Of a DNA stretch of 56,185 nucleotides, positions 1 to 56,185 are shown one piece after another. The notes beneath the pieces were generated by a model that worked only from the letters and a program-made list of their open reading frames with translations, did not search any database and had not been told where the DNA came from. Both the position numbers and the translations under genes were made by a program. The DNA comes from Chelatococcus sambhunathii (GTDB lineage Bacteria > Pseudomonadota > Alphaproteobacteria > Rhizobiales > Beijerinckiaceae): positions 1 through 56,185 of the forward strand of contig NZ_LIOL01000002.1 in assembly GCF_001418005.1 (NCBI RefSeq), written 5' to 3'. The first letter of the stretch is position 1. Each line of letters begins with the position of its first letter.

Positions 1-690
1 ATCCCGATCATCAAGGGCTCGGCGCTGTGCGCGCTGGAGGACCGCAATCCGGAGATCGGGCGGGACGCTGTTCTGAAGCTGATGGATGCGGTTGACGCGT
101 ACATCCCGCAGCCGGAGCGTCCGAAGGACCAGCCGTTCCTGATGCCGGTTGAGGACGTGTTCTCGATTTCGGGCCGCGGGACGGTGGTGACGGGGCGTGT
201 GGAGCGCGGCGTGATCAAGGTCGGCGAGGAAGTCGAGATTGTTGGGCTGCGTCCGACGCAGAAGACGACGGTGACGGGCGTTGAGATGTTCCGCAAGCTG
301 CTCGATCAGGGCGAGGCGGGGGACAACATCGGGGCGCTGCTGCGCGGGACGAAGCGCGAGGACGTGGAGCGCGGCCAGGTTCTGTGCAAGCCGGGCTCGG
401 TGAAGCCGCACACGAAGTTCAAGGCCGAGGCGTACATCCTGACGAAGGAAGAGGGTGGCCGTCACACGCCGTTCTTCAACAACTACCGCCCGCAGTTTTA
501 CTTCCGCACGACGGACGTGACGGGGATGGTGAAGCTGCCCGAGGGCACTGAGATGGTGATGCCGGGCGACAACGTGGCGATGGAGGTCGAGCTGATCGTC
601 CCGATCGCCATGGAGGAGAAGCTGCGCTTCGCCATCCGCGAGGGTGGCCGCACGGTTGGCGCCGGCGTCGTCGCCTCCATCATCGAGTAA
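1..690 (+). CDS. tuf: Elongation factor Tu, C-terminal part (5' truncated by window)
   Basis: The frame is open from base 1 and encodes 229 residues that match EF-Tu from the end of the G domain through beta-barrel domains 2 and 3. EF-Tu carries aminoacyl-tRNA to the ribosome. Visible family blocks are [13 protein letters not shown] near the start, [18 protein letters not shown] in domain 2 and the C-terminal [15 protein letters not shown]. About 165 N-terminal residues, including the P-loop, lie upstream of the window. It sits just before rpsJ, as in the str-S10 junction of alphaproteobacteria. Whether this is tufA or tufB cannot be told from one copy. Confidence 0.97.
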
Positions 691-760
691 GCAAGGCACA
701 AGGCCGCGCGCCGCACCACGCGGCGCCGGTCTTCTCCGGGGTCGGCCCAAGGGGTCTGTT

Positions 761-1069
<309 letters not shown>

Positions 1070-1115
1070 TGGGCTTTTGCCCATCAGCCTCGGGAACGCC
1101 TTAGAGGATACGCTC

Positions 1116-1838
1116 ATGCGCTCTGGCGTCATTGCAAAGAAGGTCGGCATGACCCGCGTCTTCACCGACGCCGGGGAACATGTTCCGGTCACGGTCCTGA
1201 AGGTGGACAACTGCCAGGTTGTCGCGCACCGGACGATGGAAAAGAACGGCTACACCGCGCTGCAGGTCGGCGTCGGCACGGCCAAGGTCAAGAACGTGTC
1301 GAAGGCCGAGCGCGGCCGCTTCGCGGCTGCCGAGGTGGAGCCGAAGAAGCGCCTCGCCGAGTTCCGGGTCGACCCCGAGCACGTCATCCCCGTGGGCGCG
1401 GAGATCACGGCCGACCACTTCGTCGTCGGCCAGTTCGTCGACGTGACGGGCGTGACGACCGGCAAGGGCTTCGCCGGCGGCATGAAGCGCTGGAACTTTG
1501 GTGGTCTTCGTGCCTCGCACGGCGTGTCCATCTCGCACCGCTCCATCGGTTCGACCGGCGGCCGCCAGGATCCGGGCAAGACCTTCAAGAACAAGAAGAT
1601 GCCCGGCCATCTCGGCAGCGAGCGGGTCACGACCCAGAACCTGCGCGTCGTCCAGACGGACGCGGAGCGCGGTCTGATCCTGGTGCAGGGCGCGGTCCCC
1701 GGCGTTGCCGGCGGTTGGATCATGGTTCGCGACGCGGTCAAGCGCGCGCTGCCGAAGGACGCTCCGGTTCCGGGTGCGTTCCGCGAGCGTGGCAACGGCG
1801 CGGCCGCACCGGCGATCGAAGGTGAGGAGCGCGCGTGA
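1116..1838 (+). CDS. rplC: 50S ribosomal protein L3
   Basis: The product has 240 residues. L3 is an early 23S rRNA-binding assembly protein. The start [16 protein letters not shown] is chosen because L3 begins there and AGAGGA lies just upstream; an in-frame start at 1050 would add unrelated residues. The loop segment [17 protein letters not shown] includes the conserved glutamine region that is methylated in some bacteria. The tail [14 protein letters not shown] is a low-complexity extension, common in alphaproteobacterial L3. The stop overlaps the rplD start by one base (TGATG). Confidence 0.97.
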
Positions 1839-2458
1839 TGAAGCTCGACGTGACGACGCTCGACGGCGGCAAGGCCGGCTCGATCGAGCTCAACGAGGCG
1901 ATCTTCGGCCTTGAGCCGCGGGCCGACCTCATCCACCGCTACGTGCGCTGGCAGCTGGCGAAGCGCCAAGCCGGCACGCACAAGACGCTCGGCCGCTCGG
2001 AGATCAGCCGGACGACCAAGAAGCTGTACCGCCAGAAGGGCACGGGTAACGCCCGCCACGGCGCGGCCTCCGCGCCGCAGTTCCGCGGTGGCGGCAAGGC
2101 TTTCGGCCCGGTCGTGCGCGATCACGACCATGACCTGCCGAAGCGGGTGCGCCAGCTCGCGCTGCGCCACGCCCTCTCGGCTAAGGCCAAGGACGGATCG
2201 ATCGTCGTTCTCGAAGCCGCGACGGTGAGCGAGCCGAAGACCAAGGCGCTCAAGGAGCGTTTCGGCAAGCTCGGCCTGACCAATGCGCTGATCATCGACG
2301 GCGCGACGGTGGACGGCAATTTCGGCCTGGCGGCCCGCAACATTCCGAATGTGGACGTGCTGCCGGTCCAGGGCATCAACGTCTACGACATCCTGCGGCG
2401 GGACAAGCTGGTCCTGACCAAGGCCGCCGTGGACGCGCTGGAGGCACGCTTCAAATGA
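1838..2458 (+). CDS. rplD: 50S ribosomal protein L4
   Basis: The product has 206 residues. L4 binds 23S rRNA domain I and lines the exit tunnel; in gammaproteobacteria it also represses the S10 operon. The glycine-rich tunnel loop is visible ([15 protein letters not shown], then [10 protein letters not shown]). ATG at 1838 overlaps the rplC stop as TGATG; a GTG at 1835 is possible but would add only one residue. The rplW start overlaps the rplD stop as ATGA, so the genes are translationally coupled. Confidence 0.96.
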
Positions 2459-2751
2459 GCATCGATCCGCGCCATTACGACGTCATCGTCGCTCCGGTGA
2501 TCACCGAGAAGGCGACCTCTGCCTCCGAGCAGAACAAGGTCGTGTTCAAGGTCGCCAGGACGGCGACGAAGCCGCAGATCAAGGCGGCTGTCGAGAAATT
2601 GTTCGACGTGAAGGTGACGGGCGTCAACACGCTCGTCACGAAGGGCAAGGTCAAGCGCTTCCGCGGCATGGTCGGTCAGCGCTCCGACGTCAAGAAGGCG
2701 GTCGTCACCCTCGCCGAGGGGCAGACGATCGACGTGACGACGGGTCTTTGA
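2455..2751 (+). CDS. rplW: 50S ribosomal protein L23
   Basis: The product has 98 residues, normal for L23. L23 sits at the tunnel exit and docks trigger factor and SRP. The N-terminal [19 protein letters not shown] is the typical L23 opening, followed by the beta-hairpin [10 protein letters not shown]. The start overlaps the rplD stop by four bases. Confidence 0.96.
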
Positions 2752-2771
2752 GCAGGTGAGGGAGTGAGCCG

Positions 2772-3611
2772 ATGGCTCTGAAGACATTCAAACCGGTCAC
2801 GCCGGGCCTGCGCCAGCTCGTCATCGTCGACCGTTCGGAGCTCTACAAGGGCAAGCCGGTCAAGACGCTGACCGAGGGCAAGTCCGGTTCGGGTGGCCGC
2901 AACAACAACGGCCGCGTGACCGTGCGGTTCCGCGGCGGCGGCCACAAGCAGAGCTACCGGCTCGTCGACTTCAAGCGCCGCGAGAAGCTGGGCGTGCCCG
3001 CCACCGTCGAGCGGATCGAGTACGATCCGAACCGTTCGGCCTTCATCGCGCTGGTGAAGTACGAGGACGGTACGCTCTCCTACATCCTCGCGCCGCAGCG
3101 CCTGTCGGCGGGCGACGTGGTGATGGCGGGCGAGCAGGCCGACATCAAGCCGGGCAATGCGATGCCGCTGGGCAACATCCCGGTCGGCACGATCGTGCAC
3201 AACGTCGAGCTGAAGATCGGCAAGGGGGGCGCGCTGGCCCGCTCGGCCGGCACCTATGCGCAGATCGTCGGCCGTGACCAGGGCTACGTCATCCTGCGTC
3301 TCAATTCGGGCGAGCAGCGCCTGGTCCATGGCCAGTGCTTCGCGACCGTGGGCGCGGTGTCGAACCCGGACCACATGAACATCTCGATTGGCAAGGCTGG
3401 CCGCTCGCGCTGGCTCGGCCGTCGGCCGCACAACCGCGGCGTGACGATGAACCCGATCGATCACCCGCACGGTGGCGGTGAAGGTCGCACCTCCGGTGGT
3501 CGCCATCCGGTGACCCCCTGGGGCAAGCCGACGAAGGGCAAGAGGACCCGCTCGAACAAGCGGACGGACGATTTCATCGTCACGAGCCGCCACCAGCGGA
3601 AGAAGAAGTAA
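2772..3611 (+). CDS. rplB: 50S ribosomal protein L2
   Basis: The product has 279 residues, full length. L2 is essential for subunit association and peptidyltransferase function. It shows the N-terminal [19 protein letters not shown] block and the C-terminal [18 protein letters not shown] motif with the conserved histidine near the catalytic centre. It follows rplW by 20 bases. Confidence 0.98.
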
Positions 3612-3621
3612 GGGGCGCGCG

Positions 3622-3900
3622 ATGGCACGTTCGGTTTGGAAGGGCCCGTTCGTCGACGGCTACCTCCTCAAGAAGGCCGAGGCCGCTCGCGGTTCCGGTC
3701 GCTCTGAGGTGATCAAGATCTGGAGCCGTCGCTCCACGATCCTGCCGCAGTTCGTCGGCCTGACGTTTGGGGTCTACAACGGTCAGAAGCATGTCCCGGT
3801 CCTGGTGACCGAGGAGATGGTCGGCCACAAGTTTGGCGAATTCTCTCCGACGCGGACCTTTTATGGGCACGCGGCGGACAAGAAGGCGAAGAGGAGGTGA
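3622..3900 (+). CDS. rpsS: 30S ribosomal protein S19
   Basis: The product has 92 residues. S19 forms a head complex with S13 near the A site. It opens [20 protein letters not shown] and holds the conserved [20 protein letters not shown] block. Its 3' end (GAGGAGG near 3891) also serves as the ribosome binding site of rplV. Confidence 0.97.
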
Positions 3901-3903
3901 GGC

Positions 3904-4284
3904 ATGGGTAAGCAGTCCGCTACCCGCGCGCTCAACGACAACGAGGCCAAGGCGGTGGCGCGCAACCTGCGCGTCTCCCCGCAGAAGCTCAACCTCGTTG
4001 CCGCTTTGATCCGCGGCAAGAAGGTCTCGACCGCGCTCGCCGATCTCGAGTTCAGCCGCAAGCGCATTGCCGTCGACGTCAAGAAGGCGCTCGAGAGCGC
4101 GATCGCCAACGCCGAGAACAACCATGACCTCGACGTCGACGATCTCGTCGTTGCCGAGGCGCATGTCGGCAAGTCGCTTGTCATGAAGCGCTTCCACGCC
4201 CGCGCCCGCGGTCGCGGGGCGCGCATCGAGAAGCCGTTCTCGAACCTGACCATCGTGGTTCGGGAAGTCGCTGCGGAAGCGTGA
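3904..4284 (+). CDS. rplV: 50S ribosomal protein L22
   Basis: The product has 126 residues. L22 binds 23S rRNA and extends a beta-hairpin into the exit tunnel; macrolide-resistance changes map there in other bacteria. The block [19 protein letters not shown] and the hairpin [24 protein letters not shown] are diagnostic. It starts three bases after rpsS. Confidence 0.97.
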
Positions 4285-4294
4285 GGAGCAACTG

Positions 4295-5002
4295 ATGGGA
4301 CAGAAAGTCAACCCGATCGGTCTGCGGCTCGGCATCAACCGGACCTGGGACTCGCGCTGGTTCGCCGACAAGGGCGAATACGGCAAGCTTCTGCACGAAG
4401 ACATCGCAATCCGCGAAGCGCTGATGAAGCAGCTCAAGCAGGCGGCGGTGTCGAAGATCGTCATCGAGCGTCCGCACAAGAAGTGCCGTGTCACGATCTA
4501 TTCCGCCCGTCCGGGCGTGGTGATCGGCAAGAAGGGCGCGGACATCGACAAGCTGCGCAAGACCGTGGCCAAGATGACCGACGCGGACGTGGCGATCAAC
4601 ATCGTCGAGGTGCGCAAGCCTGAGATCGACGCGACGCTCGTCGCCGAGTCGATCGCCCAGCAGCTCGAGCGTCGCGTCGCCTTTCGCCGCGCGATGAAGC
4701 GCGCCGTCCAGTCTGCGATGCGTCTCGGGGCCGAGGGCATCCGTATCAACTGCTCGGGCCGCCTCGGCGGCGCCGAGATCGCCCGGATGGAATGGTACCG
4801 CGAGGGCCGCGTGCCGCTGCACACGCTGCGCGCCGATGTCGATTACGGCACGGCCACGGCGTTCACGACCTACGGCACGTGCGGCATCAAGGTGTGGATC
4901 TTCAAGGGCGAGATCCTCGAACACGATCCGATGGCGCAGGACAAGCGGCTTGCCGATGAAGGCGGGCAGCGCTCCGGCGGCCGTCGCGAGGCCGCGGCGT
5001 AA
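4295..5002 (+). CDS. rpsC: 30S ribosomal protein S3
   Basis: The product has 235 residues. S3 lines the mRNA entry channel and contributes to the ribosomal helicase. It opens [20 protein letters not shown], contains the KH-domain motif [18 protein letters not shown] at about residues 70-87, and has the C-terminal domain [20 protein letters not shown] (INCSGRLGG). The last 20 or so residues are a variable Gly/Arg/Ala tail. GAGGAG precedes the ATG. Confidence 0.97.
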
Positions 5003-5029
5003 GGCCGCCGGCGGTCAGGAGGCAGGATA

Positions 5030-5443
5030 ATGCTGCAGCCCAAGAAGACAAAGTTCCGTAAGCAGTTCAAGGGGCGCATCCATGGCGTCGCCAAGGGCGG
5101 CACGGACCTGAATTTCGGCCAGTTCGGCCTCAAGGCCCTCGAGCCGGAGCGCATCACCGCGCGCCAGATCGAGGCCGCGCGTCGTGCCATCACGCGCCAC
5201 ATGAAGCGCGCCGGCCGCGTGTGGATCCGGATCTTCCCGGACGTGCCCGTGACCGACAAGCCGACCGAAGTGCGTATGGGTAAGGGCAAGGGCGCGCCGG
5301 AGTACTGGGCGTGCCGCGTGAAGCCCGGCCGCATCATGTTCGAGCTCGACGGCGTCGCCGAGGACATCGCTCGCGAGGCGCTGCGTCTCGGTGCGGCCAA
5401 GCTGCCGATCAAGACGCGCTTCATCCAGCGCATTGCCGAGTGA
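5030..5443 (+). CDS. rplP: 50S ribosomal protein L16
   Basis: The product has 137 residues. L16 organises the A-site region of the large subunit. It begins [19 protein letters not shown] and carries the basic loop [25 protein letters not shown] lies eight bases before the ATG. The next gene, rpmC, starts 11 bases after the stop. Confidence 0.97.
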
Positions 5444-5454
5444 GGGAGCGGGAG

Positions 5455-5667
5455 ATGAAGACCAAGCAGCGGCTCTCCGACCTCAAGACCATGACGGTCG
5501 ATCAGCTCCAGGACGAGCTCGTGAAGTTGAAGAAAGAGCAGTTCAATCTTCGCTTCCAGCGTGCTACGGGGCAGCTTGAGAACACCGCCCGCGTCCATGA
5601 GGTCCGCAAGGACATCGCGCGCGTGCGCACGTTGCAGCGGGCCAAGCTCGCTGAAGCGAAGGCTTGA
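5455..5667 (+). CDS. rpmC: 50S ribosomal protein L29
   Basis: The product has 70 residues, normal for L29. L29 sits with L23 at the tunnel exit. The sequence [28 protein letters not shown] contains the L29 signature ([11 protein letters not shown]). GGGAG precedes the ATG; the frame is open upstream inside rplP but those residues are not L29. Confidence 0.95.
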
Positions 5668-5677
5668 GGAGGCGACT

Positions 5678-5920
5678 ATGCCGAAACGTGTATTGCAGGG
5701 CGTCGTCGTCAGCGACAAGCAGGACAAGACCGTCGTGGTCAAGGTCGAGCGCCGGTTCACGCATCCGCTCTTCAAGAAGACGGTGCGCCGGACGAAGAAC
5801 TACCACGCCCACGACGAGAACAACCAGTTCAAGGTCGGCGACATCGTCTGGATCGAGGAGTCGCGGCCCTTGTCCAAGCTGAAGTCCTGGGTTGTGCGCG
5901 AAGAGGCGACCAAGGGCTGA
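5678..5920 (+). CDS. rpsQ: 30S ribosomal protein S17
   Basis: The product has 80 residues. S17 is a primary 16S rRNA binder. It shows [20 protein letters not shown] and the signature [26 protein letters not shown] precedes the ATG at 5678. It is the last gene of the S10 group; 219 non-coding bases separate it from rplN, the point where the E. coli S10 and spc operons divide. Confidence 0.96.
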
Positions 5921-5995
5921 GGCTCGGGACAGGTCGTGCGGGCGACAATCCGCCGGCCGTCCCGCGATTATCTGGTTGCACGGGCTTTTCCGAAC

Positions 5996-6021
5996 GTCCG
6001 CCCCCTTTCCCCGGGGCGGAC
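5996..6021 (+). promoter_or_regulatory. Hairpin at the S10/spc boundary
   Basis: A perfect 9-bp stem, GTCCGCCCC (5996-6004) with GGGGCGGAC (6013-6021), has an eight-base loop. It lies in the 219-base gap between rpsQ and rplN. No T-run follows (ATTCGG), so it is not a standard intrinsic terminator. It may be a processing site, a partial terminator or part of an autoregulatory leader for the spc genes. Confidence 0.5.
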
Positions 6022-6139
6022 ATTCGGTTATGGAGCGTGCGCTAATGCGTAGGCGAGGGGACGGGAGATCCCCGTCAGGCGTAGTCCGGCAGGCAGGGCC
6101 GAGCCGGAAACCGCTTGAGACACAGAAAGGATCGTTGCC

Positions 6140-6508
6140 ATGATCCAGATGCAAACCAATCTCGACGTCGCCGACAATTCCGGCGCCCGTCGCGTGATGT
6201 GCATCAAGGTATTGGGTGGTTCGAAGCGTAAGTATGCCGGCGTCGGCGACATCATCGTCGTCTCGGTGAAGGAAGCCATTCCGCGCGGGCGCGTCAAGAA
6301 GGGCGACGTCATGAAGGCGGTCGTCGTGCGCACCGCCAAGGACATTCGCCGGGCCGACGGATCGGTCATCCGCTTCGACCGCAATGCGGCCGTTCTGATC
6401 AACAATCAGAAGGAGCCCGTCGGCACCCGCATCTTCGGGCCCGTGCCGCGTGAGCTGCGCGCGAAGAACCACATGAAGATCATTTCGCTGGCGCCCGAGG
6501 TGCTGTGA
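6140..6508 (+). CDS. rplN: 50S ribosomal protein L14
   Basis: The product has 122 residues, the standard L14 length. L14 contributes to intersubunit bridges and binds the silencing factor RsfS in other bacteria. It opens [20 protein letters not shown] and contains [25 protein letters not shown] lies upstream of the ATG. It is the first gene of the spc group and its stop overlaps the rplX start as TGATG. Confidence 0.97.
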
Positions 6509-6825
6509 TGGCTGCGAAGATCAAGAAGGGCGACAAGGTTGTCGTGCTGACCGGCCGCGACAAGGGCCGCACCGGCGAAGTCGTCCAGGTCATGCCGAAG
6601 GACGAGCGTGCGCTCGTTCGCGGCATCAACATCGTCAAGCGCCACCAGCGCCAGACGGCGAACCAGGAGGGCGGCATCATCTCCAAGGAGCTGCCGGTGC
6701 ACCTGTCGAATCTCGCCGTTGCCGATCCCAAGGACGGCAAGCCGACCCGCGTCGGTTTCAAGGTGCTCGAGGACGGGCGCAAGGTTCGGTTCGCCAAGCG
6801 CTCGGGAGATCTGATCGATGGCTGA
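6508..6825 (+). CDS. rplX: 50S ribosomal protein L24
   Basis: The product has 105 residues. L24 is an assembly initiator. The KOW motif is visible in [20 protein letters not shown] at residues about 6-25. ATG at 6508 overlaps the rplN stop; a GTG three bases earlier is in frame but less likely. Its end overlaps the start of rplE by eight bases. Confidence 0.96.
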
Positions 6826-7390
6826 GACGGCGAAGATGGACGCGGCCTACACGCCGCGCATGAAGAAGCATTACGACGAGGTCGTTCGGCCGAAGCTCAT
6901 CGAGGAGTTCGGCTACAAGAACCCCATGCAGGTTCCGACCATCGAGAAGATCGTGATCAACATGGGTGTCGGCGAGTCCGTCAACGACTCCAAGAAGGCG
7001 TCTGTGGCGGCCGAGGATCTCGGCCTCATCGCCGGTCAGAAACCGGTGATCACGCGAGCCCGGAAGGCCATCGCCGGCTTCAAGGTGCGCGAGAACATGC
7101 CGATCGGCGCCAAGGTCACCCTGCGCAAGAGCCGCATGTACGAGTTCGTCGACCGTCTCATCACGGTGGCGCTGCCGCGCGTGCGCGACTTCCGGGGCCT
7201 CAACCCGAAGTCGTTCGACGGGCGCGGCAACTTTGCTCTCGGGATCAAGGAGCACCTGGTGTTCCCCGAGATCAACTACGACAAGGCCGAGGCGATCTGG
7301 GGCATGGACATCATCGTCTGCACCACCGCCAAGACCGATGAGGAGGCGCGTGCCCTCCTCAAGCACTTCAACTTCCCGTTCCGGCAGTGA
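6818..7390 (+). CDS. rplE: 50S ribosomal protein L5
   Basis: The product has 190 residues, slightly longer than E. coli L5 (179) because of an N-terminal extension typical of alphaproteobacteria. L5 binds 5S rRNA. Diagnostic blocks are [34 protein letters not shown] and the C-terminal FNFPFRQ. The start overlaps the end of rplX, so coupling is likely. Confidence 0.97.
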
Positions 7391-7427
7391 GAGCCCTTTC
7401 TCTCAAACGCGGACACCGGAGATAGAC

Positions 7428-7733
7428 ATGGCGAAGAAGAGTTCAGTCGAGAAGAACAAGCGGCGCGAGCGGCTTGTGAAGAAGTATGCGGGCCGGCGCG
7501 AGCGTCTGCTCGCCATCGCCAACGACGAGTCGAAGTCGATGGAGGAGCGCTTCGAGGCGCGCCTGAAGCTGGCGGAAGTTCCGCGCAACGCGAATCCCAC
7601 GCGCATCCGCAACCGGTGCGAGGTGACGGGCCGTCCGCGCGCCTACTACCGCAAGCTGAAGATGTCGCGTGTCGCGCTGCGCGAGCTCGGGTCGAAGGGG
7701 CTCATCCCCGGCCTTGTGAAGTCGAGCTGGTAA
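7428..7733 (+). CDS. rpsN: 30S ribosomal protein S14 (zinc-free type)
   Basis: The product has 101 residues, the length of the long zinc-independent S14; only one cysteine is present, so there is no zinc ribbon. S14 sits in the 30S head beside S3 and S10. The signature [20 protein letters not shown] and the C-terminal [11 protein letters not shown] are clear. The start [16 protein letters not shown] is preceded by CCGGAG; upstream in-frame codons overlap rplE and are not S14. Confidence 0.97.
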
Positions 7734-7745
7734 GGAGGATCCCCC

Positions 7746-8144
7746 ATGGCGATCAATGATCCGCTCGGCGATATGCTGACCCGCATCCGCAACGCGCAGA
7801 TGCGTCGTCGCGGCAAGGTTTCCACCCCCGGCTCGAAGCTGCGGGCACGCGTCCTCGACGTGCTGCAGTCCGAAGGCTACATCCGCGGCTATTCGACGAC
7901 CGAGTACGGCAACGGCCGGACCGAGTTCGAGATCGAGCTGAAATACTACGACGGCGAGCCGGTCATCCGCTCGATCGAGCGTGTGTCGAAGCCCGGCCGT
8001 CGCGTCTATGCCTCGGTCGATACCATGCCGCGCGTGGCCGACGGCCTCGGCATCACCATTCTCTCGACGCCGCGTGGGGTCATGGCCGACCACCTGGCGC
8101 GCGAGACGAACGTGGGCGGCGAAGTGCTCTGCAAGGTCTTCTGA
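7746..8144 (+). CDS. rpsH: 30S ribosomal protein S8
   Basis: The product has 132 residues. S8 is a central 16S rRNA-binding protein and the spc operon repressor in E. coli. It opens [20 protein letters not shown] and ends with the signature [14 protein letters not shown] then [11 protein letters not shown] strong AAGGAGG lies nine bases upstream of the ATG. Confidence 0.97.
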
Positions 8145-8180
8145 TCTTCAGGGCACGGACTAGAACCACGGAGAGGCCAA

Positions 8181-8714
8181 ATGTCTCGTATCGGTAAGAA
8201 GCCTGTTGCGGTGCCGTCCGGCGTGACGGCCAGCGTCGACGGCCAGACGGTGAAGGTGAAAGGCGCCAAGGGCGAGCTGTTCTTCATCGTTCCCGACGAC
8301 GTCATCGTCGTCCTCGAAAATGGGGCGATCAAGGTCGACCCGCGCGACGATTCCAAACGTGCGCGTGCCCTTTGGGGCATGTCGCGCTCCCAGCTGTCGA
8401 ATATCATCGAAGGCGTGTCGAAGGGCTTCGAGAAGAAGCTCGAGATCAACGGCGTCGGCTACAAGGCCGCTGTTGCCGGCAAGGTGCTGAAGCTGTCCCT
8501 CGGCTACAGCCACGACATCGATTTCGAGATCCCGCAGGGGATCACGATTGCGACGCCGAAGCCGACGGAGATCGTCGTCGGGGGTATCGACAAGCAGCAG
8601 GTCGGCCAGATTGCGTCGGAGATCCGCAGGTTCCGCGGCCCCGAGCCCTACAAGGGCAAGGGCGTGAAATATGCGGACGAGTTCATCTTCCGCAAGGAAG
8701 GCAAGAAGAAGTAA
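8181..8714 (+). CDS. rplF: 50S ribosomal protein L6
   Basis: The product has 177 residues with the two repeated L6 domains. L6 lies near the factor-binding site. It begins [20 protein letters not shown] and contains the C-terminal signature [25 protein letters not shown] precedes the ATG and rplR follows after 12 bases. Confidence 0.97.
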
Positions 8715-8726
8715 GGAGCGGATGAG

Positions 8727-9089
8727 ATGGGCAAGCACCTCAACGCGACGGAACGCCGCACGGCGCGCGTGCGTCGCGCGATCCGCGCCGCCGCCAATGG
8801 CCGCCCGCGGCTGAGCGTTTTCCGGTCGTCGAAGCAGATCTACGCGCAGATCATCGATGACGCTGCAGGCCGCACGCTGGTTGCGGCCTCGACGCTGGAG
8901 AAGGACATGCGCGAGCAGCTCAGAACCGGTGCGACGGTCGAGGCCGCTGCTGCCGTCGGCAAGCTGATCGCCGAGCGTGCCGTCAAGGCAGGCGTGAAGG
9001 AAGTCGTGTTCGACCGCGGACCGTTCATCTACCACGGCCGCGTGAAGGCGCTGGCTGAAGCGGCCCGCGAGGGCGGCCTCAGCTTCTGA
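8727..9089 (+). CDS. rplR: 50S ribosomal protein L18
   Basis: The product has 120 residues. L18 binds 5S rRNA with L5. It shows [38 protein letters not shown] and the C-terminal [26 protein letters not shown] lies upstream. A 233-base non-coding gap follows, unusual inside the spc group. Confidence 0.97.
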
Positions 9090-9160
9090 GGCAGGATGAC
9101 CGGTGGCGGGCGGAGTGCCGGAGACGGCGCTTCGCCCGTTTCCGTCGCCGGAACGGCCTG

Positions 9161-9196
9161 TGAAACGCAAAGGCGCGCAGCCGCTTTTGCGTTTCA
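9161..9196 (+). promoter_or_regulatory. Long hairpin between rplR and rpsE
   Basis: Bases 9161-9175 (starting TGAAACGCAAA) pair with 9182-9196 (ending TTTGCGTTTCA), giving about 15 bp with one G-U pair and a six-base loop. It lies in the 233-base gap between rplR and rpsE. No T-run follows, so termination is doubtful. It could be a processing site, an attenuating structure or a mobile-repeat remnant. Confidence 0.55.
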
Positions 9197-9322
9197 GAGT
9201 CCGGTTGGGCTCTTGTCATTGGCTCTCGTGCGTTGCATGTGTGTCCCACATTGCAGGCGCGAGTCTGCCACTGGCGGCATGTTTTGCGAGCGGAGCCGCC
9301 CCGCGTCAGTCGAGAAGAAGAT

Positions 9323-9886
9323 ATGGCTAGAGAACGTCAACCGCGTGAGCGCGAGGAGCGCGACAGCGAGTTCGTGGACCGCCTGGTCCACATCAACCGC
9401 GTCGCCAAGGTCGTGAAGGGTGGCCGCCGCTTCGGCTTCGCCGCCCTCGTCGTCGTCGGCGACCAGAAGGGCCGCGTCGGCTTTGGCCACGGCAAGGCCC
9501 GCGAGGTGCCGGAGGCCATCCGCAAGGCCACCGATGCCGCCAAGCGCGGCATGGTCCGCGTGCCGCTGAAGGAAGGCCGCACGCTGCATCACGACGTTGC
9601 CGGGCGCTGGGGCGCCGGCCGCGTCGTCCTGCGCGCCGCTCCGGCCGGTACCGGCATCATCGCCGGCGGCCCGATGCGCGCCGTCTTCGAGACGCTTGGC
9701 ATGCACGATGTCGTGGCGAAGTCGCTCGGCTCGTCGAACCCGTACAACCTCGTGCGGGCAACGTTTGACGCGCTGAAGCGCGAGGACAGCCCGCGTTCGG
9801 TCGCTGCCCGCCGCGGCCTCAAGGTTTCCACTCTCCAGGCCCGTCGTCGCGATGGTGACGCCGAGGCCGCCGGCGCCGATGCGTGA
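9323..9886 (+). CDS. rpsE: 30S ribosomal protein S5
   Basis: The product has 187 residues. S5 is involved in decoding accuracy and mRNA unwinding. The N-terminal double-stranded-RNA-like domain shows [20 protein letters not shown] and [19 protein letters not shown]; the C-terminal part shows [20 protein letters not shown]. The start [17 protein letters not shown] follows GAGAAGAAG. The frame is open further upstream, but those residues are not part of S5. Confidence 0.97.
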
Positions 9887-9900
9887 GGGGAGTGCTGGTG

Positions 9901-10101
9901 ATGACTGACAAGAAGTCCGCCAAGACCGTCACGGTCGTGCAGATCGGCAGCCCGCTGCGCCGTCCCGGCGTGCAGCGCCAGACGCTGATCGGCCTCGGCC
10001 TCAACAAGCTCCATCGTCGCTCGACCCTCGAGGACACGCCCGCCGTGCGCGGCATGATCGCGAGCGTCAAGCACCTCGTGCGCGTCGTCGACGAGCAGTG
10101 A
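9901..10101 (+). CDS. rpmD: 50S ribosomal protein L30
   Basis: The product has 66 residues. L30 is a small peripheral 50S protein. The signature [20 protein letters not shown] and [20 protein letters not shown] is clear. ATG at 9901 is chosen because [14 protein letters not shown] is a normal L30 start and GAGGGGAG lies upstream. An in-frame ATG at 9883, overlapping rpsE, is an alternative. Confidence 0.95.
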
Positions 10102-10114
10102 GGAGGGAAGACCC

Positions 10115-10591
10115 ATGAAACTCACTGACATTCGCGATAACGAAGGCGCGACCAAGAAGCGCATGCGCATCGGCCGGGGCATCGGCTCGGGCAAGGGCAA
10201 GACCGGCGGGCGTGGCGTCAAGGGCCAGACCTCCCGCTCGGGCGTGCGCATCAAGGGCTTCGAGGGTGGCCAGATGCCGCTCTACCGGCGCCTGCCGAAG
10301 CGCGGCTTCTGGAACCCCTTCTCGCGTGATCTCAACGAGGTCAACGTGGGCCGCGTCCAGGAGGCCGTCGATGCCGGCAAGCTCGACGCCGCGGCTCCGG
10401 TCACGGTCGAGGCGCTCGTCGCCGCCGGCATCTGCGCCCGTGCGCGCGACGGCGTGAAGATCCTCGGCCAGGGCGAGCTCACCGCCAAGCTCGTGTTCGA
10501 GGTCGCCGGCGCGTCCAAGAACGCGGTTTCGGCCATCGAGAAGGCCGGCGGTTCGGTGAAGATTCTCGCGCAGTCCGTGGCGGAAGCGTGA
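10115..10591 (+). CDS. rplO: 50S ribosomal protein L15
   Basis: The product has 158 residues. L15 is a late assembly 50S protein. It opens [20 protein letters not shown] and contains the glycine-rich [20 protein letters not shown] stretch and the [17 protein letters not shown] signature. GAGGAGG lies upstream. It precedes secY by 87 bases that hold a strong hairpin. Confidence 0.97.
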
Positions 10592-10615
10592 GCTAGATCC
10601 CACTTGAGCAACGGT

Positions 10616-10645
10616 GCGGCGGCTGGGGCCTTCTCCGGCCGCCGC
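10616..10645 (+). promoter_or_regulatory. Hairpin between rplO and secY
   Basis: GCGGCGGC (10616-10623) pairs with GCCGCCGC (10638-10645), with further inner pairs closing a short loop. It stands about 33 bases before the secY start with no T-run after it. It may tune secY expression relative to the ribosomal genes or stabilise processed ends. Confidence 0.45.
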
Positions 10646-10678
10646 GTCCATGCGGGGGATCGTAAGGGATGAAGCGAT

Positions 10679-12013
10679 ATGGCATCGGCAGCTGAACAGC
10701 TCGCAGCGAATCTGAATTTCGGGGCCTTGGCCAAGGCCGAGGAACTCAAGAAGCGCATCTGGTTCACGCTCGCCGCCCTCGTCGTCTATCGCGTCGGCAC
10801 CTACATTCCACTGCCGGGCATCGATCCCAATGCCGTCGCGGACATCTTCCGCCAGGCGCAGGCCGGCGTGCTTGGCCTCTTCAACATGTTCGCGGGTGGA
10901 GCGGTCGGCCGCATGGCCATCTTCGCCCTCAACATCATGCCGTACATCTCGGCATCAATCATCGTGCAGCTCCTGACCAGCGTCGTGCCGACGCTCGAGG
11001 CCCTCAAGAAGGAGGGTGAGCAGGGCCGCAAGGTGATCAACCAGTACACGCGCTATCTGACCGTGCTCCTGGCCGTGTTCCAGGCCTATGGCATCGCGAT
11101 CGGGCTCGAGAGCTCCGGCAACGTGGTGCAGGATCCCGGCATGTTCTTCCGCATCTCGACGGTGATCACGCTGACGGGCGGCACCATGTTCCTGATGTGG
11201 CTCGGCGAGCAGATCACCTCGCGTGGCATCGGCAACGGCATTTCGCTCATCATCTTCGCCGGCATCGTGGCGGAGCTGCCATCGGCGGTGGCCGGCACGC
11301 TCGAGCTCGGCCGCCAGGGCGCGGTCTCGACCGGCCTCATCCTGGGCGTGATCGTGATGGCGGTCGCCGTCATCGCCTTTATCGTCTTCATGGAGCGCGC
11401 CCAGCGCCGGCTGCTGATCAACTATCCCAAGCGCCAAGTCGGCAACCGCATGTACGAGGGGCAGACGTCCTTCCTGCCGCTCAAGCTCAACACGGCCGGC
11501 GTGATCCCGCCGATCTTCGCCTCGTCGCTGCTGCTGCTGCCGACGACAATTGCCACCTTCTCGCAGGACCAGGGTACCGGCATCCTGTCGACGATCTCGG
11601 CCTATATCGGCCACGGCCGGCCCGTGTACATGATCCTCTACGTGGCGCTGATCGTCTTTTTCGCGTTCTTCTATACGGCCATCGTGTTCAATCCGACGGA
11701 GACCGCGGACAATCTCAAGAAGCATGGCGGCTTCATTCCGGGCATCCGGCCCGGCGAGCGCACCGCCGACTATATCGATACGGTACTGACGCGCATCACG
11801 GTCATCGGCGCGGCCTATCTGGCGCTGATCTGCCTCATTCCGGAGATTCTCATCTCCTATGCCGCATTGCCGTTCTATTTCGGTGGCACATCGCTCCTCA
11901 TTGTCGTGAGCGTGACCATGGATACGGTCGCGCAGGTGCATGGGCATCTTCTCGCCCATCAGTACGAAGGGTTGGTGAAGAAGGCCAAGCTGCGGGGGGC
12001 AAGGCGCAAATGA
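10679..12013 (+). CDS. secY: Protein translocase subunit SecY
   Basis: The product has 444 residues, normal for SecY, the ten-helix pore of the inner-membrane Sec translocon with SecE and SecG. Hydrophobic segments run through the protein. Family blocks include [16 protein letters not shown] near the N-terminus, the plug-region [11 protein letters not shown], the cytosolic loop [17 protein letters not shown], and the C-terminal loop [20 protein letters not shown] that contacts SecA and ribosomes. It is encoded between rplO and adk, and its stop overlaps the adk start as ATGA. Confidence 0.98.
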
Positions 12014-12594
12014 GGCTCATTCTGTTGGGGCCGCCGGGAGCGGGCAAGGGCACACAGGCCAAGCGGCTGGTGGCCCGCTACGGCATACCGCAGCTTTCGA
12101 CCGGCGACATGCTGCGCGCCGCTGTGGCCGCGGGGACGCCCATCGGCCTGAAGGCCCGGGCGGTCATGGATGCCGGACAGCTCGTCTCCGACGACATCGT
12201 CATCGGCATCGTTGCCGAGCGACTGGACGAGCCGGATGCCCGCAAGGGTTTCATTCTCGACGGCTTTCCGCGGACCGTCGCCCAGGCGAAGGCACTCGAC
12301 GACCTGCTGGAGAGCAAGGGGCTCAAGCTCGACGCCGTGGTCGAGCTCAAGGTGGATCAGGATGAACTCGTCGGTCGTATCGTGAAGCGGGCCGAGGAGA
12401 CGAGGGCCCGGGGCGAAGCTGTGCGCAAGGACGACGATCCGGAGGTCTTCAAGACCCGGCTCGCGGCCTACAACCGTGATACTGCGGTTGTCGCGCCCTA
12501 TTACGCGGAGCGGGGCCAGCTCGCCGTGATCGACGGCATGCAGGACATCGACAAGGTCTCGGCGGACATCGAGCGCGTACTCGTCGCCGCCTGA
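12010..12594 (+). CDS. adk: Adenylate kinase (short-lid type)
   Basis: The product has 194 residues. It catalyses ATP + AMP to 2 ADP in the cytosol. The P-loop GPPGAGKGT is at residues 7-15, the AMP-site motif [10 protein letters not shown] follows, and DGFPRT is present. The LID insert is short (about residues 120-140) and lacks the zinc-binding cysteines, as in many alphaproteobacteria. The start overlaps the secY stop by four bases; the frame is open far upstream inside secY but that is not coding. adk after secY is the usual bacterial order. Confidence 0.97.
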
Positions 12595-12612
12595 CGGATT
12601 TGTTCGGGCGGG

Positions 12613-12641
12613 TTGACTTTGCCTCGACAAGGCGGTAGTGG
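12613..12641 (+). promoter_or_regulatory. Candidate promoter for the rpsM-rplQ (alpha) group
   Basis: TTGACT (12613-12618) and TAGTGG (12636-12641) are separated by 17 bases. This lies just after adk and about 145 bases before the rpsM start. The -35 element is good and the -10 weak, which is common for alphaproteobacterial housekeeping promoters. It would allow rpsM, rpsK, rpoA and rplQ to be transcribed independently of the spc genes. Confidence 0.45.
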
Positions 12642-12659
12642 ACGCGCCCTACGTTCATG

Positions 12660-12770
12660 AGCGATGCTGCTTCCTCCGCGAGAGGCGGCGGCGTCGCTCG
12701 TCTTATTGACGCCTGCAAGGGCCGGGCTCCACCGGACGCAGGCCACAACGCCCGGTCGGGTTGTCCGGCC
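12660..12770 (+). promoter_or_regulatory. Structured 5' leader of rpsM
   Basis: The leader can fold into several helices: GCGATGC...GCGTCGC around a CCTC/GAGG core (12660-12696) and GCCTGC...GCAGGC between about 12710 and 12742. In E. coli the leader of the alpha operon binds S4 to repress translation, and S4 is not encoded in this cluster. A comparable autoregulatory role here is inference; the sequence shows only the foldability. Confidence 0.35.
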
Positions 12771-12787
12771 GGCACATGGAGACGGCA

Positions 12788-13156
12788 ATGGCCCGTATCG
12801 CTGGTGTAAACATTCCGACGAGCAAGCGCGTGGTCATCGCGCTGCAGTACATCCACGGCATCGGCCCGAAGAACGCGGGCGAGATCTGCGAGAAGGTCGG
12901 CATTCCGGCCGAGCGGCGCGTCAACGAACTGACCGACCAGGAAGTGCTGCAGATCCGCGAGACGATCGACCGCGACTATCTCGTCGAAGGCGACCTGCGC
13001 CGCGAAGTGTCGATGAACATCAAACGGCTCATGGACCTCGGGTGCTACCGCGGCCTGCGCCACCGCCGCAACCTGCCGGTTCGCGGCCAGCGCACTCACA
13101 CGAATGCGCGCACCCGCAAGGGCAAGGCCAAGCCGATCGCCGGCAAGAAGAAGTAA
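12788..13156 (+). CDS. rpsM: 30S ribosomal protein S13
   Basis: The product has 122 residues. S13 sits in the 30S head and contacts the P-site tRNA. It opens [20 protein letters not shown] and has the C-terminal [24 protein letters not shown] block ([15 protein letters not shown]). The start at 12788 is chosen by homology with GGAGA upstream; an in-frame ATG at 12761 would add nine unrelated residues. Confidence 0.97.
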
Positions 13157-13159
13157 CCC

Positions 13160-13231
13160 CGGCAGTCGGCAATCGGCAGTCGGCAATCGGGACAATTATC
13201 CGACTGCCTACTGCCTACTGACTACTGCCTC
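13160..13231. repeat. GGCAGT/GGCAAT repeat, copy 1 (rpsM-rpsK)
   Basis: Alternating CGGCAGT and CGGCAAT units run from 13160 to about 13190, followed after a short AT spacer by the opposite-strand form (ACTGCCT units) to 13231. The two halves can form an imperfect long hairpin. A related element lies after rpoA. It fills most of the 127-base gap between rpsM and rpsK. Confidence 0.7.
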
Positions 13232-13283
13232 CCAGCAATCCCGAGCGCCTGGTGTGACGGGCGCGCTTGAAGGATCCTGAAGA

Positions 13284-13673
13284 ATGGCAAGAGAAGCCAC
13301 CCGCGTTCGCCGCCGTGAACGCAAGAACATCGTGTCGGGCGTCGCCCACGTGAACGCCTCCTTCAACAACACGATGATCACCATCACCGACGCGCAGGGC
13401 AACACGATCTCCTGGTCGTCCGCCGGCGCCATGGGCTTCAAGGGCTCGCGCAAGTCGACCCCCTATGCAGCCCAGGTTGCGGCCGAGGATGCGGCGCGCA
13501 AGGCGGCCGAGCACGGCATGCGCACGCTCGAGGTCGAGGTGTCGGGCCCGGGCTCGGGTCGCGAATCGGCTCTGCGTGCGCTTCAGGCGGCGGGCTTCAC
13601 AGTGACGTCGATCCGCGACGTGACGCCGATTCCGCACAACGGCTGCCGCCCGCGCAAGCGCCGGCGCGTCTGA
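13284..13673 (+). CDS. rpsK: 30S ribosomal protein S11
   Basis: The product has 129 residues. S11 is a platform protein near the E site. It contains [38 protein letters not shown] and the C-terminal signature [22 protein letters not shown] lies upstream of the ATG. It follows the first GGCAGT repeat element and precedes rpoA. Confidence 0.97.
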
Positions 13674-13682
13674 TGCCTTGTC

Positions 13683-13704
13683 GGCACGGCTCAGCCGCCG
13701 TGCC
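13683..13704 (+). promoter_or_regulatory. Hairpin between rpsK and rpoA
   Basis: GGCACGGC (13683-13690) pairs with GCCGTGCC (13697-13704) around a six-base loop, nine bases after the rpsK stop. There is no T-run, so full termination is unlikely. It may set the ratio of rpoA to the upstream ribosomal genes. Confidence 0.4.
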
Positions 13705-13768
13705 GCGCCTGTAGCGAGCGAGGCTGTCGTGCCCCGCCCGACGTTTGAGACACGCATGAGGTGCGGTC

Positions 13769-14785
13769 GTGATCCAGAAGAACTGGCAAGAGCTCATCAA
13801 GCCGAACAAGCTCGAGGTGTCGCCGGGTGACGATGCCAGGCGCGTGGCGACGGTCGTCGCCGAGCCGCTGGAGCGCGGGTTCGGCCTGACGCTCGGCAAC
13901 GCGCTGAGGCGCGTGCTGCTGTCGTCGCTGCAGGGCGCGGCGGTGACGGCCGTGCACATCGACGGCGTCCTGCACGAGTTCTCGTCCATTCCCGGCGTGC
14001 GGGAAGACGTGACGGACATCGTGCTCAACATCAAGACCATCGCGGTCAAGATGCAGGGCGACGGTCCCAAGCGCATGACGCTGCGCAAGCAGGGCCCGGG
14101 CGTCGTCACGGCGGGTGATATCGCAACGGTCGGCGATGTGGAGATCCTCAACCCGGAGCTGGCCCTGTGCACGCTCGATGAGGGCGCGGAGATCCGCATG
14201 GAGTTCACGGTCAACACGGGCAAGGGCTACGTGGCGGCCGAGCACAACCGTCCCGAGGATGCGCCGATCGGCCTCATCGCCGTGGACAGCCTCTACAGCC
14301 CGGTCAAGAAGGTCTCCTACCGCGTGGAGAACACGCGCGAGGGCCAGATCCTCGACTACGACAAGCTGACGATGACGGTCGAGACGAACGGGGCCGTCAG
14401 CCCGGAGGACGCGGTGGCCTATGCCGCGCGCATCCTGCAGGACCAGCTCGCCGTGTTCGTCAACTTTGAGGAGCCCCGCCGCGAGGAGGCCGCCGTCTCG
14501 ACGCCGCAGCTGCCCTTCAACCCGGCGCTGCTCAAGAAGGTGGACGAGCTCGAGCTTTCGGTGCGTTCGGCCAACTGCCTCAAGAACGACAACATCGTCT
14601 ACATCGGCGACCTCATCCAGAAGACGGAAGCCGAGATGCTGCGCACGCCGAACTTCGGCCGCAAGTCGCTCAACGAGATCAAGGAAGTGCTCGCCTCCAT
14701 GGGCCTGCACCTCGGCATGGAAGTGAGCGGCTGGCCACCGGACAACATCGACGAGCTCGCCAAGCGCTTCGAGGAACACTACTGA
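13769..14785 (+). CDS. rpoA: DNA-directed RNA polymerase subunit alpha
   Basis: The product has 338 residues. Alpha dimerises to nucleate RNA polymerase assembly, and its C-terminal domain contacts UP elements and activators. The N-terminal domain shows [20 protein letters not shown] and the assembly block [14 protein letters not shown]. The C-terminal domain shows [20 protein letters not shown] and [17 protein letters not shown]. The start is GTG at 13769, giving the usual alphaproteobacterial [15 protein letters not shown]-terminus; the nearby ATG at 13756 is out of frame. Confidence 0.98.
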
Positions 14786-14787
14786 AT

Positions 14788-14851
14788 AGCAATCGGCAGT
14801 TGGCATGAGGCAGTCGGAGTTCGGTTCCGATTGCCGGTTGCCCACTGCCTC
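14788..14851. repeat. GGCAGT/GGCAAT repeat, copy 2 (rpoA-rplQ)
   Basis: GCAATCGGCAGT and GGCAGTCGG units on the left are mirrored by CCGATTGCCGG and CCCACTGCC on the right. This is the same word family and inverted layout as the element at 13160-13231. It begins right after the rpoA stop and ends before the rplQ ribosome binding site. Confidence 0.65.
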
Positions 14852-14906
14852 AAGAACAATGGACGGCCGTACCTTGGCACGGCGGCCGTGAGACAAGGAG
14901 AGAGCC

Positions 14907-15332
14907 ATGCGTCACGGTTTCGCGCATCGTCGTTTCAACCGCTCGTCCGAGCACCGCAAGGCGATGTTCGCCAACATGGCCGGTGCGCTGATCAAGCACG
15001 AGCAGATCGTCACCACGCTGCCCAAGGCGAAGGACCTGCGTCCGGTGGTCGAGAAGCTTGTCACCCTCGGCAAGCGCGGCGACCTGCACGCCCGCCGCCA
15101 GGCGATCGCCCAGATCCGCGACGTCGCCCTCGTCAAGAAGCTCTTCGACGTGCTCGGTCCGCGCTACAAGGAGCGCAACGGCGGCTACACGCGCGTGCTG
15201 AAGGCCGGCTTCCGCTACGGCGACAACGCGCCGATGGCCGTGATCGAGTTCGTCGATCGCGACGTCGATGCCAAGGGCCAGGATTCGGGCCCGACGCAGA
15301 AGGAAGAGGTCGTCGAGGCCGGCGAGAGCTGA
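14907..15332 (+). CDS. rplQ: 50S ribosomal protein L17
   Basis: The product has 141 residues. L17 sits near the tunnel exit. It opens [20 protein letters not shown] and contains [20 protein letters not shown]. The last 20 or so residues are an acidic tail typical of alphaproteobacteria. AAGGAGAG precedes the ATG. It is the last gene of the ribosomal supercluster and is followed by a strong terminator. Confidence 0.97.
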
Positions 15333-15358
15333 GCCTTCGCCTTGCCGGCGTTGAACGA

Positions 15359-15385
15359 GGGCGGCTTCGGCCGCCCTTTTGTTTT
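15359..15385 (+). terminator. Intrinsic terminator of the ribosomal cluster
   Basis: GGGCGGC (15359-15365), tetraloop TTCG and GCCGCCC (15370-15376) are followed by TTTTGTTTT. This is a textbook intrinsic terminator 26 bases after the rplQ stop. Confidence 0.9.
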
Positions 15386-15523
15386 GCGCCGTTTTGGTCC
15401 AGCTCCGTGGGAGAAAGGTGGCCCGAGAGGCGCGCCCCGCTTTGCGCGTAATCGCGCGGGAAACTATATCTGCCGGAGAGACCTTTCCGGATCCGTCTAC
15501 GGCAGCACAGCGAGACACCATCG

Positions 15524-16927
15524 ATGCATCGTTCGCTTGTCCTTCCTGCTCTCGTCGCGGCCCTCGTCGCAGCGGGGCCGGTGCCGGCGCAGGAGCGCCA
15601 GGTGCCCGCCAGCAGGGCGCAGGTGCAGCTCTCGCTCGCGCCGGTCGTCAAGGAGACGGCGCCGAGTGTCGTCAACGTCTACGGCGCACGCGTCGAGAAG
15701 CGGCCGTCCAATCCCTTCTTCGATGATCCCTTCTTTCGCCGCTTCTTCGGGGACGGCGGCTTCGGCGTGCCGCGCGAGCGGGTGCAGCGCTCGCTTGGCT
15801 CGGGCGTCATCGTCGATCCGTCCGGTCTCGTCGTCACCAACAATCACGTCATCGAGGGCATGACGGAGGTGAAGGTGGCGCTCGCCGACCGACGCGAGTT
15901 CGCCGCCGAGATCGTGCTGCGCGACCCGCGGACGGATCTTGCCGTGCTTCGGCTTGCAGAGAAGGGTCCGTTCCCGGCGCTCAGCTTCGGCGATTCCGAA
16001 GGGCTCGAGGTCGGGGATTTTGTCATTGCCATCGGCAATCCGTTCGGGGTGGGGCAGACGGTGACTCAGGGCATCGTGTCGGCGCTCGCCCGGACCCAGG
16101 TGGGTATCAGCGACTTCCAGTCCTTCATCCAGACGGATGCCGCGATCAACCCGGGCAATTCGGGCGGGGCGCTCGTCAACATGCGCGGCGAACTCGTCGG
16201 TATCAACACGGCGATCTTCTCGCGTTCCGGCGGCAGTCATGGCATCGGCTTCGCCATTCCCTCGGCCATGGTGCGCGTCGTCGTCGAATCGGCGCGCAAC
16301 GGGGGCGCCGCTGTGCGTCGGCCGTGGTTCGGCGCGCGGCTCCAGCAGGTCACCAGCGATATCGCGGAAAGCCTTGGCCTGCCGCGGCCGGCGGGGGCAC
16401 TGGTCGCCTCGGTCGACGAGCGCGGGCCAGCAGCCAAGGCGGGGCTCCGGCGCGGCGACCTCATCACGGCCGTCGGGGGGCAGCCCATCGACGATCCGGA
16501 TGGTTTCGGCTACCGCTTCGCGACGCGGCCGATCGGCGGAACATTACCGCTGACGGTGCTGCGCGGCGGCAAGGAGGTAACGCTTTCGGTTCCGCTCATC
16601 GCCGCGCCCGAGGATCCGCCGCGCGATCCGGTTACGGTCGGCGGGCGCACGCCGTTGACGGGCATTACCGCGGTCAACCTGTCACCCGCTGTGGTGGAGG
16701 AGCTGTATCTCGAGGAGGCGGAGAGCGGCGCTGTCGTCGCGGAGCTCGCCGAGGGCAGTCCGGCGGCGCAGTTCGGCTTCCAGAAGGGCGATATCATCAT
16801 GGCGATCAACGGCGTGAAGATCGCCTCCTCGCGGGATCTCGCCCGTGCGACGAGCCAGCGCGCCCGCTATTGGGAGCTGATGATCAACCGCAAGGGCCAG
16901 GTCTTCACCACGGTGCTCGGGGGCTGA
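15524..16927 (+). CDS. Periplasmic serine endoprotease, DegP/DegQ (HtrA) family
   Basis: The product has 467 residues. HtrA proteases degrade or chaperone misfolded periplasmic proteins. An N-terminal signal peptide (cleavage likely after PVPAQ or near residue 22) precedes a trypsin-like domain with the triad His108 in TNNHVIEG, Asp138 in RTDLAVL and Ser213 in GNSGGAL. Two PDZ domains follow (about 265-355 and 370-465). The ATG at 15524 is used because it gives the signal peptide directly. The next gene, rarA, starts nine bases after the stop, so they may be cotranscribed. DegP, DegQ and MucD cannot be separated by reading. Confidence 0.93.
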   Translation: MHRSLVLPALVAALVAAGPVPAQERQVPASRAQVQLSLAPVVKETAPSVVNVYGARVEKRPSNPFFDDPFFRRFFGDGGFGVPRERVQRSLGSGVIVDPSGLVVTNNHVIEGMTEVKVALADRREFAAEIVLRDPRTDLAVLRLAEKGPFPALSFGDSEGLEVGDFVIAIGNPFGVGQTVTQGIVSALARTQVGISDFQSFIQTDAAINPGNSGGALVNMRGELVGINTAIFSRSGGSHGIGFAIPSAMVRVVVESARNGGAAVRRPWFGARLQQVTSDIAESLGLPRPAGALVASVDERGPAAKAGLRRGDLITAVGGQPIDDPDGFGYRFATRPIGGTLPLTVLRGGKEVTLSVPLIAAPEDPPRDPVTVGGRTPLTGITAVNLSPAVVEELYLEEAESGAVVAELAEGSPAAQFGFQKGDIIMAINGVKIASSRDLARATSQRARYWELMINRKGQVFTTVLGG

Positions 16928-16936
16928 GCCGGTGCG

Positions 16937-18244
16937 ATGACCGATCTCTTCGGGGCAGCGGGGCTGGACAAGGAAGCGCCGCGACCGCTCGCCGACCGGC
17001 TGCGGCCGCAGCGCCTCGCCGAGGTCGTGGGGCAGGACCATCTCGTCGGGCCGAACGGGGCGCTGACGCGCCTCCTGCGCTCCGGGTCGGTGGGCTCTCT
17101 CATCTTCTGGGGGCCGCCGGGGACCGGCAAGACGACCGTCGCGCGGCTGCTCGCCGGCGAGACTAAGCTCGTCTTCGAGCCGATGTCGGCCATCTTCTCC
17201 GGCGTCGCCGACCTCAAGAAGGCCTTCGAGACGGCCCGCGGCCGCCGCGCCGCGGGGCAGGGCACCCTGCTCTTCGTCGATGAGATTCACCGCTTTAACC
17301 GGGCGCAGCTCGATGCCTTCCTGCCGGTGATGGAGGACGGCACCATCACGCTCGTCGGCGCGACGACGGAGAACCCGTCCTTCTCTCTCAACGCCGCGCT
17401 CCTCTCCCGCGCCCGGGTGATGACCTTCAAGGCCCTCGATGAGGAAGCGATTCAGAAGCTCCTCGCAAGGGCCGAGGAAATCGAGGGAAAACCGCTGCCG
17501 CTCGATGCGGAGGCGCGGCTGTCGCTCGTGCGCATGGCCGATGGGGACGGGCGCGCCTCGCTGACGCTGGCGGAAGAGATCTGGCGCGCGGCGGGCGAGG
17601 GCGAAATGTTCGACACGGCCAAGCTGCAGGATATCGTGCAGCGCCGGGCGCCGATCTACGACAAGGCGCAGGACGGGCACTACAACCTCATCTCGGCCCT
17701 GCACAAGACGATCCGCGGCTCCGATCCCGACGCCGCGCTCTATTATCTCGCCCGCATGCTGGACGCGGGCGAGGATCCGCTGTTCCTCGCCCGCCGCCTC
17801 GTGCGTATGGCGGTGGAGGACATCGGCCTCGCCGACCCGCAGGCCCTCGTCGTCGCCAATGCGGCGAAGGAGGCCTACGACTTCCTCGGCACGCCGGAGG
17901 GAGAACTGGCGCTGGCGCAGGCGGTGATCTATCTCGCTACAGCGCCGAAGTCGAACGCGACCTATGTCGCCTTCAAGGCGGCGAGCCGCGTCGCCAAGGA
18001 AGCAGGCTCCCTCATGCCGCCGATGACCATCCTCAACGCGCCGACGCGCTTCATGAAGAACGAGGGCTACGGCGCCGGCTACGCCTACGACCACGACGAG
18101 CCGGACGCCTTCTCGGGGCAGGACTACTGGCCGGAGAAGCTCGGGCGCCAGCATTTCTACGAACCGGTGGAGCGCGGCTTCGAACGCGAGATCCGCAAGC
18201 GGCTGGAGTGGTGGGAAAAGCTGAGGGCCGAGCGGCGGCGGTGA
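16937..18244 (+). CDS. rarA: Replication-associated recombination protein A (MgsA/RarA AAA+ ATPase)
   Basis: The product has 435 residues, the usual length. RarA acts at stalled replication forks. Family marks are the N-terminal PLADRLRPQRLAEVVGQDHL, Walker A GPPGTGKT at residues 59-66, Walker B LLFVDEIHRFNRAQ at about 110-122, and GATTENPSFSLNAALLSR. The C-terminal tetramerisation domain ends in HFYEPVERGFEREIRKRLEW, as in RarA homologues. It lies between the HtrA protease and an RNA pseudouridine synthase. Confidence 0.96.
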   Translation: MTDLFGAAGLDKEAPRPLADRLRPQRLAEVVGQDHLVGPNGALTRLLRSGSVGSLIFWGPPGTGKTTVARLLAGETKLVFEPMSAIFSGVADLKKAFETARGRRAAGQGTLLFVDEIHRFNRAQLDAFLPVMEDGTITLVGATTENPSFSLNAALLSRARVMTFKALDEEAIQKLLARAEEIEGKPLPLDAEARLSLVRMADGDGRASLTLAEEIWRAAGEGEMFDTAKLQDIVQRRAPIYDKAQDGHYNLISALHKTIRGSDPDAALYYLARMLDAGEDPLFLARRLVRMAVEDIGLADPQALVVANAAKEAYDFLGTPEGELALAQAVIYLATAPKSNATYVAFKAASRVAKEAGSLMPPMTILNAPTRFMKNEGYGAGYAYDHDEPDAFSGQDYWPEKLGRQHFYEPVERGFEREIRKRLEWWEKLRAERRR

Positions 18245-18316
18245 CTTTGCCCGCTGAAGAGGCTATCGACGGGCAGGGCGCGACGACGCCAGGCCCGGCT
18301 GCATTCGGAGCATCGC

Positions 18317-19597
18317 ATGAAGAACACGAGAACCGGCTCCGGTGGCTCAGGCCCGCGCTCCGGCCCAACTGTGCGAAACGGCCGGGGGCAAGGGCGCACG
18401 GGCCGGCCAGCTGCTCGGGGCGCCAAGGGGCCGGGCATCGCGAAGGGCTCGGGCAAGGGGTCTGCGCGCGCCACGTCCGGTCCCGAGCGCGCGAAGGCGG
18501 TGACCCCCGCCAAGACGCCCCGCGCAGGGCAGGCGCCGGCATCTTCGGCCAAGGCGGGCACCAAGGCGGCGGCCAAGGCGGCAGCGACCGAGACGCTCGT
18601 TACCGGCGTGCAGACCCTGACGGTCGCGCCGGATGAAGCGGGCATGCGCCTCGACCGTTTTCTCGTCGCCCGTTTCCCGCAGCTCGCCTTCACCCATATC
18701 CAGCGCATCGTGCGCAAGGGCGAGTTGCGCATCGACATGAAGCGCGCCAAGCCGAATGAGCGGCTTGAGGCGGGCCAGAGCGTGCGCGTGCCGCCGCTCA
18801 AGCTCGAGGAGAAAAAGCCGGCCGCCCGCACCCCGGCGAAGGACGAGAGCGACGCGACCTTCCTCAAATCCATCACGCTCTACGAGGACAAGGACGTCCT
18901 CGTGCTCAACAAGCCCATGGGCCTTGCGGTGCAGGGCGGCTCGGGCACGACACGCCATGTCGACGGCATGCTGGAAGCGCTGCGCGACGCCGAGGGCCAG
19001 AAGCCGCGCCTCGTGCACCGGCTCGACAAGGACACGGCTGGCTGCCTCGTCATCGCCAAGACGCGCTTTGCGGCAACGACGCTCGCCAAGTCCTTCCGCT
19101 CGCGCTCGGCGCGCAAGATCTACTGGGCGCTGGTCGCCGGCGTGCCGCGCGTGCGGCAGGGCCGCGTCTCCACCTATCTCGCCAGGGAGGAGGCGAGCGA
19201 CGGCGATGCCCGCATGCGCGTCGCCCTGCACGGAGACGAGGGGGCGAGCCATGCCGTCACCTATTACGCCGTCGTGGACACGGCGGCGCAGAAGCTCTCG
19301 TGGCTGTCGCTGAAGCCGGTGACCGGGCGCACGCACCAATTGCGCGCACATACGGCCCATATCGGCCACCCGATCGTCGGCGACCCGAAATATTTCAACG
19401 TCGAGAACTGGGAACTGCCGGGCGGCATCCAGAACCGGCTGCATCTGCTGGCGCGGCGCATCGTCATCCCGCATCCGCGCACGGGCAAGCCCATCGACGT
19501 GACGGCGCCGCTGCCGCCGCACATGCAGCAGTCCTGGAACCTGCTAGGCTTCGATACGGGCGGCTACGATCCGATCGTCGAGGCGCCGGAGGAGTAG
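18317..19597 (+). CDS. RluC/RluD-family ribosomal large subunit pseudouridine synthase
   Basis: The product has 426 residues and isomerises uridines in 23S rRNA. Residues 1-95 are a low-complexity, Gly/Ala/Lys/Arg-rich basic extension. An S4 RNA-binding domain follows (about 105-165, RLDRFLVARFPQLAFTHIQ), then the catalytic domain with HRLDKDTAGCLV at 234-245, where Asp237 is the nucleophile. The downstream GRTHQLRAHTAHIGHPIVGD block is diagnostic. It starts an apparent run with the HAD phosphatase three bases downstream and the Atp12 gene. RluC is the likeliest name but RluD-type activity cannot be excluded. Confidence 0.92.
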   Translation: MKNTRTGSGGSGPRSGPTVRNGRGQGRTGRPAARGAKGPGIAKGSGKGSARATSGPERAKAVTPAKTPRAGQAPASSAKAGTKAAAKAAATETLVTGVQTLTVAPDEAGMRLDRFLVARFPQLAFTHIQRIVRKGELRIDMKRAKPNERLEAGQSVRVPPLKLEEKKPAARTPAKDESDATFLKSITLYEDKDVLVLNKPMGLAVQGGSGTTRHVDGMLEALRDAEGQKPRLVHRLDKDTAGCLVIAKTRFAATTLAKSFRSRSARKIYWALVAGVPRVRQGRVSTYLAREEASDGDARMRVALHGDEGASHAVTYYAVVDTAAQKLSWLSLKPVTGRTHQLRAHTAHIGHPIVGDPKYFNVENWELPGGIQNRLHLLARRIVIPHPRTGKPIDVTAPLPPHMQQSWNLLGFDTGGYDPIVEAPEE

Positions 19598-19599
19598 CC

Positions 19600-20280
19600 G
19601 TGCGCTTCCTCGTCTTCGACATCGACGGCACGCTGCTCGACAGCCAGAACCTGCTCGTGGCCGCGCAGGAGGCGACCTTTGCCGCGCATGGGCTGCCGGC
19701 ACCGAGCCGGGAAGAGGTGCTCTCGGTCGTCGGCCTGTCGCTCGCCGAGACCTTTCGCGCGCTCGCCGGGCCGGACGGGCCGCATGCTGCGCTGGAGGCG
19801 ACCTATCGGATGACTTTCCCGCGGCTTCTCGCCGAGCCGGCGCTCGCGTCACCGCTCTTTGCCGGGTCCGATGCGCTGGTGCGCGATCTCGCGGGGCGGG
19901 AGGATCATCTCCTCGGCATCGCCACCGGCAAGTCGCGGCGCGGCGTGCGCCGGCTGTTCGATGCCCACGGCTGGCACACGCTCTTCGCCAGCGTGCAGAC
20001 GGCCGACGATGCGCCATCGAAACCCCATCCGGCCATGCTCGAACAGGCGATGGGGGAGGTGGGTGCCGCGCCGGCCGAAACCGTGATGATCGGCGACAGC
20101 ACCTATGACATGCAGATGGCGCGGGCCGCCGGTTGCCGTGCCGTCGGTGTCGGCTGGGGCTATTGCCGGGTCGATGCCCTGCGGGAGGCGGGGGCGCAGG
20201 TGATTGTGGAGTCGATTGAAGAACTTGCCGCCGTTCTTGCCCATTCTGATTCAGCCCGGGCCTTCGGCGCGGCGGTGTGA
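19600..20280 (+). CDS. HAD-superfamily hydrolase, phosphoglycolate phosphatase-like
   Basis: The product has 226 residues. HAD motif I is FDIDGTLLD with nucleophile Asp7 and acid Asp9; motif II is GIATGKS; motif III is KPHPAML; motif IV is IGDSTYDMQMA. A helical cap lies between motifs I and II. The start is GTG at 19600, three bases after the upstream stop; longer in-frame starts overlap the pseudouridine synthase and are rejected. Its place between an RluC-like gene and an atp12-like gene recurs in alphaproteobacteria. The substrate is not known from sequence. Confidence 0.88.
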   Translation: MRFLVFDIDGTLLDSQNLLVAAQEATFAAHGLPAPSREEVLSVVGLSLAETFRALAGPDGPHAALEATYRMTFPRLLAEPALASPLFAGSDALVRDLAGREDHLLGIATGKSRRGVRRLFDAHGWHTLFASVQTADDAPSKPHPAMLEQAMGEVGAAPAETVMIGDSTYDMQMARAAGCRAVGVGWGYCRVDALREAGAQVIVESIEELAAVLAHSDSARAFGAAV

Positions 20281-20378
20281 CCGGCGGCTCGGTCGCAGAT
20301 TCCGCTTTTGCCTGCAAGTCATTGGCGTGGAATCGCTTCCGCGTCGCCGCGTCGGCTTCTACGTGTTAAGGACCCACC

Positions 20379-21170
20379 ATGCGTGACGAACTGACCAGCG
20401 ACTGGTTTCCCGCGGACGGCGAGACCGTGCGTGACCCGATGCGGGTGGCCCAGCAGTCGATGAAGGCGAACCTGCCGCGCCGCTTCTACAAGGAGGCGGC
20501 GGTGGAGGAGCGCGCGGAGGGCTTCGTCCTCGTGCTCGACGGGCGTCCGGCCCGCACGCCCGGCAGGGCGCTCCTGGCGCTGCCGACGCGGACGGTCGGA
20601 GAGGCCGTGGCGGCGGAATGGGCGGCACAGGGCGAGCGCATCGACCCCGCGACGATGCCGCTGACACGGCTCGCCAATTCGGCCATCGACGGGGTCGCGC
20701 GCGAGATGGCGGCGGTGGCGGCCGATGTCGTGAAATATGCCGGCTCGGACCTCCTGTGCTACCGCGCCGAGGGGCCGGAGCGGCTCGTTGCACGACAGCG
20801 GGACATCTGGGACCCGATCCTCGCCTGGGCGCGGGAAGCGCTCGGCGCGCGTTTCGTGCTGGCCGAGGGCGTGATGTTCGTGGCCCAGCCGGAAGAATCG
20901 CTCGCTGCCATGGCGGCCGCGGTCGCCAGGTTCGAGGCTCCCGTGGCGCTCGCGGCGCTCCATGTGCTGACGACGCTCAGCGGCTCGGCCGTCATTGCGC
21001 TGGCCGTTGCCCATGGGCACCTGACGGCGGAGGCTGGCTGGCGGGCGTCGCATCTCGACGAAGAGGTGCAGATGGAGATCTGGGGCGAGGATGAGGAGGC
21101 GCTGGCGCGCCGCGCCGTCAGATGGCGCGACTTCGCCGCGGCCGCCGGGATGCTGCGGGCGCTCGGCTGA
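20379..21170 (+). CDS. ATP12 family F1-ATPase assembly chaperone
   Basis: The product has 263 residues. Mitochondrial Atp12 chaperones the F1 alpha subunit; alphaproteobacterial homologues have the same fold. The signature is visible in [51 protein letters not shown] and the C-terminal [17 protein letters not shown]. It follows the HAD gene by 98 bases. Its exact client in bacteria is less well established. Confidence 0.93.
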
Positions 21171-21214
21171 CGGGGACCTGCCGCAACCGGCCTTGCACTT
21201 ATCCGCCTACCGTA

Positions 21215-21267
21215 TCGGTTCCTGCGGCTTTGCCGGCGTGCTAATCACGCAGGCGACAAGGAACCGA
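21215..21267 (+). promoter_or_regulatory. Nested inverted repeat upstream of pccB
   Basis: TCGGTTCC (21215-21222) and GGAACCGA (21260-21267) form the outer arms, and GCGTG (21236-21240) with CACGC (21246-21250) form an inner hairpin. The element ends 15 bases before the pccB ATG. It could be an operator or a structured 5' leader that controls ribosome access. Confidence 0.45.
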
Positions 21268-21282
21268 CCGTGGGGGAGGCGC

Positions 21283-22815
21283 ATGAAGGACATCCTCGAA
21301 AGGCTCGAAGAGCGGCGCGCCGGGGCGCGCCTCGGCGGCGGCGAGAAGCGCATCGCCGCCCAGCATGCGCGCGGCAAGCTCACGGCGCGCGAGCGCATCG
21401 CACTGCTGCTCGATACGGGCTCGTTCGAGGAGTTCGACATGTTCGTCGAGCACCGCTGCGTCGATTTCGGCATGGAGGGGACGAAGTTCCCGGGTGACGG
21501 CGTCGTCACCGGCTGGGGCACCATCAACGGCCGCACCGTCTTCGTCTTCGCCAAGGACTTCACCGTCTTCGGCGGCTCGCTCTCGGAAACGCACGCGCAG
21601 AAGATCACCAAGATCCAGGACATGGCGGTGAAGATGCGCGCGCCGATCATCGGCCTGTTCGATGCCGGCGGCGCCCGCATCCAGGAGGGGGTCGCGGCGC
21701 TCGGCGGCTATGGCGAGGTGTTCAAGCGCAATGTCATCGCCTCGGGTGTCATTCCGCAGATCTCGGTCATCATGGGCCCCTGCGCCGGCGGCGACGTCTA
21801 TTCCCCGGCGATGACCGACTTCATCTTCATGGTGCGCGACACGAGCTACATGTTCGTGACCGGGCCGGACGTGGTGAAGACCGTGACCAACGAGACGGTC
21901 ACTTCGGAGGAACTCGGCGGTGCCAAGGTGCACACGACGAAGTCCTCCGTCGCCGACGGCGCGTGGGACAACGACGTCGAGGCGCTGCTGCAGATCCGCC
22001 GGCTGATGGACTTCCTGCCCGCCAACAACACCGAGGGCGTGCCGGAATGGCCGACCGAGGACGAGGCGGACCGGGTGGAAATGTCGCTCGACACGCTCGT
22101 GCCGGACAACCCGAACAAACCCTACGACATGAAGGAACTCGTCCTGAAGATCGCGGATGAGGGCGATTTCTTCGAGATCCAAGAGGCTTATGCCAGGAAC
22201 ATCATCACCGGATTCATCCGGCTCGAGGGGCGCACGGTGGGCGTCGTGGCCAACCAGCCGATGGTGCTCGCCGGCGTGCTAGATGCGGATGCCTCGCGCA
22301 AGGCGGCGCGCTTCGTGCGCTTCTGCGACGCCTTCGAGATCCCGATCCTGACCCTTGTCGACGTGCCCGGCTTCCTGCCCGGCACGGCGCAGGAATATGG
22401 CGGGCTCATCAAACACGGGGCGAAGCTGCTCTACGCCTATTCGGAGGCGACCGTGCCGCTCGTCACCGTCATCACCCGCAAGGCCTTCGGCGGCGCCTAC
22501 GACGTCATGGCCTCGAAGCACGTGGGCGGAGACGTGAACTACGCCTGGCCGACAGCGCAGATCGCTGTGATGGGAGCCAAGGGCGCTGTCGAGATCATCT
22601 TCCGGCAGGACATCGGCGATGCCGAGAAGATCGCGGCGCGCACGAAGCAATACGAGGACCGCTTCATGTCGCCCTTCGTCGCCGCCGAGCGCGGCTATAT
22701 CGACGAGGTGATCATGCCGCATTCGACGCGCCGGCGCGTCGCCCGCGCCTTCGCCATGCTGCGCGCCAAGAAGGCGGAGCAGCCCTGGCGCAAGCACGAC
22801 AATATTCCGTTGTGA
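21283..22815 (+). CDS. pccB: Propionyl-CoA carboxylase beta chain
   Basis: The product has 510 residues, the carboxyltransferase half of biotin-dependent propionyl-CoA carboxylase that makes methylmalonyl-CoA in the cytosol. Acyl-CoA site blocks are [20 protein letters not shown] and [20 protein letters not shown]; the carboxybiotin side shows [20 protein letters not shown] and [18 protein letters not shown]. The C-terminus WRKHDNIPL is typical of PccB. ATG at 21283 follows GGGGGAGG; an earlier in-frame start overlaps the Atp12 gene. The partner pccA lies about 5.4 kb downstream on the same strand. Confidence 0.96.
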
Positions 22816-22855
22816 GGGGGATCGCCGCTTCCTCGCGGCGCGGGATAGTAGAGTT

Positions 22856-22952
22856 CCCACCGTCATGCCCGCGCTTGTCGCGGGCATCCACGCGGCGACG
22901 CTGCGCTTGGCTGAAAGGCGTGGATGGCCGGGACAAGCCCGGCCACGACGGG
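22856..22952. repeat. Palindromic intergenic repeat (two inverted modules)
   Basis: The left module CCGTCATGCCCGCGCTTGTC (from 22859) continues through GCGGGCATCCACG; the right module begins CGTGGATGGCCGGGACAAG (from 22919) and ends GGCCACGACGG. Each module is itself a hairpin and the pair is an inverted repeat. Similar words are frequent in Hyphomicrobiales genomes. It sits between the convergent pccB and dipeptidase genes. Confidence 0.75.
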
Positions 22953-22991
22953 CGGAAAGGGTTCGCGTGAACCGGTATCTGGGGCCGGCGC

Positions 22992-24242
22992 CTACCGTCC
23001 GTCGATCTCCTCCACCGTCCCCAGCGCCGGTTTCTCGCTCTTGCGCAATTCGCGCCCGATGCGCTCCACCGTGCGGAAGGCGCGCAGGAAATTGCGTGAG
23101 GCGATGCCGGCGATGGCGTCGTCCGACCAGCCACGGCGGATGAGCTCGGCGAGGAGGTGAGGGAAACGGCTCGCGTCCTCCAGGCCCGGCGGCGTCGGAC
23201 CGCCGAAGAAGTCGGAGCCGATGCCCACGTGCCGCAGGCCGGCCTTGTCGGCGATATATTCGATGTGATCGCAGAGCTGCTCGAGCGTGCTGCGCGGCCA
23301 GGGGCCTGCGTCGCGCGCCCGCGCCGCGACCGCGGCTCCCATGTCGATGTCGTGTCGGCTCTTGCCGAACTCGTCCTTGAGCGGACGCATCCAGTCGCGC
23401 GACTGCTGGCCGATGAAGTCCGGCACGAAGGTTGCCATGACGATGCCGCCGTTGCCCCTGACGCGGGCGAGCACGTCGTCGGGCACGTTGCGCGGGTGGT
23501 CGCACAGGGCAAAGGCATTCGAGTGGGAGAAGACGACAGGCGCGCGCGAGACGTCGAGCACCTGGCGCATGACGTCGTGCGAGACATGGGCGCAGTCGAC
23601 GATCATGCCGAGGCGGTTGAGTTCCCGCACCACGGCACGGCCAAAGGCGGTGAGGCCGCCGTGGCGCGGCGCATCGGTGGCGGAATCGACCCAGTCCAGC
23701 GTCTCGTTGTGGCAGAGCGTCATCAGCCGCGCGCCGGCGGCGTGCCAGACGCGCAGCGGCGCCAGGCTGTTCTCGAGGCCGACGCCGCCCTCCACCGCGA
23801 TGAAGGAGGCGATCCTGCCGAGCTTCTTGGCCTTCGCGATGTCGCTCGCCTTCGTCGCCGGCATGAAGACGTCGGGATGCGCCTCCTGCAGGCGCAGGAT
23901 GACATCGATCTGCTCCAGCGTGGTGCGGCCGGGGTGGGGCACATGAGTCGGGATGAAGGCGGCCCAGAACTGGGCGCTGACGCGGCCGGCGAGGAGGCGT
24001 GGGATGTCGGTGTCGCCGTCCTGATGCTCGCGCGTCAGTTCATAGGCGAAGACGTCGCCGCGAGCCCGGACGTCCTCACGAATCACCCATGGCAGGTCGT
24101 TGTGGCCGTCGACCAGCGGCAGTGTTTCGAGAAGCCGGAGAGCCTTGTCGAGCGCATCGTCGCGCGCCGGCGACCTGTGAGCCGCAACCTGTACCAATTC
24201 TTCTTTCCCCTCGGTAGAGCCGGTCGTCGGGGCCGACGCCAC
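22992..24242 (-). CDS. Membrane dipeptidase family (M19, renal dipeptidase-like)
   Basis: The product has up to 416 residues. M19 dipeptidases are dizinc enzymes that hydrolyse dipeptides. Metal-site and family motifs are VDGHNDLP near residue 45, IAVEGGVGLENSL (bridging Glu), HVSHDVMRQVL, PVVFSHSNAFAL, and the C-terminal HIEYIADKAGLRHVGIGSDF. No signal peptide is evident, so the protein is probably cytosolic. The longest frame starts at GTG 24242; a shorter start about 15 codons in, after GAGGGGAAAGAAG, is possible. It is convergent with pccB across a palindromic repeat. Confidence 0.9.
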   Translation of the reverse strand: MASAPTTGSTEGKEELVQVAAHRSPARDDALDKALRLLETLPLVDGHNDLPWVIREDVRARGDVFAYELTREHQDGDTDIPRLLAGRVSAQFWAAFIPTHVPHPGRTTLEQIDVILRLQEAHPDVFMPATKASDIAKAKKLGRIASFIAVEGGVGLENSLAPLRVWHAAGARLMTLCHNETLDWVDSATDAPRHGGLTAFGRAVVRELNRLGMIVDCAHVSHDVMRQVLDVSRAPVVFSHSNAFALCDHPRNVPDDVLARVRGNGGIVMATFVPDFIGQQSRDWMRPLKDEFGKSRHDIDMGAAVAARARDAGPWPRSTLEQLCDHIEYIADKAGLRHVGIGSDFFGGPTPPGLEDASRFPHLLAELIRRGWSDDAIAGIASRNFLRAFRTVERIGRELRKSEKPALGTVEEIDGR

Positions 24243-24347
24243 ACACTCCGTTGCTCTTCGGTGATTGACAAGCGGTTGCGGGTCAGGGCTGCCGGGCGAG
24301 CCTTGCAGGGGACGCGAGGCTGCAGGTGACGGAGGAGGCGAGGGCGC

Positions 24348-24389
24348 AAAAAGGCAAGGCCCGGAGCGGGGCGATCCGCGCTCCGGGCC
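24348..24389 (-). terminator. Intrinsic terminator after the esterase gene
   Basis: On the minus strand GGCCCGGAGCG and CGCTCCGGGCC (24379-24389 with 24358-24368) form an 11-bp stem around a ten-base loop, followed by TTGCCTTTTT. It lies 22 bases beyond the esterase stop. Confidence 0.85.
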
Positions 24390-24410
24390 CTCCTTGTCCT
24401 TTGAGAGGCT

Positions 24411-25016
24411 TCAACCGGCCTCGGCCAGCCAGCGTGCGGAGAGATTGACGTCCGCCTGCGTCAGGCCGTGCCCGGCCGGCAGCACCTGGTGCTGCACCGT
24501 CGCGCTCGCCTCGCGCAGCAGGCTGGCGAGCCGCCCCGCATCGTCGGCCGGGACGATCGGATCGGCCGACCCCGACAGCATCAGCACGGGCTTGCCGGCA
24601 AGGTCCGGCAGCACGTCCGGCACCAGCGGCGTCATGACCCTCAAGAGGACGGCCCCGGCGAGCGCTTCGGGCGCGAGCAGCAGCATCGCCGCGGCGATGT
24701 TGGCGCCGTTGGAGAAGCCGAGCGCGATTGGCTGCGCGATGCCGTAGCGCTCGCGCGCCTCCTCGACGAAGCCGGCAAGCTCGGCCGCGCGGAGCTTGAT
24801 GTCCTCGACGTCGAACCGCCCCTCGCCGAAGCGGCGGAAAAAGCGGGGCATGCCGTTCTCCAGCACCTTGCCGCGTGGCGACAGGAGAGCCGCCCCGGGG
24901 GCGAGCGTGCGGCCGAGCGGCACGAGGTCGTGCTCGTCGCCGCCGGTGCCGTGCAGCAGGAGGAGCGGCGGGCGCTCAGTGCCGCCAGCTTCGTAGTGAT
25001 GGATGAAGTCGCTCAT
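24411..25016 (-). CDS. Carboxylesterase/phospholipase, MhqD-like alpha/beta hydrolase
   Basis: The product has 201 residues with the alpha/beta-hydrolase layout: oxyanion region LLLLHGTGGDEHDLVPLG, nucleophile elbow LGFSNGANIAAAML (Ser), acid in LSGSADPIVPA (Asp) and terminal His in LPAGHGLTQAD. ATG at 25016 begins MSDFIHHYEAGG; an in-frame start at 25061 adds a poor extension. It lies directly downstream of a ring-cleaving dioxygenase, with 62 bases between them. In Bacillus the mhqD-mhqO pair responds to hydroquinones; a similar role here is inference. Confidence 0.88.
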   Translation of the reverse strand: MSDFIHHYEAGGTERPPLLLLHGTGGDEHDLVPLGRTLAPGAALLSPRGKVLENGMPRFFRRFGEGRFDVEDIKLRAAELAGFVEEARERYGIAQPIALGFSNGANIAAAMLLLAPEALAGAVLLRVMTPLVPDVLPDLAGKPVLMLSGSADPIVPADDAGRLASLLREASATVQHQVLPAGHGLTQADVNLSARWLAEAG

Positions 25017-25078
25017 CGCAATTATCCCTGCCGTGCCCGCGCGAGGGCGGGCACGGCTCACGGGGGTGATGGTCCGGC

Positions 25079-26011
25079 TCAGTCGAGCACGGGCAGGACG
25101 GCCTCGATCCGCTCCCGGTCCTTCTCGTAGAAGGGCGGCAGCTTGAGGGAGGTGCCGAGCGCCTCGAAGCTCTCGTCGATGCCAAAGCCCGGATCGTCGG
25201 TGGCGATCTCGAAGATGACGCCGCCGGGCTCCCGGAAATAGACGGAGCGGAAATAGTTGCGCTCCTTCTGCTCCGTCGTGACGATGCCGAGCTTCTCGCG
25301 CAGCGCCTTCGCCATCGCCGCCTGGTCCGCGTCGCCTGCGGCCCGGAAGGCGACATGGTGCACCGAGCCGGCGCCCATCGTGCCGGGCAGGAAGCCGCCG
25401 GCAATGCGCAGGTCCACATAGCCGCCGACCTCGGCCTCGCCCCGGTAGCGGAAGAGGTTCTCCGTTCGGCCGGCTTCCACAAAGCCGAAGACCTCCGTCA
25501 GCACCGCGGCCGTGGGCTCCGGCCGGTCGACGAGCAGCGTCACGCCCGCGAAGCCGCGGACGGCGGCTTCCGCCGGGATGTCGGCCGTCGTCCAGGCCCT
25601 CGATGCGACGAGGCCTGGCGTTGCGACGAGCGCAAGGCGCATGCCGTCAGGATCCCGAAACGGCAGGACCGTGCGGTCGAAGCGTCTGATGGGTGCCTCA
25701 TGCGTGACGCCGAGGGTCACGAGCCGCTCCGTCCAGAAGCCGAGCGCTTCCTCGGGGATGAGGAAGGCGGTTTCCAGCGTCTGGCCGACGCCCGGCCGTC
25801 CCGGCGCCACATGCGACCATGGGAAGAAGGTGAGGATGGTGCCAGGGTTGCCCTCCTCGTCGCCAAAATAGAAGTGGTAGGTGCTGGGATCGTCGAAGTT
25901 CACCGTCTTCTTGACGAAGCGCAGCCCGAGAACGCGAGTGTAGAAGTCGAGGTTGCGCCGCGGATCGCTCGCGATGGCGGTGACGTGGTGGATGCCTGCC
26001 GAACGTGCCAT
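25079..26011 (-). CDS. Ring-cleaving dioxygenase, MhqO/LinE-like (vicinal oxygen chelate fold)
   Basis: The product has 310 residues with two glyoxalase-like modules. The N-terminal module opens GIHHVTAIASDPRRNLDFYT with the first metal His, and the second contains GSVHHVAFRAAGDADQAAM and the C-terminal GVIFEIATDDPGF with the Glu ligand. These are typical of the MhqO family of putative hydroquinone dioxygenases. ATG at 26011 is chosen by homology; a frame extension to 26068 is unlike the family. It probably forms a two-gene operon with the esterase downstream. Confidence 0.9.
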   Translation of the reverse strand: MARSAGIHHVTAIASDPRRNLDFYTRVLGLRFVKKTVNFDDPSTYHFYFGDEEGNPGTILTFFPWSHVAPGRPGVGQTLETAFLIPEEALGFWTERLVTLGVTHEAPIRRFDRTVLPFRDPDGMRLALVATPGLVASRAWTTADIPAEAAVRGFAGVTLLVDRPEPTAAVLTEVFGFVEAGRTENLFRYRGEAEVGGYVDLRIAGGFLPGTMGAGSVHHVAFRAAGDADQAAMAKALREKLGIVTTEQKERNYFRSVYFREPGGVIFEIATDDPGFGIDESFEALGTSLKLPPFYEKDRERIEAVLPVLD

Positions 26012-26301
26012 GGCTCTGCTCCCTGGCTGCTGTTGTGCTCTTGCTGCCAGATGGCGACGGCAGCGCAAATCCCTAGCCGCGCAAATGCCTCTTGCACCCC
26101 TGCAAGCCGGGAACCTCGGCAGGATGGCGACAGTTGCACCGATGACGGTGATTTTCCGTCAACCACGGGCCGTCAACAACGCTTAACCTGAACAAAGATT
26201 CACGATTGGCCGTTAAGAACTTGGCGAGTGGTTGGGCGCAGGATCGTTCGCGACAGGAAGCAATCACACCGGCGAAAAGAATGCCGGGGAGGCATCAAAC
26301 A

Positions 26302-26757
26302 ATGATCAACAAGAACTTCTTCCGTTTCGTCGATGAGATCCTCGACCGTCAGCGCATTACTGCGAAGGACGTGGCGTACCTGCAGCGCGAGATCTTGCCG
26401 GATGGCATCGCGTTCCGGGAAGAAGCGGATGTGCTGATCGCGCTCGACCGCGCGGTGAAGGATCAGGATGCATCCTTCGCCGATTGCCTCGTGGCGATGG
26501 TGGTGGATTTCGTCGTGTGGGGCGAGCGTCCCACCGGCATCGTGCGCGGCGAGGATGCGCACTGGCTGGTCACCTCTCTCGGCGCTGGCGGCGGGCCGAC
26601 GGTCAACGCCCTGCGCATCGGCATGGAGGTGGTGCGCGAGGCCCAGCAGGTGGACGAGGTTCTGCTCGCCTTCCTGTTGCGCGGCCAGGGCAATCGCCTG
26701 CGACGGGCCTTGGGCGTGCCGGTGAAGGCCATGCCGCGCCGCTTCGCCGCGGCATAA
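26302..26757 (+). CDS. Conserved hypothetical protein, 151 aa
   Basis: I do not recognise a characterised family. The protein is mostly helical in appearance, begins MINKNFFRFVDEILDRQRIT, has a Gly-rich turn TSLGAGGGPTVNALRIG and ends with a basic LRRALGVPVKAMPRRFAAA. There is no signal peptide or membrane span. ATG at 26302 is chosen because GGGGAGG lies nine bases upstream; frames opening at 26206 or 26281 lack that. It stands alone, divergent from the dioxygenase gene. Confidence 0.75.
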   Translation: MINKNFFRFVDEILDRQRITAKDVAYLQREILPDGIAFREEADVLIALDRAVKDQDASFADCLVAMVVDFVVWGERPTGIVRGEDAHWLVTSLGAGGGPTVNALRIGMEVVREAQQVDEVLLAFLLRGQGNRLRRALGVPVKAMPRRFAAA

Positions 26758-26816
26758 ACGGCAGAGTGCGCATCATTTCCCTTTACAAGCCATGCGAGCA
26801 GTGACGCATTCTGCGC

Positions 26817-28106
26817 ATGGACCTCAACGATCTCTTCCACAGGCTCGCGGTGTCCCTCGCCGTGGGCCTTCTCGTCGGTGTCGAGCGCCATTGGCGCGAG
26901 CGTGACGCGCCGGCCGGCAGCCGCACCGCGGGTGTGCGCACCTTCGCGCTGTTCGGCTTCTTCGGCGGTATCGCCGCGATCACCGCGCAGGCGCTGGCGC
27001 CGCAGAACGCACCGGTTGCGGCGATCGTCCTCGTCGCAGCGCTCGCCGTGTTGTCGGCCGCGCTCATCACGTTCAAGCGCCGAGAGGCGGAGGCCGACGC
27101 CAATTTCAGCGTCACTGGCGTCGTCGCCGGGCAGGCGACCTTCGTGCTCGGGGCGCTTGCGGTCCTCGGAGATCCGGCCTTCGCAGGGGCCGCGGCCGTC
27201 GTCATGACGGCGCTTCTCGCCAGCCGCGAGGTGCTTCACGCGCTGCTGCGGCGCATGCGCTGGAGCGAACTGCGCTCCGCCATCGTGCTCGCCGTCATGA
27301 CCTTCGTGGCGCTGCCGCTCATTCCCGACGAGCCGCTGCCGCAGTTCATGGGGCTCAACCCGGCGCGGGTCTGGCTGCTTGCCATCATCCTCGCCGGTGT
27401 GTCCTTTCTCGGCTATGTCGCGGTGCAGCTCTTCGGCGCGGAACGCGGTCGGCTCGTCGCCGGCGCCACCGGCGGGCTCGTGTCCTCCACGGCAGTGACG
27501 CTCGCCAATGCCCGGCTTGCCCGGATGGGGGAGGCGGCGCTGCCGCTCGCCGCCGGCGCGCTCGCGGCGGGGGCGGTGTCCTTCATCCGCACGGCCGTCA
27601 TCGTCACGGCGGTCGCGCCTGAACTCGGCCGGCTGCTGGCGCCGGGCCTCGGGCTCGGAGCCGCCGTGCTCGTCGCCGGCGCCTGGCTGCTCGCCCGCCG
27701 CGAAGGGGCGCCGGCGCAATCGGCCGCCCCCGAGGGCGGCAACCCGTTCGAGCTCGGCGAGGTGCTCAAGCTCGCCGCGCTGCTCGCCTTCGTGCGCGTG
27801 GCGGGCGATCTGGCGGCCGAGCATCTCGGCGCCGTGGGCGTCTATGCCGTCGCTGCCGTCTCGGGTCTTGCCGATGTCGATGCGGTGTCGCTCGGCGTGT
27901 CCGGCCTCGTGCCCGACCGTCTCGCTCTCGGTGCGGGCGCCATCGCCATCGCCATCGCCGTCGGCAGCAACACGATCGCCAAATGCATCTATGCCGCGAC
28001 GCTCGGCGGGAGGGCCTATGCCGGGCGCTTCAGCCTCGTGTCCTTGCTCGCGCTTGTCGCGCTCGCCGCCGGCTTTCTTGTCGCCTCTGCACAAATGCCC
28101 GGATGA
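26817..28106 (+). CDS. MgtC/SapB-DUF4010 family membrane protein
   Basis: The product has 429 residues and is largely hydrophobic, with about ten or more membrane segments. The N-terminal MgtC-like module shows LAVSLAVGLLVGVERHWRER and GVRTFALFGFFGGIAA. The C-terminal DUF4010 half includes GATGGLVSSTAVTLANARLA and a terminal repeat-like SGLADVDAVSLGVSGL. The MgtC/SapB family is linked to magnesium limitation and envelope homeostasis in some bacteria, but this two-domain form has no agreed function. It starts 59 bases after the hypothetical gene. Confidence 0.88.
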   Translation: MDLNDLFHRLAVSLAVGLLVGVERHWRERDAPAGSRTAGVRTFALFGFFGGIAAITAQALAPQNAPVAAIVLVAALAVLSAALITFKRREAEADANFSVTGVVAGQATFVLGALAVLGDPAFAGAAAVVMTALLASREVLHALLRRMRWSELRSAIVLAVMTFVALPLIPDEPLPQFMGLNPARVWLLAIILAGVSFLGYVAVQLFGAERGRLVAGATGGLVSSTAVTLANARLARMGEAALPLAAGALAAGAVSFIRTAVIVTAVAPELGRLLAPGLGLGAAVLVAGAWLLARREGAPAQSAAPEGGNPFELGEVLKLAALLAFVRVAGDLAAEHLGAVGVYAVAAVSGLADVDAVSLGVSGLVPDRLALGAGAIAIAIAVGSNTIAKCIYAATLGGRAYAGRFSLVSLLALVALAAGFLVASAQMPG

Positions 28107-28188
28107 GCATCCGTCTTTCGCCGCAATTGTCGCCCCCGGCGCTCTCGTCTAGAAGCGGTGAGGGGAAACGGTCACCAGGGGAGCGTCC

Positions 28189-30192
28189 ATGTTCTCGAAG
28201 ATCCTGATTGCCAATCGCGGCGAGATCGCCTGCCGGGTCATCAAGACGGCGCGTCGCATGGGCATCGGGACGGTGGCGGTGTTCTCCGAGGCGGACAGGG
28301 ACGCGCTGCACGTGGAGATGGCGGACGAGGCCGTCTTCGTCGGGCCGGCGCCCGCCGCCCAGTCCTATCTCGTCATCGAGAAGATCGTCGAGGCCTGCCG
28401 GCAGACCGGGGCGGAGGCGGTGCATCCGGGCTACGGCTTCCTGTCCGAGCGGGCGGCCTTCGCCGAGGCGCTGGCAAGCGCCGGCATCACCTTCATCGGG
28501 CCCAACCCCAAGGCCATCGAGGCCATGGGCGACAAGATCGAATCGAAGAAATTCGCCAATGCCGCCGAGGTCTCGACCGTGCCGGGCTTTCTCGGCGTCA
28601 TCGAGAGCCCGGAAGAGGCGGTGAGGATCGCCGACGACATCGGCTATCCGGTCATGATCAAGGCCTCGGCGGGCGGCGGCGGCAAGGGCATGCGCATCGC
28701 CTATTCGGCGGCCGAGGTGGCGGAGGGCTTCGCCCGCGCCCGCTCGGAGGCGGCATCCTCCTTCGGCGACGACCGGGTGTTCGTGGAAAAATTCATCACC
28801 GATCCGCGCCACGTCGAGATCCAGGTCATCGGCGACAAGCACGGCAACGTCGTCTATCTCGGCGAGCGCGAGTGCTCCATCCAGCGCCGCAACCAGAAGG
28901 TCATCGAGGAGGCGCCCTCGCCGCTGCTCGACGAGGCGACGCGCCGCAGGATGGGCGAGCAGGCGGTGGCGCTCGCGAAGGCGGTGAACTACGACTCGGC
29001 CGGCACGGTCGAGTTCGTGGCGGGCCAGGACCGCTCCTTCTACTTCCTCGAGATGAACACCCGCCTGCAGGTGGAGCATCCGGTGACCGAGATGGTCACC
29101 GGCATCGACCTCGTCGAGGAGATGATCCGCATCGCCGCCGGCGAGAAGCTGCGTTTTTCGCAGGAAGACATCCGGCTCGACGGCTGGGCCGTCGAGAGCC
29201 GCGTCTATGCCGAGGACCCGACGCGCGGCTTCCTGCCCTCGACGGGCCGGCTCGTCACCTATCGCCCGCCGGCCGAGGGCGAGGCGGACGGGGCGCGGGT
29301 GCGCAACGACACGGGCGTCGTGGAGGGGGGGGAGATCTCCATCTACTACGACCCGATGATCGCCAAGCTGATCACCCACGCGCCGACGCGCGCGGCCGCC
29401 ATCGCGGCCCAGCAGCGGGCGCTCGATGCCTTCGCCATCGACGGCATCCGCCACAACATTCCCTTCCTCTCGGCGCTGATGGCCCATCCGCGCTGGCAGG
29501 AGGGCCGCCTGTCGACGGGCTTCATCGCCGAGGAGTTTCCCGACGGCTTCGCCATGCCGAAGCCCGAAGGGGAGGTCGCCATCCACCTCGCGGCGGTGGC
29601 GGCGGCCATCGACCATCTGTTCAACGAGCGCAAGCGCCGCATCTCGGGCCAGTTGCGCTCGGCCAAGCCCGTCAGGTTCGAGCGCGAGCGGGTGGTGATG
29701 CTGGGCCGCGAGGCCATCCCGCTCACCATCGACGACAAGGACGGGGCTCTCGTTCTCGCCTTTTCCGACGGGCGCACGGTCGCCGTCGCGTCGTCCTGGC
29801 GCCCCGGTGAGCCGGTATGGCACGGCCGCGTCGACGGCAAGGCGATCGCGGTGCAGGTGCGGCCGATCCTCAACGGCGTGGCGCTCGCCCACGCGGGCAC
29901 GGCGACGGAGGCGCGCGTCTATACCCGGCGCGAGGCCGAGCTTGCCGCCCTGATGCCGGAGAAGGTGGCGGCCGACACCTCGAAGCAGCTGCTCTGCCCC
30001 ATGCCCGGCCTCGTCAAGGCCATCGCCGTCGCCGAGGGCCAGGAGGTGAAGGCCGGCGAGACGCTCGCCATCGTCGAGGCGATGAAGATGGAGAACGTGC
30101 TCAAGGCCGAGCGCGACGGCACGGTCGCGAAGATCCACGCCAAGGAGGGCGACAGCCTCGCGGTGGATGCGGTTATTCTGGAGTTTGCCTGA
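28189..30192 (+). CDS. pccA: Propionyl-CoA carboxylase alpha chain (biotin carboxylase + BCCP)
   Basis: The product has 667 residues. The biotin carboxylase domain starts MFSKILIANRGEIACRVIKT, has the ATP-grasp glycine loop ASAGGGGKGMRIA near residue 160 and EMNTRLQVEHPVTEMVTG. A linker domain joins the C-terminal biotinyl domain, where Lys633 in VEAMKMENVL is the biotin site. It carboxylates biotin and works with PccB to make methylmalonyl-CoA. The stop at 30190-30192 directly abuts the stop of the convergent methyltransferase gene. Confidence 0.96.
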   Translation: MFSKILIANRGEIACRVIKTARRMGIGTVAVFSEADRDALHVEMADEAVFVGPAPAAQSYLVIEKIVEACRQTGAEAVHPGYGFLSERAAFAEALASAGITFIGPNPKAIEAMGDKIESKKFANAAEVSTVPGFLGVIESPEEAVRIADDIGYPVMIKASAGGGGKGMRIAYSAAEVAEGFARARSEAASSFGDDRVFVEKFITDPRHVEIQVIGDKHGNVVYLGERECSIQRRNQKVIEEAPSPLLDEATRRRMGEQAVALAKAVNYDSAGTVEFVAGQDRSFYFLEMNTRLQVEHPVTEMVTGIDLVEEMIRIAAGEKLRFSQEDIRLDGWAVESRVYAEDPTRGFLPSTGRLVTYRPPAEGEADGARVRNDTGVVEGGEISIYYDPMIAKLITHAPTRAAAIAAQQRALDAFAIDGIRHNIPFLSALMAHPRWQEGRLSTGFIAEEFPDGFAMPKPEGEVAIHLAAVAAAIDHLFNERKRRISGQLRSAKPVRFERERVVMLGREAIPLTIDDKDGALVLAFSDGRTVAVASSWRPGEPVWHGRVDGKAIAVQVRPILNGVALAHAGTATEARVYTRREAELAALMPEKVAADTSKQLLCPMPGLVKAIAVAEGQEVKAGETLAIVEAMKMENVLKAERDGTVAKIHAKEGDSLAVDAVILEFA

Positions 30193-30981
30193 CTACTTGC
30201 GCACCAGCACGTAGGCGTAGGCGGACATGCTCCGCCAGTCGCGCCGTGCGGCAAGGGCGTTGAAGGCATCGTCGATCTGCCGCACCACCGGCAGCCGCTT
30301 GAAATAGCCATGCCCCCAGAAGGGCTGGATGGCCACGTCCGAGAAGCCGCAGTCCCGCAGCATGGGCAGCATCCGGGCCTCACTGGAGAAGCACCAGTCG
30401 TAAACGGCGGGGAACTTGGGGTCGTCGGTCTCTTCGCCCCGGTTGGGATAGAAGGCGCGCACGATGGCGCTCGACAGCCATTCCGGCATCAGATGATTGG
30501 CGAGGAAGGGCAACGAATAGAGGGTGGGGAAGAACGCCACCGCCACGCCGCCCGGCGCGAGCAACGTGTGAATATTACGCCAGGCCTGCCGCACGTCCTT
30601 CACATGCTCGAAGACCATGCGCGAGAACATCAGGTCGAACTGGCCGGGCGCGATCCCCGCTGCGGCGATGTCTCCCGATACGTCGAAGCAGGCTGTCGGA
30701 AAGCCCGGCGGTGCTTTTTCGAGCTCCGCGGCGCTGATGTCGTTGATGGTGAGCGTGATGCCGAGTTCCGCAGCCTCCTCGGCCGTGAACGAAGGGTCAC
30801 GTCCGCCGCCGATCTCGCACAGGTGGCGAAGGTGGTAGGCCCTGACGAGGTCGACGAGCGTGGACTTGTAGTTGGCCCATGCCCATTCGGAATGCCAATC
30901 CGGCCGTTGTTTCGCAAGCAATTCGGCAAGGCGGGGGGGCGCCTCACGCGCAGCGGCCATTCCGGTCGCGTTGGCATTCAT
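30193..30981 (-). CDS. SAM-dependent class I methyltransferase
   Basis: The product has 262 residues. The SAM motif I is LCEIGGGRDPSF, followed by an acidic strand TLTINDISAAEL, FDLMFSRMVFEHV (motif resembling post-I) and LLAPGGVAVAFFPT. The substrate is unknown; the layout resembles methyltransferases of small molecules or glycan pathways. The start at 30981 (MNANATGMAAAREAPP) has GGGAG ten bases upstream; in-frame starts at 30990 and 31023 are less well placed. Its last base touches the last base of pccA on the other strand. Confidence 0.82.
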   Translation of the reverse strand: MNANATGMAAAREAPPRLAELLAKQRPDWHSEWAWANYKSTLVDLVRAYHLRHLCEIGGGRDPSFTAEEAAELGITLTINDISAAELEKAPPGFPTACFDVSGDIAAAGIAPGQFDLMFSRMVFEHVKDVRQAWRNIHTLLAPGGVAVAFFPTLYSLPFLANHLMPEWLSSAIVRAFYPNRGEETDDPKFPAVYDWCFSSEARMLPMLRDCGFSDVAIQPFWGHGYFKRLPVVRQIDDAFNALAARRDWRSMSAYAYVLVRK

Positions 30982-31079
30982 GGCAATCATTCTCCCAAAG
31001 AATCGCCGCCAGTCTGTGCGCAAAATGCCAAGACCGGGTTAATGCGAGGGAGGTCTTCCCTCCCTCGCGGTGCGCTGCC

Positions 31080-32525
31080 TCAGAAGACCGGCAGGCTGGC
31101 CAGGCAGGGCACCGGTACCGGATCGGGCGTCTGCTGGTCGTGCACGATGTTGAGGCCAAGGTGGATCTTGGGATAGGTGCTCGGCGTGATGCCGCTCATC
31201 GTTGCGTCGATCCTCACGCCGCTGGTCTCGCCGAGATAGGTATAGGCCACGATACCATTTTCGGTAGAAACGCCCGCCGGCATCTGGATCATGTTGTCGG
31301 TCACAAGCATGTGGCCCGCATTCGCGTTGGCCGAGGCTGCAATACCGATGCCGCACCGGCGGATGACGTTGTCGGAAGCGATCAGGTTGCGGGCATAATT
31401 GTTCGTTCCGACAACGATGCCGTAGCGGAGGGCGCACTCGACGACATTGCCGTTGACGACGCAGTCGCCTTCCGCACTGATGCCCGTGCCCGTGTCATAG
31501 CTCACCGTCGGATTGTTCGACTGCCTGGCATTGCGGACCACGTTGCCGGTGATGCTCGCGAGCCTGCCGCCATTGTTGAAGTTGGTGACGGAGATGCCGC
31601 TGCCGCAGGTGTCGATCAGGTTCGAGCCGACGACGGTGCCGACGTCGTTCTCTCCGGATGCGCCGTCCGTCTCTTCGACGTAGATGGCCATCTCGCCCAT
31701 CGCGTAGATGTTATTGCCGGAGATAATCGTGTCGTTGCAGACGTTGGCTCGCACCGCGCTGAACTTGCAGTAGCGAATCCGGTTATCCGTCACGGTGCAG
31801 CCGTGGGCGCGGTAGAGATTGACGCCATTGCCGCGCTGGCCGGTGCCGCCGCCTTGCGCCTCAATGTAAGTGATGACATTGCCGCTCACGGTGCTGCCGT
31901 CGAACCGCGGCGAGTATTGCCAGATGAGGATGCCGTTATTGCCGCAGTTTCGAACGACGTTGCCGGTCACCGACAAGCTGACATTGGCCACGCCGAAGAT
32001 GGCGGTGTCGCAGTTGTAAACCTCGCAACCGGCAATAGCGCCTGCCGGGGAGACGGGTTCGTCGGTTCCGGTTGTCCCGATCGTCTGGCGCGTTCCGCAC
32101 TGTTCGAAGACGATCCCCATGCCCGGCGCGCCATGCACCGTACAGCGGTCGATGCGGGTCCTGTGCGCACGATAGGCGGTGATGGCGCCGCCATTGCCGG
32201 ACTCGGCATAGGGACGGCCGTTTGCGTTGAATGTGATGCCGCGGATCACGCAATCCGGAACATTGTCGATCTCTAGGAAAAAAGTACCAGTCGTGAAGCG
32301 CAACGTCACGGTGCCGGGATTGGCTTCCATGACAAGTGGTGCGCCTCCGCCGTTGGAGGTTCTGACCGAGAGGTTGCCCACATCGTAGGTGCCGGCAACG
32401 ATGAACAGGGGCTTCCCATTGCTTCGCGCAACATTCATCGCATCCTGGAGGGTTCCGACCGTATAGCCGGCCGGCGTGCCGTTCGTGAAGACGATCTTGT
32501 CATCGGTTATCGCATACGAGGCCAC
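31080..32525 (-). CDS. Right-handed parallel beta-helix repeat protein
   Basis: The product has 481 residues. Repeated short strands with Asn/Gly turns (VSGNVITYIEAQ, VTDNRIRYCKFSAVRAN, ISGNNIYAMGEMAIYVEE, ITGNVVRNARQ) are typical of parallel beta-helix (PbH1) proteins such as pectate-lyase-like folds. It resembles rhizobial beta-helix repeat proteins, but no Tat or Sec signal is visible. The start is GTG at 32525, because AGGAGA lies seven bases upstream; upstream in-frame codons would place translation before that site. Catalytic function cannot be assigned. Its neighbours give no clear pathway. Confidence 0.78.
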   Translation of the reverse strand: MASYAITDDKIVFTNGTPAGYTVGTLQDAMNVARSNGKPLFIVAGTYDVGNLSVRTSNGGGAPLVMEANPGTVTLRFTTGTFFLEIDNVPDCVIRGITFNANGRPYAESGNGGAITAYRAHRTRIDRCTVHGAPGMGIVFEQCGTRQTIGTTGTDEPVSPAGAIAGCEVYNCDTAIFGVANVSLSVTGNVVRNCGNNGILIWQYSPRFDGSTVSGNVITYIEAQGGGTGQRGNGVNLYRAHGCTVTDNRIRYCKFSAVRANVCNDTIISGNNIYAMGEMAIYVEETDGASGENDVGTVVGSNLIDTCGSGISVTNFNNGGRLASITGNVVRNARQSNNPTVSYDTGTGISAEGDCVVNGNVVECALRYGIVVGTNNYARNLIASDNVIRRCGIGIAASANANAGHMLVTDNMIQMPAGVSTENGIVAYTYLGETSGVRIDATMSGITPSTYPKIHLGLNIVHDQQTPDPVPVPCLASLPVF

Positions 32526-32592
32526 GAGGGTATCTCCTGATGATAGGGGTACGCGCGCAGGTCGGAACATATAGAGAACAAATCCTAAGATC

Positions 32593-32608
32593 AAGGAAAA
32601 TATTCCTT
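32593..32608. promoter_or_regulatory. AT-rich palindrome in divergent promoter region
   Basis: AAGGAA (32593-32598) and TTCCTT (32603-32608) are perfect inverted arms around AATA, between the divergent beta-helix and acylphosphatase genes. The surroundings are AT-rich compared with the rest of the window. It is a candidate operator or promoter element. Confidence 0.3.
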
Positions 32609-32665
32609 ATCCTCCGCGCGCGATGGCGTGGTAGGCTGTCGGAGGCCGTCGTTGTGGAGTGAGTC

Positions 32666-32968
32666 ATGACCTCCCGCGTCATCGTCCATGCCGTCATCAA
32701 GGGCCGCGTGCAGGGCGTGGGCTATCGGGCTTGGACGGCGCGCGAGGCGGGGGCGCGGGGGCTTGCGGGCTGGGTGCGCAACCGGCGCGAGGGCTTCGTC
32801 GAGGCGGTCTTCGCCGGGCCGGCCGATGCCGTGGAGGCGATGCTCGCGGCCTGCCGCGCGGGGCCGCTCGGTGCGCGGGTCGAGGCCATCGAGCGCTACG
32901 ACGAAACGGGGAGCGCGCTCGCGCCGGGGAGCGCGGCGGATGGGTTCACGGTGCTGCCGACGGTGTAG
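32666..32968 (+). CDS. acyP: Acylphosphatase
   Basis: The product has 100 residues. It hydrolyses acyl phosphates such as acetyl phosphate in the cytosol. The signature GRVQGVGYR gives catalytic Arg21, and GWVRNRREG gives catalytic Asn39; both are intact. The family length is about 90-100. It is convergent with the thioredoxin-like gene, with 12 bases between stops. Confidence 0.95.
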   Translation: MTSRVIVHAVIKGRVQGVGYRAWTAREAGARGLAGWVRNRREGFVEAVFAGPADAVEAMLAACRAGPLGARVEAIERYDETGSALAPGSAADGFTVLPTV

Positions 32969-32980
32969 GCGCGGCGCAGG

Positions 32981-33559
32981 TCAGGCCATGAAGGCGGCGA
33001 GGAAGGCCTCGGCGTCCGGCTGCAGCCAGTCCACCGCGCCGGAGATGTAGCCGACGATGCCGCCGCCGCGGTCGACGAGATAGGTGATGGGCATGCCGTA
33101 GAGGGCGAAGGGCGCGCCCTTGCGGTTGCCGGCGTCCGAATAGGCGACGTCCCCCTCGGGATCGACGAAGACGGGGAGCTTCTCGATGCCGTGGCGCTTC
33201 AGGAAGGGCGCGACGGCCCTTGTGCCGTCCCGGTCGAAGGAGATGGCGGCGACGTTGAGGCGCTGCGCATCGATCGTCCGCACGAAGGCCTCGAGGCGCG
33301 GCATCTCCTCCCGGCACGGCGGGCACCAGCTCGCCCAGAAATTGAGGAGATGGACGCGCCCGTCCGGCGCCAGCGTGTGCCGGCGGCTCCGGACATCGGT
33401 CAGGGCGAGCGCCGGCATCTGCCGGCGCGGCTCCAGCCAGACGAACTGGCTGCCGCCCTGCCGGAGCGAGGGGGCGGCGCGGGCGGGCAGAGCAGAGGCG
33501 GCGAGGGCTGCGAGGCTGCCGATGAGGGAGCGGCGGGAGAGGGGGCGTGCGCACGTCAT
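32981..33559 (-). CDS. TlpA-like thioredoxin-fold protein
   Basis: The product has 192 residues. An N-terminal leader SRRSLIGSLAALAASALPARA resembles a Tat or Sec signal, so the protein is probably periplasmic. The redox motif WCPPC is at residues 78-82 in LNFWASWCPPCREEMPRLE, and the cis-Pro segment GMPITYLVDRGG follows. TlpA/ResA-type proteins reduce apocytochromes or other cysteine proteins. ATG at 33559 places the signal peptide at the N-terminus; an upstream in-frame start at 33601 is less likely. Confidence 0.88.
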   Translation of the reverse strand: MTCARPLSRRSLIGSLAALAASALPARAAPSLRQGGSQFVWLEPRRQMPALALTDVRSRRHTLAPDGRVHLLNFWASWCPPCREEMPRLEAFVRTIDAQRLNVAAISFDRDGTRAVAPFLKRHGIEKLPVFVDPEGDVAYSDAGNRKGAPFALYGMPITYLVDRGGGIVGYISGAVDWLQPDAEAFLAAFMA

Positions 33560-33694
33560 CGCCCCGCCCATAGCTCGACGGGGCGGGCCTGCCAATGGCA
33601 CCTCGCGCCGACGTGAGGCATGGCGTGCCGCCTCTTGCGCTTGATGCGGCGCGGGTGCCGGCTATCCTTCGGCAAAGTGCTGCGAGGAGACGCC

Positions 33695-34657
33695 GTGAGC
33701 CGCAACGATTCGATCCGCCCGCGTCCGACGGACAACGCCTTTCTCGGCCCGCTCGACGGCGGCTCGCTCGAGCCGACCTATTCGGGGGCGCTGTCCTTCA
33801 TGCGCCGGCGCTACAGCCGCGATCTGTCGGCGGCGGACGTCGTCGTGTGGGGCGTGCCGTTCGATTGCGCCACGTCCAACCGGCCAGGGGCGCGCTTCGG
33901 GCCGCAGGCGCTGCGCCGCGCCTCCGCGATCTTCGACGGCGATCCGCAGTTCCCCTCCGGGCTCGATCCCTTCGAGGCGCTCACGGTGATCGACTGGGGC
34001 GACTGCTCGTTCGACTATCGCCGGCTCGACCAGGTGCACGGCCTCGTCGAGGCGCAGGCGGCGGAGATCGTCGCGGCCGGATGCCATCTCGTGACGCTCG
34101 GCGGCGATCATTCCATCACCCTGCCGCTGCTGCGCGCCCATGTGGCCGAGCACGGGCCGCTGGCGCTGGTGCAGTTCGACGCCCACCAGGACACCTGGGA
34201 GGACGACGGCGAGGGCACCTCGCACGGCACCTTCGTCACCCGCGCCGAGATGGAGGGGCTGATCGACTGCTCGCGCTCCATCCAGATCGGCATCCGCACC
34301 GTGGCGCCGGACGATTTCGGCATCGCCATCGTCGATGCCTACGAGGCGCGCGGGCTCGGCGTCGCCGGCATCGCCCAGCGCATCCGCGAGCGGGTGGGCG
34401 AGGGGCCGGCCTATCTGTCGTTCGACATCGACGCGCTCGATCCCGCCTTCGCGCCGGGCACGGGCACCCCGGTCGCCGGCGGCCTTTCGAGCGCCGAGGC
34501 GCTGATGGCGCTGTGGAGCCTGCGCGACATCGACTGGCGCGGCATGGACCTCGTCGAGGTGGCGCCGCCCTACGACCATGCCGACATCACCGCGATCGCC
34601 GGTGCGACGGTGGTGCAGCACTACCTGCAGATCCTCGCCGAGCGGGCGCGGGGGTGA
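33695..34657 (+). CDS. speB: Agmatinase / ureohydrolase family protein
   Basis: The product has 320 residues. Ureohydrolases use two Mn ions; the ligands are visible as His139 (GGDHS), Asp162, His164 and Asp166 (FDAHQDTW) and Asp244, Asp246 (SFDIDALDP). Agmatinase converts agmatine to putrescine and urea, but proteins of this branch can also be guanidinobutyrase or similar. GTG at 33695 follows AGGAG with good spacing and starts VSRNDSIRPRPTDNAFLG. It is 326 bases upstream of argC, so the two share an arginine-related neighbourhood. Confidence 0.85.
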   Translation: MSRNDSIRPRPTDNAFLGPLDGGSLEPTYSGALSFMRRRYSRDLSAADVVVWGVPFDCATSNRPGARFGPQALRRASAIFDGDPQFPSGLDPFEALTVIDWGDCSFDYRRLDQVHGLVEAQAAEIVAAGCHLVTLGGDHSITLPLLRAHVAEHGPLALVQFDAHQDTWEDDGEGTSHGTFVTRAEMEGLIDCSRSIQIGIRTVAPDDFGIAIVDAYEARGLGVAGIAQRIRERVGEGPAYLSFDIDALDPAFAPGTGTPVAGGLSSAEALMALWSLRDIDWRGMDLVEVAPPYDHADITAIAGATVVQHYLQILAERARG

Positions 34658-34787
34658 GTGTTTTCCCTCCCCCATGCGGGGGAGGATCATGACCTCGACC
34701 TTCGTGTGCGATAACCCTCCCCGCGAACGGGAGAGACTGGCCGGGTCGTCATTGACACCGGCGCCCCTTTCCCGGATAAGCGTGCCC
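34658..34787 (+). other. Intergenic DNA between speB and the argC leader (palindromic repeat)
   Basis: The first part of the 326-base speB-argC gap has no gene. CCTCCCCC (34666-34673), ATGC and GGGGGAGG (34678-34685) form a perfect 8-bp hairpin, and a related CTCCCCGCGAACGGGAG follows near 34717. The pair resembles palindromic repeats common in this order. No T-run follows, so termination for speB is doubtful. The argC promoter lies at the end of this stretch. Confidence 0.6.
34752..34780 (+). promoter_or_regulatory. Candidate argC leader promoter
   Basis: TTGACA (34752-34757) is a perfect -35 consensus, followed by a 17-base spacer and GATAAG (34775-34780). The expected transcription start at about 34787-34788 coincides with the ATG of the leader peptide, so the leader would be leaderless. 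Confidence 0.65.
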
Positions 34788-34853
34788 ATGATCACCGTCG
34801 CGCACACCACGCCGAACCGACGCCGCCGCGCCGTCCTTGCGCGCGTGCGATGA
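34788..34853 (+). CDS. Arginine-rich leader peptide (21 aa)
   Basis: The reading frame encodes [10 protein letters not shown], then four consecutive Arg codons CGA CGC CGC CGC (34818-34829), then AVLARVR and TGA. Six of 21 residues are arginine. It lies between a consensus promoter and an intrinsic terminator upstream of argC, so it looks like an attenuation leader peptide whose translation senses charged tRNA-Arg. No ribosome binding site is visible, consistent with translation from a 5'-terminal AUG. Direct proof of translation is lacking. Confidence 0.65.
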
Positions 34854-34903
34854 CGCGACCTCGCGTGTCGTGATCGGAGCCGCGCCCGCAGCGCGGCTTT
34901 TTT
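34818..34903 (+). promoter_or_regulatory. Putative arginine attenuator of argC
   Basis: Four segments can be read. Segment 1 (34824-34831, in the Arg codons) can pair with segment 2 (34839-34845). Segment 2 (34838-34845, TGCGCGCG) can instead pair with segment 3 (34881-34890) with a two-base bulge. Segment 3 (34879-34885) pairs with segment 4 (34891-34897) to form the terminator. Ribosome stalling at the Arg codons would mask segment 1 and favour the 2:3 antiterminator. Pairings were traced by eye and not scored by energy. Confidence 0.55.
34879..34903 (+). terminator. Intrinsic terminator within the argC leader
   Basis: GCCGCGC (34879-34885), loop CCGCA and GCGCGGC (34891-34897) are followed by six T. 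It stands 80 bases before the argC start, where only an attenuator or an end of speB transcripts would make sense; the leader peptide in front favours attenuation. Confidence 0.85.
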
Positions 34904-34983
34904 GTTGCAATTTCGTCCCCATCTTCTGTTACCACCGGCAAACGCTCGAAAACCGTCGCCCGGACAATCGTCAGGAGCCGTCC

Positions 34984-35961
34984 ATGAACGACACCTCGCT
35001 TCTCAATCCCGCCCGGGGCAAGGCTGCGGGTGCGCGGGCGCCGCGCGTCTTCATCGACGGTGAGGCCGGCACCACGGGCCTCGGCATCCGCGAGCGGCTC
35101 TCGGCGCTGCCGCAGATCGAGCTCAGGTCCATCGCGCCGGAGCTGCGCAAGGACGTGGAGGCGAAGAAGGCGCTGCTCGCCGATGTCGATCTCGTCGTGC
35201 TCTGCCTGCCGGACGCGGCCGCCAAGGAGACGGTGGCGCTCGTCGAGGCCCTGGGAGAGGCCGGTCCGCGCGTGCTCGATGCGAGCACCGCCCACCGGGT
35301 CGCGCCGGGCTGGGTCTACGGCTTCGCCGAGATGACGCCGGGCCAGCGCGCGGCGATCGCCGGGGCGCGCCTGGTGTCCAATCCGGGCTGCTATCCGACG
35401 GGGGCGATCGCGCTTCTGAGGCCGCTCGTCGACGCCGGACTCGTGCCGGCGGATTATCCCGTCACCATCAATGCGGTCAGCGGCTATTCCGGCGGCGGAC
35501 GCACGATGATCGAGGCCTACGAGGCGGGCACGGCGCCGTCCTTCGAGCTCTACGGCCTCGGCCTCGAGCACAAGCACCTGCCGGAGCTGCAGACCTATTG
35601 CGGCCTCTCGCGGCGGCCGATCTTCGTGCCCTCGGTCGGCAATTTCCGCCAGGGCATGCTGGTGTCGATCCCGCTGCATCTCGACACGCTGCCCGAGCGG
35701 CCGACGGGGGCCGACCTGCAGGCGGTGCTCGCCACGCGCTATGCGGTGAGCGAGCTCGTCTCGGTCGCCCGGCAGGACGATGCGAGCGTCACGGGCGGCA
35801 AGATCGAGCCCGAGGCGCTCAACGACACCGACCGGCTGGAACTCAGGGTCTATGCCAACGAGGCGCGGCGGCAGGCCGTGCTCGTCGCCCGGCTCGACAA
35901 TCTGGGCAAGGGCGCCTCCGGTGCGGCAGTGCAGAACATCCGGTTGATGCTCGGCGTCTGA
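34984..35961 (+). CDS. argC: N-acetyl-gamma-glutamyl-phosphate reductase (short type)
   Basis: The product has 325 residues. It reduces N-acetylglutamyl phosphate with NADPH in arginine biosynthesis. The nucleotide-binding start is [18 protein letters not shown], catalytic Cys136 lies in [10 protein letters not shown], and the His block is [12 protein letters not shown]. The compact C-terminus and the GEAGTTGL motif mark the type 2 enzyme. ATG at 34984 follows AGGAG. Other arg genes are not nearby, so control is probably local through the upstream leader. Confidence 0.95.
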
Positions 35962-35976
35962 AGCTTGCGCGCCATG

Positions 35977-36005
35977 TGAAAAAGGGCGGGCAAGTGCCCG
36001 CCCTT
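35977..36005 (-). terminator. Intrinsic terminator after the FAH-family gene
   Basis: AAGGGCGGGC (35982-35991) pairs with GCCCGCCCTT (35996-36005) around AAGT. On the minus strand TTTTTC follows, ending the FAH-family transcript 22 bases after its stop. On the plus strand only CTTAAA follows, so it may weakly serve argC as well. Confidence 0.8.
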
Positions 36006-36027
36006 AAACCGGAACTCGTGCCGATGC

Positions 36028-36876
36028 TCAGCTCTGATAGGCCCGCACCTGCTGCTTCTGCGTGCCGAGGCCCTCGATGCCGAGTTCCACGACCTCGCCG
36101 CCCTTGAGGAAGCGCGGCGGCTTCATGCCCATGCCGACGCCGGGAGGCGTGCCGGTGGTGATGACGTCGCCGGGCTCGAGCTTCATGAACTGCGAGATGT
36201 ATGACACGAGGAAGGGAACGGAGAAGATCATGGTCTTCGTCGAGCCGTCCTGCACCCGCTCGCCGTTCACTTCGAGCCACATGGACAAGTTCTGCACGTC
36301 CTTGATCTCGTCAGTCGTGACGAGCCAGGGGCCGAGGGGACCGAAGGTGGGGCAACCCTTGCCCTTGGCCCACTGACCGCCGCGCTCGATCTGGTACTCG
36401 CGCTCCGACACGTCGTTGCAGACGCAGTAGCCGGCCACGTAGTCGAGCGCGTCCTTCTCCTCGACGTAGGACGCCTCCTCGCCGATGACGATGGCGAGCT
36501 CGACCTCCCAGTCGGTCTTCTGCGAGCCGCGCGGCACGATCACGTCGTCATTGGGGCCGACGATGCAGGACGGGGCCTTGTTGAAGAGGATCGGCTCCTT
36601 CGGGATCGGCGAGTTCGTCTCCGCCGCGTGATCGGCATAGTTGAGGCCCACTGCGATGAAGTTGCGCACGTTGCCGACGCAGGGGCCGAGCCGCGTGCCG
36701 GCCGGCACGGCTGGAAGGGTCTTGGGGTCGACGGCGGCGATGCGCGCCAGCGAGGCCCTTGTGAGGGCCTTGCCGGCGAGATCGGGGACGATGCCGGAGA
36801 TGTCGCGGATCGTGCCCTCGGCGTCGACGATGCCCGGCTTCTCCGCGCCCGGATTGCCGTAGCGCACCAACTTCAT
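36028..36876 (-). CDS. Fumarylacetoacetate hydrolase (FAH) family protein
   Basis: The product has 282 residues with an N-terminal lid (MKLVRYGNPGAEKPGIVD) and the FAH catalytic domain. Metal-site blocks are DWEVELAIVIGEEASYV, VAGYCVCNDVSEREYQ and the C-terminal GDVITTGTPPGVGMGM. Members cleave or hydrolyse C-C bonds in sugar-acid or aromatic catabolism; the closest type is the ureidoglycolate lyase or 2,4-diketo-3-deoxy-L-fuconate hydrolase branch. The exact substrate is unknown. A LacI-type operator 15 bases before the ATG suggests control by a sugar-responsive repressor. Confidence 0.88.
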   Translation of the reverse strand: MKLVRYGNPGAEKPGIVDAEGTIRDISGIVPDLAGKALTRASLARIAAVDPKTLPAVPAGTRLGPCVGNVRNFIAVGLNYADHAAETNSPIPKEPILFNKAPSCIVGPNDDVIVPRGSQKTDWEVELAIVIGEEASYVEEKDALDYVAGYCVCNDVSEREYQIERGGQWAKGKGCPTFGPLGPWLVTTDEIKDVQNLSMWLEVNGERVQDGSTKTMIFSVPFLVSYISQFMKLEPGDVITTGTPPGVGMGMKPPRFLKGGEVVELGIEGLGTQKQQVRAYQS

Positions 36877-36890
36877 GGGGTATCCTCCAA

Positions 36891-36904
36891 TTGAAACGTT
36901 TCAA
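36891..36904. promoter_or_regulatory. LacI-family operator upstream of the FAH gene
   Basis: TTGAAACGTTTCAA is a perfect 14-bp palindrome with the central CG typical of LacI-family operators. It lies 15-28 bases upstream of the FAH-family start on the minus strand, so binding would block transcription or initiation. The cognate repressor is not in the window. Confidence 0.7.
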
Positions 36905-37311
36905 GCGGGCGGAGTGTGCTGCGGCGGGGCGCCGATCGCAAGCCGGATCGGCGCAGATCCGATGCGCGCAGCGCGTAACCGGCGCTTGTTGCGGTAATGT
37001 CACATCAGGCGAAAAGTCGCCAGCCGCACGCTTTTTCCGCGGATGAGAAGGACCTGTGGGCAGGCGCGAAAATCGATATGGTTTCGATATGAACTATACC
37101 CATGTGAACCGGATTGGTGTTGTGCGGTGCATCAAAAGGCATGTTTTGATGTGTTTTTTGCGGTGTTAAGACTGAAATGTTAGTCGCCATTTCAGATATT
37201 TGTATGTGTACCAATACATTGATTGTCGAAGACGGCCTTGGCAGCATGCGAATCAAGGGCGCTCGCAAGTAACAGACGCCTCCATGGAACGTATGGGTCA
37301 GGGGAACATCC
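36905..37311 (+). other. AT-rich non-coding region with successive hairpins upstream of fadL
   Basis: No credible gene is seen in this divergent region between the FAH gene and fadL. From 37080 onward it is clearly AT-richer than its neighbours. It holds the terminator-like hairpin at 37130-37159, an 8-bp hairpin CTGAAATG/CATTTCAG (37172-37179 with 37188-37195), and a 5-bp TGTAT/ATACA hairpin near 37201-37218. It may carry the fadL promoter, a small RNA or a regulatory 5' leader. Confidence 0.6.
37130..37159 (+). terminator. Terminator-like hairpin upstream of fadL
   Basis: CATCAAAA (37130-37137) pairs with TTTTGATG (37144-37151) around GGCATG, followed by TGTTTTTT. It looks like an intrinsic terminator on the plus strand 152 bases before fadL. 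No gene ends here, so it may end a small RNA or an attenuated leader. Confidence 0.6.
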
Positions 37312-38619
37312 ATGAGGGATTCTCGGAAATTTCTTACGTGGACGGCCATTTGTTCAGTTTCATTGATCGTTGCTATGGCCGATGCACAGGCTGGCTCCTT
37401 CGCGATCCGTGAGCAGAGTGCCACCGGACAGGGCATGTCATTCTCCGGCGTTGCGGCCGGTTCTGCCGGTCTCTCGTCGATGTTCTGGAACCCGGCGACG
37501 ATCACCATGAGTCCCGGCTTCCGCTTCGAGGGTCATGCGTCGGTGATCTTTCCCGAGGCGAAGATCAATCCGGACCTGCCGACCCTCGGCCTCGTCGGCG
37601 CGCTCGGGGGCACCCCCGTCGGGTCCGGCAATATCGGCCAGACGGCCGTCGTGCCGGCCAGCTATGCGAGCTATCAGGTCAACGACCGGCTCTGGCTCGG
37701 CGTGTCGATCAATTCGCCCTACGGCTTCATCACCAAGCCGGACCAGAACTGGGCCGGCCAGACCTACGGGCGTTCGTCGAAGGCCTTCTCCATCAACGTC
37801 ACGCCAACGATCGGCTACAGGGTCACCGACTGGCTCTCCATCGGTGTCGGGCTGCAGGTGCAATATCTCGACGTGACGCTGAAGCGCGCGCTCGGCCTGT
37901 CGCCCCTCGCCCCGGCCGCCATCCTCGAGGGCGATGCGTACGGCGTCGGCTACACGCTCGGCCTGACGCTGACGCCGTTCGAGGGCACCGAGATCGGCCT
38001 CGGCTTCCGGTCGTCGATCCGTCACCAGCTCGAGGGCAACCTGCACGTGGGGCCGGCGACGATCGTCCCCGTCAAGGCCAATGTGAACCTGCCGGAGGTG
38101 CTGACCTTCGGCGTCGCCCAGCGCCTGTCGCCACAGTGGAAGGTGATGGCCGGGGTCGAGTGGACGAACTGGAGCAGGCTCAACATCGTGCCGGTCACGA
38201 GCGCGATCAGCGGGACGGCCGTGACGGCGCTGCCGTTCAGCTATCGCGACGGCTGGTTCGCTTCCGTCGGTGCGGAATATCAGGTCAACGATCAACTCGC
38301 GCTGCGTGCCGGCCTCGGCTACGAGTGGTCGCCCATCACCGACCGCACGCGTGACGTGCGCATTCCCGACAACGATCGTCTCTGGGCCTCGATCGGCGCC
38401 ACCTACCAGTGGAACGACCAGCTGTCCTTCGACGTCGGCTACACACACATCTTCGTCAAGGACACGGACATTCGCCTCGTGCCGGGCAATCCGCAGTTCG
38501 CGGCGCTGCCCTTCGTCGCCGAGACGAAGCCGTCAGTCGACATCGTCTCCGTGGCGCTCAAGTACCGCTGGGACGAGCCAGCCAAGCCGATCCCCGCGCC
38601 GATCGTGCGCAAGTACTGA
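37312..38619 (+). CDS. Outer-membrane long-chain fatty acid transporter, FadL/OmpP1 family
   Basis: The product has 435 residues. A signal peptide ends near AQA (25-27), and the mature protein starts with the FadL plug GSFAIREQSATGQGMSFSG, followed by SMFWNPATITM. Alternating amphipathic strands run to the C-terminus, for example YRVTDWLSIGVGLQVQYLD and LSFDVGYTHIFVKD. FadL proteins form 14-stranded barrels for hydrophobic compounds. The end is followed by a bidirectional terminator shared with phaC. The substrate could be fatty acids or aromatics. Confidence 0.92.
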   Translation: MRDSRKFLTWTAICSVSLIVAMADAQAGSFAIREQSATGQGMSFSGVAAGSAGLSSMFWNPATITMSPGFRFEGHASVIFPEAKINPDLPTLGLVGALGGTPVGSGNIGQTAVVPASYASYQVNDRLWLGVSINSPYGFITKPDQNWAGQTYGRSSKAFSINVTPTIGYRVTDWLSIGVGLQVQYLDVTLKRALGLSPLAPAAILEGDAYGVGYTLGLTLTPFEGTEIGLGFRSSIRHQLEGNLHVGPATIVPVKANVNLPEVLTFGVAQRLSPQWKVMAGVEWTNWSRLNIVPVTSAISGTAVTALPFSYRDGWFASVGAEYQVNDQLALRAGLGYEWSPITDRTRDVRIPDNDRLWASIGATYQWNDQLSFDVGYTHIFVKDTDIRLVPGNPQFAALPFVAETKPSVDIVSVALKYRWDEPAKPIPAPIVRKY

Positions 38620-38668
38620 TCGCTTTTCCCGGATTGCCCATGCGAAGGCCCAGGCCGGGTTGCCGGCT

Positions 38669-38706
38669 CGGGCAAGAAGCTTGGGCAAGAAGCTCGGGGC
38701 AAGAAG
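38669..38706 (+). repeat. Three short direct repeats GGCAAGAAGCT-like
   Basis: The unit GGGCAAGAAG(CT) occurs three times in a row between fadL and the terminator (near 38670, 38683 and 38697). The spacing is 13-14 bases. It is a short tandem duplication with no evident function. Confidence 0.6.
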
Positions 38707-38734
38707 AAAGGCCGGCGGGCAACCGCCGGCCTTT
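38707..38734. terminator. Bidirectional intrinsic terminator between fadL and phaC
   Basis: AAAGGCCGGCGG (38707-38718) pairs perfectly with CCGCCGGCCTTT (38723-38734) around the tetraloop GCAA. It is symmetrical and lies between the convergent fadL and phaC stops, so it probably serves both. Confidence 0.85.
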
Positions 38735-38752
38735 GCGCGTCGGCGTCCCGCC

Positions 38753-40555
38753 TCAGTCCCGCATCTTCACATAGGTGCCGGGGGCGTCGCATAGGGGCGC
38801 GAGCGGCCCCTCGGCGGGGTCGCGCGCCTTGACCCGTTCGGGGCTCTGGGCGGCGATCCAGTCGATCCAGTCCGGCCACCAGGAGCCGGGCACCTCCTGC
38901 GCCTCCTTCAGCCAGTCGTCGAGCTCGCCGCGCGGTTTGCCGTTGACCCAGTGCTGGTACTTCGGCTTGGCCGGCGGATTGACGACGCCGGCGATGTGTC
39001 CCGAGCCGGCAAGCACGAAGCGGATGCGCCCGCCGAAGAGCTGCGCGCCAAGGAAGACCGAGCGGGCCGGGGCGATGTGGTCCTCGCGCGTGGCGAGGTG
39101 ATAGGTGGGTATGGTGACGTCCGACAGTTCGAGCCGCGTATTGCCGAAGTTCATGCGGCCCTTGGCGAGATTGTTCTTCAGGTAGCATTCGCGCATGTAG
39201 AACGAATGGTTGGCTGCCGGCATGCGGGTGGAATCGGAGTTCCAGTAGAGCAGGTCGAACGGCAGCGGGGAGACGCCGCGCACGTAGTTGTTGACGATGT
39301 AGGGCCATATCAGGTCGTTCGGCCGCAGCATGTTGAAGGCGGTCGCCATGCGCGAGCCCTCGAGATAGCCGCGCTTGGCCATCTCCTGCTCGATGGCCCT
39401 GATCTGGTCCTCGTCGACGAAGACCTTGAGATCGCCGGCATGGGTGAAGTCCACCTGGGTGGTCAGGAAGGTGGCGCCGGCGATGCGTGTGTCGCCGTTC
39501 GCCGCCATGAAGGCGAGCGTCGCCGCGAGCAGGGTACCGCCGACGCAATAGCCGACGGCCGAGACCTCCTCCTCGCCCGTGTTGCGGGCAATGGCGTCGA
39601 GGGCGGCGAAGATGCCCTCGCGCATGTAATCCTCGAAGCTCTTCTCGGCCAGCCGCTCGTCGGGGTTGACCCAGGAGATGCAGAAGACGGTGAGTCCCTG
39701 CGCCACCGCCCAGCGGATGAAGGATTTGTCCGGGTTGAGATCGAGGATGTAGTACTTGTTGATCCACGGCGGCACGATGAGGAGCGGCCGGCGCAGCACC
39801 TTCTCGGTCGTCGGGCTGTACTGGATGAGTTCCACAAGCTCGTTGCGGAAGATGACCTTGCCGGGCGTGTTGGCGAGATTGATGCCGACCTCGAACCGGT
39901 GCGGGTCCGACTGGCGCACCTTGAGCTGGCCGCCGCCGGCCTCCACGTCCTCGGCCAGCATCTGCATGCCACGCACCAGGTTGGCGCCGCTCTCGCGCAG
40001 GGTGGTTCGGATGAGCTCCGGATTGGTGGCGATGAAGTTCGACGGGGCGAGCGCGCTTGCGATCTGGCGCACGTAGAACTGCGCCTTGTGACGGGTGTGG
40101 TCGTCGAGCCCCTCGGCCTCGGCGGCGAGCCGGTCGGCCCAGTCGGTCGTCAGCAGATAGGCCTGCTTGATGAAATCGAAGAGCGGATTTTCCTCCCACT
40201 CGGGGTCAGCGAAGCGCTTGTCCTTCGGGTCTGGCGTGATTACCGGCTCGGCCTGTTCGCCCTGCATGCGCTTGAGGGTCGAGGCCCAAAGATCAAGGAA
40301 GCGAGAGGTGAGGGCGGACTGGGCCTCGATCGCCTTCTGCGGATCGGACATCCACTTCTCGGCCACATTGCCAAGCGTCTTGACGATGTCGCCTACCTCG
40401 TCGGCGGCTCCGCCCTTGGCGCGGCCCTCCTCGTATGGCTTGAGGTAGGCGGCCGCCACCCGGCCGGCTTCCTCCACGAACTGGGCCATGTTGCGCGACA
40501 GGGCCTCGAAATCCGGCATCGGCGTGCCGGGTCGCTGGTCGCCCTTATCAGTCAT
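38753..40555 (-). CDS. phaC: Class I poly(3-hydroxyalkanoate) synthase
   Basis: The product has 600 residues, normal for class I PhaC. It polymerises 3-hydroxyacyl-CoA into storage polyester granules. The N-terminal PhaC domain is present, and the lipase-like box GYCVGG holds catalytic Cys337. The Asp and His of the triad are expected in the C-terminal part ([19 protein letters not shown] and [20 protein letters not shown]). ATG at 40555 starts [20 protein letters not shown]. It suggests the organism stores PHA; propionyl-CoA carboxylase nearby would compete for a shared precursor. No phaAB or phasin gene is in the window. Confidence 0.96.
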
Positions 40556-40726
40556 GCGCCCTCCGCCTCTTTCCTCGACGGCATGTCTCGATCCGTTCCC
40601 TTTTTCCTCATATTAACCGACAATCTGTGACATGGGCATCATTGACGGGCATGATCGCCGGCATGGGCATCGCGCATATCGACGCAAGACTTGTCGCAGA
40701 TGGTCCTTTCACAAGAGTTCATACCG

Positions 40727-41089
40727 ATGAGACGTTACCTGCGAGGCCTTTTCCAGTCCGTGCGGGGCAGCCGTGCCCGCAAGGCGCTGCTCGTGCTGCT
40801 GCCGCTCGTCCTCGCCGCCTGCACGAGCGGTGGTGAGGCAGTGCGGGATGTCGCCGTCGCCACGGGGCTGCGCGCCGAGGCGCCGCGGTCGGCCGAGTTC
40901 GTCGCCCAATCGCGGCCCAGCGACCTCAACTACATGCCCATCGGCGTGCAGCCGCCGGCCCGCGCGATCCGCCCGCGGAGCGCCGATGAGGCCGAGCGGC
41001 TGAAGCAGGAGCTGGAGGCGCGGCGGCGGGCAAACGAGGCTGCCGCCTCGGAGGCCAGGGCGCTGTCGGCGGCGCCGGCAGCGCAATAG
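40727..41089 (+). CDS. Small putative lipoprotein, 120 aa
   Basis: The product has a basic N-terminus (MRRYLRGLFQSVRGSRARK), a hydrophobic segment ALLVLLPLVLAAC with a lipobox LAAC at its end, and then a hydrophilic region. The C-terminal third is a charged, probably coiled-coil stretch (EAERLKQELEARRRANEAAA). It is likely an inner- or outer-membrane lipoprotein of unknown function. ATG at 40727 is chosen to give a compact signal; an in-frame ATG at 40691 is an alternative. Confidence 0.75.
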   Translation: MRRYLRGLFQSVRGSRARKALLVLLPLVLAACTSGGEAVRDVAVATGLRAEAPRSAEFVAQSRPSDLNYMPIGVQPPARAIRPRSADEAERLKQELEARRRANEAAASEARALSAAPAAQ

Positions 41090-41209
41090 CCCGGCAGTCA
41101 TCCCGCAGGCGCGAAAAAACATTCTGCCTTTGGCCGGCCGGGTGCTAAATCAAAGCTGCCGCGCCGGAAGGACTGCGATGCGCGGCCCGATCCAGGGACT
41201 TGAGTAGCC

Positions 41210-42427
41210 ATGACCGATTTTCACCGCATCAAGCGTCTGCCGCCCTATGTCTTCGAGCAGGTGAACCGGATCAAGGCCGCAGCCCGAGCCAACGGGGCCG
41301 ACATCATCGACCTCGGCATGGGCAATCCCGACCTGCCGGCGCCGCGCCATGTCATCGAGAAGCTGGTGGAGACCGCGGGCAAACCGCGTACCGACCGCTA
41401 TTCCGCCTCCAAGGGGATCGGCGGCCTGCGCCGGGCCCAGGCGGGCTATTACGAGCGCCGCTTCGGCGTGAAGCTCGATCCCGACACCCAGGTCGTTGCC
41501 ACGCTCGGCTCCAAGGAGGGTTTCGCCAACATGGCGCAGGCCATCACCGGGCCTGGCGATGTCGTGCTCGTCCCCAATCCGAGCTATCCGATCCACGCCT
41601 TCGGCTTCCTGATGGCCGGCGGCGCCATCCGCTCCGTGCCGGCCGAGCCGACGCCGGCCTTCTTCCCCGCGCTCGAGCGGGCGGTGGTGCATTCGATTCC
41701 CAAGCCCATCGCCGTCGTCGTCTGCTATCCGTCGAACCCCACGGCCTATGTGGCTTCGCTCGACTTCTACAAGGACCTCGTGGCCTTCGCGAAGAAGCAC
41801 GAGCTCATCGTCCTGTCCGACCTTGCCTATGCCGAGGTCTATTTCGACGGGGAGCCGCCGCCGTCGGTGCTGCAGGTGCCGGGCGCCGTGGACGTCACGG
41901 TCGAGTTCACCTCGATGTCGAAGACCTATTCCATGGCCGGCTGGCGCATGGGCTTTGCCGTGGGCAACGAGCGGCTGCTGGCGGCGCTCGCCCGCGTGAA
42001 GTCCTATCTCGACTACGGCGCCTATACGCCCGTGCAGGTGGCAGCCACGGCCGCCCTCAACGGGCCGGACGACTGCATCGTCGAGATGCGCGACATCTAT
42101 CGCCGGCGCCGCGACGCGCTGGTCGATTCCTTCGGCCGGGCGGGCTGGCCGATCCCGACGCCGAGCGCCTCGATGTTTGCCTGGGTGCCGATTCCGGAGC
42201 CTTTCCGCGGCCTCGGCAGCCTCGAATTCTCGAAGCTGCTCGTCGAGAAGGCGGATGTCGCCGTCGCGCCGGGCATCGGCTTCGGCGAGCATGGCGACGA
42301 TTATGTGCGGATCGCCATTGTGGAGAACGAGCAGCGCATCCGCCAGGCCGCCCGCAATATCCGCCGCTTCCTTGAAACGGCGGACAAAACGTTGCACAAC
42401 GTGGTCCCGCTCGCGGCCCGGCGCTGA
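41210..42427 (+). CDS. Class I/II PLP aminotransferase (AlaC / LL-diaminopimelate aminotransferase-like)
   Basis: The product has 405 residues. The fold-type I PLP site is visible: Lys238 in TSMSKTYSMAGWR, with NPSYPIH, CYPSNPTAYVA and LSDLAYAEVYFDG providing cofactor contacts. Similar proteins act as glutamate-pyruvate aminotransferase AlaC or are annotated as LL-diaminopimelate aminotransferase. The hom gene starts 54 bases downstream, pointing to aspartate-family or alanine metabolism. Sequence alone does not settle the substrate. Confidence 0.88.
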   Translation: MTDFHRIKRLPPYVFEQVNRIKAAARANGADIIDLGMGNPDLPAPRHVIEKLVETAGKPRTDRYSASKGIGGLRRAQAGYYERRFGVKLDPDTQVVATLGSKEGFANMAQAITGPGDVVLVPNPSYPIHAFGFLMAGGAIRSVPAEPTPAFFPALERAVVHSIPKPIAVVVCYPSNPTAYVASLDFYKDLVAFAKKHELIVLSDLAYAEVYFDGEPPPSVLQVPGAVDVTVEFTSMSKTYSMAGWRMGFAVGNERLLAALARVKSYLDYGAYTPVQVAATAALNGPDDCIVEMRDIYRRRRDALVDSFGRAGWPIPTPSASMFAWVPIPEPFRGLGSLEFSKLLVEKADVAVAPGIGFGEHGDDYVRIAIVENEQRIRQAARNIRRFLETADKTLHNVVPLAARR

Positions 42428-42481
42428 GGCGCCGGCCGCGCCGGCTCTCGTTGCCTTTCGTTCCCGCGAGTCTGGTTCACC

Positions 42482-43804
42482 ATGTCGCATGATTTCAGGG
42501 TCGGCATCGCCGGCCTCGGCACGGTCGGCGCTTCCGCCGTGCGCATGCTTGTCCGTCAGGACGAGCAGCTCACCGCCCGTCTCGGACGCCGGGTGAGGGT
42601 GACCGCCGTGACTGCGCGCGACCGCGCGCGTGAACGCGGCTTCGATCTCGCGGCCCTGACCTGGTTCGACGATCCGGTCGCGCTCGCCCGCAGCGGCGAC
42701 ATCGACTGTTTCGTCGAACTCATTGGCGGGGAGGACGGCCCGGCCCTCGAGGCCGTCACCGCGGCGCTGGAAACCGGCAAGCACGTCGTCACCGCCAACA
42801 AGGCGCTGCTAGCGCGGCACGGCGTGACGCTCGCCGCCCTCGCCGAGAAGAAGGGCGTGTCGCTCGCCTTCGAAGCCTCCGTCGCCGGGGGCATTCCCGT
42901 CATCAAGACGCTGCGCGAGGCACTCGGCGGCAACAGTGTCAGCCGCGTCTACGGCATCCTCAACGGCACCTGCAACTACATCCTGTCGCGCATGGAGGCG
43001 GAGGGCCTGTCCTTCGACGACTGCCTCAAGGACGCGCAGAGGCTGGGCTATGCCGAGGCCGATCCGACCTTCGACGTCGGCGGCTTCGACACGGCACACA
43101 AGCTTGCGATCCTCACGAGCCTCGCCTTCGGCACCGAGATCGACGCCGAGGCGATCTATGTCGAGGGCATCTCCTCGATCAGCCCCATCGACATCCGCAT
43201 GGCCGACGAGCTCGGCTATCGCATCAAGCTGCTCGGCGTCGCCGAGCGGACGAAGACCGGCATCGAGCAGCGGGTCCATCCGACGATGGTGCCGAAATCC
43301 TCCGCCATCGCACAGGTGATGGGTGTCACCAACGCCGTGACCATCGACGCCGATGCGGTGCGCGAGGTCACGCTCGTCGGCCCAGGGGCGGGGGGCGACG
43401 CGACCGCCTCGGCCGTCGTCGCCGACATCTGCGACCTTGCCGCGGGCGGTGCAGTGCCGGCCTTCGGCGTGCCCGTCGGCGCGCTGCGCAAGCCCGAGCG
43501 CGCGGCGATGCGCATGCATACCGGCGGCTATTACGTGCGCCTCACCGCCTATGACAGGCCGGGCGCCGCGGCCTCCATCGTCACCCGCATGGCGGAGGCG
43601 GACATTTCGCTGGAGAGCATCGTCCAGCACCGGTCGGAGGATGCCGCCCAGCGGGATCCCTCCGGGCGCTCCGGCGCGCCGGTGCCGGTGGTGCTCATCA
43701 CCTATGCGACGACGGAAGCCGCCATCCGCAGGGCGGTGGACAAGGTGATCGGAGACGGGCATGTCGCCGAGGCGCCACAAGTGATCCGTATTGAACGGGA
43801 GTAG
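42482..43804 (+). CDS. hom: Homoserine dehydrogenase
   Basis: The product has 440 residues. It reduces aspartate semialdehyde to homoserine for threonine and methionine. The Rossmann motif is GIAGLGTVG near residue 8, with TANKALLARHG, SVAGGIPVIKTLREAL and GILNGTCNYILSRM in the catalytic domain. A C-terminal ACT domain (about 350-435, GGYYVRLTAYDRPGAAASIV) probably binds threonine for feedback inhibition. It follows the aminotransferase closely and may share its transcript. Confidence 0.96.
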   Translation: MSHDFRVGIAGLGTVGASAVRMLVRQDEQLTARLGRRVRVTAVTARDRARERGFDLAALTWFDDPVALARSGDIDCFVELIGGEDGPALEAVTAALETGKHVVTANKALLARHGVTLAALAEKKGVSLAFEASVAGGIPVIKTLREALGGNSVSRVYGILNGTCNYILSRMEAEGLSFDDCLKDAQRLGYAEADPTFDVGGFDTAHKLAILTSLAFGTEIDAEAIYVEGISSISPIDIRMADELGYRIKLLGVAERTKTGIEQRVHPTMVPKSSAIAQVMGVTNAVTIDADAVREVTLVGPGAGGDATASAVVADICDLAAGGAVPAFGVPVGALRKPERAAMRMHTGGYYVRLTAYDRPGAAASIVTRMAEADISLESIVQHRSEDAAQRDPSGRSGAPVPVVLITYATTEAAIRRAVDKVIGDGHVAEAPQVIRIERE

Positions 43805-43860
43805 GTCGCGGCCGATCGTGCCGCATCCGAGACCATGCACGTACGCTGACCTATCCAGAC

Positions 43861-43893
43861 GGCCGTTCCGGCCCGCTGATCTGAGCGGCCTTT
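43861..43893 (+). promoter_or_regulatory. Possible weak terminator or hairpin between hom and glpX
   Basis: GGCCCGCT and AGCGGCC (about 43870-43890) form a stem with one bulged base and are followed by TTT. It ends 20 bases before the glpX start. It may be a weak terminator of hom or a leader structure. Confidence 0.35.
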
Positions 43894-43910
43894 AGGGAGA
43901 TCCGACCGCG

Positions 43911-44906
43911 ATGAGCGAGATTACCGTCAAGCCGAACCAGCTGATCGAACGCATCCTCACGCTGGAGCTCGTGCGCGTGACCGAGCGCGCCGCCGTAGCG
44001 GCGGCGCGGCTGCGTGGGCGCGGCAACGAAAAGGCGGCCGACCAGGCTGCGGTCGATGCCATGCGCCGGGAGCTCAACCGCCTGCCGATCGACGGCACTG
44101 TCGTCATCGGCGAGGGCGAGCGCGACGAGGCGCCGATGCTGTTCATCGGCGAGAAGGTCGGCAACACCAAGGGGCCGAAGGTCGACATCGCGGTCGATCC
44201 ACTCGAGGGCACGACGCTCTGCGCCAAGGACATGCCCGGCGCCATCACTGTCATGGCCATGGCCGAGGCGGGTACGCTGCTCGGCGCGCCCGACGTCTAC
44301 ATGCAGAAGATTGCCGTTGGTCCAGGTTATCCGGACGGGGTGATCGACCTCGACGCCTCGCCGGCGGACAACATCAATGCGCTCGCCAGGGCCAAGGGCG
44401 TCAAGCCCAACGAGATCAACGTGCTGATGCTCGACCGGCCGCGCCACGCCGACATGATCGCCGCGGTGCGCAAGACGGGCGCCGGCATCCGCCTTATCAC
44501 CGATGGCGACGTCGCCGGCGTCATCTTCACGGCGAACCCGGAAGAGACCGGCATCGACATGTATCTCGGCATCGGCGCCGCCCCGGAGGGCGTGCTCGCG
44601 GCCGGGGCGCTGCGCTGCGTCGGCGGCCAGATGCAGGCCCGCCTCATCCTCGACACGGCGGAGAAGCTCGACCGAGCGGCCAAGATGGGCGTCACCGACC
44701 CGAACAAGAAATACCAGTTGCTCGATCTCGCTTCGGGCGACGTCATCGTCGCCGCCACAGGCGTCACCAACGGGGCCCTTCTCTCGGGCGTGCGCTTCCG
44801 CAAGGACGTGATCGAGACGGAGACGGTGGTCTACCGCTCCGCCACCGGCACCGTGCGCCGCATCAAGGCCGAGCACCGGGAGCTCGCCAAGTTCCATCTG
44901 GATTGA
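43911..44906 (+). CDS. glpX: Fructose-1,6-bisphosphatase class II
   Basis: The product has 331 residues. It dephosphorylates fructose 1,6-bisphosphate in gluconeogenesis; in some autotrophs it also acts on sedoheptulose bisphosphate. The metal-binding motifs are VIGEGERDEAPM (66-76) and DPLEGTTLCAKDMPGAI from Asp96. The C-terminal blocks VAATGVTNGALLSGV and the end HRELAKFHLD are typical of GlpX. It lies 106 bases after hom and is followed by an acetyltransferase gene. Confidence 0.95.
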   Translation: MSEITVKPNQLIERILTLELVRVTERAAVAAARLRGRGNEKAADQAAVDAMRRELNRLPIDGTVVIGEGERDEAPMLFIGEKVGNTKGPKVDIAVDPLEGTTLCAKDMPGAITVMAMAEAGTLLGAPDVYMQKIAVGPGYPDGVIDLDASPADNINALARAKGVKPNEINVLMLDRPRHADMIAAVRKTGAGIRLITDGDVAGVIFTANPEETGIDMYLGIGAAPEGVLAAGALRCVGGQMQARLILDTAEKLDRAAKMGVTDPNKKYQLLDLASGDVIVAATGVTNGALLSGVRFRKDVIETETVVYRSATGTVRRIKAEHRELAKFHLD

Positions 44907-44922
44907 GTTTCGGCGGAGCGGT

Positions 44923-44941
44923 CCGGATGGCCGTCATCCGG
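44923..44941 (+). promoter_or_regulatory. Hairpin just ahead of the GNAT ribosome binding site
   Basis: CCGGATG (44923-44929) pairs with CATCCGG (44935-44941) around GCCGT. The GGAGGAGG ribosome binding site begins two bases later. It may affect translation of the acetyltransferase or end glpX messages. Confidence 0.35.
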
Positions 44942-44954
44942 TGGAGGAGGCCTG

Positions 44955-45410
44955 ATGTCCGACGTTGGCATTGTCGTGCGGCCGTTCGCGGCCGTGGACC
45001 GGGCGGCGTGGGAACCGCTGTGGCAGGGGTATCAGGCCTTCTACCGCATCTGCCTGCCGCCGGCGGTGACGGACGGCACCTTTGCGCGCATGCTCGATCC
45101 CGCCGCGCCGATCCATGGCCTCGGCGCCTTCGTCGACGGAGAACTGGCGGCCATCGCGCACTACGTCTTCCACGCCACGACGTGGAGCCTCGCCCCGCGC
45201 TGCTACCTCAACGACCTCTTCACGGCCGAGACTCATCGGGGGCGAGGCCTGGCGCGGCGGCTCATCGAGGCGGTCTATGACGCGGCGCGCGCCGCCGGGG
45301 CGGAGCGCGTCTACTGGCTGACGCACAAGGATAATGCAGCCGGCCGGGCGCTGTACGACCGCGTGGCGGAGGATGCGGGCTTCATCCAGTACCGCAAGGC
45401 GCTGTCCTGA
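44955..45410 (+). CDS. GNAT family N-acetyltransferase
   Basis: The product has 151 residues. The acetyl-CoA pyrophosphate loop is HRGRGLARRLIEAVYDAARA, preceded by the beta4 strand YLNDLFTAETH, and the end GRALYDRVAEDAGFIQYRKA is normal for the fold. GGAGGAGG lies just upstream. The substrate cannot be told; it is probably cytosolic. recJ starts 40 bases after its stop. Confidence 0.9.
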   Translation: MSDVGIVVRPFAAVDRAAWEPLWQGYQAFYRICLPPAVTDGTFARMLDPAAPIHGLGAFVDGELAAIAHYVFHATTWSLAPRCYLNDLFTAETHRGRGLARRLIEAVYDAARAAGAERVYWLTHKDNAAGRALYDRVAEDAGFIQYRKALS

Positions 45411-45450
45411 AGCGGTTGGCCCGCCCGTTTGCACCGTGAATAATCGGGCC

Positions 45451-47328
45451 ATGAGCGAATCATCCCTCGCGCGGGCTCCCGTCGATTCCGTAGACAGTCC
45501 CGCGGCGGCGTCCCACGCGCCGCGCCCCTTTCTCGGCGTCTCCCGCTCGGCGCTCGGCCGCATGTGGCGCGACCGCTGCGACGAGGTGCAGGCGCTGCAG
45601 GCCCTCGCCATGGTGCAGCAGCATGGCCTGCCGGACATGGTGGCGCGCGTGCTCGCCGCGCGTGGCGTCGCCGCTGGCGATGCCGTTCCCTTCCTCGAGC
45701 CGCGCCTGCGCGACCTGCTGCCGGACCCTGCCGTGCTGCGCGACATGGAGGCCGCCGTTACGCGGCTCGCCGCCGCGGCGCAGAGGGGCGAGCAGGTGGC
45801 GATCTTCGGCGACTACGACGTCGACGGCGCCTGTTCGGCCGCCCTCATCGGCGGCTTTCTCGGCCGCTGCGGCGTTCCCTACGTCATTCACATCCCTGAC
45901 CGGCTGACGGAAGGCTACGGGCCCAACACGGCGGCCGTCACGGCGCTGCGGCAGGCAGGAGCGCGCCTTCTCGTCACCGTCGACTGCGGCACCGCGAGCC
46001 ATGCGGTCTTCGCCCATGCGCGCGAACTCGGCATGGATGTCGTCGTCATCGACCACCACCAGGCGCCGACGGATCTGCCGCGCGTCGAGGCCCTCGTCAA
46101 CCCGAACCGGCAGGACGATCTCTCCGGCCTTGGCCATCTCGCTGCGGCGGGGGTGGTCTTCCTCGTGCTCGTCGCGCTCAATCGCGCGCTGAGGGAGGCC
46201 GGATTCTGGCGGGCCGACCGGCCCCAGCCCGATCTTCTCGCCGAACTCGACCTCGTAGCGCTGGCGACCGTGGCCGACGTCGTGCCGCTCAAGGGGCTCA
46301 ACCGTGCCTTCGTGCGCCAGGGGCTCGCCGTCATGCGCCGGCGCGGCCGTGCGGGGCTGACGGCGCTGATGGATACGGCCGCTTTGTCCGGGCCGCCCGA
46401 GTCCTGGCATCTCGGTTTCCTGCTCGGGCCGCGCATCAATGCCGGCGGACGGATCGGCGATGCCGCGCTCGGCGCCCGGCTTCTCCTGACGCTCGACGAT
46501 GCCGTGGCGCGGGAGACCGCGGCGGAACTCGACCGGCTCAACAAGGAACGCCAGGCCATCGAGCTCATCGCCGTCGAAGAGGCGATGGCGCAGGCTGACA
46601 TGGCGCTCACGGCCGATCCCGACCGGGCGGTGCTTGTGGTGCACGCACCGGACTGGCACCCCGGCGTCGCCGGCCTCGTCGCCGCGCGGGTGAAGGAGCG
46701 TTTTCAGAAGCCCGCCTTCGCCTTTGCCGCCAACGGCGACGGGGGCCTCACCGGCTCCGGCCGCTCGATTCCCGGGGTCGATCTCGGCGCTGCGGTGCGC
46801 CGGCTGGTCGAGGCGGGGCAGGTGGCGAAGGGCGGCGGCCATGCCATGGCGGCCGGCGTGACGCTTAATAATGACAGCCTGCCGGCCTTCACCGAGGCCA
46901 TCGACGCCCTGCTGCGCGACAGCGTCGTGGCGGCGGGAGCGGACACGGCTCTCCTGGTCGACGGGGCGATGACCGCCGCCTCCGCCACGGTGGAGCTGAT
47001 GGCACGGCTCAATGGGGCAGGTCCCTTCGGCTCCGGCCACCCGGAGCCCGTCTTCGCCTTTCCGCATCACATCCTTACCGAGGCGGCCGTCGTCGGTAAC
47101 GGCCATGTGCGCCTCAAGCTGCGTGCCGGCGACGGCAGCCAGGTCGGCGGCATCGCCTTCCGCGCCGCGGACCAGCCGCTCGGCCGCGCGCTCCTTGCGG
47201 CGCGCGGCGAGCGTATCCACGCTGCCGGCAGCCTCGCCATCGACCGCTGGGGCGGGGCGGAGCGCGTCGACCTGCGGGTCACGGACGTGGCGCCCGCCAC
47301 GCCCGGCAAGGCTGTGGATGGGAACTGA
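45451..47328 (+). CDS. recJ: Single-stranded-DNA-specific exonuclease RecJ
   Basis: The product has 625 residues. RecJ degrades 5' single-stranded ends in recombination and mismatch repair. DHH-family metal motifs are present: DYDVDG (121-126), DCG (178-180), DHH (201-203). The DHHA1 domain carries GRSIPGVDLGAAVR and GGGHAMAAGVTL. ATG at 45451 is the start that begins the mature family region; earlier in-frame codons overlap the GNAT gene. The N-terminal 25 residues are poorly conserved in appearance. tRNA-Glu follows. Confidence 0.94.
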   Translation: MSESSLARAPVDSVDSPAAASHAPRPFLGVSRSALGRMWRDRCDEVQALQALAMVQQHGLPDMVARVLAARGVAAGDAVPFLEPRLRDLLPDPAVLRDMEAAVTRLAAAAQRGEQVAIFGDYDVDGACSAALIGGFLGRCGVPYVIHIPDRLTEGYGPNTAAVTALRQAGARLLVTVDCGTASHAVFAHARELGMDVVVIDHHQAPTDLPRVEALVNPNRQDDLSGLGHLAAAGVVFLVLVALNRALREAGFWRADRPQPDLLAELDLVALATVADVVPLKGLNRAFVRQGLAVMRRRGRAGLTALMDTAALSGPPESWHLGFLLGPRINAGGRIGDAALGARLLLTLDDAVARETAAELDRLNKERQAIELIAVEEAMAQADMALTADPDRAVLVVHAPDWHPGVAGLVAARVKERFQKPAFAFAANGDGGLTGSGRSIPGVDLGAAVRRLVEAGQVAKGGGHAMAAGVTLNNDSLPAFTEAIDALLRDSVVAAGADTALLVDGAMTAASATVELMARLNGAGPFGSGHPEPVFAFPHHILTEAAVVGNGHVRLKLRAGDGSQVGGIAFRAADQPLGRALLAARGERIHAAGSLAIDRWGGAERVDLRVTDVAPATPGKAVDGN

Positions 47329-47355
47329 TCCACCGTTCTTCCCCGGCGGTTGTGC

Positions 47356-47384
47356 TTGCCGCGGCCGGCGAACCGCTCTATATG
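47356..47384 (+). promoter_or_regulatory. Candidate promoter of tRNA-Glu
   Basis: TTGCCG (47356-47361) and TATATG (47379-47384) are separated by 17 bases. The predicted start is about 22 bases before the mature tRNA, a usual distance for a tRNA precursor. Confidence 0.5.
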
Positions 47385-47414
47385 TCGCGCCGCTACCTCG
47401 CCTCGCGAGGCCGC

Positions 47415-47490
47415 GCGCCCATCGTCTAGCGGTCTAGGACGTCGCCCTTTCACGGCGAAAACAGGGGTTCGAGTCCCCTTGGGCGCGCCA
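47415..47490 (+). tRNA. tRNA-Glu (UUC)
   Basis: The acceptor stem GCGCCCA (47415-47421) pairs with TGGGCGC (47480-47486), followed by discriminator G and an encoded CCA. The anticodon stem TCGCC/GGCGA encloses loop CTTTCAC with anticodon TTC at 47449-47451. The T loop is GGGGTTCGAGTCCCC. It is 76 bases long with CCA and lies at the border between recJ and the CRISPR-Cas locus. Confidence 0.95.
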
Positions 47491-47701
47491 CTTCAGCGCT
47501 TGCCGCAGCCGTGTGGCCGTTTTCGACCCCATCCGCTTCAGGACGGGCTTGCTGCAGTGCGCAAGAACGCTTGCCACTCCGCGCCGCATCATCTGTTTGC
47601 ACTCTTGGGCCCCTCCCGGCGAGGCGCGAGCGCGTCGAGGGCATCGATATCACCGTCATCCAAATCTGTGCAAACTGGAGCCGGGCACGGGGAGGTGACA
47701 G

Positions 47702-50023
47702 ATGTACTATGCGCATTCGACGGAGGACGAGTTTCGCCGCAATTGGCAGCCGCTGCGCCAGCATCTGGAGGAAACGGCGGCCCGTGCAGCGGCCCATGGT
47801 GCAGCCTTCGGAGCAGGCAAGGCGGCAGGGCTCGCCGCGCTCCTGCATGATGTCGGCAAGTATTCGCCGGACTTTGCGGCCCGGCTCGAGGGCGGCAAGA
47901 CGAGGGTGGACCACTCGACGGCGGGGGCTGCCCTCGTCCTGGAACTCGCCACGGGCAACGACCGTCTCATGGCGGAGATCATCTCATACGCCATCGCCGG
48001 TCATCATGCCGGCCTGCCCGACAAGCGGGGGGAAAGTCTCGCTGCCTTGAGTGACCGGCTGACGGGTTTTTCGCACGCCAGGCTCGACCCTGTCTGGCGC
48101 GAGGAACTGGCGCCCGACGCGAGCGGCCTCCTGCCGGCCTTCTCTTGGGAGCCGCCACCGGCGCGCGAGGCGACACATCGCGAAGTGGAGGCTTCCCGAG
48201 CGCGGCTCGCCTTCCAGTTCGCCTTTCTCGGCCGCATGCTCTTCTCCTGTCTCGTCGATGCCGACTTCAAGGACACCGAGGCCTTCTACGGTCGCGTCGA
48301 GGGGCGACAACTCGAGCGTGAATGGCCAGCGTTGCAGACGGTCCTTCCGGGCCTGCTGGCCGCCTACGAGCGACGGATGGGGGACCTGCGCAACAGCAAT
48401 TCGGAAGTGAACAGCGTCCGCAGCGCGGTGCTCGACCACGTGCGCAGCCGTGCCGGCGAGGCGCCCGGCCTGTTCACGCTCACCGTGCCGACCGGGGGCG
48501 GCAAGACACTCGCTTCGCTCGGCTTCGCGCTCGATCACGCCCGGATCCACGGGCATCGCCGCATCATCTACGCCATTCCCTTCACCTCCATCATCGACCA
48601 GACGGCGGAAATTTTCCGGGATATCCTGGGCGCGGCGGTGGTGCTCGAGCATCATTCGGCCATCGACTCCGGTCGGCTGCGGCGCGAAGAGGCGCGCATG
48701 GCGGACAGTGATGCCGCGAGCCGGGACAAGCTGAAGCTGGCGATGGAGGACTGGGCCGCACCCGTCGTCGTCACCACGAATGTGCAGCTGTTCGAGAGCC
48801 TGTTTGCCGCCCGGCCGTCGCGCTGCCGCAAGCTGCACAACGTCGCCGGCAGCATCATCATCCTCGACGAGGCGCAGACCTTGCCGCGCCCGTTGCTGGC
48901 GCCGGCCGTGGCCGCGCTTCGGGAGCTCGCCGCCAATTACCGCTGCAGCATCGTGCTGTGCACGGCGACGCAGCCGGCGCTCGATGCCGACAGGTTCCCG
49001 GCCGGCCATCCCGTCGGCCTGCCGCTCGCCGGCCGGGAACTGGCGCCCGAGCCGCAGGACCTGGCCCGCAAGCTTCGGCGCGTGACGCTTCGCTTCGCCG
49101 GCGAGATGGACGATGCGGCGCTCGTCGCCGCCCTCATGGACCAGAGCCAGGGCCTCGTCGTCGTCAATAGTCGCAAGCATGCCCTTGCACTCTATCGGTC
49201 TGCGCAGGCCGCGGGGCTCGACGGAGCTGTGCATCTTTCGACCCGGCAGCACGCCGTCGACAGGCGCGCCATTCTCGCTGAAATCCGGCGGATGCTGATG
49301 GAGGGGCGTCCTTGCCGTGTCATCGCCACCTCGTTGGTGGAAGCGGGTGTCGACCTCGATTTCCCGAAGGTCTGGCGGGCCGAGGCAGGGCTGGATCAGG
49401 TGGCGCAGGCGGCCGGCCGCTGCAACCGGGAAGGGCGGCGGCCTCTGGAGGAGAGCATCGTCACGATCTTCACCGCGCCCGACCATCCTCCGCCGTCCGA
49501 GATCAAGAGTCTGAGCGGCGATCTCGGGCGCATGGCGGACAAGCACGAGGATCTCCTGTCGCCACAGGCCATGGAGGATTTCTTCGGCGAGGTCTACTGG
49601 CGCGTCGGCCCGGAGGGGCTCGACAAGGAGAAGATCCTGTCGCGCTTCCGCATGGGCCCGGGCCGTGGCGGCATCGAGACGGACTTTGCCTATCGCACGG
49701 TGGCCGAGAAATTCCGCATGATCGAAAGCGGCATGGAGCCGGTGATTGTGGCGAATACGCCGGAGGCGCGGGAGATCGTGGACAGGCTCGGCGTCGAGAC
49801 CATTCCGTCCGGGACATTGGCGCGACAGGTGCAGCCCTATGTCGTGCAGGTGCCGCCTCAGGCGCGGATCGCGCTGATGGCAGCCGGTCACGTTGCCTTC
49901 CACGCCGAGAAGCTTCGCGCCGACCAATTCGCCGTGCTGGTAGCGGACAGCCTGTATCGGCCCGATGTCGGCCTTTTGTGGGACGATGCGGACTATCTCC
50001 GGCCGGAGCAGTGGATGGTATGA
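47702..50023 (+). CDS. cas3: CRISPR-associated helicase-nuclease Cas3 (type I-C)
   Basis: The product has 773 residues. Cas3 degrades target DNA after Cascade binding. The N-terminal HD nuclease shows HDVGK at residues 49-53 and AGHHAG near 102. The helicase has Walker A PTGGGKT (263-269), DEAQ at 389-392 in place of DEAD, SLVEAGVDLDFP and QAAGRCNREGR (motif VI). All of these look intact. It begins 211 bases after tRNA-Glu and leads the I-C gene order; a 365-base gap separates it from cas5, so the effector genes probably have their own promoter. Confidence 0.96.
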   Translation: MYYAHSTEDEFRRNWQPLRQHLEETAARAAAHGAAFGAGKAAGLAALLHDVGKYSPDFAARLEGGKTRVDHSTAGAALVLELATGNDRLMAEIISYAIAGHHAGLPDKRGESLAALSDRLTGFSHARLDPVWREELAPDASGLLPAFSWEPPPAREATHREVEASRARLAFQFAFLGRMLFSCLVDADFKDTEAFYGRVEGRQLEREWPALQTVLPGLLAAYERRMGDLRNSNSEVNSVRSAVLDHVRSRAGEAPGLFTLTVPTGGGKTLASLGFALDHARIHGHRRIIYAIPFTSIIDQTAEIFRDILGAAVVLEHHSAIDSGRLRREEARMADSDAASRDKLKLAMEDWAAPVVVTTNVQLFESLFAARPSRCRKLHNVAGSIIILDEAQTLPRPLLAPAVAALRELAANYRCSIVLCTATQPALDADRFPAGHPVGLPLAGRELAPEPQDLARKLRRVTLRFAGEMDDAALVAALMDQSQGLVVVNSRKHALALYRSAQAAGLDGAVHLSTRQHAVDRRAILAEIRRMLMEGRPCRVIATSLVEAGVDLDFPKVWRAEAGLDQVAQAAGRCNREGRRPLEESIVTIFTAPDHPPPSEIKSLSGDLGRMADKHEDLLSPQAMEDFFGEVYWRVGPEGLDKEKILSRFRMGPGRGGIETDFAYRTVAEKFRMIESGMEPVIVANTPEAREIVDRLGVETIPSGTLARQVQPYVVQVPPQARIALMAAGHVAFHAEKLRADQFAVLVADSLYRPDVGLLWDDADYLRPEQWMV

Positions 50024-50388
50024 GGACAGGTGCGCTCCATGTGCGACAGTCCGCATTCCGGTTAGAGAGAGCTGCCAATCCCTTCAGCATCGGACAAACG
50101 CCCATCAGGGAACCCGAGCCGACGCCGCTAGGATATCGGAAATGCTTGCATGGGCCGCCACGGCGCGGTTTACTTTGTGCAGCAAGCGCTTTCTTTCTTC
50201 ATCGTTTCGCGGTTCTATTGATATGGGGCGATTCAAGGTATTTATTGGAATGAAATGCCTGAATAGAGATATATGATAAAATAAAAAAGTTTTAAAGGAA
50301 GTCAGTACTGAGTCAAAATTCGTCCGTCCATGCGTAATCTGCGGGGGTGTTCAGTTCACGTAAGTCTATAGTGGGTTGGGGGGCAATC
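50024..50388 (+). other. AT-rich gap between cas3 and cas5
   Basis: No confident gene is present. A 77-codon frame (50020-50253) starts with an ATG that overlaps the cas3 stop as ATGA, but its product, with one hydrophobic stretch near the C-terminus, matches nothing I know. The part from about 50235 to 50300 is strongly AT-rich. It contains a candidate promoter. Type I-C loci usually have little or no space here. Confidence 0.6.
50245..50273 (+). promoter_or_regulatory. Candidate promoter of the cas5-cas2 genes
   Basis: TTGGAA (50245-50250) and GATATA (50268-50273) have a 17-base spacer inside the AT-rich segment. A start near 50280 would leave about 110 bases of leader before cas5. Confidence 0.4.
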
Positions 50389-51087
50389 GTGGCTTATGGA
50401 ATTCGTCTGCACGTCTCGGGCAATTACGCCTGTTTCACTAGGCCGGAGACCAAGGTTGAGCGCGTTTCCTATGACGTGATGACCCCGTCGGCGGCGCGCG
50501 GCATTCTGGAATCGATCCACTGGAAGCCGGCGATCCGCTGGGTCATCGACGCGATCCATGTGCTGAAGCCGGTCCGGTTCCGGTCCATCCGTCGCAACGA
50601 GGTGGGCAGCAAGATCCCTGCCGGCACGGTGAGGGCGGCCATGAACCGGGGCAGCCTGGCGGGCCTTGCCCTCAAGGTGGAGGACAGCCGCCAGCAGCGT
50701 GCCGCCACCGTCCTCGTCGACGTCGCCTATGTCATCGAGGCTCATTTCGTGCTGACGGACAAGGCCGACGGCGACGAGAGCGAGGGCAAGCATCTCGACA
50801 TCTTCAACCGCCGGGCCGAGCGTGGCCAGTGCTTCCACCAGCCTTGCCTCGGCACGCGCGAGTTCGCCGCCGCCTTCTCCCTCATCGCGCCGGATGCGCC
50901 GATGCCGGCGCCCGAGCCGGAACACCGGACAGACGACCTGGGTTTCGGCCGGCCGCGCGATCTCGGCCTGATGCTGTGGGACATCGACCATCAGGCGGCG
51001 GGGCGGCCGTCGCTGTTCTTCCGCGCCCGGCTCGACAACGGCGTGATGCGCGTGCCCCGTCCCGGCTCGCCGGACATTCTGCGCTGA
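50389..51087 (+). CDS. cas5c: Cas5 (Cas5d, type I-C crRNA endoribonuclease)
   Basis: The product has 232 residues. In type I-C systems Cas5 replaces Cas6: it cleaves the pre-crRNA repeat and stays on the 5' handle. The family opening is GIRLHVSGNYACFTRPETK, followed by RVSYDVMTPSAARGILESI and SIRRNEVGSKIP. Lys134-His135 (EGKHLDIFNRR) may correspond to the Lys-His pair of the Bacillus halodurans Cas5d active site. The start is GTG at 50389 after a GGGGGG run; an ATG-less upstream extension to 50347 is unlikely. Confidence 0.93.
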   Translation: MAYGIRLHVSGNYACFTRPETKVERVSYDVMTPSAARGILESIHWKPAIRWVIDAIHVLKPVRFRSIRRNEVGSKIPAGTVRAAMNRGSLAGLALKVEDSRQQRAATVLVDVAYVIEAHFVLTDKADGDESEGKHLDIFNRRAERGQCFHQPCLGTREFAAAFSLIAPDAPMPAPEPEHRTDDLGFGRPRDLGLMLWDIDHQAAGRPSLFFRARLDNGVMRVPRPGSPDILR

Positions 51088-51145
51088 ACCTTTCGTGGCC
51101 CGCCGCCCGTGACAGGGCGTGGGCGCAAGGATTGCGAAGGTCCCC

Positions 51146-52920
51146 ATGAGCATTCTGGCATCCCTCGCCAAAGCCTACGACCGGCTTCCGAACGTGCCGC
51201 CCTTCGGTTTCTCGACCGAGAAGATCGGCTTCGTCATCTCGCTGAACGAGGACGGCAGCGTCGCTTCCGTCAGCGATCTGCGCGACGGGACGGGGAAGAA
51301 GAAGGTGCCGCGGCTGATGCAGGTGCCGCAACCGGTGAAGCGCACCGTCGCCATCGCGCCGAATTTCCTGTGGGACAAGACCTCCTACCTGCTCGGCGTC
51401 ACGGCTGGCGAAGGCAAGCGGACGGCGGACGAGCACAGGGCTTTTTGCGAGATGCATCGCGGCGCCCTGGCCGGCACCGCCGATCCCGGTCTCCTGGCTC
51501 TTCTCCGCTTTCTCGACCAGTGGTCGCCTGAGCGGTTCACTCAGCCGCTGTGGCCGGAGGAGATGAAGGATCAGAATGTCATCTTCGCGCTCGAGAGTGA
51601 GCGGCTGCAGAATATCTACCTGCACGACCGGCCCGCCGCCCGGGCGCTGTGGGTGGACGTCGGTGCGCGAAACGGCGACACCGAGGCGGTGTGCCTCGTC
51701 ACGGGCACGATGGGCCCGATTGCGCGGCTGCACCCGGCGATCAAGGGGGTGTGGGGCGCGCAATCGTCCGGCGCCTCCATCGTTTCCTTCAACCTCGATG
51801 CCTTCACCTCCTACGGCCACGAGCAGGGGGAGAACGCGCCGTGTCCGAGGCAGCTGCCTTCAAATATGCGACGGCGCTCAACGCCTTCCTCGCCGACGAC
51901 AGGCATCGCATCCAGATCGGCGATGCCTCCACGGTCTTCTGGGCGGATGCTTCGGATGCGCAGGTGGCGGAGGCGGCCGAAAGCTTCTTCAGCGCCTGGT
52001 TCGCATCGCAGCCGGACGAGGGGATCGAGGCCGGAAAGGTCGGCGATGCTCTCGGGCGCATGCGCCGTGGCATCCCGTTGAAGGATATCGAGCCCAAGCT
52101 CGCCGAAGGCGTTCGCTTCTATGTGCTCGGTCTTGCCCCCAATGCGGCGCGCCTGTCCATCCGCTTCTGGCTGGAGGACGATTTCGGCCGGCTCGCCGGC
52201 AATTACGCGCGCTTCGTCTCGGACATGGCGATCGAGCCGCCGCCGCGCGACGGCTATCCCCCGCTCTGGCGCTATCTCGCCGAGACGGCGGTGCTCGGCA
52301 AGCGCGAGAACGTGCCGCCCAATCTTGCCGGCGAGTGGATGCGCGCCATCCTCACCGGCACGCCCTATCCGCTGACGCTGCTCGCGACCGTGCTGATGCG
52401 CATCCGCGCGGACGGGGAGATCAATGCGCTGAGGGCCGGCATGCTGCGCGCGCTCCTCGTGCGCAATTTCGACATGGATCCCGCACGGACCGGGGCATCG
52501 GACAAGACGAAGGAGGCACCCGTGGCGCTCGACCCGCACAACAGGAACAAGGGCTATCTGCTCGGGCGGCTCTTCGCCGCCTACGAGCATGCGCAGATGG
52601 CCGCACTCGGCCGCAACGTCAACGCCACGATCAAGGACAAGTTTTACGGCGCGGCCTCCGCACAGCCGCGGAAGGTCTTTGCGCTCTTGGAAAAGGGATC
52701 GGCCAATCATCTGTCCAAGCTCGGCAAGCAGCGGCCGGGCCAGCGCATCTATCTGGAGCGCATCATTGGCGACATCCTCGAGGTGATGGATCCATCCAAT
52801 GACCCGTTCCCGCCGTCGCTTTCGGCCGCCGAGCAGGCCCTGTTCGGCCTCGGCTACTACCACCAGCGCAACGAATTCTTCCGCAAGACCGATACCGTCA
52901 CCGAGGAGGCCGCCCAATGA
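51146..52920 (+). pseudogene. cas8c: cas8c (Csd1), large Cascade subunit, one-base frameshift
   Basis: Two frames together encode a full-length Cas8c of about 591 residues, the subunit that recognises the PAM. The first frame runs MSILASLAKAYDRLPNVPPF to YGHEQGENAP. The expected continuation VSEAAAFKYATALNAFLADD is in another frame from 51841. One base is missing at about 51840/51841, where GCGCCGTGTCC would need an extra G to read A-P-V-S. Unless this is a sequencing error, full-length Cas8c is lost. A GTG at 51841 with GGGGGAG upstream could restart translation. The 3' end overlaps cas7 as ATGA. Confidence 0.88.
52522..52920 (+). CDS. cas11c: Internal Cas11c frame within cas8c
   Basis: Type I-C Cascade contains a small subunit, Cas11c, made from an internal start near the 3' end of cas8c in the systems studied. 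Here AAGGAGG (52510-52516) stands five bases before an in-frame GTG at 52522, opening [20 protein letters not shown]. The product would have 132 residues, the expected size. It lies downstream of the cas8c frameshift, so it could still be made. Assignment rests on position, ribosome binding site and known biology of the family. Confidence 0.7.
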
Positions 52921-53870
52921 CCGCGCTCGCCAATCGCTACGATTTCGTTCTCCTGTTCGATGTCTCCAAGGGCAATCCCAACGGTGATCCCGACGCCGGC
53001 AACCTGCCGCGCCTCGATCCCGAGACGAACCATGGGCTCGTCTCGGACGTGAGCCTGAAGCGCAAGATCCGCAACTATGTCGAGCTCGCACGTGATGGCG
53101 CGCCCGGTTGCCATATCTATGTGCAGGAAGGCGCCATCCTCAATGAGCAGCATCGCAAGGCCTATGTGGCGCTGCGCCCGGACGACGAGAAGGCGAAGAA
53201 GGAGGGCAAGCTCAACCCGAAGAATGACGAGGAAGCGCAGCGGCTGCGCGATTTCATGTGCCGGAACTTCTTCGACGTGCGCACCTTCGGCGCCGTCATG
53301 TCCACGGGCATCAACTGCGGCCAGGTGCGTGGCCCCGTGCAGATGACCTTCGCCCAATCCATCGAACCCATCGTGCCGCAGGAAATCTCCATCACGCGCA
53401 TGGCCGCGACCAACGAGGCAGAGAAGAAGCAGCGGGCGGAAGGCAGCGAAGAGGACAACGGGCGCACCGACAACCGCACGATGGGCCGCAAGCATATCGT
53501 GCCCTACGGCCTCTATCGCGCCCATGGCTTCATTTCCGCCAAGCTCGCCGAGCGCACCGGCTTCGGCGAAGCCGATCTCGACCTCCTGCGCGAGGCCCTC
53601 GTCTCGATGTTCGAGCATGACCGCTCGGCCGCTCGCGGGGAGATGGCGTCGCGCAAGGTCATCGCCTTCAAGCACGCCAGTGCCCTTGGCAATGCGCCGG
53701 CCCATGCCTTGTTCGATCGCGTCGAGATTGGCCGCAACATCGCCGGCGAGCTCCGCAAAATCGACCGGCAGATCGACAACTATCCGCCGGCTCGGGCCTT
53801 TTCGGACTATGTCGTGACAATCAACCGCGCCAACCTGCCGGAGGGCGTCGAGGTCATCGAATGGCTGTGA
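52917..53870 (+). CDS. cas7c: Cas7 (Csd2, type I-C Cascade backbone)
   Basis: The product has 317 residues. Cas7 subunits coat the crRNA spacer. The N-terminal [20 protein letters not shown] is diagnostic of Csd2, followed by [31 protein letters not shown] and [15 protein letters not shown]. The C-terminus [13 protein letters not shown] is normal. The start overlaps the cas8c stop as ATGA. The frame is intact. Confidence 0.96.
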
Positions 53871-53876
53871 TGCCTC

Positions 53877-54554
53877 ATGGCTGATGACGGCCTGCTGCAG
53901 CCCGACGAACGGGACGCCGAGCCCATTCCGCTCTCGGCGCTCCAGCATGCCGTCTATTGCCTGCGGCAGGCAGCGCTCATCCATCTCGAACGTCTGTGGG
54001 CAGAGAACCGCTTTACGGCGGAGGGGCATGTAATGCACGTCGCTTCTGGCCGACCGGACAGCCGCAGGGCGCGGGGTGTGCGTCGCGAGACGGCGCTCGC
54101 CATCGCCTCGCGCCGGCTCGGCATCGCGGGAGTTGCTGATCTCGTCGAGTTCCATCGCGGCCCCGACGGGGAGATTCCTTATCCGGTCGAGTTCAAGCGC
54201 GGCAGGCCGAAGTTGCATCGCGCCGACGAGGTGCAGCTCTGCGCGCAGGGCCTGTGCCTCGAGGAGATGACCGGACGGCCGGTGCCCGAAGGGGCCCTCT
54301 TCTACGGAGAGACGAAGCGGCGCATCGCGGTGCCCTTCGACGCTGACCTGCGCCGCCTGACCGAGGAGACGATCGCCGACCTGCGCCGGATCTTCCGCAG
54401 CCTTGCGACACCGAAAGCGGTCTGGCGGGCGGAACGTTGTCGCGCCTGCTCGCTCATCGAACTGTGCCGGCCCAAGGCCGGCAGCCGCTCGGCTCGCGCT
54501 TGGCGAGAAGGCATGGTGGCGTCGCTTCTCGACGGACAAGGGGGTGCCGGTTGA
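53877..54554 (+). CDS. cas4: Cas4 (type I-C adaptation nuclease)
   Basis: The product has 225 residues. Cas4 trims prespacers and selects PAM-bearing ends with Cas1-Cas2. The Fe-S cysteines are Cys28 (AVYCLRQAAL) and Cys188, Cys191, Cys197 (ERCRACSLIELCRP). RecB-type nuclease residues appear as Asp88 in GVADLVEF, Glu105 and Lys107 in PVEFKRG, and QLCAQ. It starts six bases after cas7, and its stop overlaps the cas1 start. Confidence 0.95.
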   Translation: MADDGLLQPDERDAEPIPLSALQHAVYCLRQAALIHLERLWAENRFTAEGHVMHVASGRPDSRRARGVRRETALAIASRRLGIAGVADLVEFHRGPDGEIPYPVEFKRGRPKLHRADEVQLCAQGLCLEEMTGRPVPEGALFYGETKRRIAVPFDADLRRLTEETIADLRRIFRSLATPKAVWRAERCRACSLIELCRPKAGSRSARAWREGMVASLLDGQGGAG

Positions 54555-55565
54555 AGAAGCTCCTGAACACGTTCTACGTCACGACGGAGGGCGCGAGCCT
54601 TAGGAAGGACGGCGAGAATCTCGTGGCGGAGATCGAGGGCACCGAGCGTGCACGCGTGCCACTGCATATGCTGGCTTCGGTTGTGACCTTCGGCGCCGTC
54701 TACATCTCGCCGGCGCTGATCGGAGCTTGCGCGGCAGCGGAATCGTAGCGGGCGTTTCCAGGCCTGCGTCGAAGGGCCTGTCGCCGGCAATGTGCTGCTG
54801 CGGCGGGCGCAGTATCGCGTCTGCGATACGCCGCTCGACATCGTTCGCAGCCTGGTGCTCGGCAAGACTGCGAACCAGAGATCCGTCCTGATGCGGGCCG
54901 TGCGTGACTATGGCGAGGAACTTGCGCCCGAGCAAAAGCAGCGCATGGCCGCGGCGACGGATCGCCTTGCGTCCATCCTGCGCAGGATGAGCCAGTCGGA
55001 ATGCGATGTCGAGACGCTGCGCGGGGCGGAGGGGGAAGCCGCGAGCCTTTACTTCGGTGTCTTCGATGTCCTCATCCGCTCGCCGGACGCGCAGATGCGC
55101 TTTCATGGCCGTTCGCGCCGGCCGCCGCTCGACCCCGTCAATGCCCTGCTGTCCTTTCTCTACACCTTGCTGACCCACGACTGCCGCAGCGCTGCGGAAT
55201 CGGTGGGCCTCGATCCGGCCGTGGGTTTTCTGCACCGCGACCGCCCCGGACGACCGAGCCTCGCCCTGGACCTCATGGAGGAATTGCGTCCGGTCTTGGC
55301 CGATCGTCTGGCGTTGTCGCTCGTCAACCGTCGCCAGCTGCGCGCGCGGGATTTCGAGATACGCGACGGCGGAGGAGTTTGGCTGACGGAAGAGGGGCGC
55401 AGAACCGTCCTCACTGCCTGGCAGGAGCGCAAGAAGGAGGAGCGGCGCCATCCTTTTCTGGAGGAGATGGCACCGCTCGGCCTGGTGCCCTATCTGCAGG
55501 CCCAGCTTCTGGCCCGGCACCTGCGCGGTGACCTTGACGCCTATCCGCCGTGGCTATGGAAATGA
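54551..55565 (+). pseudogene. cas1: cas1 (type I-C integrase), broken by a short deletion
   Basis: The N-terminal domain reads from TTG 54551 (overlapping the cas4 stop as TTGA) as MKKLLNTFYVTTEGASL to SPALIGACAA, then ends at TAG 54746-54748. The rest of Cas1 resumes in a different frame with RSGRFQACVEGPVAGNVLLR and runs to 55565. Against a normal I-C Cas1 about 20 bases are missing around 54733-54745. The metal residues of the second part survive (Glu in GAEGEAAS, His in GFLHRDR, Asp in LALDLMEE). A functional Cas1 cannot be made from this gene. Confidence 0.9.
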
Positions 55566-55574
55566 GGCAGGTCG

Positions 55575-55865
55575 ATGATGGTGCTGGTGACCTATGACGT
55601 AAACACCTCCGAAGCGGGCGGGGCAGGGCGGCTCCGGCGCGTGGCACGCGCTTGTCGGGATTTCGGCCAGCGGGTCCAATATTCCGTCTTCGAGATCCAG
55701 GTCGACCCGGCGCAGTGGACGTTGCTGAAGGCGCGCCTTGAGAAACTCATCGAGCCCGAACGCGACAGCCTGCGCTTTTACTATCTCGGAGCCCATTGGC
55801 GCCGACGTGTCGAGCATGTGGGGGCGAAGCCGACCCCCGACCTCGATGGGCCCCTGATCGTCTAG
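55575..55865 (+). CDS. cas2: Cas2 (type I-C)
   Basis: The product has 96 residues. Cas2 forms the core of the Cas1-Cas2 integrase. The start [11 protein letters not shown] carries the conserved Asp8, followed by [16 protein letters not shown] and [22 protein letters not shown] at 55575 or 55578 may be used. It is nine bases after cas1 and intact. Confidence 0.95.
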
Positions 55866-56090
55866 CCGAGCGGGCTTATTCGCAGCCGCGTGCAGCGGCG
55901 CCGCCTGTGCGGTGCGAACCGCAAGCGTGCCGGCAAAACCCGTCCCGTTCGCGCAGGCGTCAATTCTCTGACATCGTTGATCTTCTGTTCCGGCGGAAGA
56001 AAGATTGCGGGTCGATCTGCCCGGACCGGAATGGGATACGCGATCAACGTTCGCTTTCGCGTGCTATCGCAATTGGATAACAATGAGGGA
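55866..56090 (+). promoter_or_regulatory. CRISPR leader
   Basis: These 225 bases between cas2 and the first repeat contain no gene and lie where the array promoter and integration signals are expected. The 3' end before the repeat reads AATTGGATAACAATGAGGGA and is AT-richer than the region around it. No promoter is convincing enough to mark. Confidence 0.65.
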
Positions 56091-56185
56091 GTCGCTCCCT
56101 ACGCGGGGGCGCGGATTGAAACCTCGCCCTCTGGCGGCGGCACGCCCGGCGGCAGCGGTCGCTCCCTACGCGGGGGCGCGGATTG
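56091..56185 (+). CRISPR. Type I-C CRISPR array (start only, runs off the window)
   Basis: Repeat 1 (56091-56122, 32 bases) starts GTCGCTCCCTACGCGGGGGC and ends GCGGATTGAAAC. Spacer 1 (56123-56157) is 35 bases and very GC-rich. Repeat 2 starts at 56158 and is cut at 56185 after 28 identical bases. The repeat, its length and the 3' GATTGAAAC are typical of type I-C. The orientation with cas2 and leader upstream makes spacer 1 the newest one. Confidence 0.95.

Follow-up and report, generated by a model that had tools for sequence, protein, structure and literature searches.

How might a bacterium control its arginine synthesis when its family appears to do without the arginine repressor? A search for ArgR (PF01316) found the protein in none of 60 genomes from the family of Chelatococcus sambhunathii, whereas the same search was positive in 9 of 14 controls, eight of them over the cut-off. 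According to parts of a regulon survey (PMC5343134), ArgR is conserved in many gammaproteobacterial groups and absent in other proteobacterial classes. The stretch of DNA analysed here (56,185 nucleotides, hereafter the window) raises the question at argC, the gene for N-acetyl-gamma-glutamyl-phosphate reductase (34984..35961, + strand; NCBIfam TIGR01851, 400.6 bits). A reading made from the letters of the window had proposed that a leader ahead of argC attenuates transcription in response to arginine. Relatives of this leader support the proposal, and the same layout also occurs before a second arginine gene, argD. We conclude that the element is very probably a ribosome-mediated transcription attenuator that senses arginine via charged tRNA-Arg.

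The features of the locus all lie on the + strand. A promoter-like TTGACA (34752-34757) is separated by a 17-nt spacer from GATAAG (34775-34780), and an ATG follows 7 nt further on; a strict sigma-70 scan around the leader did not call this site. The ATG (34788) opens a frame of 21 codons, predicted to be leaderless and conserved in relatives, that closes with TGA at 34851-34853 (34788..34853). Its putative regulatory codons, CGA CGC CGC CGC at 34818..34829, mark the beginning of segment 1. The coordinates of this run of four Arg codons hold as they had first been given, as do the two more Arg codons near the end of the frame, at 34842 and 34848. Segment 2 (34838..34849), assigned from folds and permutation as the candidate 5' arm of an antiterminator, overlaps the last codons of the leader. 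Past the stop, folding with a ribosome on the Arg codons yields a hairpin (34851..34876) that is the predicted tip of the antiterminator. The intrinsic terminator spans 34876..34903, with its 5' arm at 34876-34885 (segment 3), loop at 34886-34890, 3' arm at 34891-34900 (segment 4) and T tract at 34898-34903. It is present as described, although the statement that it follows the frame at once was slightly loose, since 22 nt separate the TGA from the stem; argC does start 80 nt past 34903. This is the one terminator-like site within 34300-35300, where shuffles lead to an expectation of 0.2.

The upstream neighbour of the leader is an agmatinase gene that ends at 34657 (NCBIfam). Between it and the leader promoter, at 34660-34745, lie two short palindromic stretches of the CCCTCCCC type; they are absent from a locus of the same genus (L004) that has the leader. 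At the other end of the leader, the last codon CGA and the TGA stop overlap an ATG (cgATGA, in the window at 34848-34853), and short frames follow in some leaders. A ribosome could restart at such an overlapping ATG, but the overlap is probably incidental. Several relatives also show similar hairpins past the stop codon, as judged by eye and without statistics.

Taken by itself the window is weak evidence, and it is the relatives that decide. Dinucleotide shuffling of the leader frame produced four consecutive arginines in 157 of 5000 cases, and 4 of the 332 small ATG frames on both strands of the window also contain them. The fold of the leader RNA is barely better than that of shuffles (z -1.06), 32 of 200 of which fold as well. 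An Rfam 15 scan of the window found nothing at the leader, its sole match being a tRNA at 47415-47487, and four leader loci (L002, L184, L232 and L221) gave no Rfam 15 match up to E 0.5. The complete layout of promoter, ATG, Arg pair and terminator, by comparison, was present in 32 of 170 argC upstream regions, a total made of two sets with at least one genome in common, and in none of the 170 reverse strands or 1700 shuffles.

An ArgC match, in some cases only remote or partial, was obtained from 97 of 99 genomes in the window's family, and 90 argC upstream regions were read (30 loci including the window, and 60 stretches). Under the frame rule that we applied, an ATG had to have TTGAC 34-38 nt ahead of it and to open a reading frame 6-45 codons long, and a GC-rich terminator had to be present. 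Twenty-five of the 90 regions were positive, and 60 showed neither the leader nor an Arg-rich frame by this rule. The remaining five (L058, L061, L064, L066 and L072) have the promoter and an Arg-rich frame before argC and no canonical terminator; another mode of output or decay is possible there. At L008, about position 1395-1420 upstream of argC, the stretch GAGCCGCGCCGCGGCTCCC resembles a decayed leader terminator without promoter or frame. Among 80 named ArgC loci nine were positive, namely three from Bosea, three from Microvirga, Salinarimonas ramus (a duplicate of L023), 'Bradyrhizobium' sp. LHD-71 and one MAG. Methylobacterium, the other Bradyrhizobium, Acetobacteraceae and Comamonadaceae among these 80 loci were negative by the rule.

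Covariance models, from which the promoter was excluded, carried the search further. With model R1, built from 30 leaders and running from the ATG to the T tract, 54 of 297 genomes of the order yielded a total of 68 matches at or below E 1e-3. Sorting by eye of 41 R1 loci besides the window left 18 leaders in 17 genomes and 23 gene ends or other chance matches. Twelve of the 18 leaders come from one genus (g62 of family f20), where they precede a long type of ArgC; this was identified as TIGR01850 for L184 and shares 28-30% identity with the window ArgC in eleven BLAST-listed loci, while the twelfth locus (L178) matches the long ArgC at 57%. One genome (G364) carries two leaders, one before argC and one before argD (TIGR00707).

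Model R2, made from 35 leaders, was run on 385 genomes of the class and at 1e-5 matched nine of them. Outside the order this search gave five leaders; argC follows three of them, and the genes after the other two share 42-43% identity with ArgD. Another locus of this search (L224) is the same place as L196. In family f2, 18 of 40 genomes matched at 1e-3, of which 12 had an argC leader and six gave chance matches only, and seven of the 40 carry separate leaders before argC and argD. A search of 398 genomes of the phylum matched three at 1e-6, these being the window, a known carrier from its family and one chance match. In the window's own genome a single copy stands out (E 8e-21) above 26 weaker matches with E from 0.0018 to 4.4. 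A number of weak model matches (L222, L223, L237-L242, L250, L251, L324 and L325) were rejected by eye as a gene end with its terminator or other chance similarity. In genome G316 a typical Arg leader (MSPYAINRRRQFENPARARGR; L176:1013-1562, - strand) stands before a gene whose best match is the Rid family TIGR00004, below the cut-off of that family; this leader may have been relocated or may have acquired a new target.

Pooling both approaches gave 71 distinct alphaproteobacterial leaders, of which the frame rule contributed 33 and the models 38. The set leaves out a duplicate of L023 (L143), a leader nearly identical to L180 (L183), the five terminator-less loci named above and the re-fetched copies L174, L216, L226, L232, L243 and L323. 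By tblastn the downstream gene encodes a short ArgC in 50 cases, a long ArgC in 11, ArgD in nine and the Rid-family protein in one (L176), so that argC or argD follows 70 of the 71 leaders. All 71 carry TTGAC 35-39 nt ahead of the ATG, a property that was a selection rule for the 33 and absent from the models that found the other 38; one leader (L055) has a second TTGAC 17 nt before its ATG, and the one counted is at 35. Because sorting by eye could favour TTGAC, a count by rank is fairer. All of the 15 best matches of the order search besides the window (E 9.5e-9 or better), the five best of the class search and the 19 best of the f2 search (E 2e-6 or better) had the spacing. The distance between TTGAC and ATG predicts a transcript that starts at or next to the ATG, and the leader mRNA is thus probably leaderless.

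The frames of these leaders are rich in arginine, which accounts for 398 of 1301 in-frame codons, against 194 (14.1%) and 140 (10.2%) of 1372 in the other two frames. An Arg pair is found in 68 of the 71 and is absent from L027, L031 and L245; three consecutive arginines occur in 48, and arginine is the last residue in 65. Apart from arginine the peptides differ widely. A T run of five or more follows in 69 of the 71 leaders, the terminator having been part of the selection, and 29 distinct pairs of terminator arms are present as trimmed by script; in one case (L013) the frame runs into the terminator. The leaders are related, so that none of these counts is made up of independent cases. The conservation of Arg codons and terminator in relatives, on which the sequence-only reading had staked its proposal, is evident in this set.

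An argD leader was sought, by eye and with the promoter rule, in 11 genomes of families f1, f2 (G347), f20 and f50, and none was found there. One of the loci (L267) has Arg codons near argD without the leader layout. In ten of the loci, among them that of the window genome (L269; also L266, L268 and L270-L276), a TTGACA-like promoter followed almost directly by a GC-rich hairpin was seen by eye roughly 60-250 nt upstream of argD. The hairpin typically reads GCCGCCC...GGGCGGC and precedes a T-rich tract such as TTTGATTTT, and it had no Rfam match in L269, L271, L273 or L276. It is possibly another control element of argD.

The choice among Arg codons points to what the leader may read. At the first three positions of the Arg runs we counted CGA 79 times, CGC 60 times and CGT 43 times, and CGG not once (n=182), whereas CGG makes up 35 of 130 Arg codons elsewhere in the leaders. 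CGA is the first codon in 59 of 68 runs and the last leader codon in 61 of 71. In 26 argC genes that belong to these leader loci, counted over the initial 900 nt of each match, CGA accounts for 4 and CGG for 198 of 506 Arg codons; in the leaders of those 26 loci the figures are 60 and 8 of 144. Of the 38 model-found leaders 37 contain a CGACG, and in every one of these its first copy shares the frame of the ATG at a distance of 21 to 36 nt; in the rule-found set it does so in 29 of 30 cases. The third base of the second and third codons of the run varies between C, T and A, a pattern that speaks for codons, rather than a site in the RNA, as the object of selection.

The genome of the window has one tRNA-Arg gene for each of the anticodons ACG, CCG, CCT and TCT, all 45 tRNA places having been checked. 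The tRNA with ACG, its first base converted to inosine, decodes CGU, CGC and CGA. The attenuator is apparently tuned to a single tRNA-Arg isoacceptor. The same three codons are grouped under common tRNAs in Salmonella (PMC4046918), and the theoretical work in PMC1183508 states that experiments have confirmed the selective charging of Arg isoacceptors. The avoidance of CGG and preference for CGA in the leaders offer a natural test of the selective-charging theory in the form given there.

Alternative pairing was analysed by folding in 67 of the 71 leaders, the other four being those without an Arg pair or with the stop inside the terminator (L027, L031, L245 and L013). With a ribosome placed on the Arg run, upstream sequence captured the 5' arm of the terminator with a mean probability of 0.80, compared with 0.67 in shuffles, and 56 of the 67 leaders lay above their own shuffle mean; for a ribosome at the stop codon the value was 0.45. 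Once the 3' arm was included in the fold, the terminator itself had a mean probability of 0.95 for a ribosome at the stop codon, 0.52 for a stalled one and 0.71 without a ribosome, the last value being lower than a simple model wants. In the window, the minimum-energy fold of the full-length leader pairs 34824-34833 with 34838-34849, whereas covering the Arg codons with a ribosome leads to pairing of 34838-34848 with 34879-34890, capped by the hairpin at 34851-34876. The 1:2 and 2:3 pairings foreseen from the letters alone thus recur in the predicted folds. Segment 2 of the window overlaps the last codons before the stop at 34851 and would be masked by a ribosome that has reached it. For the window alone, 30% of shuffles attain its capture score, and the terminator wins at equilibrium even in the stalled state (0.80), so that the switch must depend on folding during transcription.

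Across the set the two arms match each other. In 46 non-redundant leaders, segment 2 pairs more strongly with the terminator arm of its own leader than with permuted ones (8/5000), a modest excess (Wilcoxon p 0.025); the same permutation gave 0/5000 for the terminator itself and 3923/5000 for a negative control. A perfect complement of six or more nucleotides was found in 29 of the 46, against 18% of shuffles; in L249, for example, the terminator arm is TGCCGCGT and segment 2 is ACGCGGCA. Within the terminator, three of seven pairs have changed on both sides. The covariation score was 0.130, with one slid control close to it at 0.115, and further pair types were unremarkable (102 of 500 shuffles). 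As regards the covarying helices that had been suggested as a check, then, terminators persist with 29 different pairs of arms, and antiterminator and terminator arms match better within than between leaders.

These features fit the following scheme. Transcription would start at or beside the ATG, and a first ribosome would translate the leader while RNA polymerase proceeds. With ample Arg-tRNA the ribosome would reach the TGA at 34851 and cover segment 2 (34838-34849), so that the terminator at 34876-34903 could form and transcription would stop. When Arg-tRNA is short, above all the ACG species that decodes CGA, CGC and CGT, a stall of the ribosome at the CGA-CGC run would be expected; segment 2 would then be free to pair with the terminator's 5' arm, and argC would be transcribed. 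Without translation, segments 1 and 2 could pair with each other, which would favour the terminator.

Might the terminator belong instead to the agmatinase gene upstream, with the Arg-rich frame a chance product of GC-rich sequence? That gene does end at 34657, and runs of four arginines are not rare in shuffles (157/5000, as above); but a promoter-like site intervenes between agmatinase and terminator, the sequence upstream differs between loci as seen by eye, and argC or argD lies downstream in 70 of 71 cases. Since the rule-found loci were fetched through ArgC, this last argument is carried by the argC and argD cases that the models found. The absence of the layout from all shuffles and reverse strands also speaks against chance, and we consider this explanation barely credible. 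Translation might otherwise be incidental to a leader RNA that works as a riboswitch or as a protein-bound attenuator, and the covarying terminator and the recurring 5-mer CGACG would agree with such a role. That 5-mer, however, keeps to the reading frame in every model-found leader holding it, the variable third bases within the run suit codons and not a binding site, and no Rfam family matched the leader in the window, L002, L184, L232 or L221. An RNA sensor of this kind is in our estimate very improbable.

A nascent peptide of the TnaC or SpeFL type, arresting the ribosome by sensing free arginine or ornithine and thereby controlling the terminator, would keep translation in play. Leader peptides can indeed arrest ribosomes on a free amino acid, as parts of the literature on TnaC describe, and the arginine that ends 65 of 71 peptides could be viewed in this light. 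An arrest peptide is nonetheless hard to reconcile with peptides that vary widely apart from arginine, and the exclusion of CGG among synonymous codons (0/182) points to decoding rather than to the peptide; we rate this possibility as unlikely.

Attenuation through charged tRNA-Arg, the reading preferred here, offers one concrete way in which many Hyphomicrobiales may regulate their arginine synthesis in the absence of ArgR. A broader proposal seems to us slightly better than an even bet: in Alphaproteobacteria that lack ArgR, a small attenuation regulon, made up of argC and, in certain lineages, of argD as well, with a separate leader for each gene, would replace the repressor and would use leaderless mRNAs to monitor how fully one tRNA-Arg isoacceptor is charged, with the rare, slow CGA codon as trigger. 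That one kind of leader precedes two unrelated arginine genes, and ArgC genes of two families, illustrates how a switch like this can extend across a pathway.

Amino-acid attenuators based on leader peptides are familiar from trp, his, leu, thr, phe and ilv genes. As far as the literature was searched, arginine is thereby added to the amino acids with classically attenuated biosynthesis genes. Searches of the open literature showed no arginine attenuator for argC or argD, and likewise no arginine leader peptide for alphaproteobacterial argC, as the sequence-only reading had supposed; an earlier mention is possible. The main text of one attenuator survey (PMC2965389) contains neither arginine nor argC, and a carA leader peptide in Pseudomonas aeruginosa is mentioned in a passage of PMC4997734.

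Among known systems, the leaders resemble the classical attenuators, as treated in part in PMC1183508, in having codons for the product amino acid in a short leader frame, mutually exclusive antiterminator and terminator, and a biosynthetic gene downstream. They differ in being directed to arginine, argC and argD, in the predicted leaderless state of the mRNA, and in their use of codons from one isoacceptor box with the rare CGA first. The rnTrpL/peTrpL system of Sinorhizobium meliloti, in the parts of PMC10117765 that concern us, is likewise an alphaproteobacterial attenuator whose RNA begins at the leader AUG; it serves tryptophan and trpE, whereas the start of our leader RNAs is predicted from promoter spacing. 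Orf34 in the Salmonella speF leader shares the pausing of ribosomes at consecutive Arg codons and a response to arginine, according to sections of PMC6386406. In that account, however, orf34 acts via Rho, RNase G and translation on ornithine decarboxylase, rather than by means of an intrinsic terminator ahead of a gene for arginine synthesis; the leaders described here stand before argC or argD and not before speF. Another alphaproteobacterial candidate, uORFC-8-2 before cysS in Rhodobacterales, combines tandem codons with an attenuation layout, but in the relevant portion of PMC8632094 the codons are for Cys, the gene encodes an aminoacyl-tRNA synthetase and the carriers belong to another taxonomic order. 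A known mechanism at a place for which we found no description, namely a classical attenuator with arginine specificity, is well supported by the comparison of these leaders.
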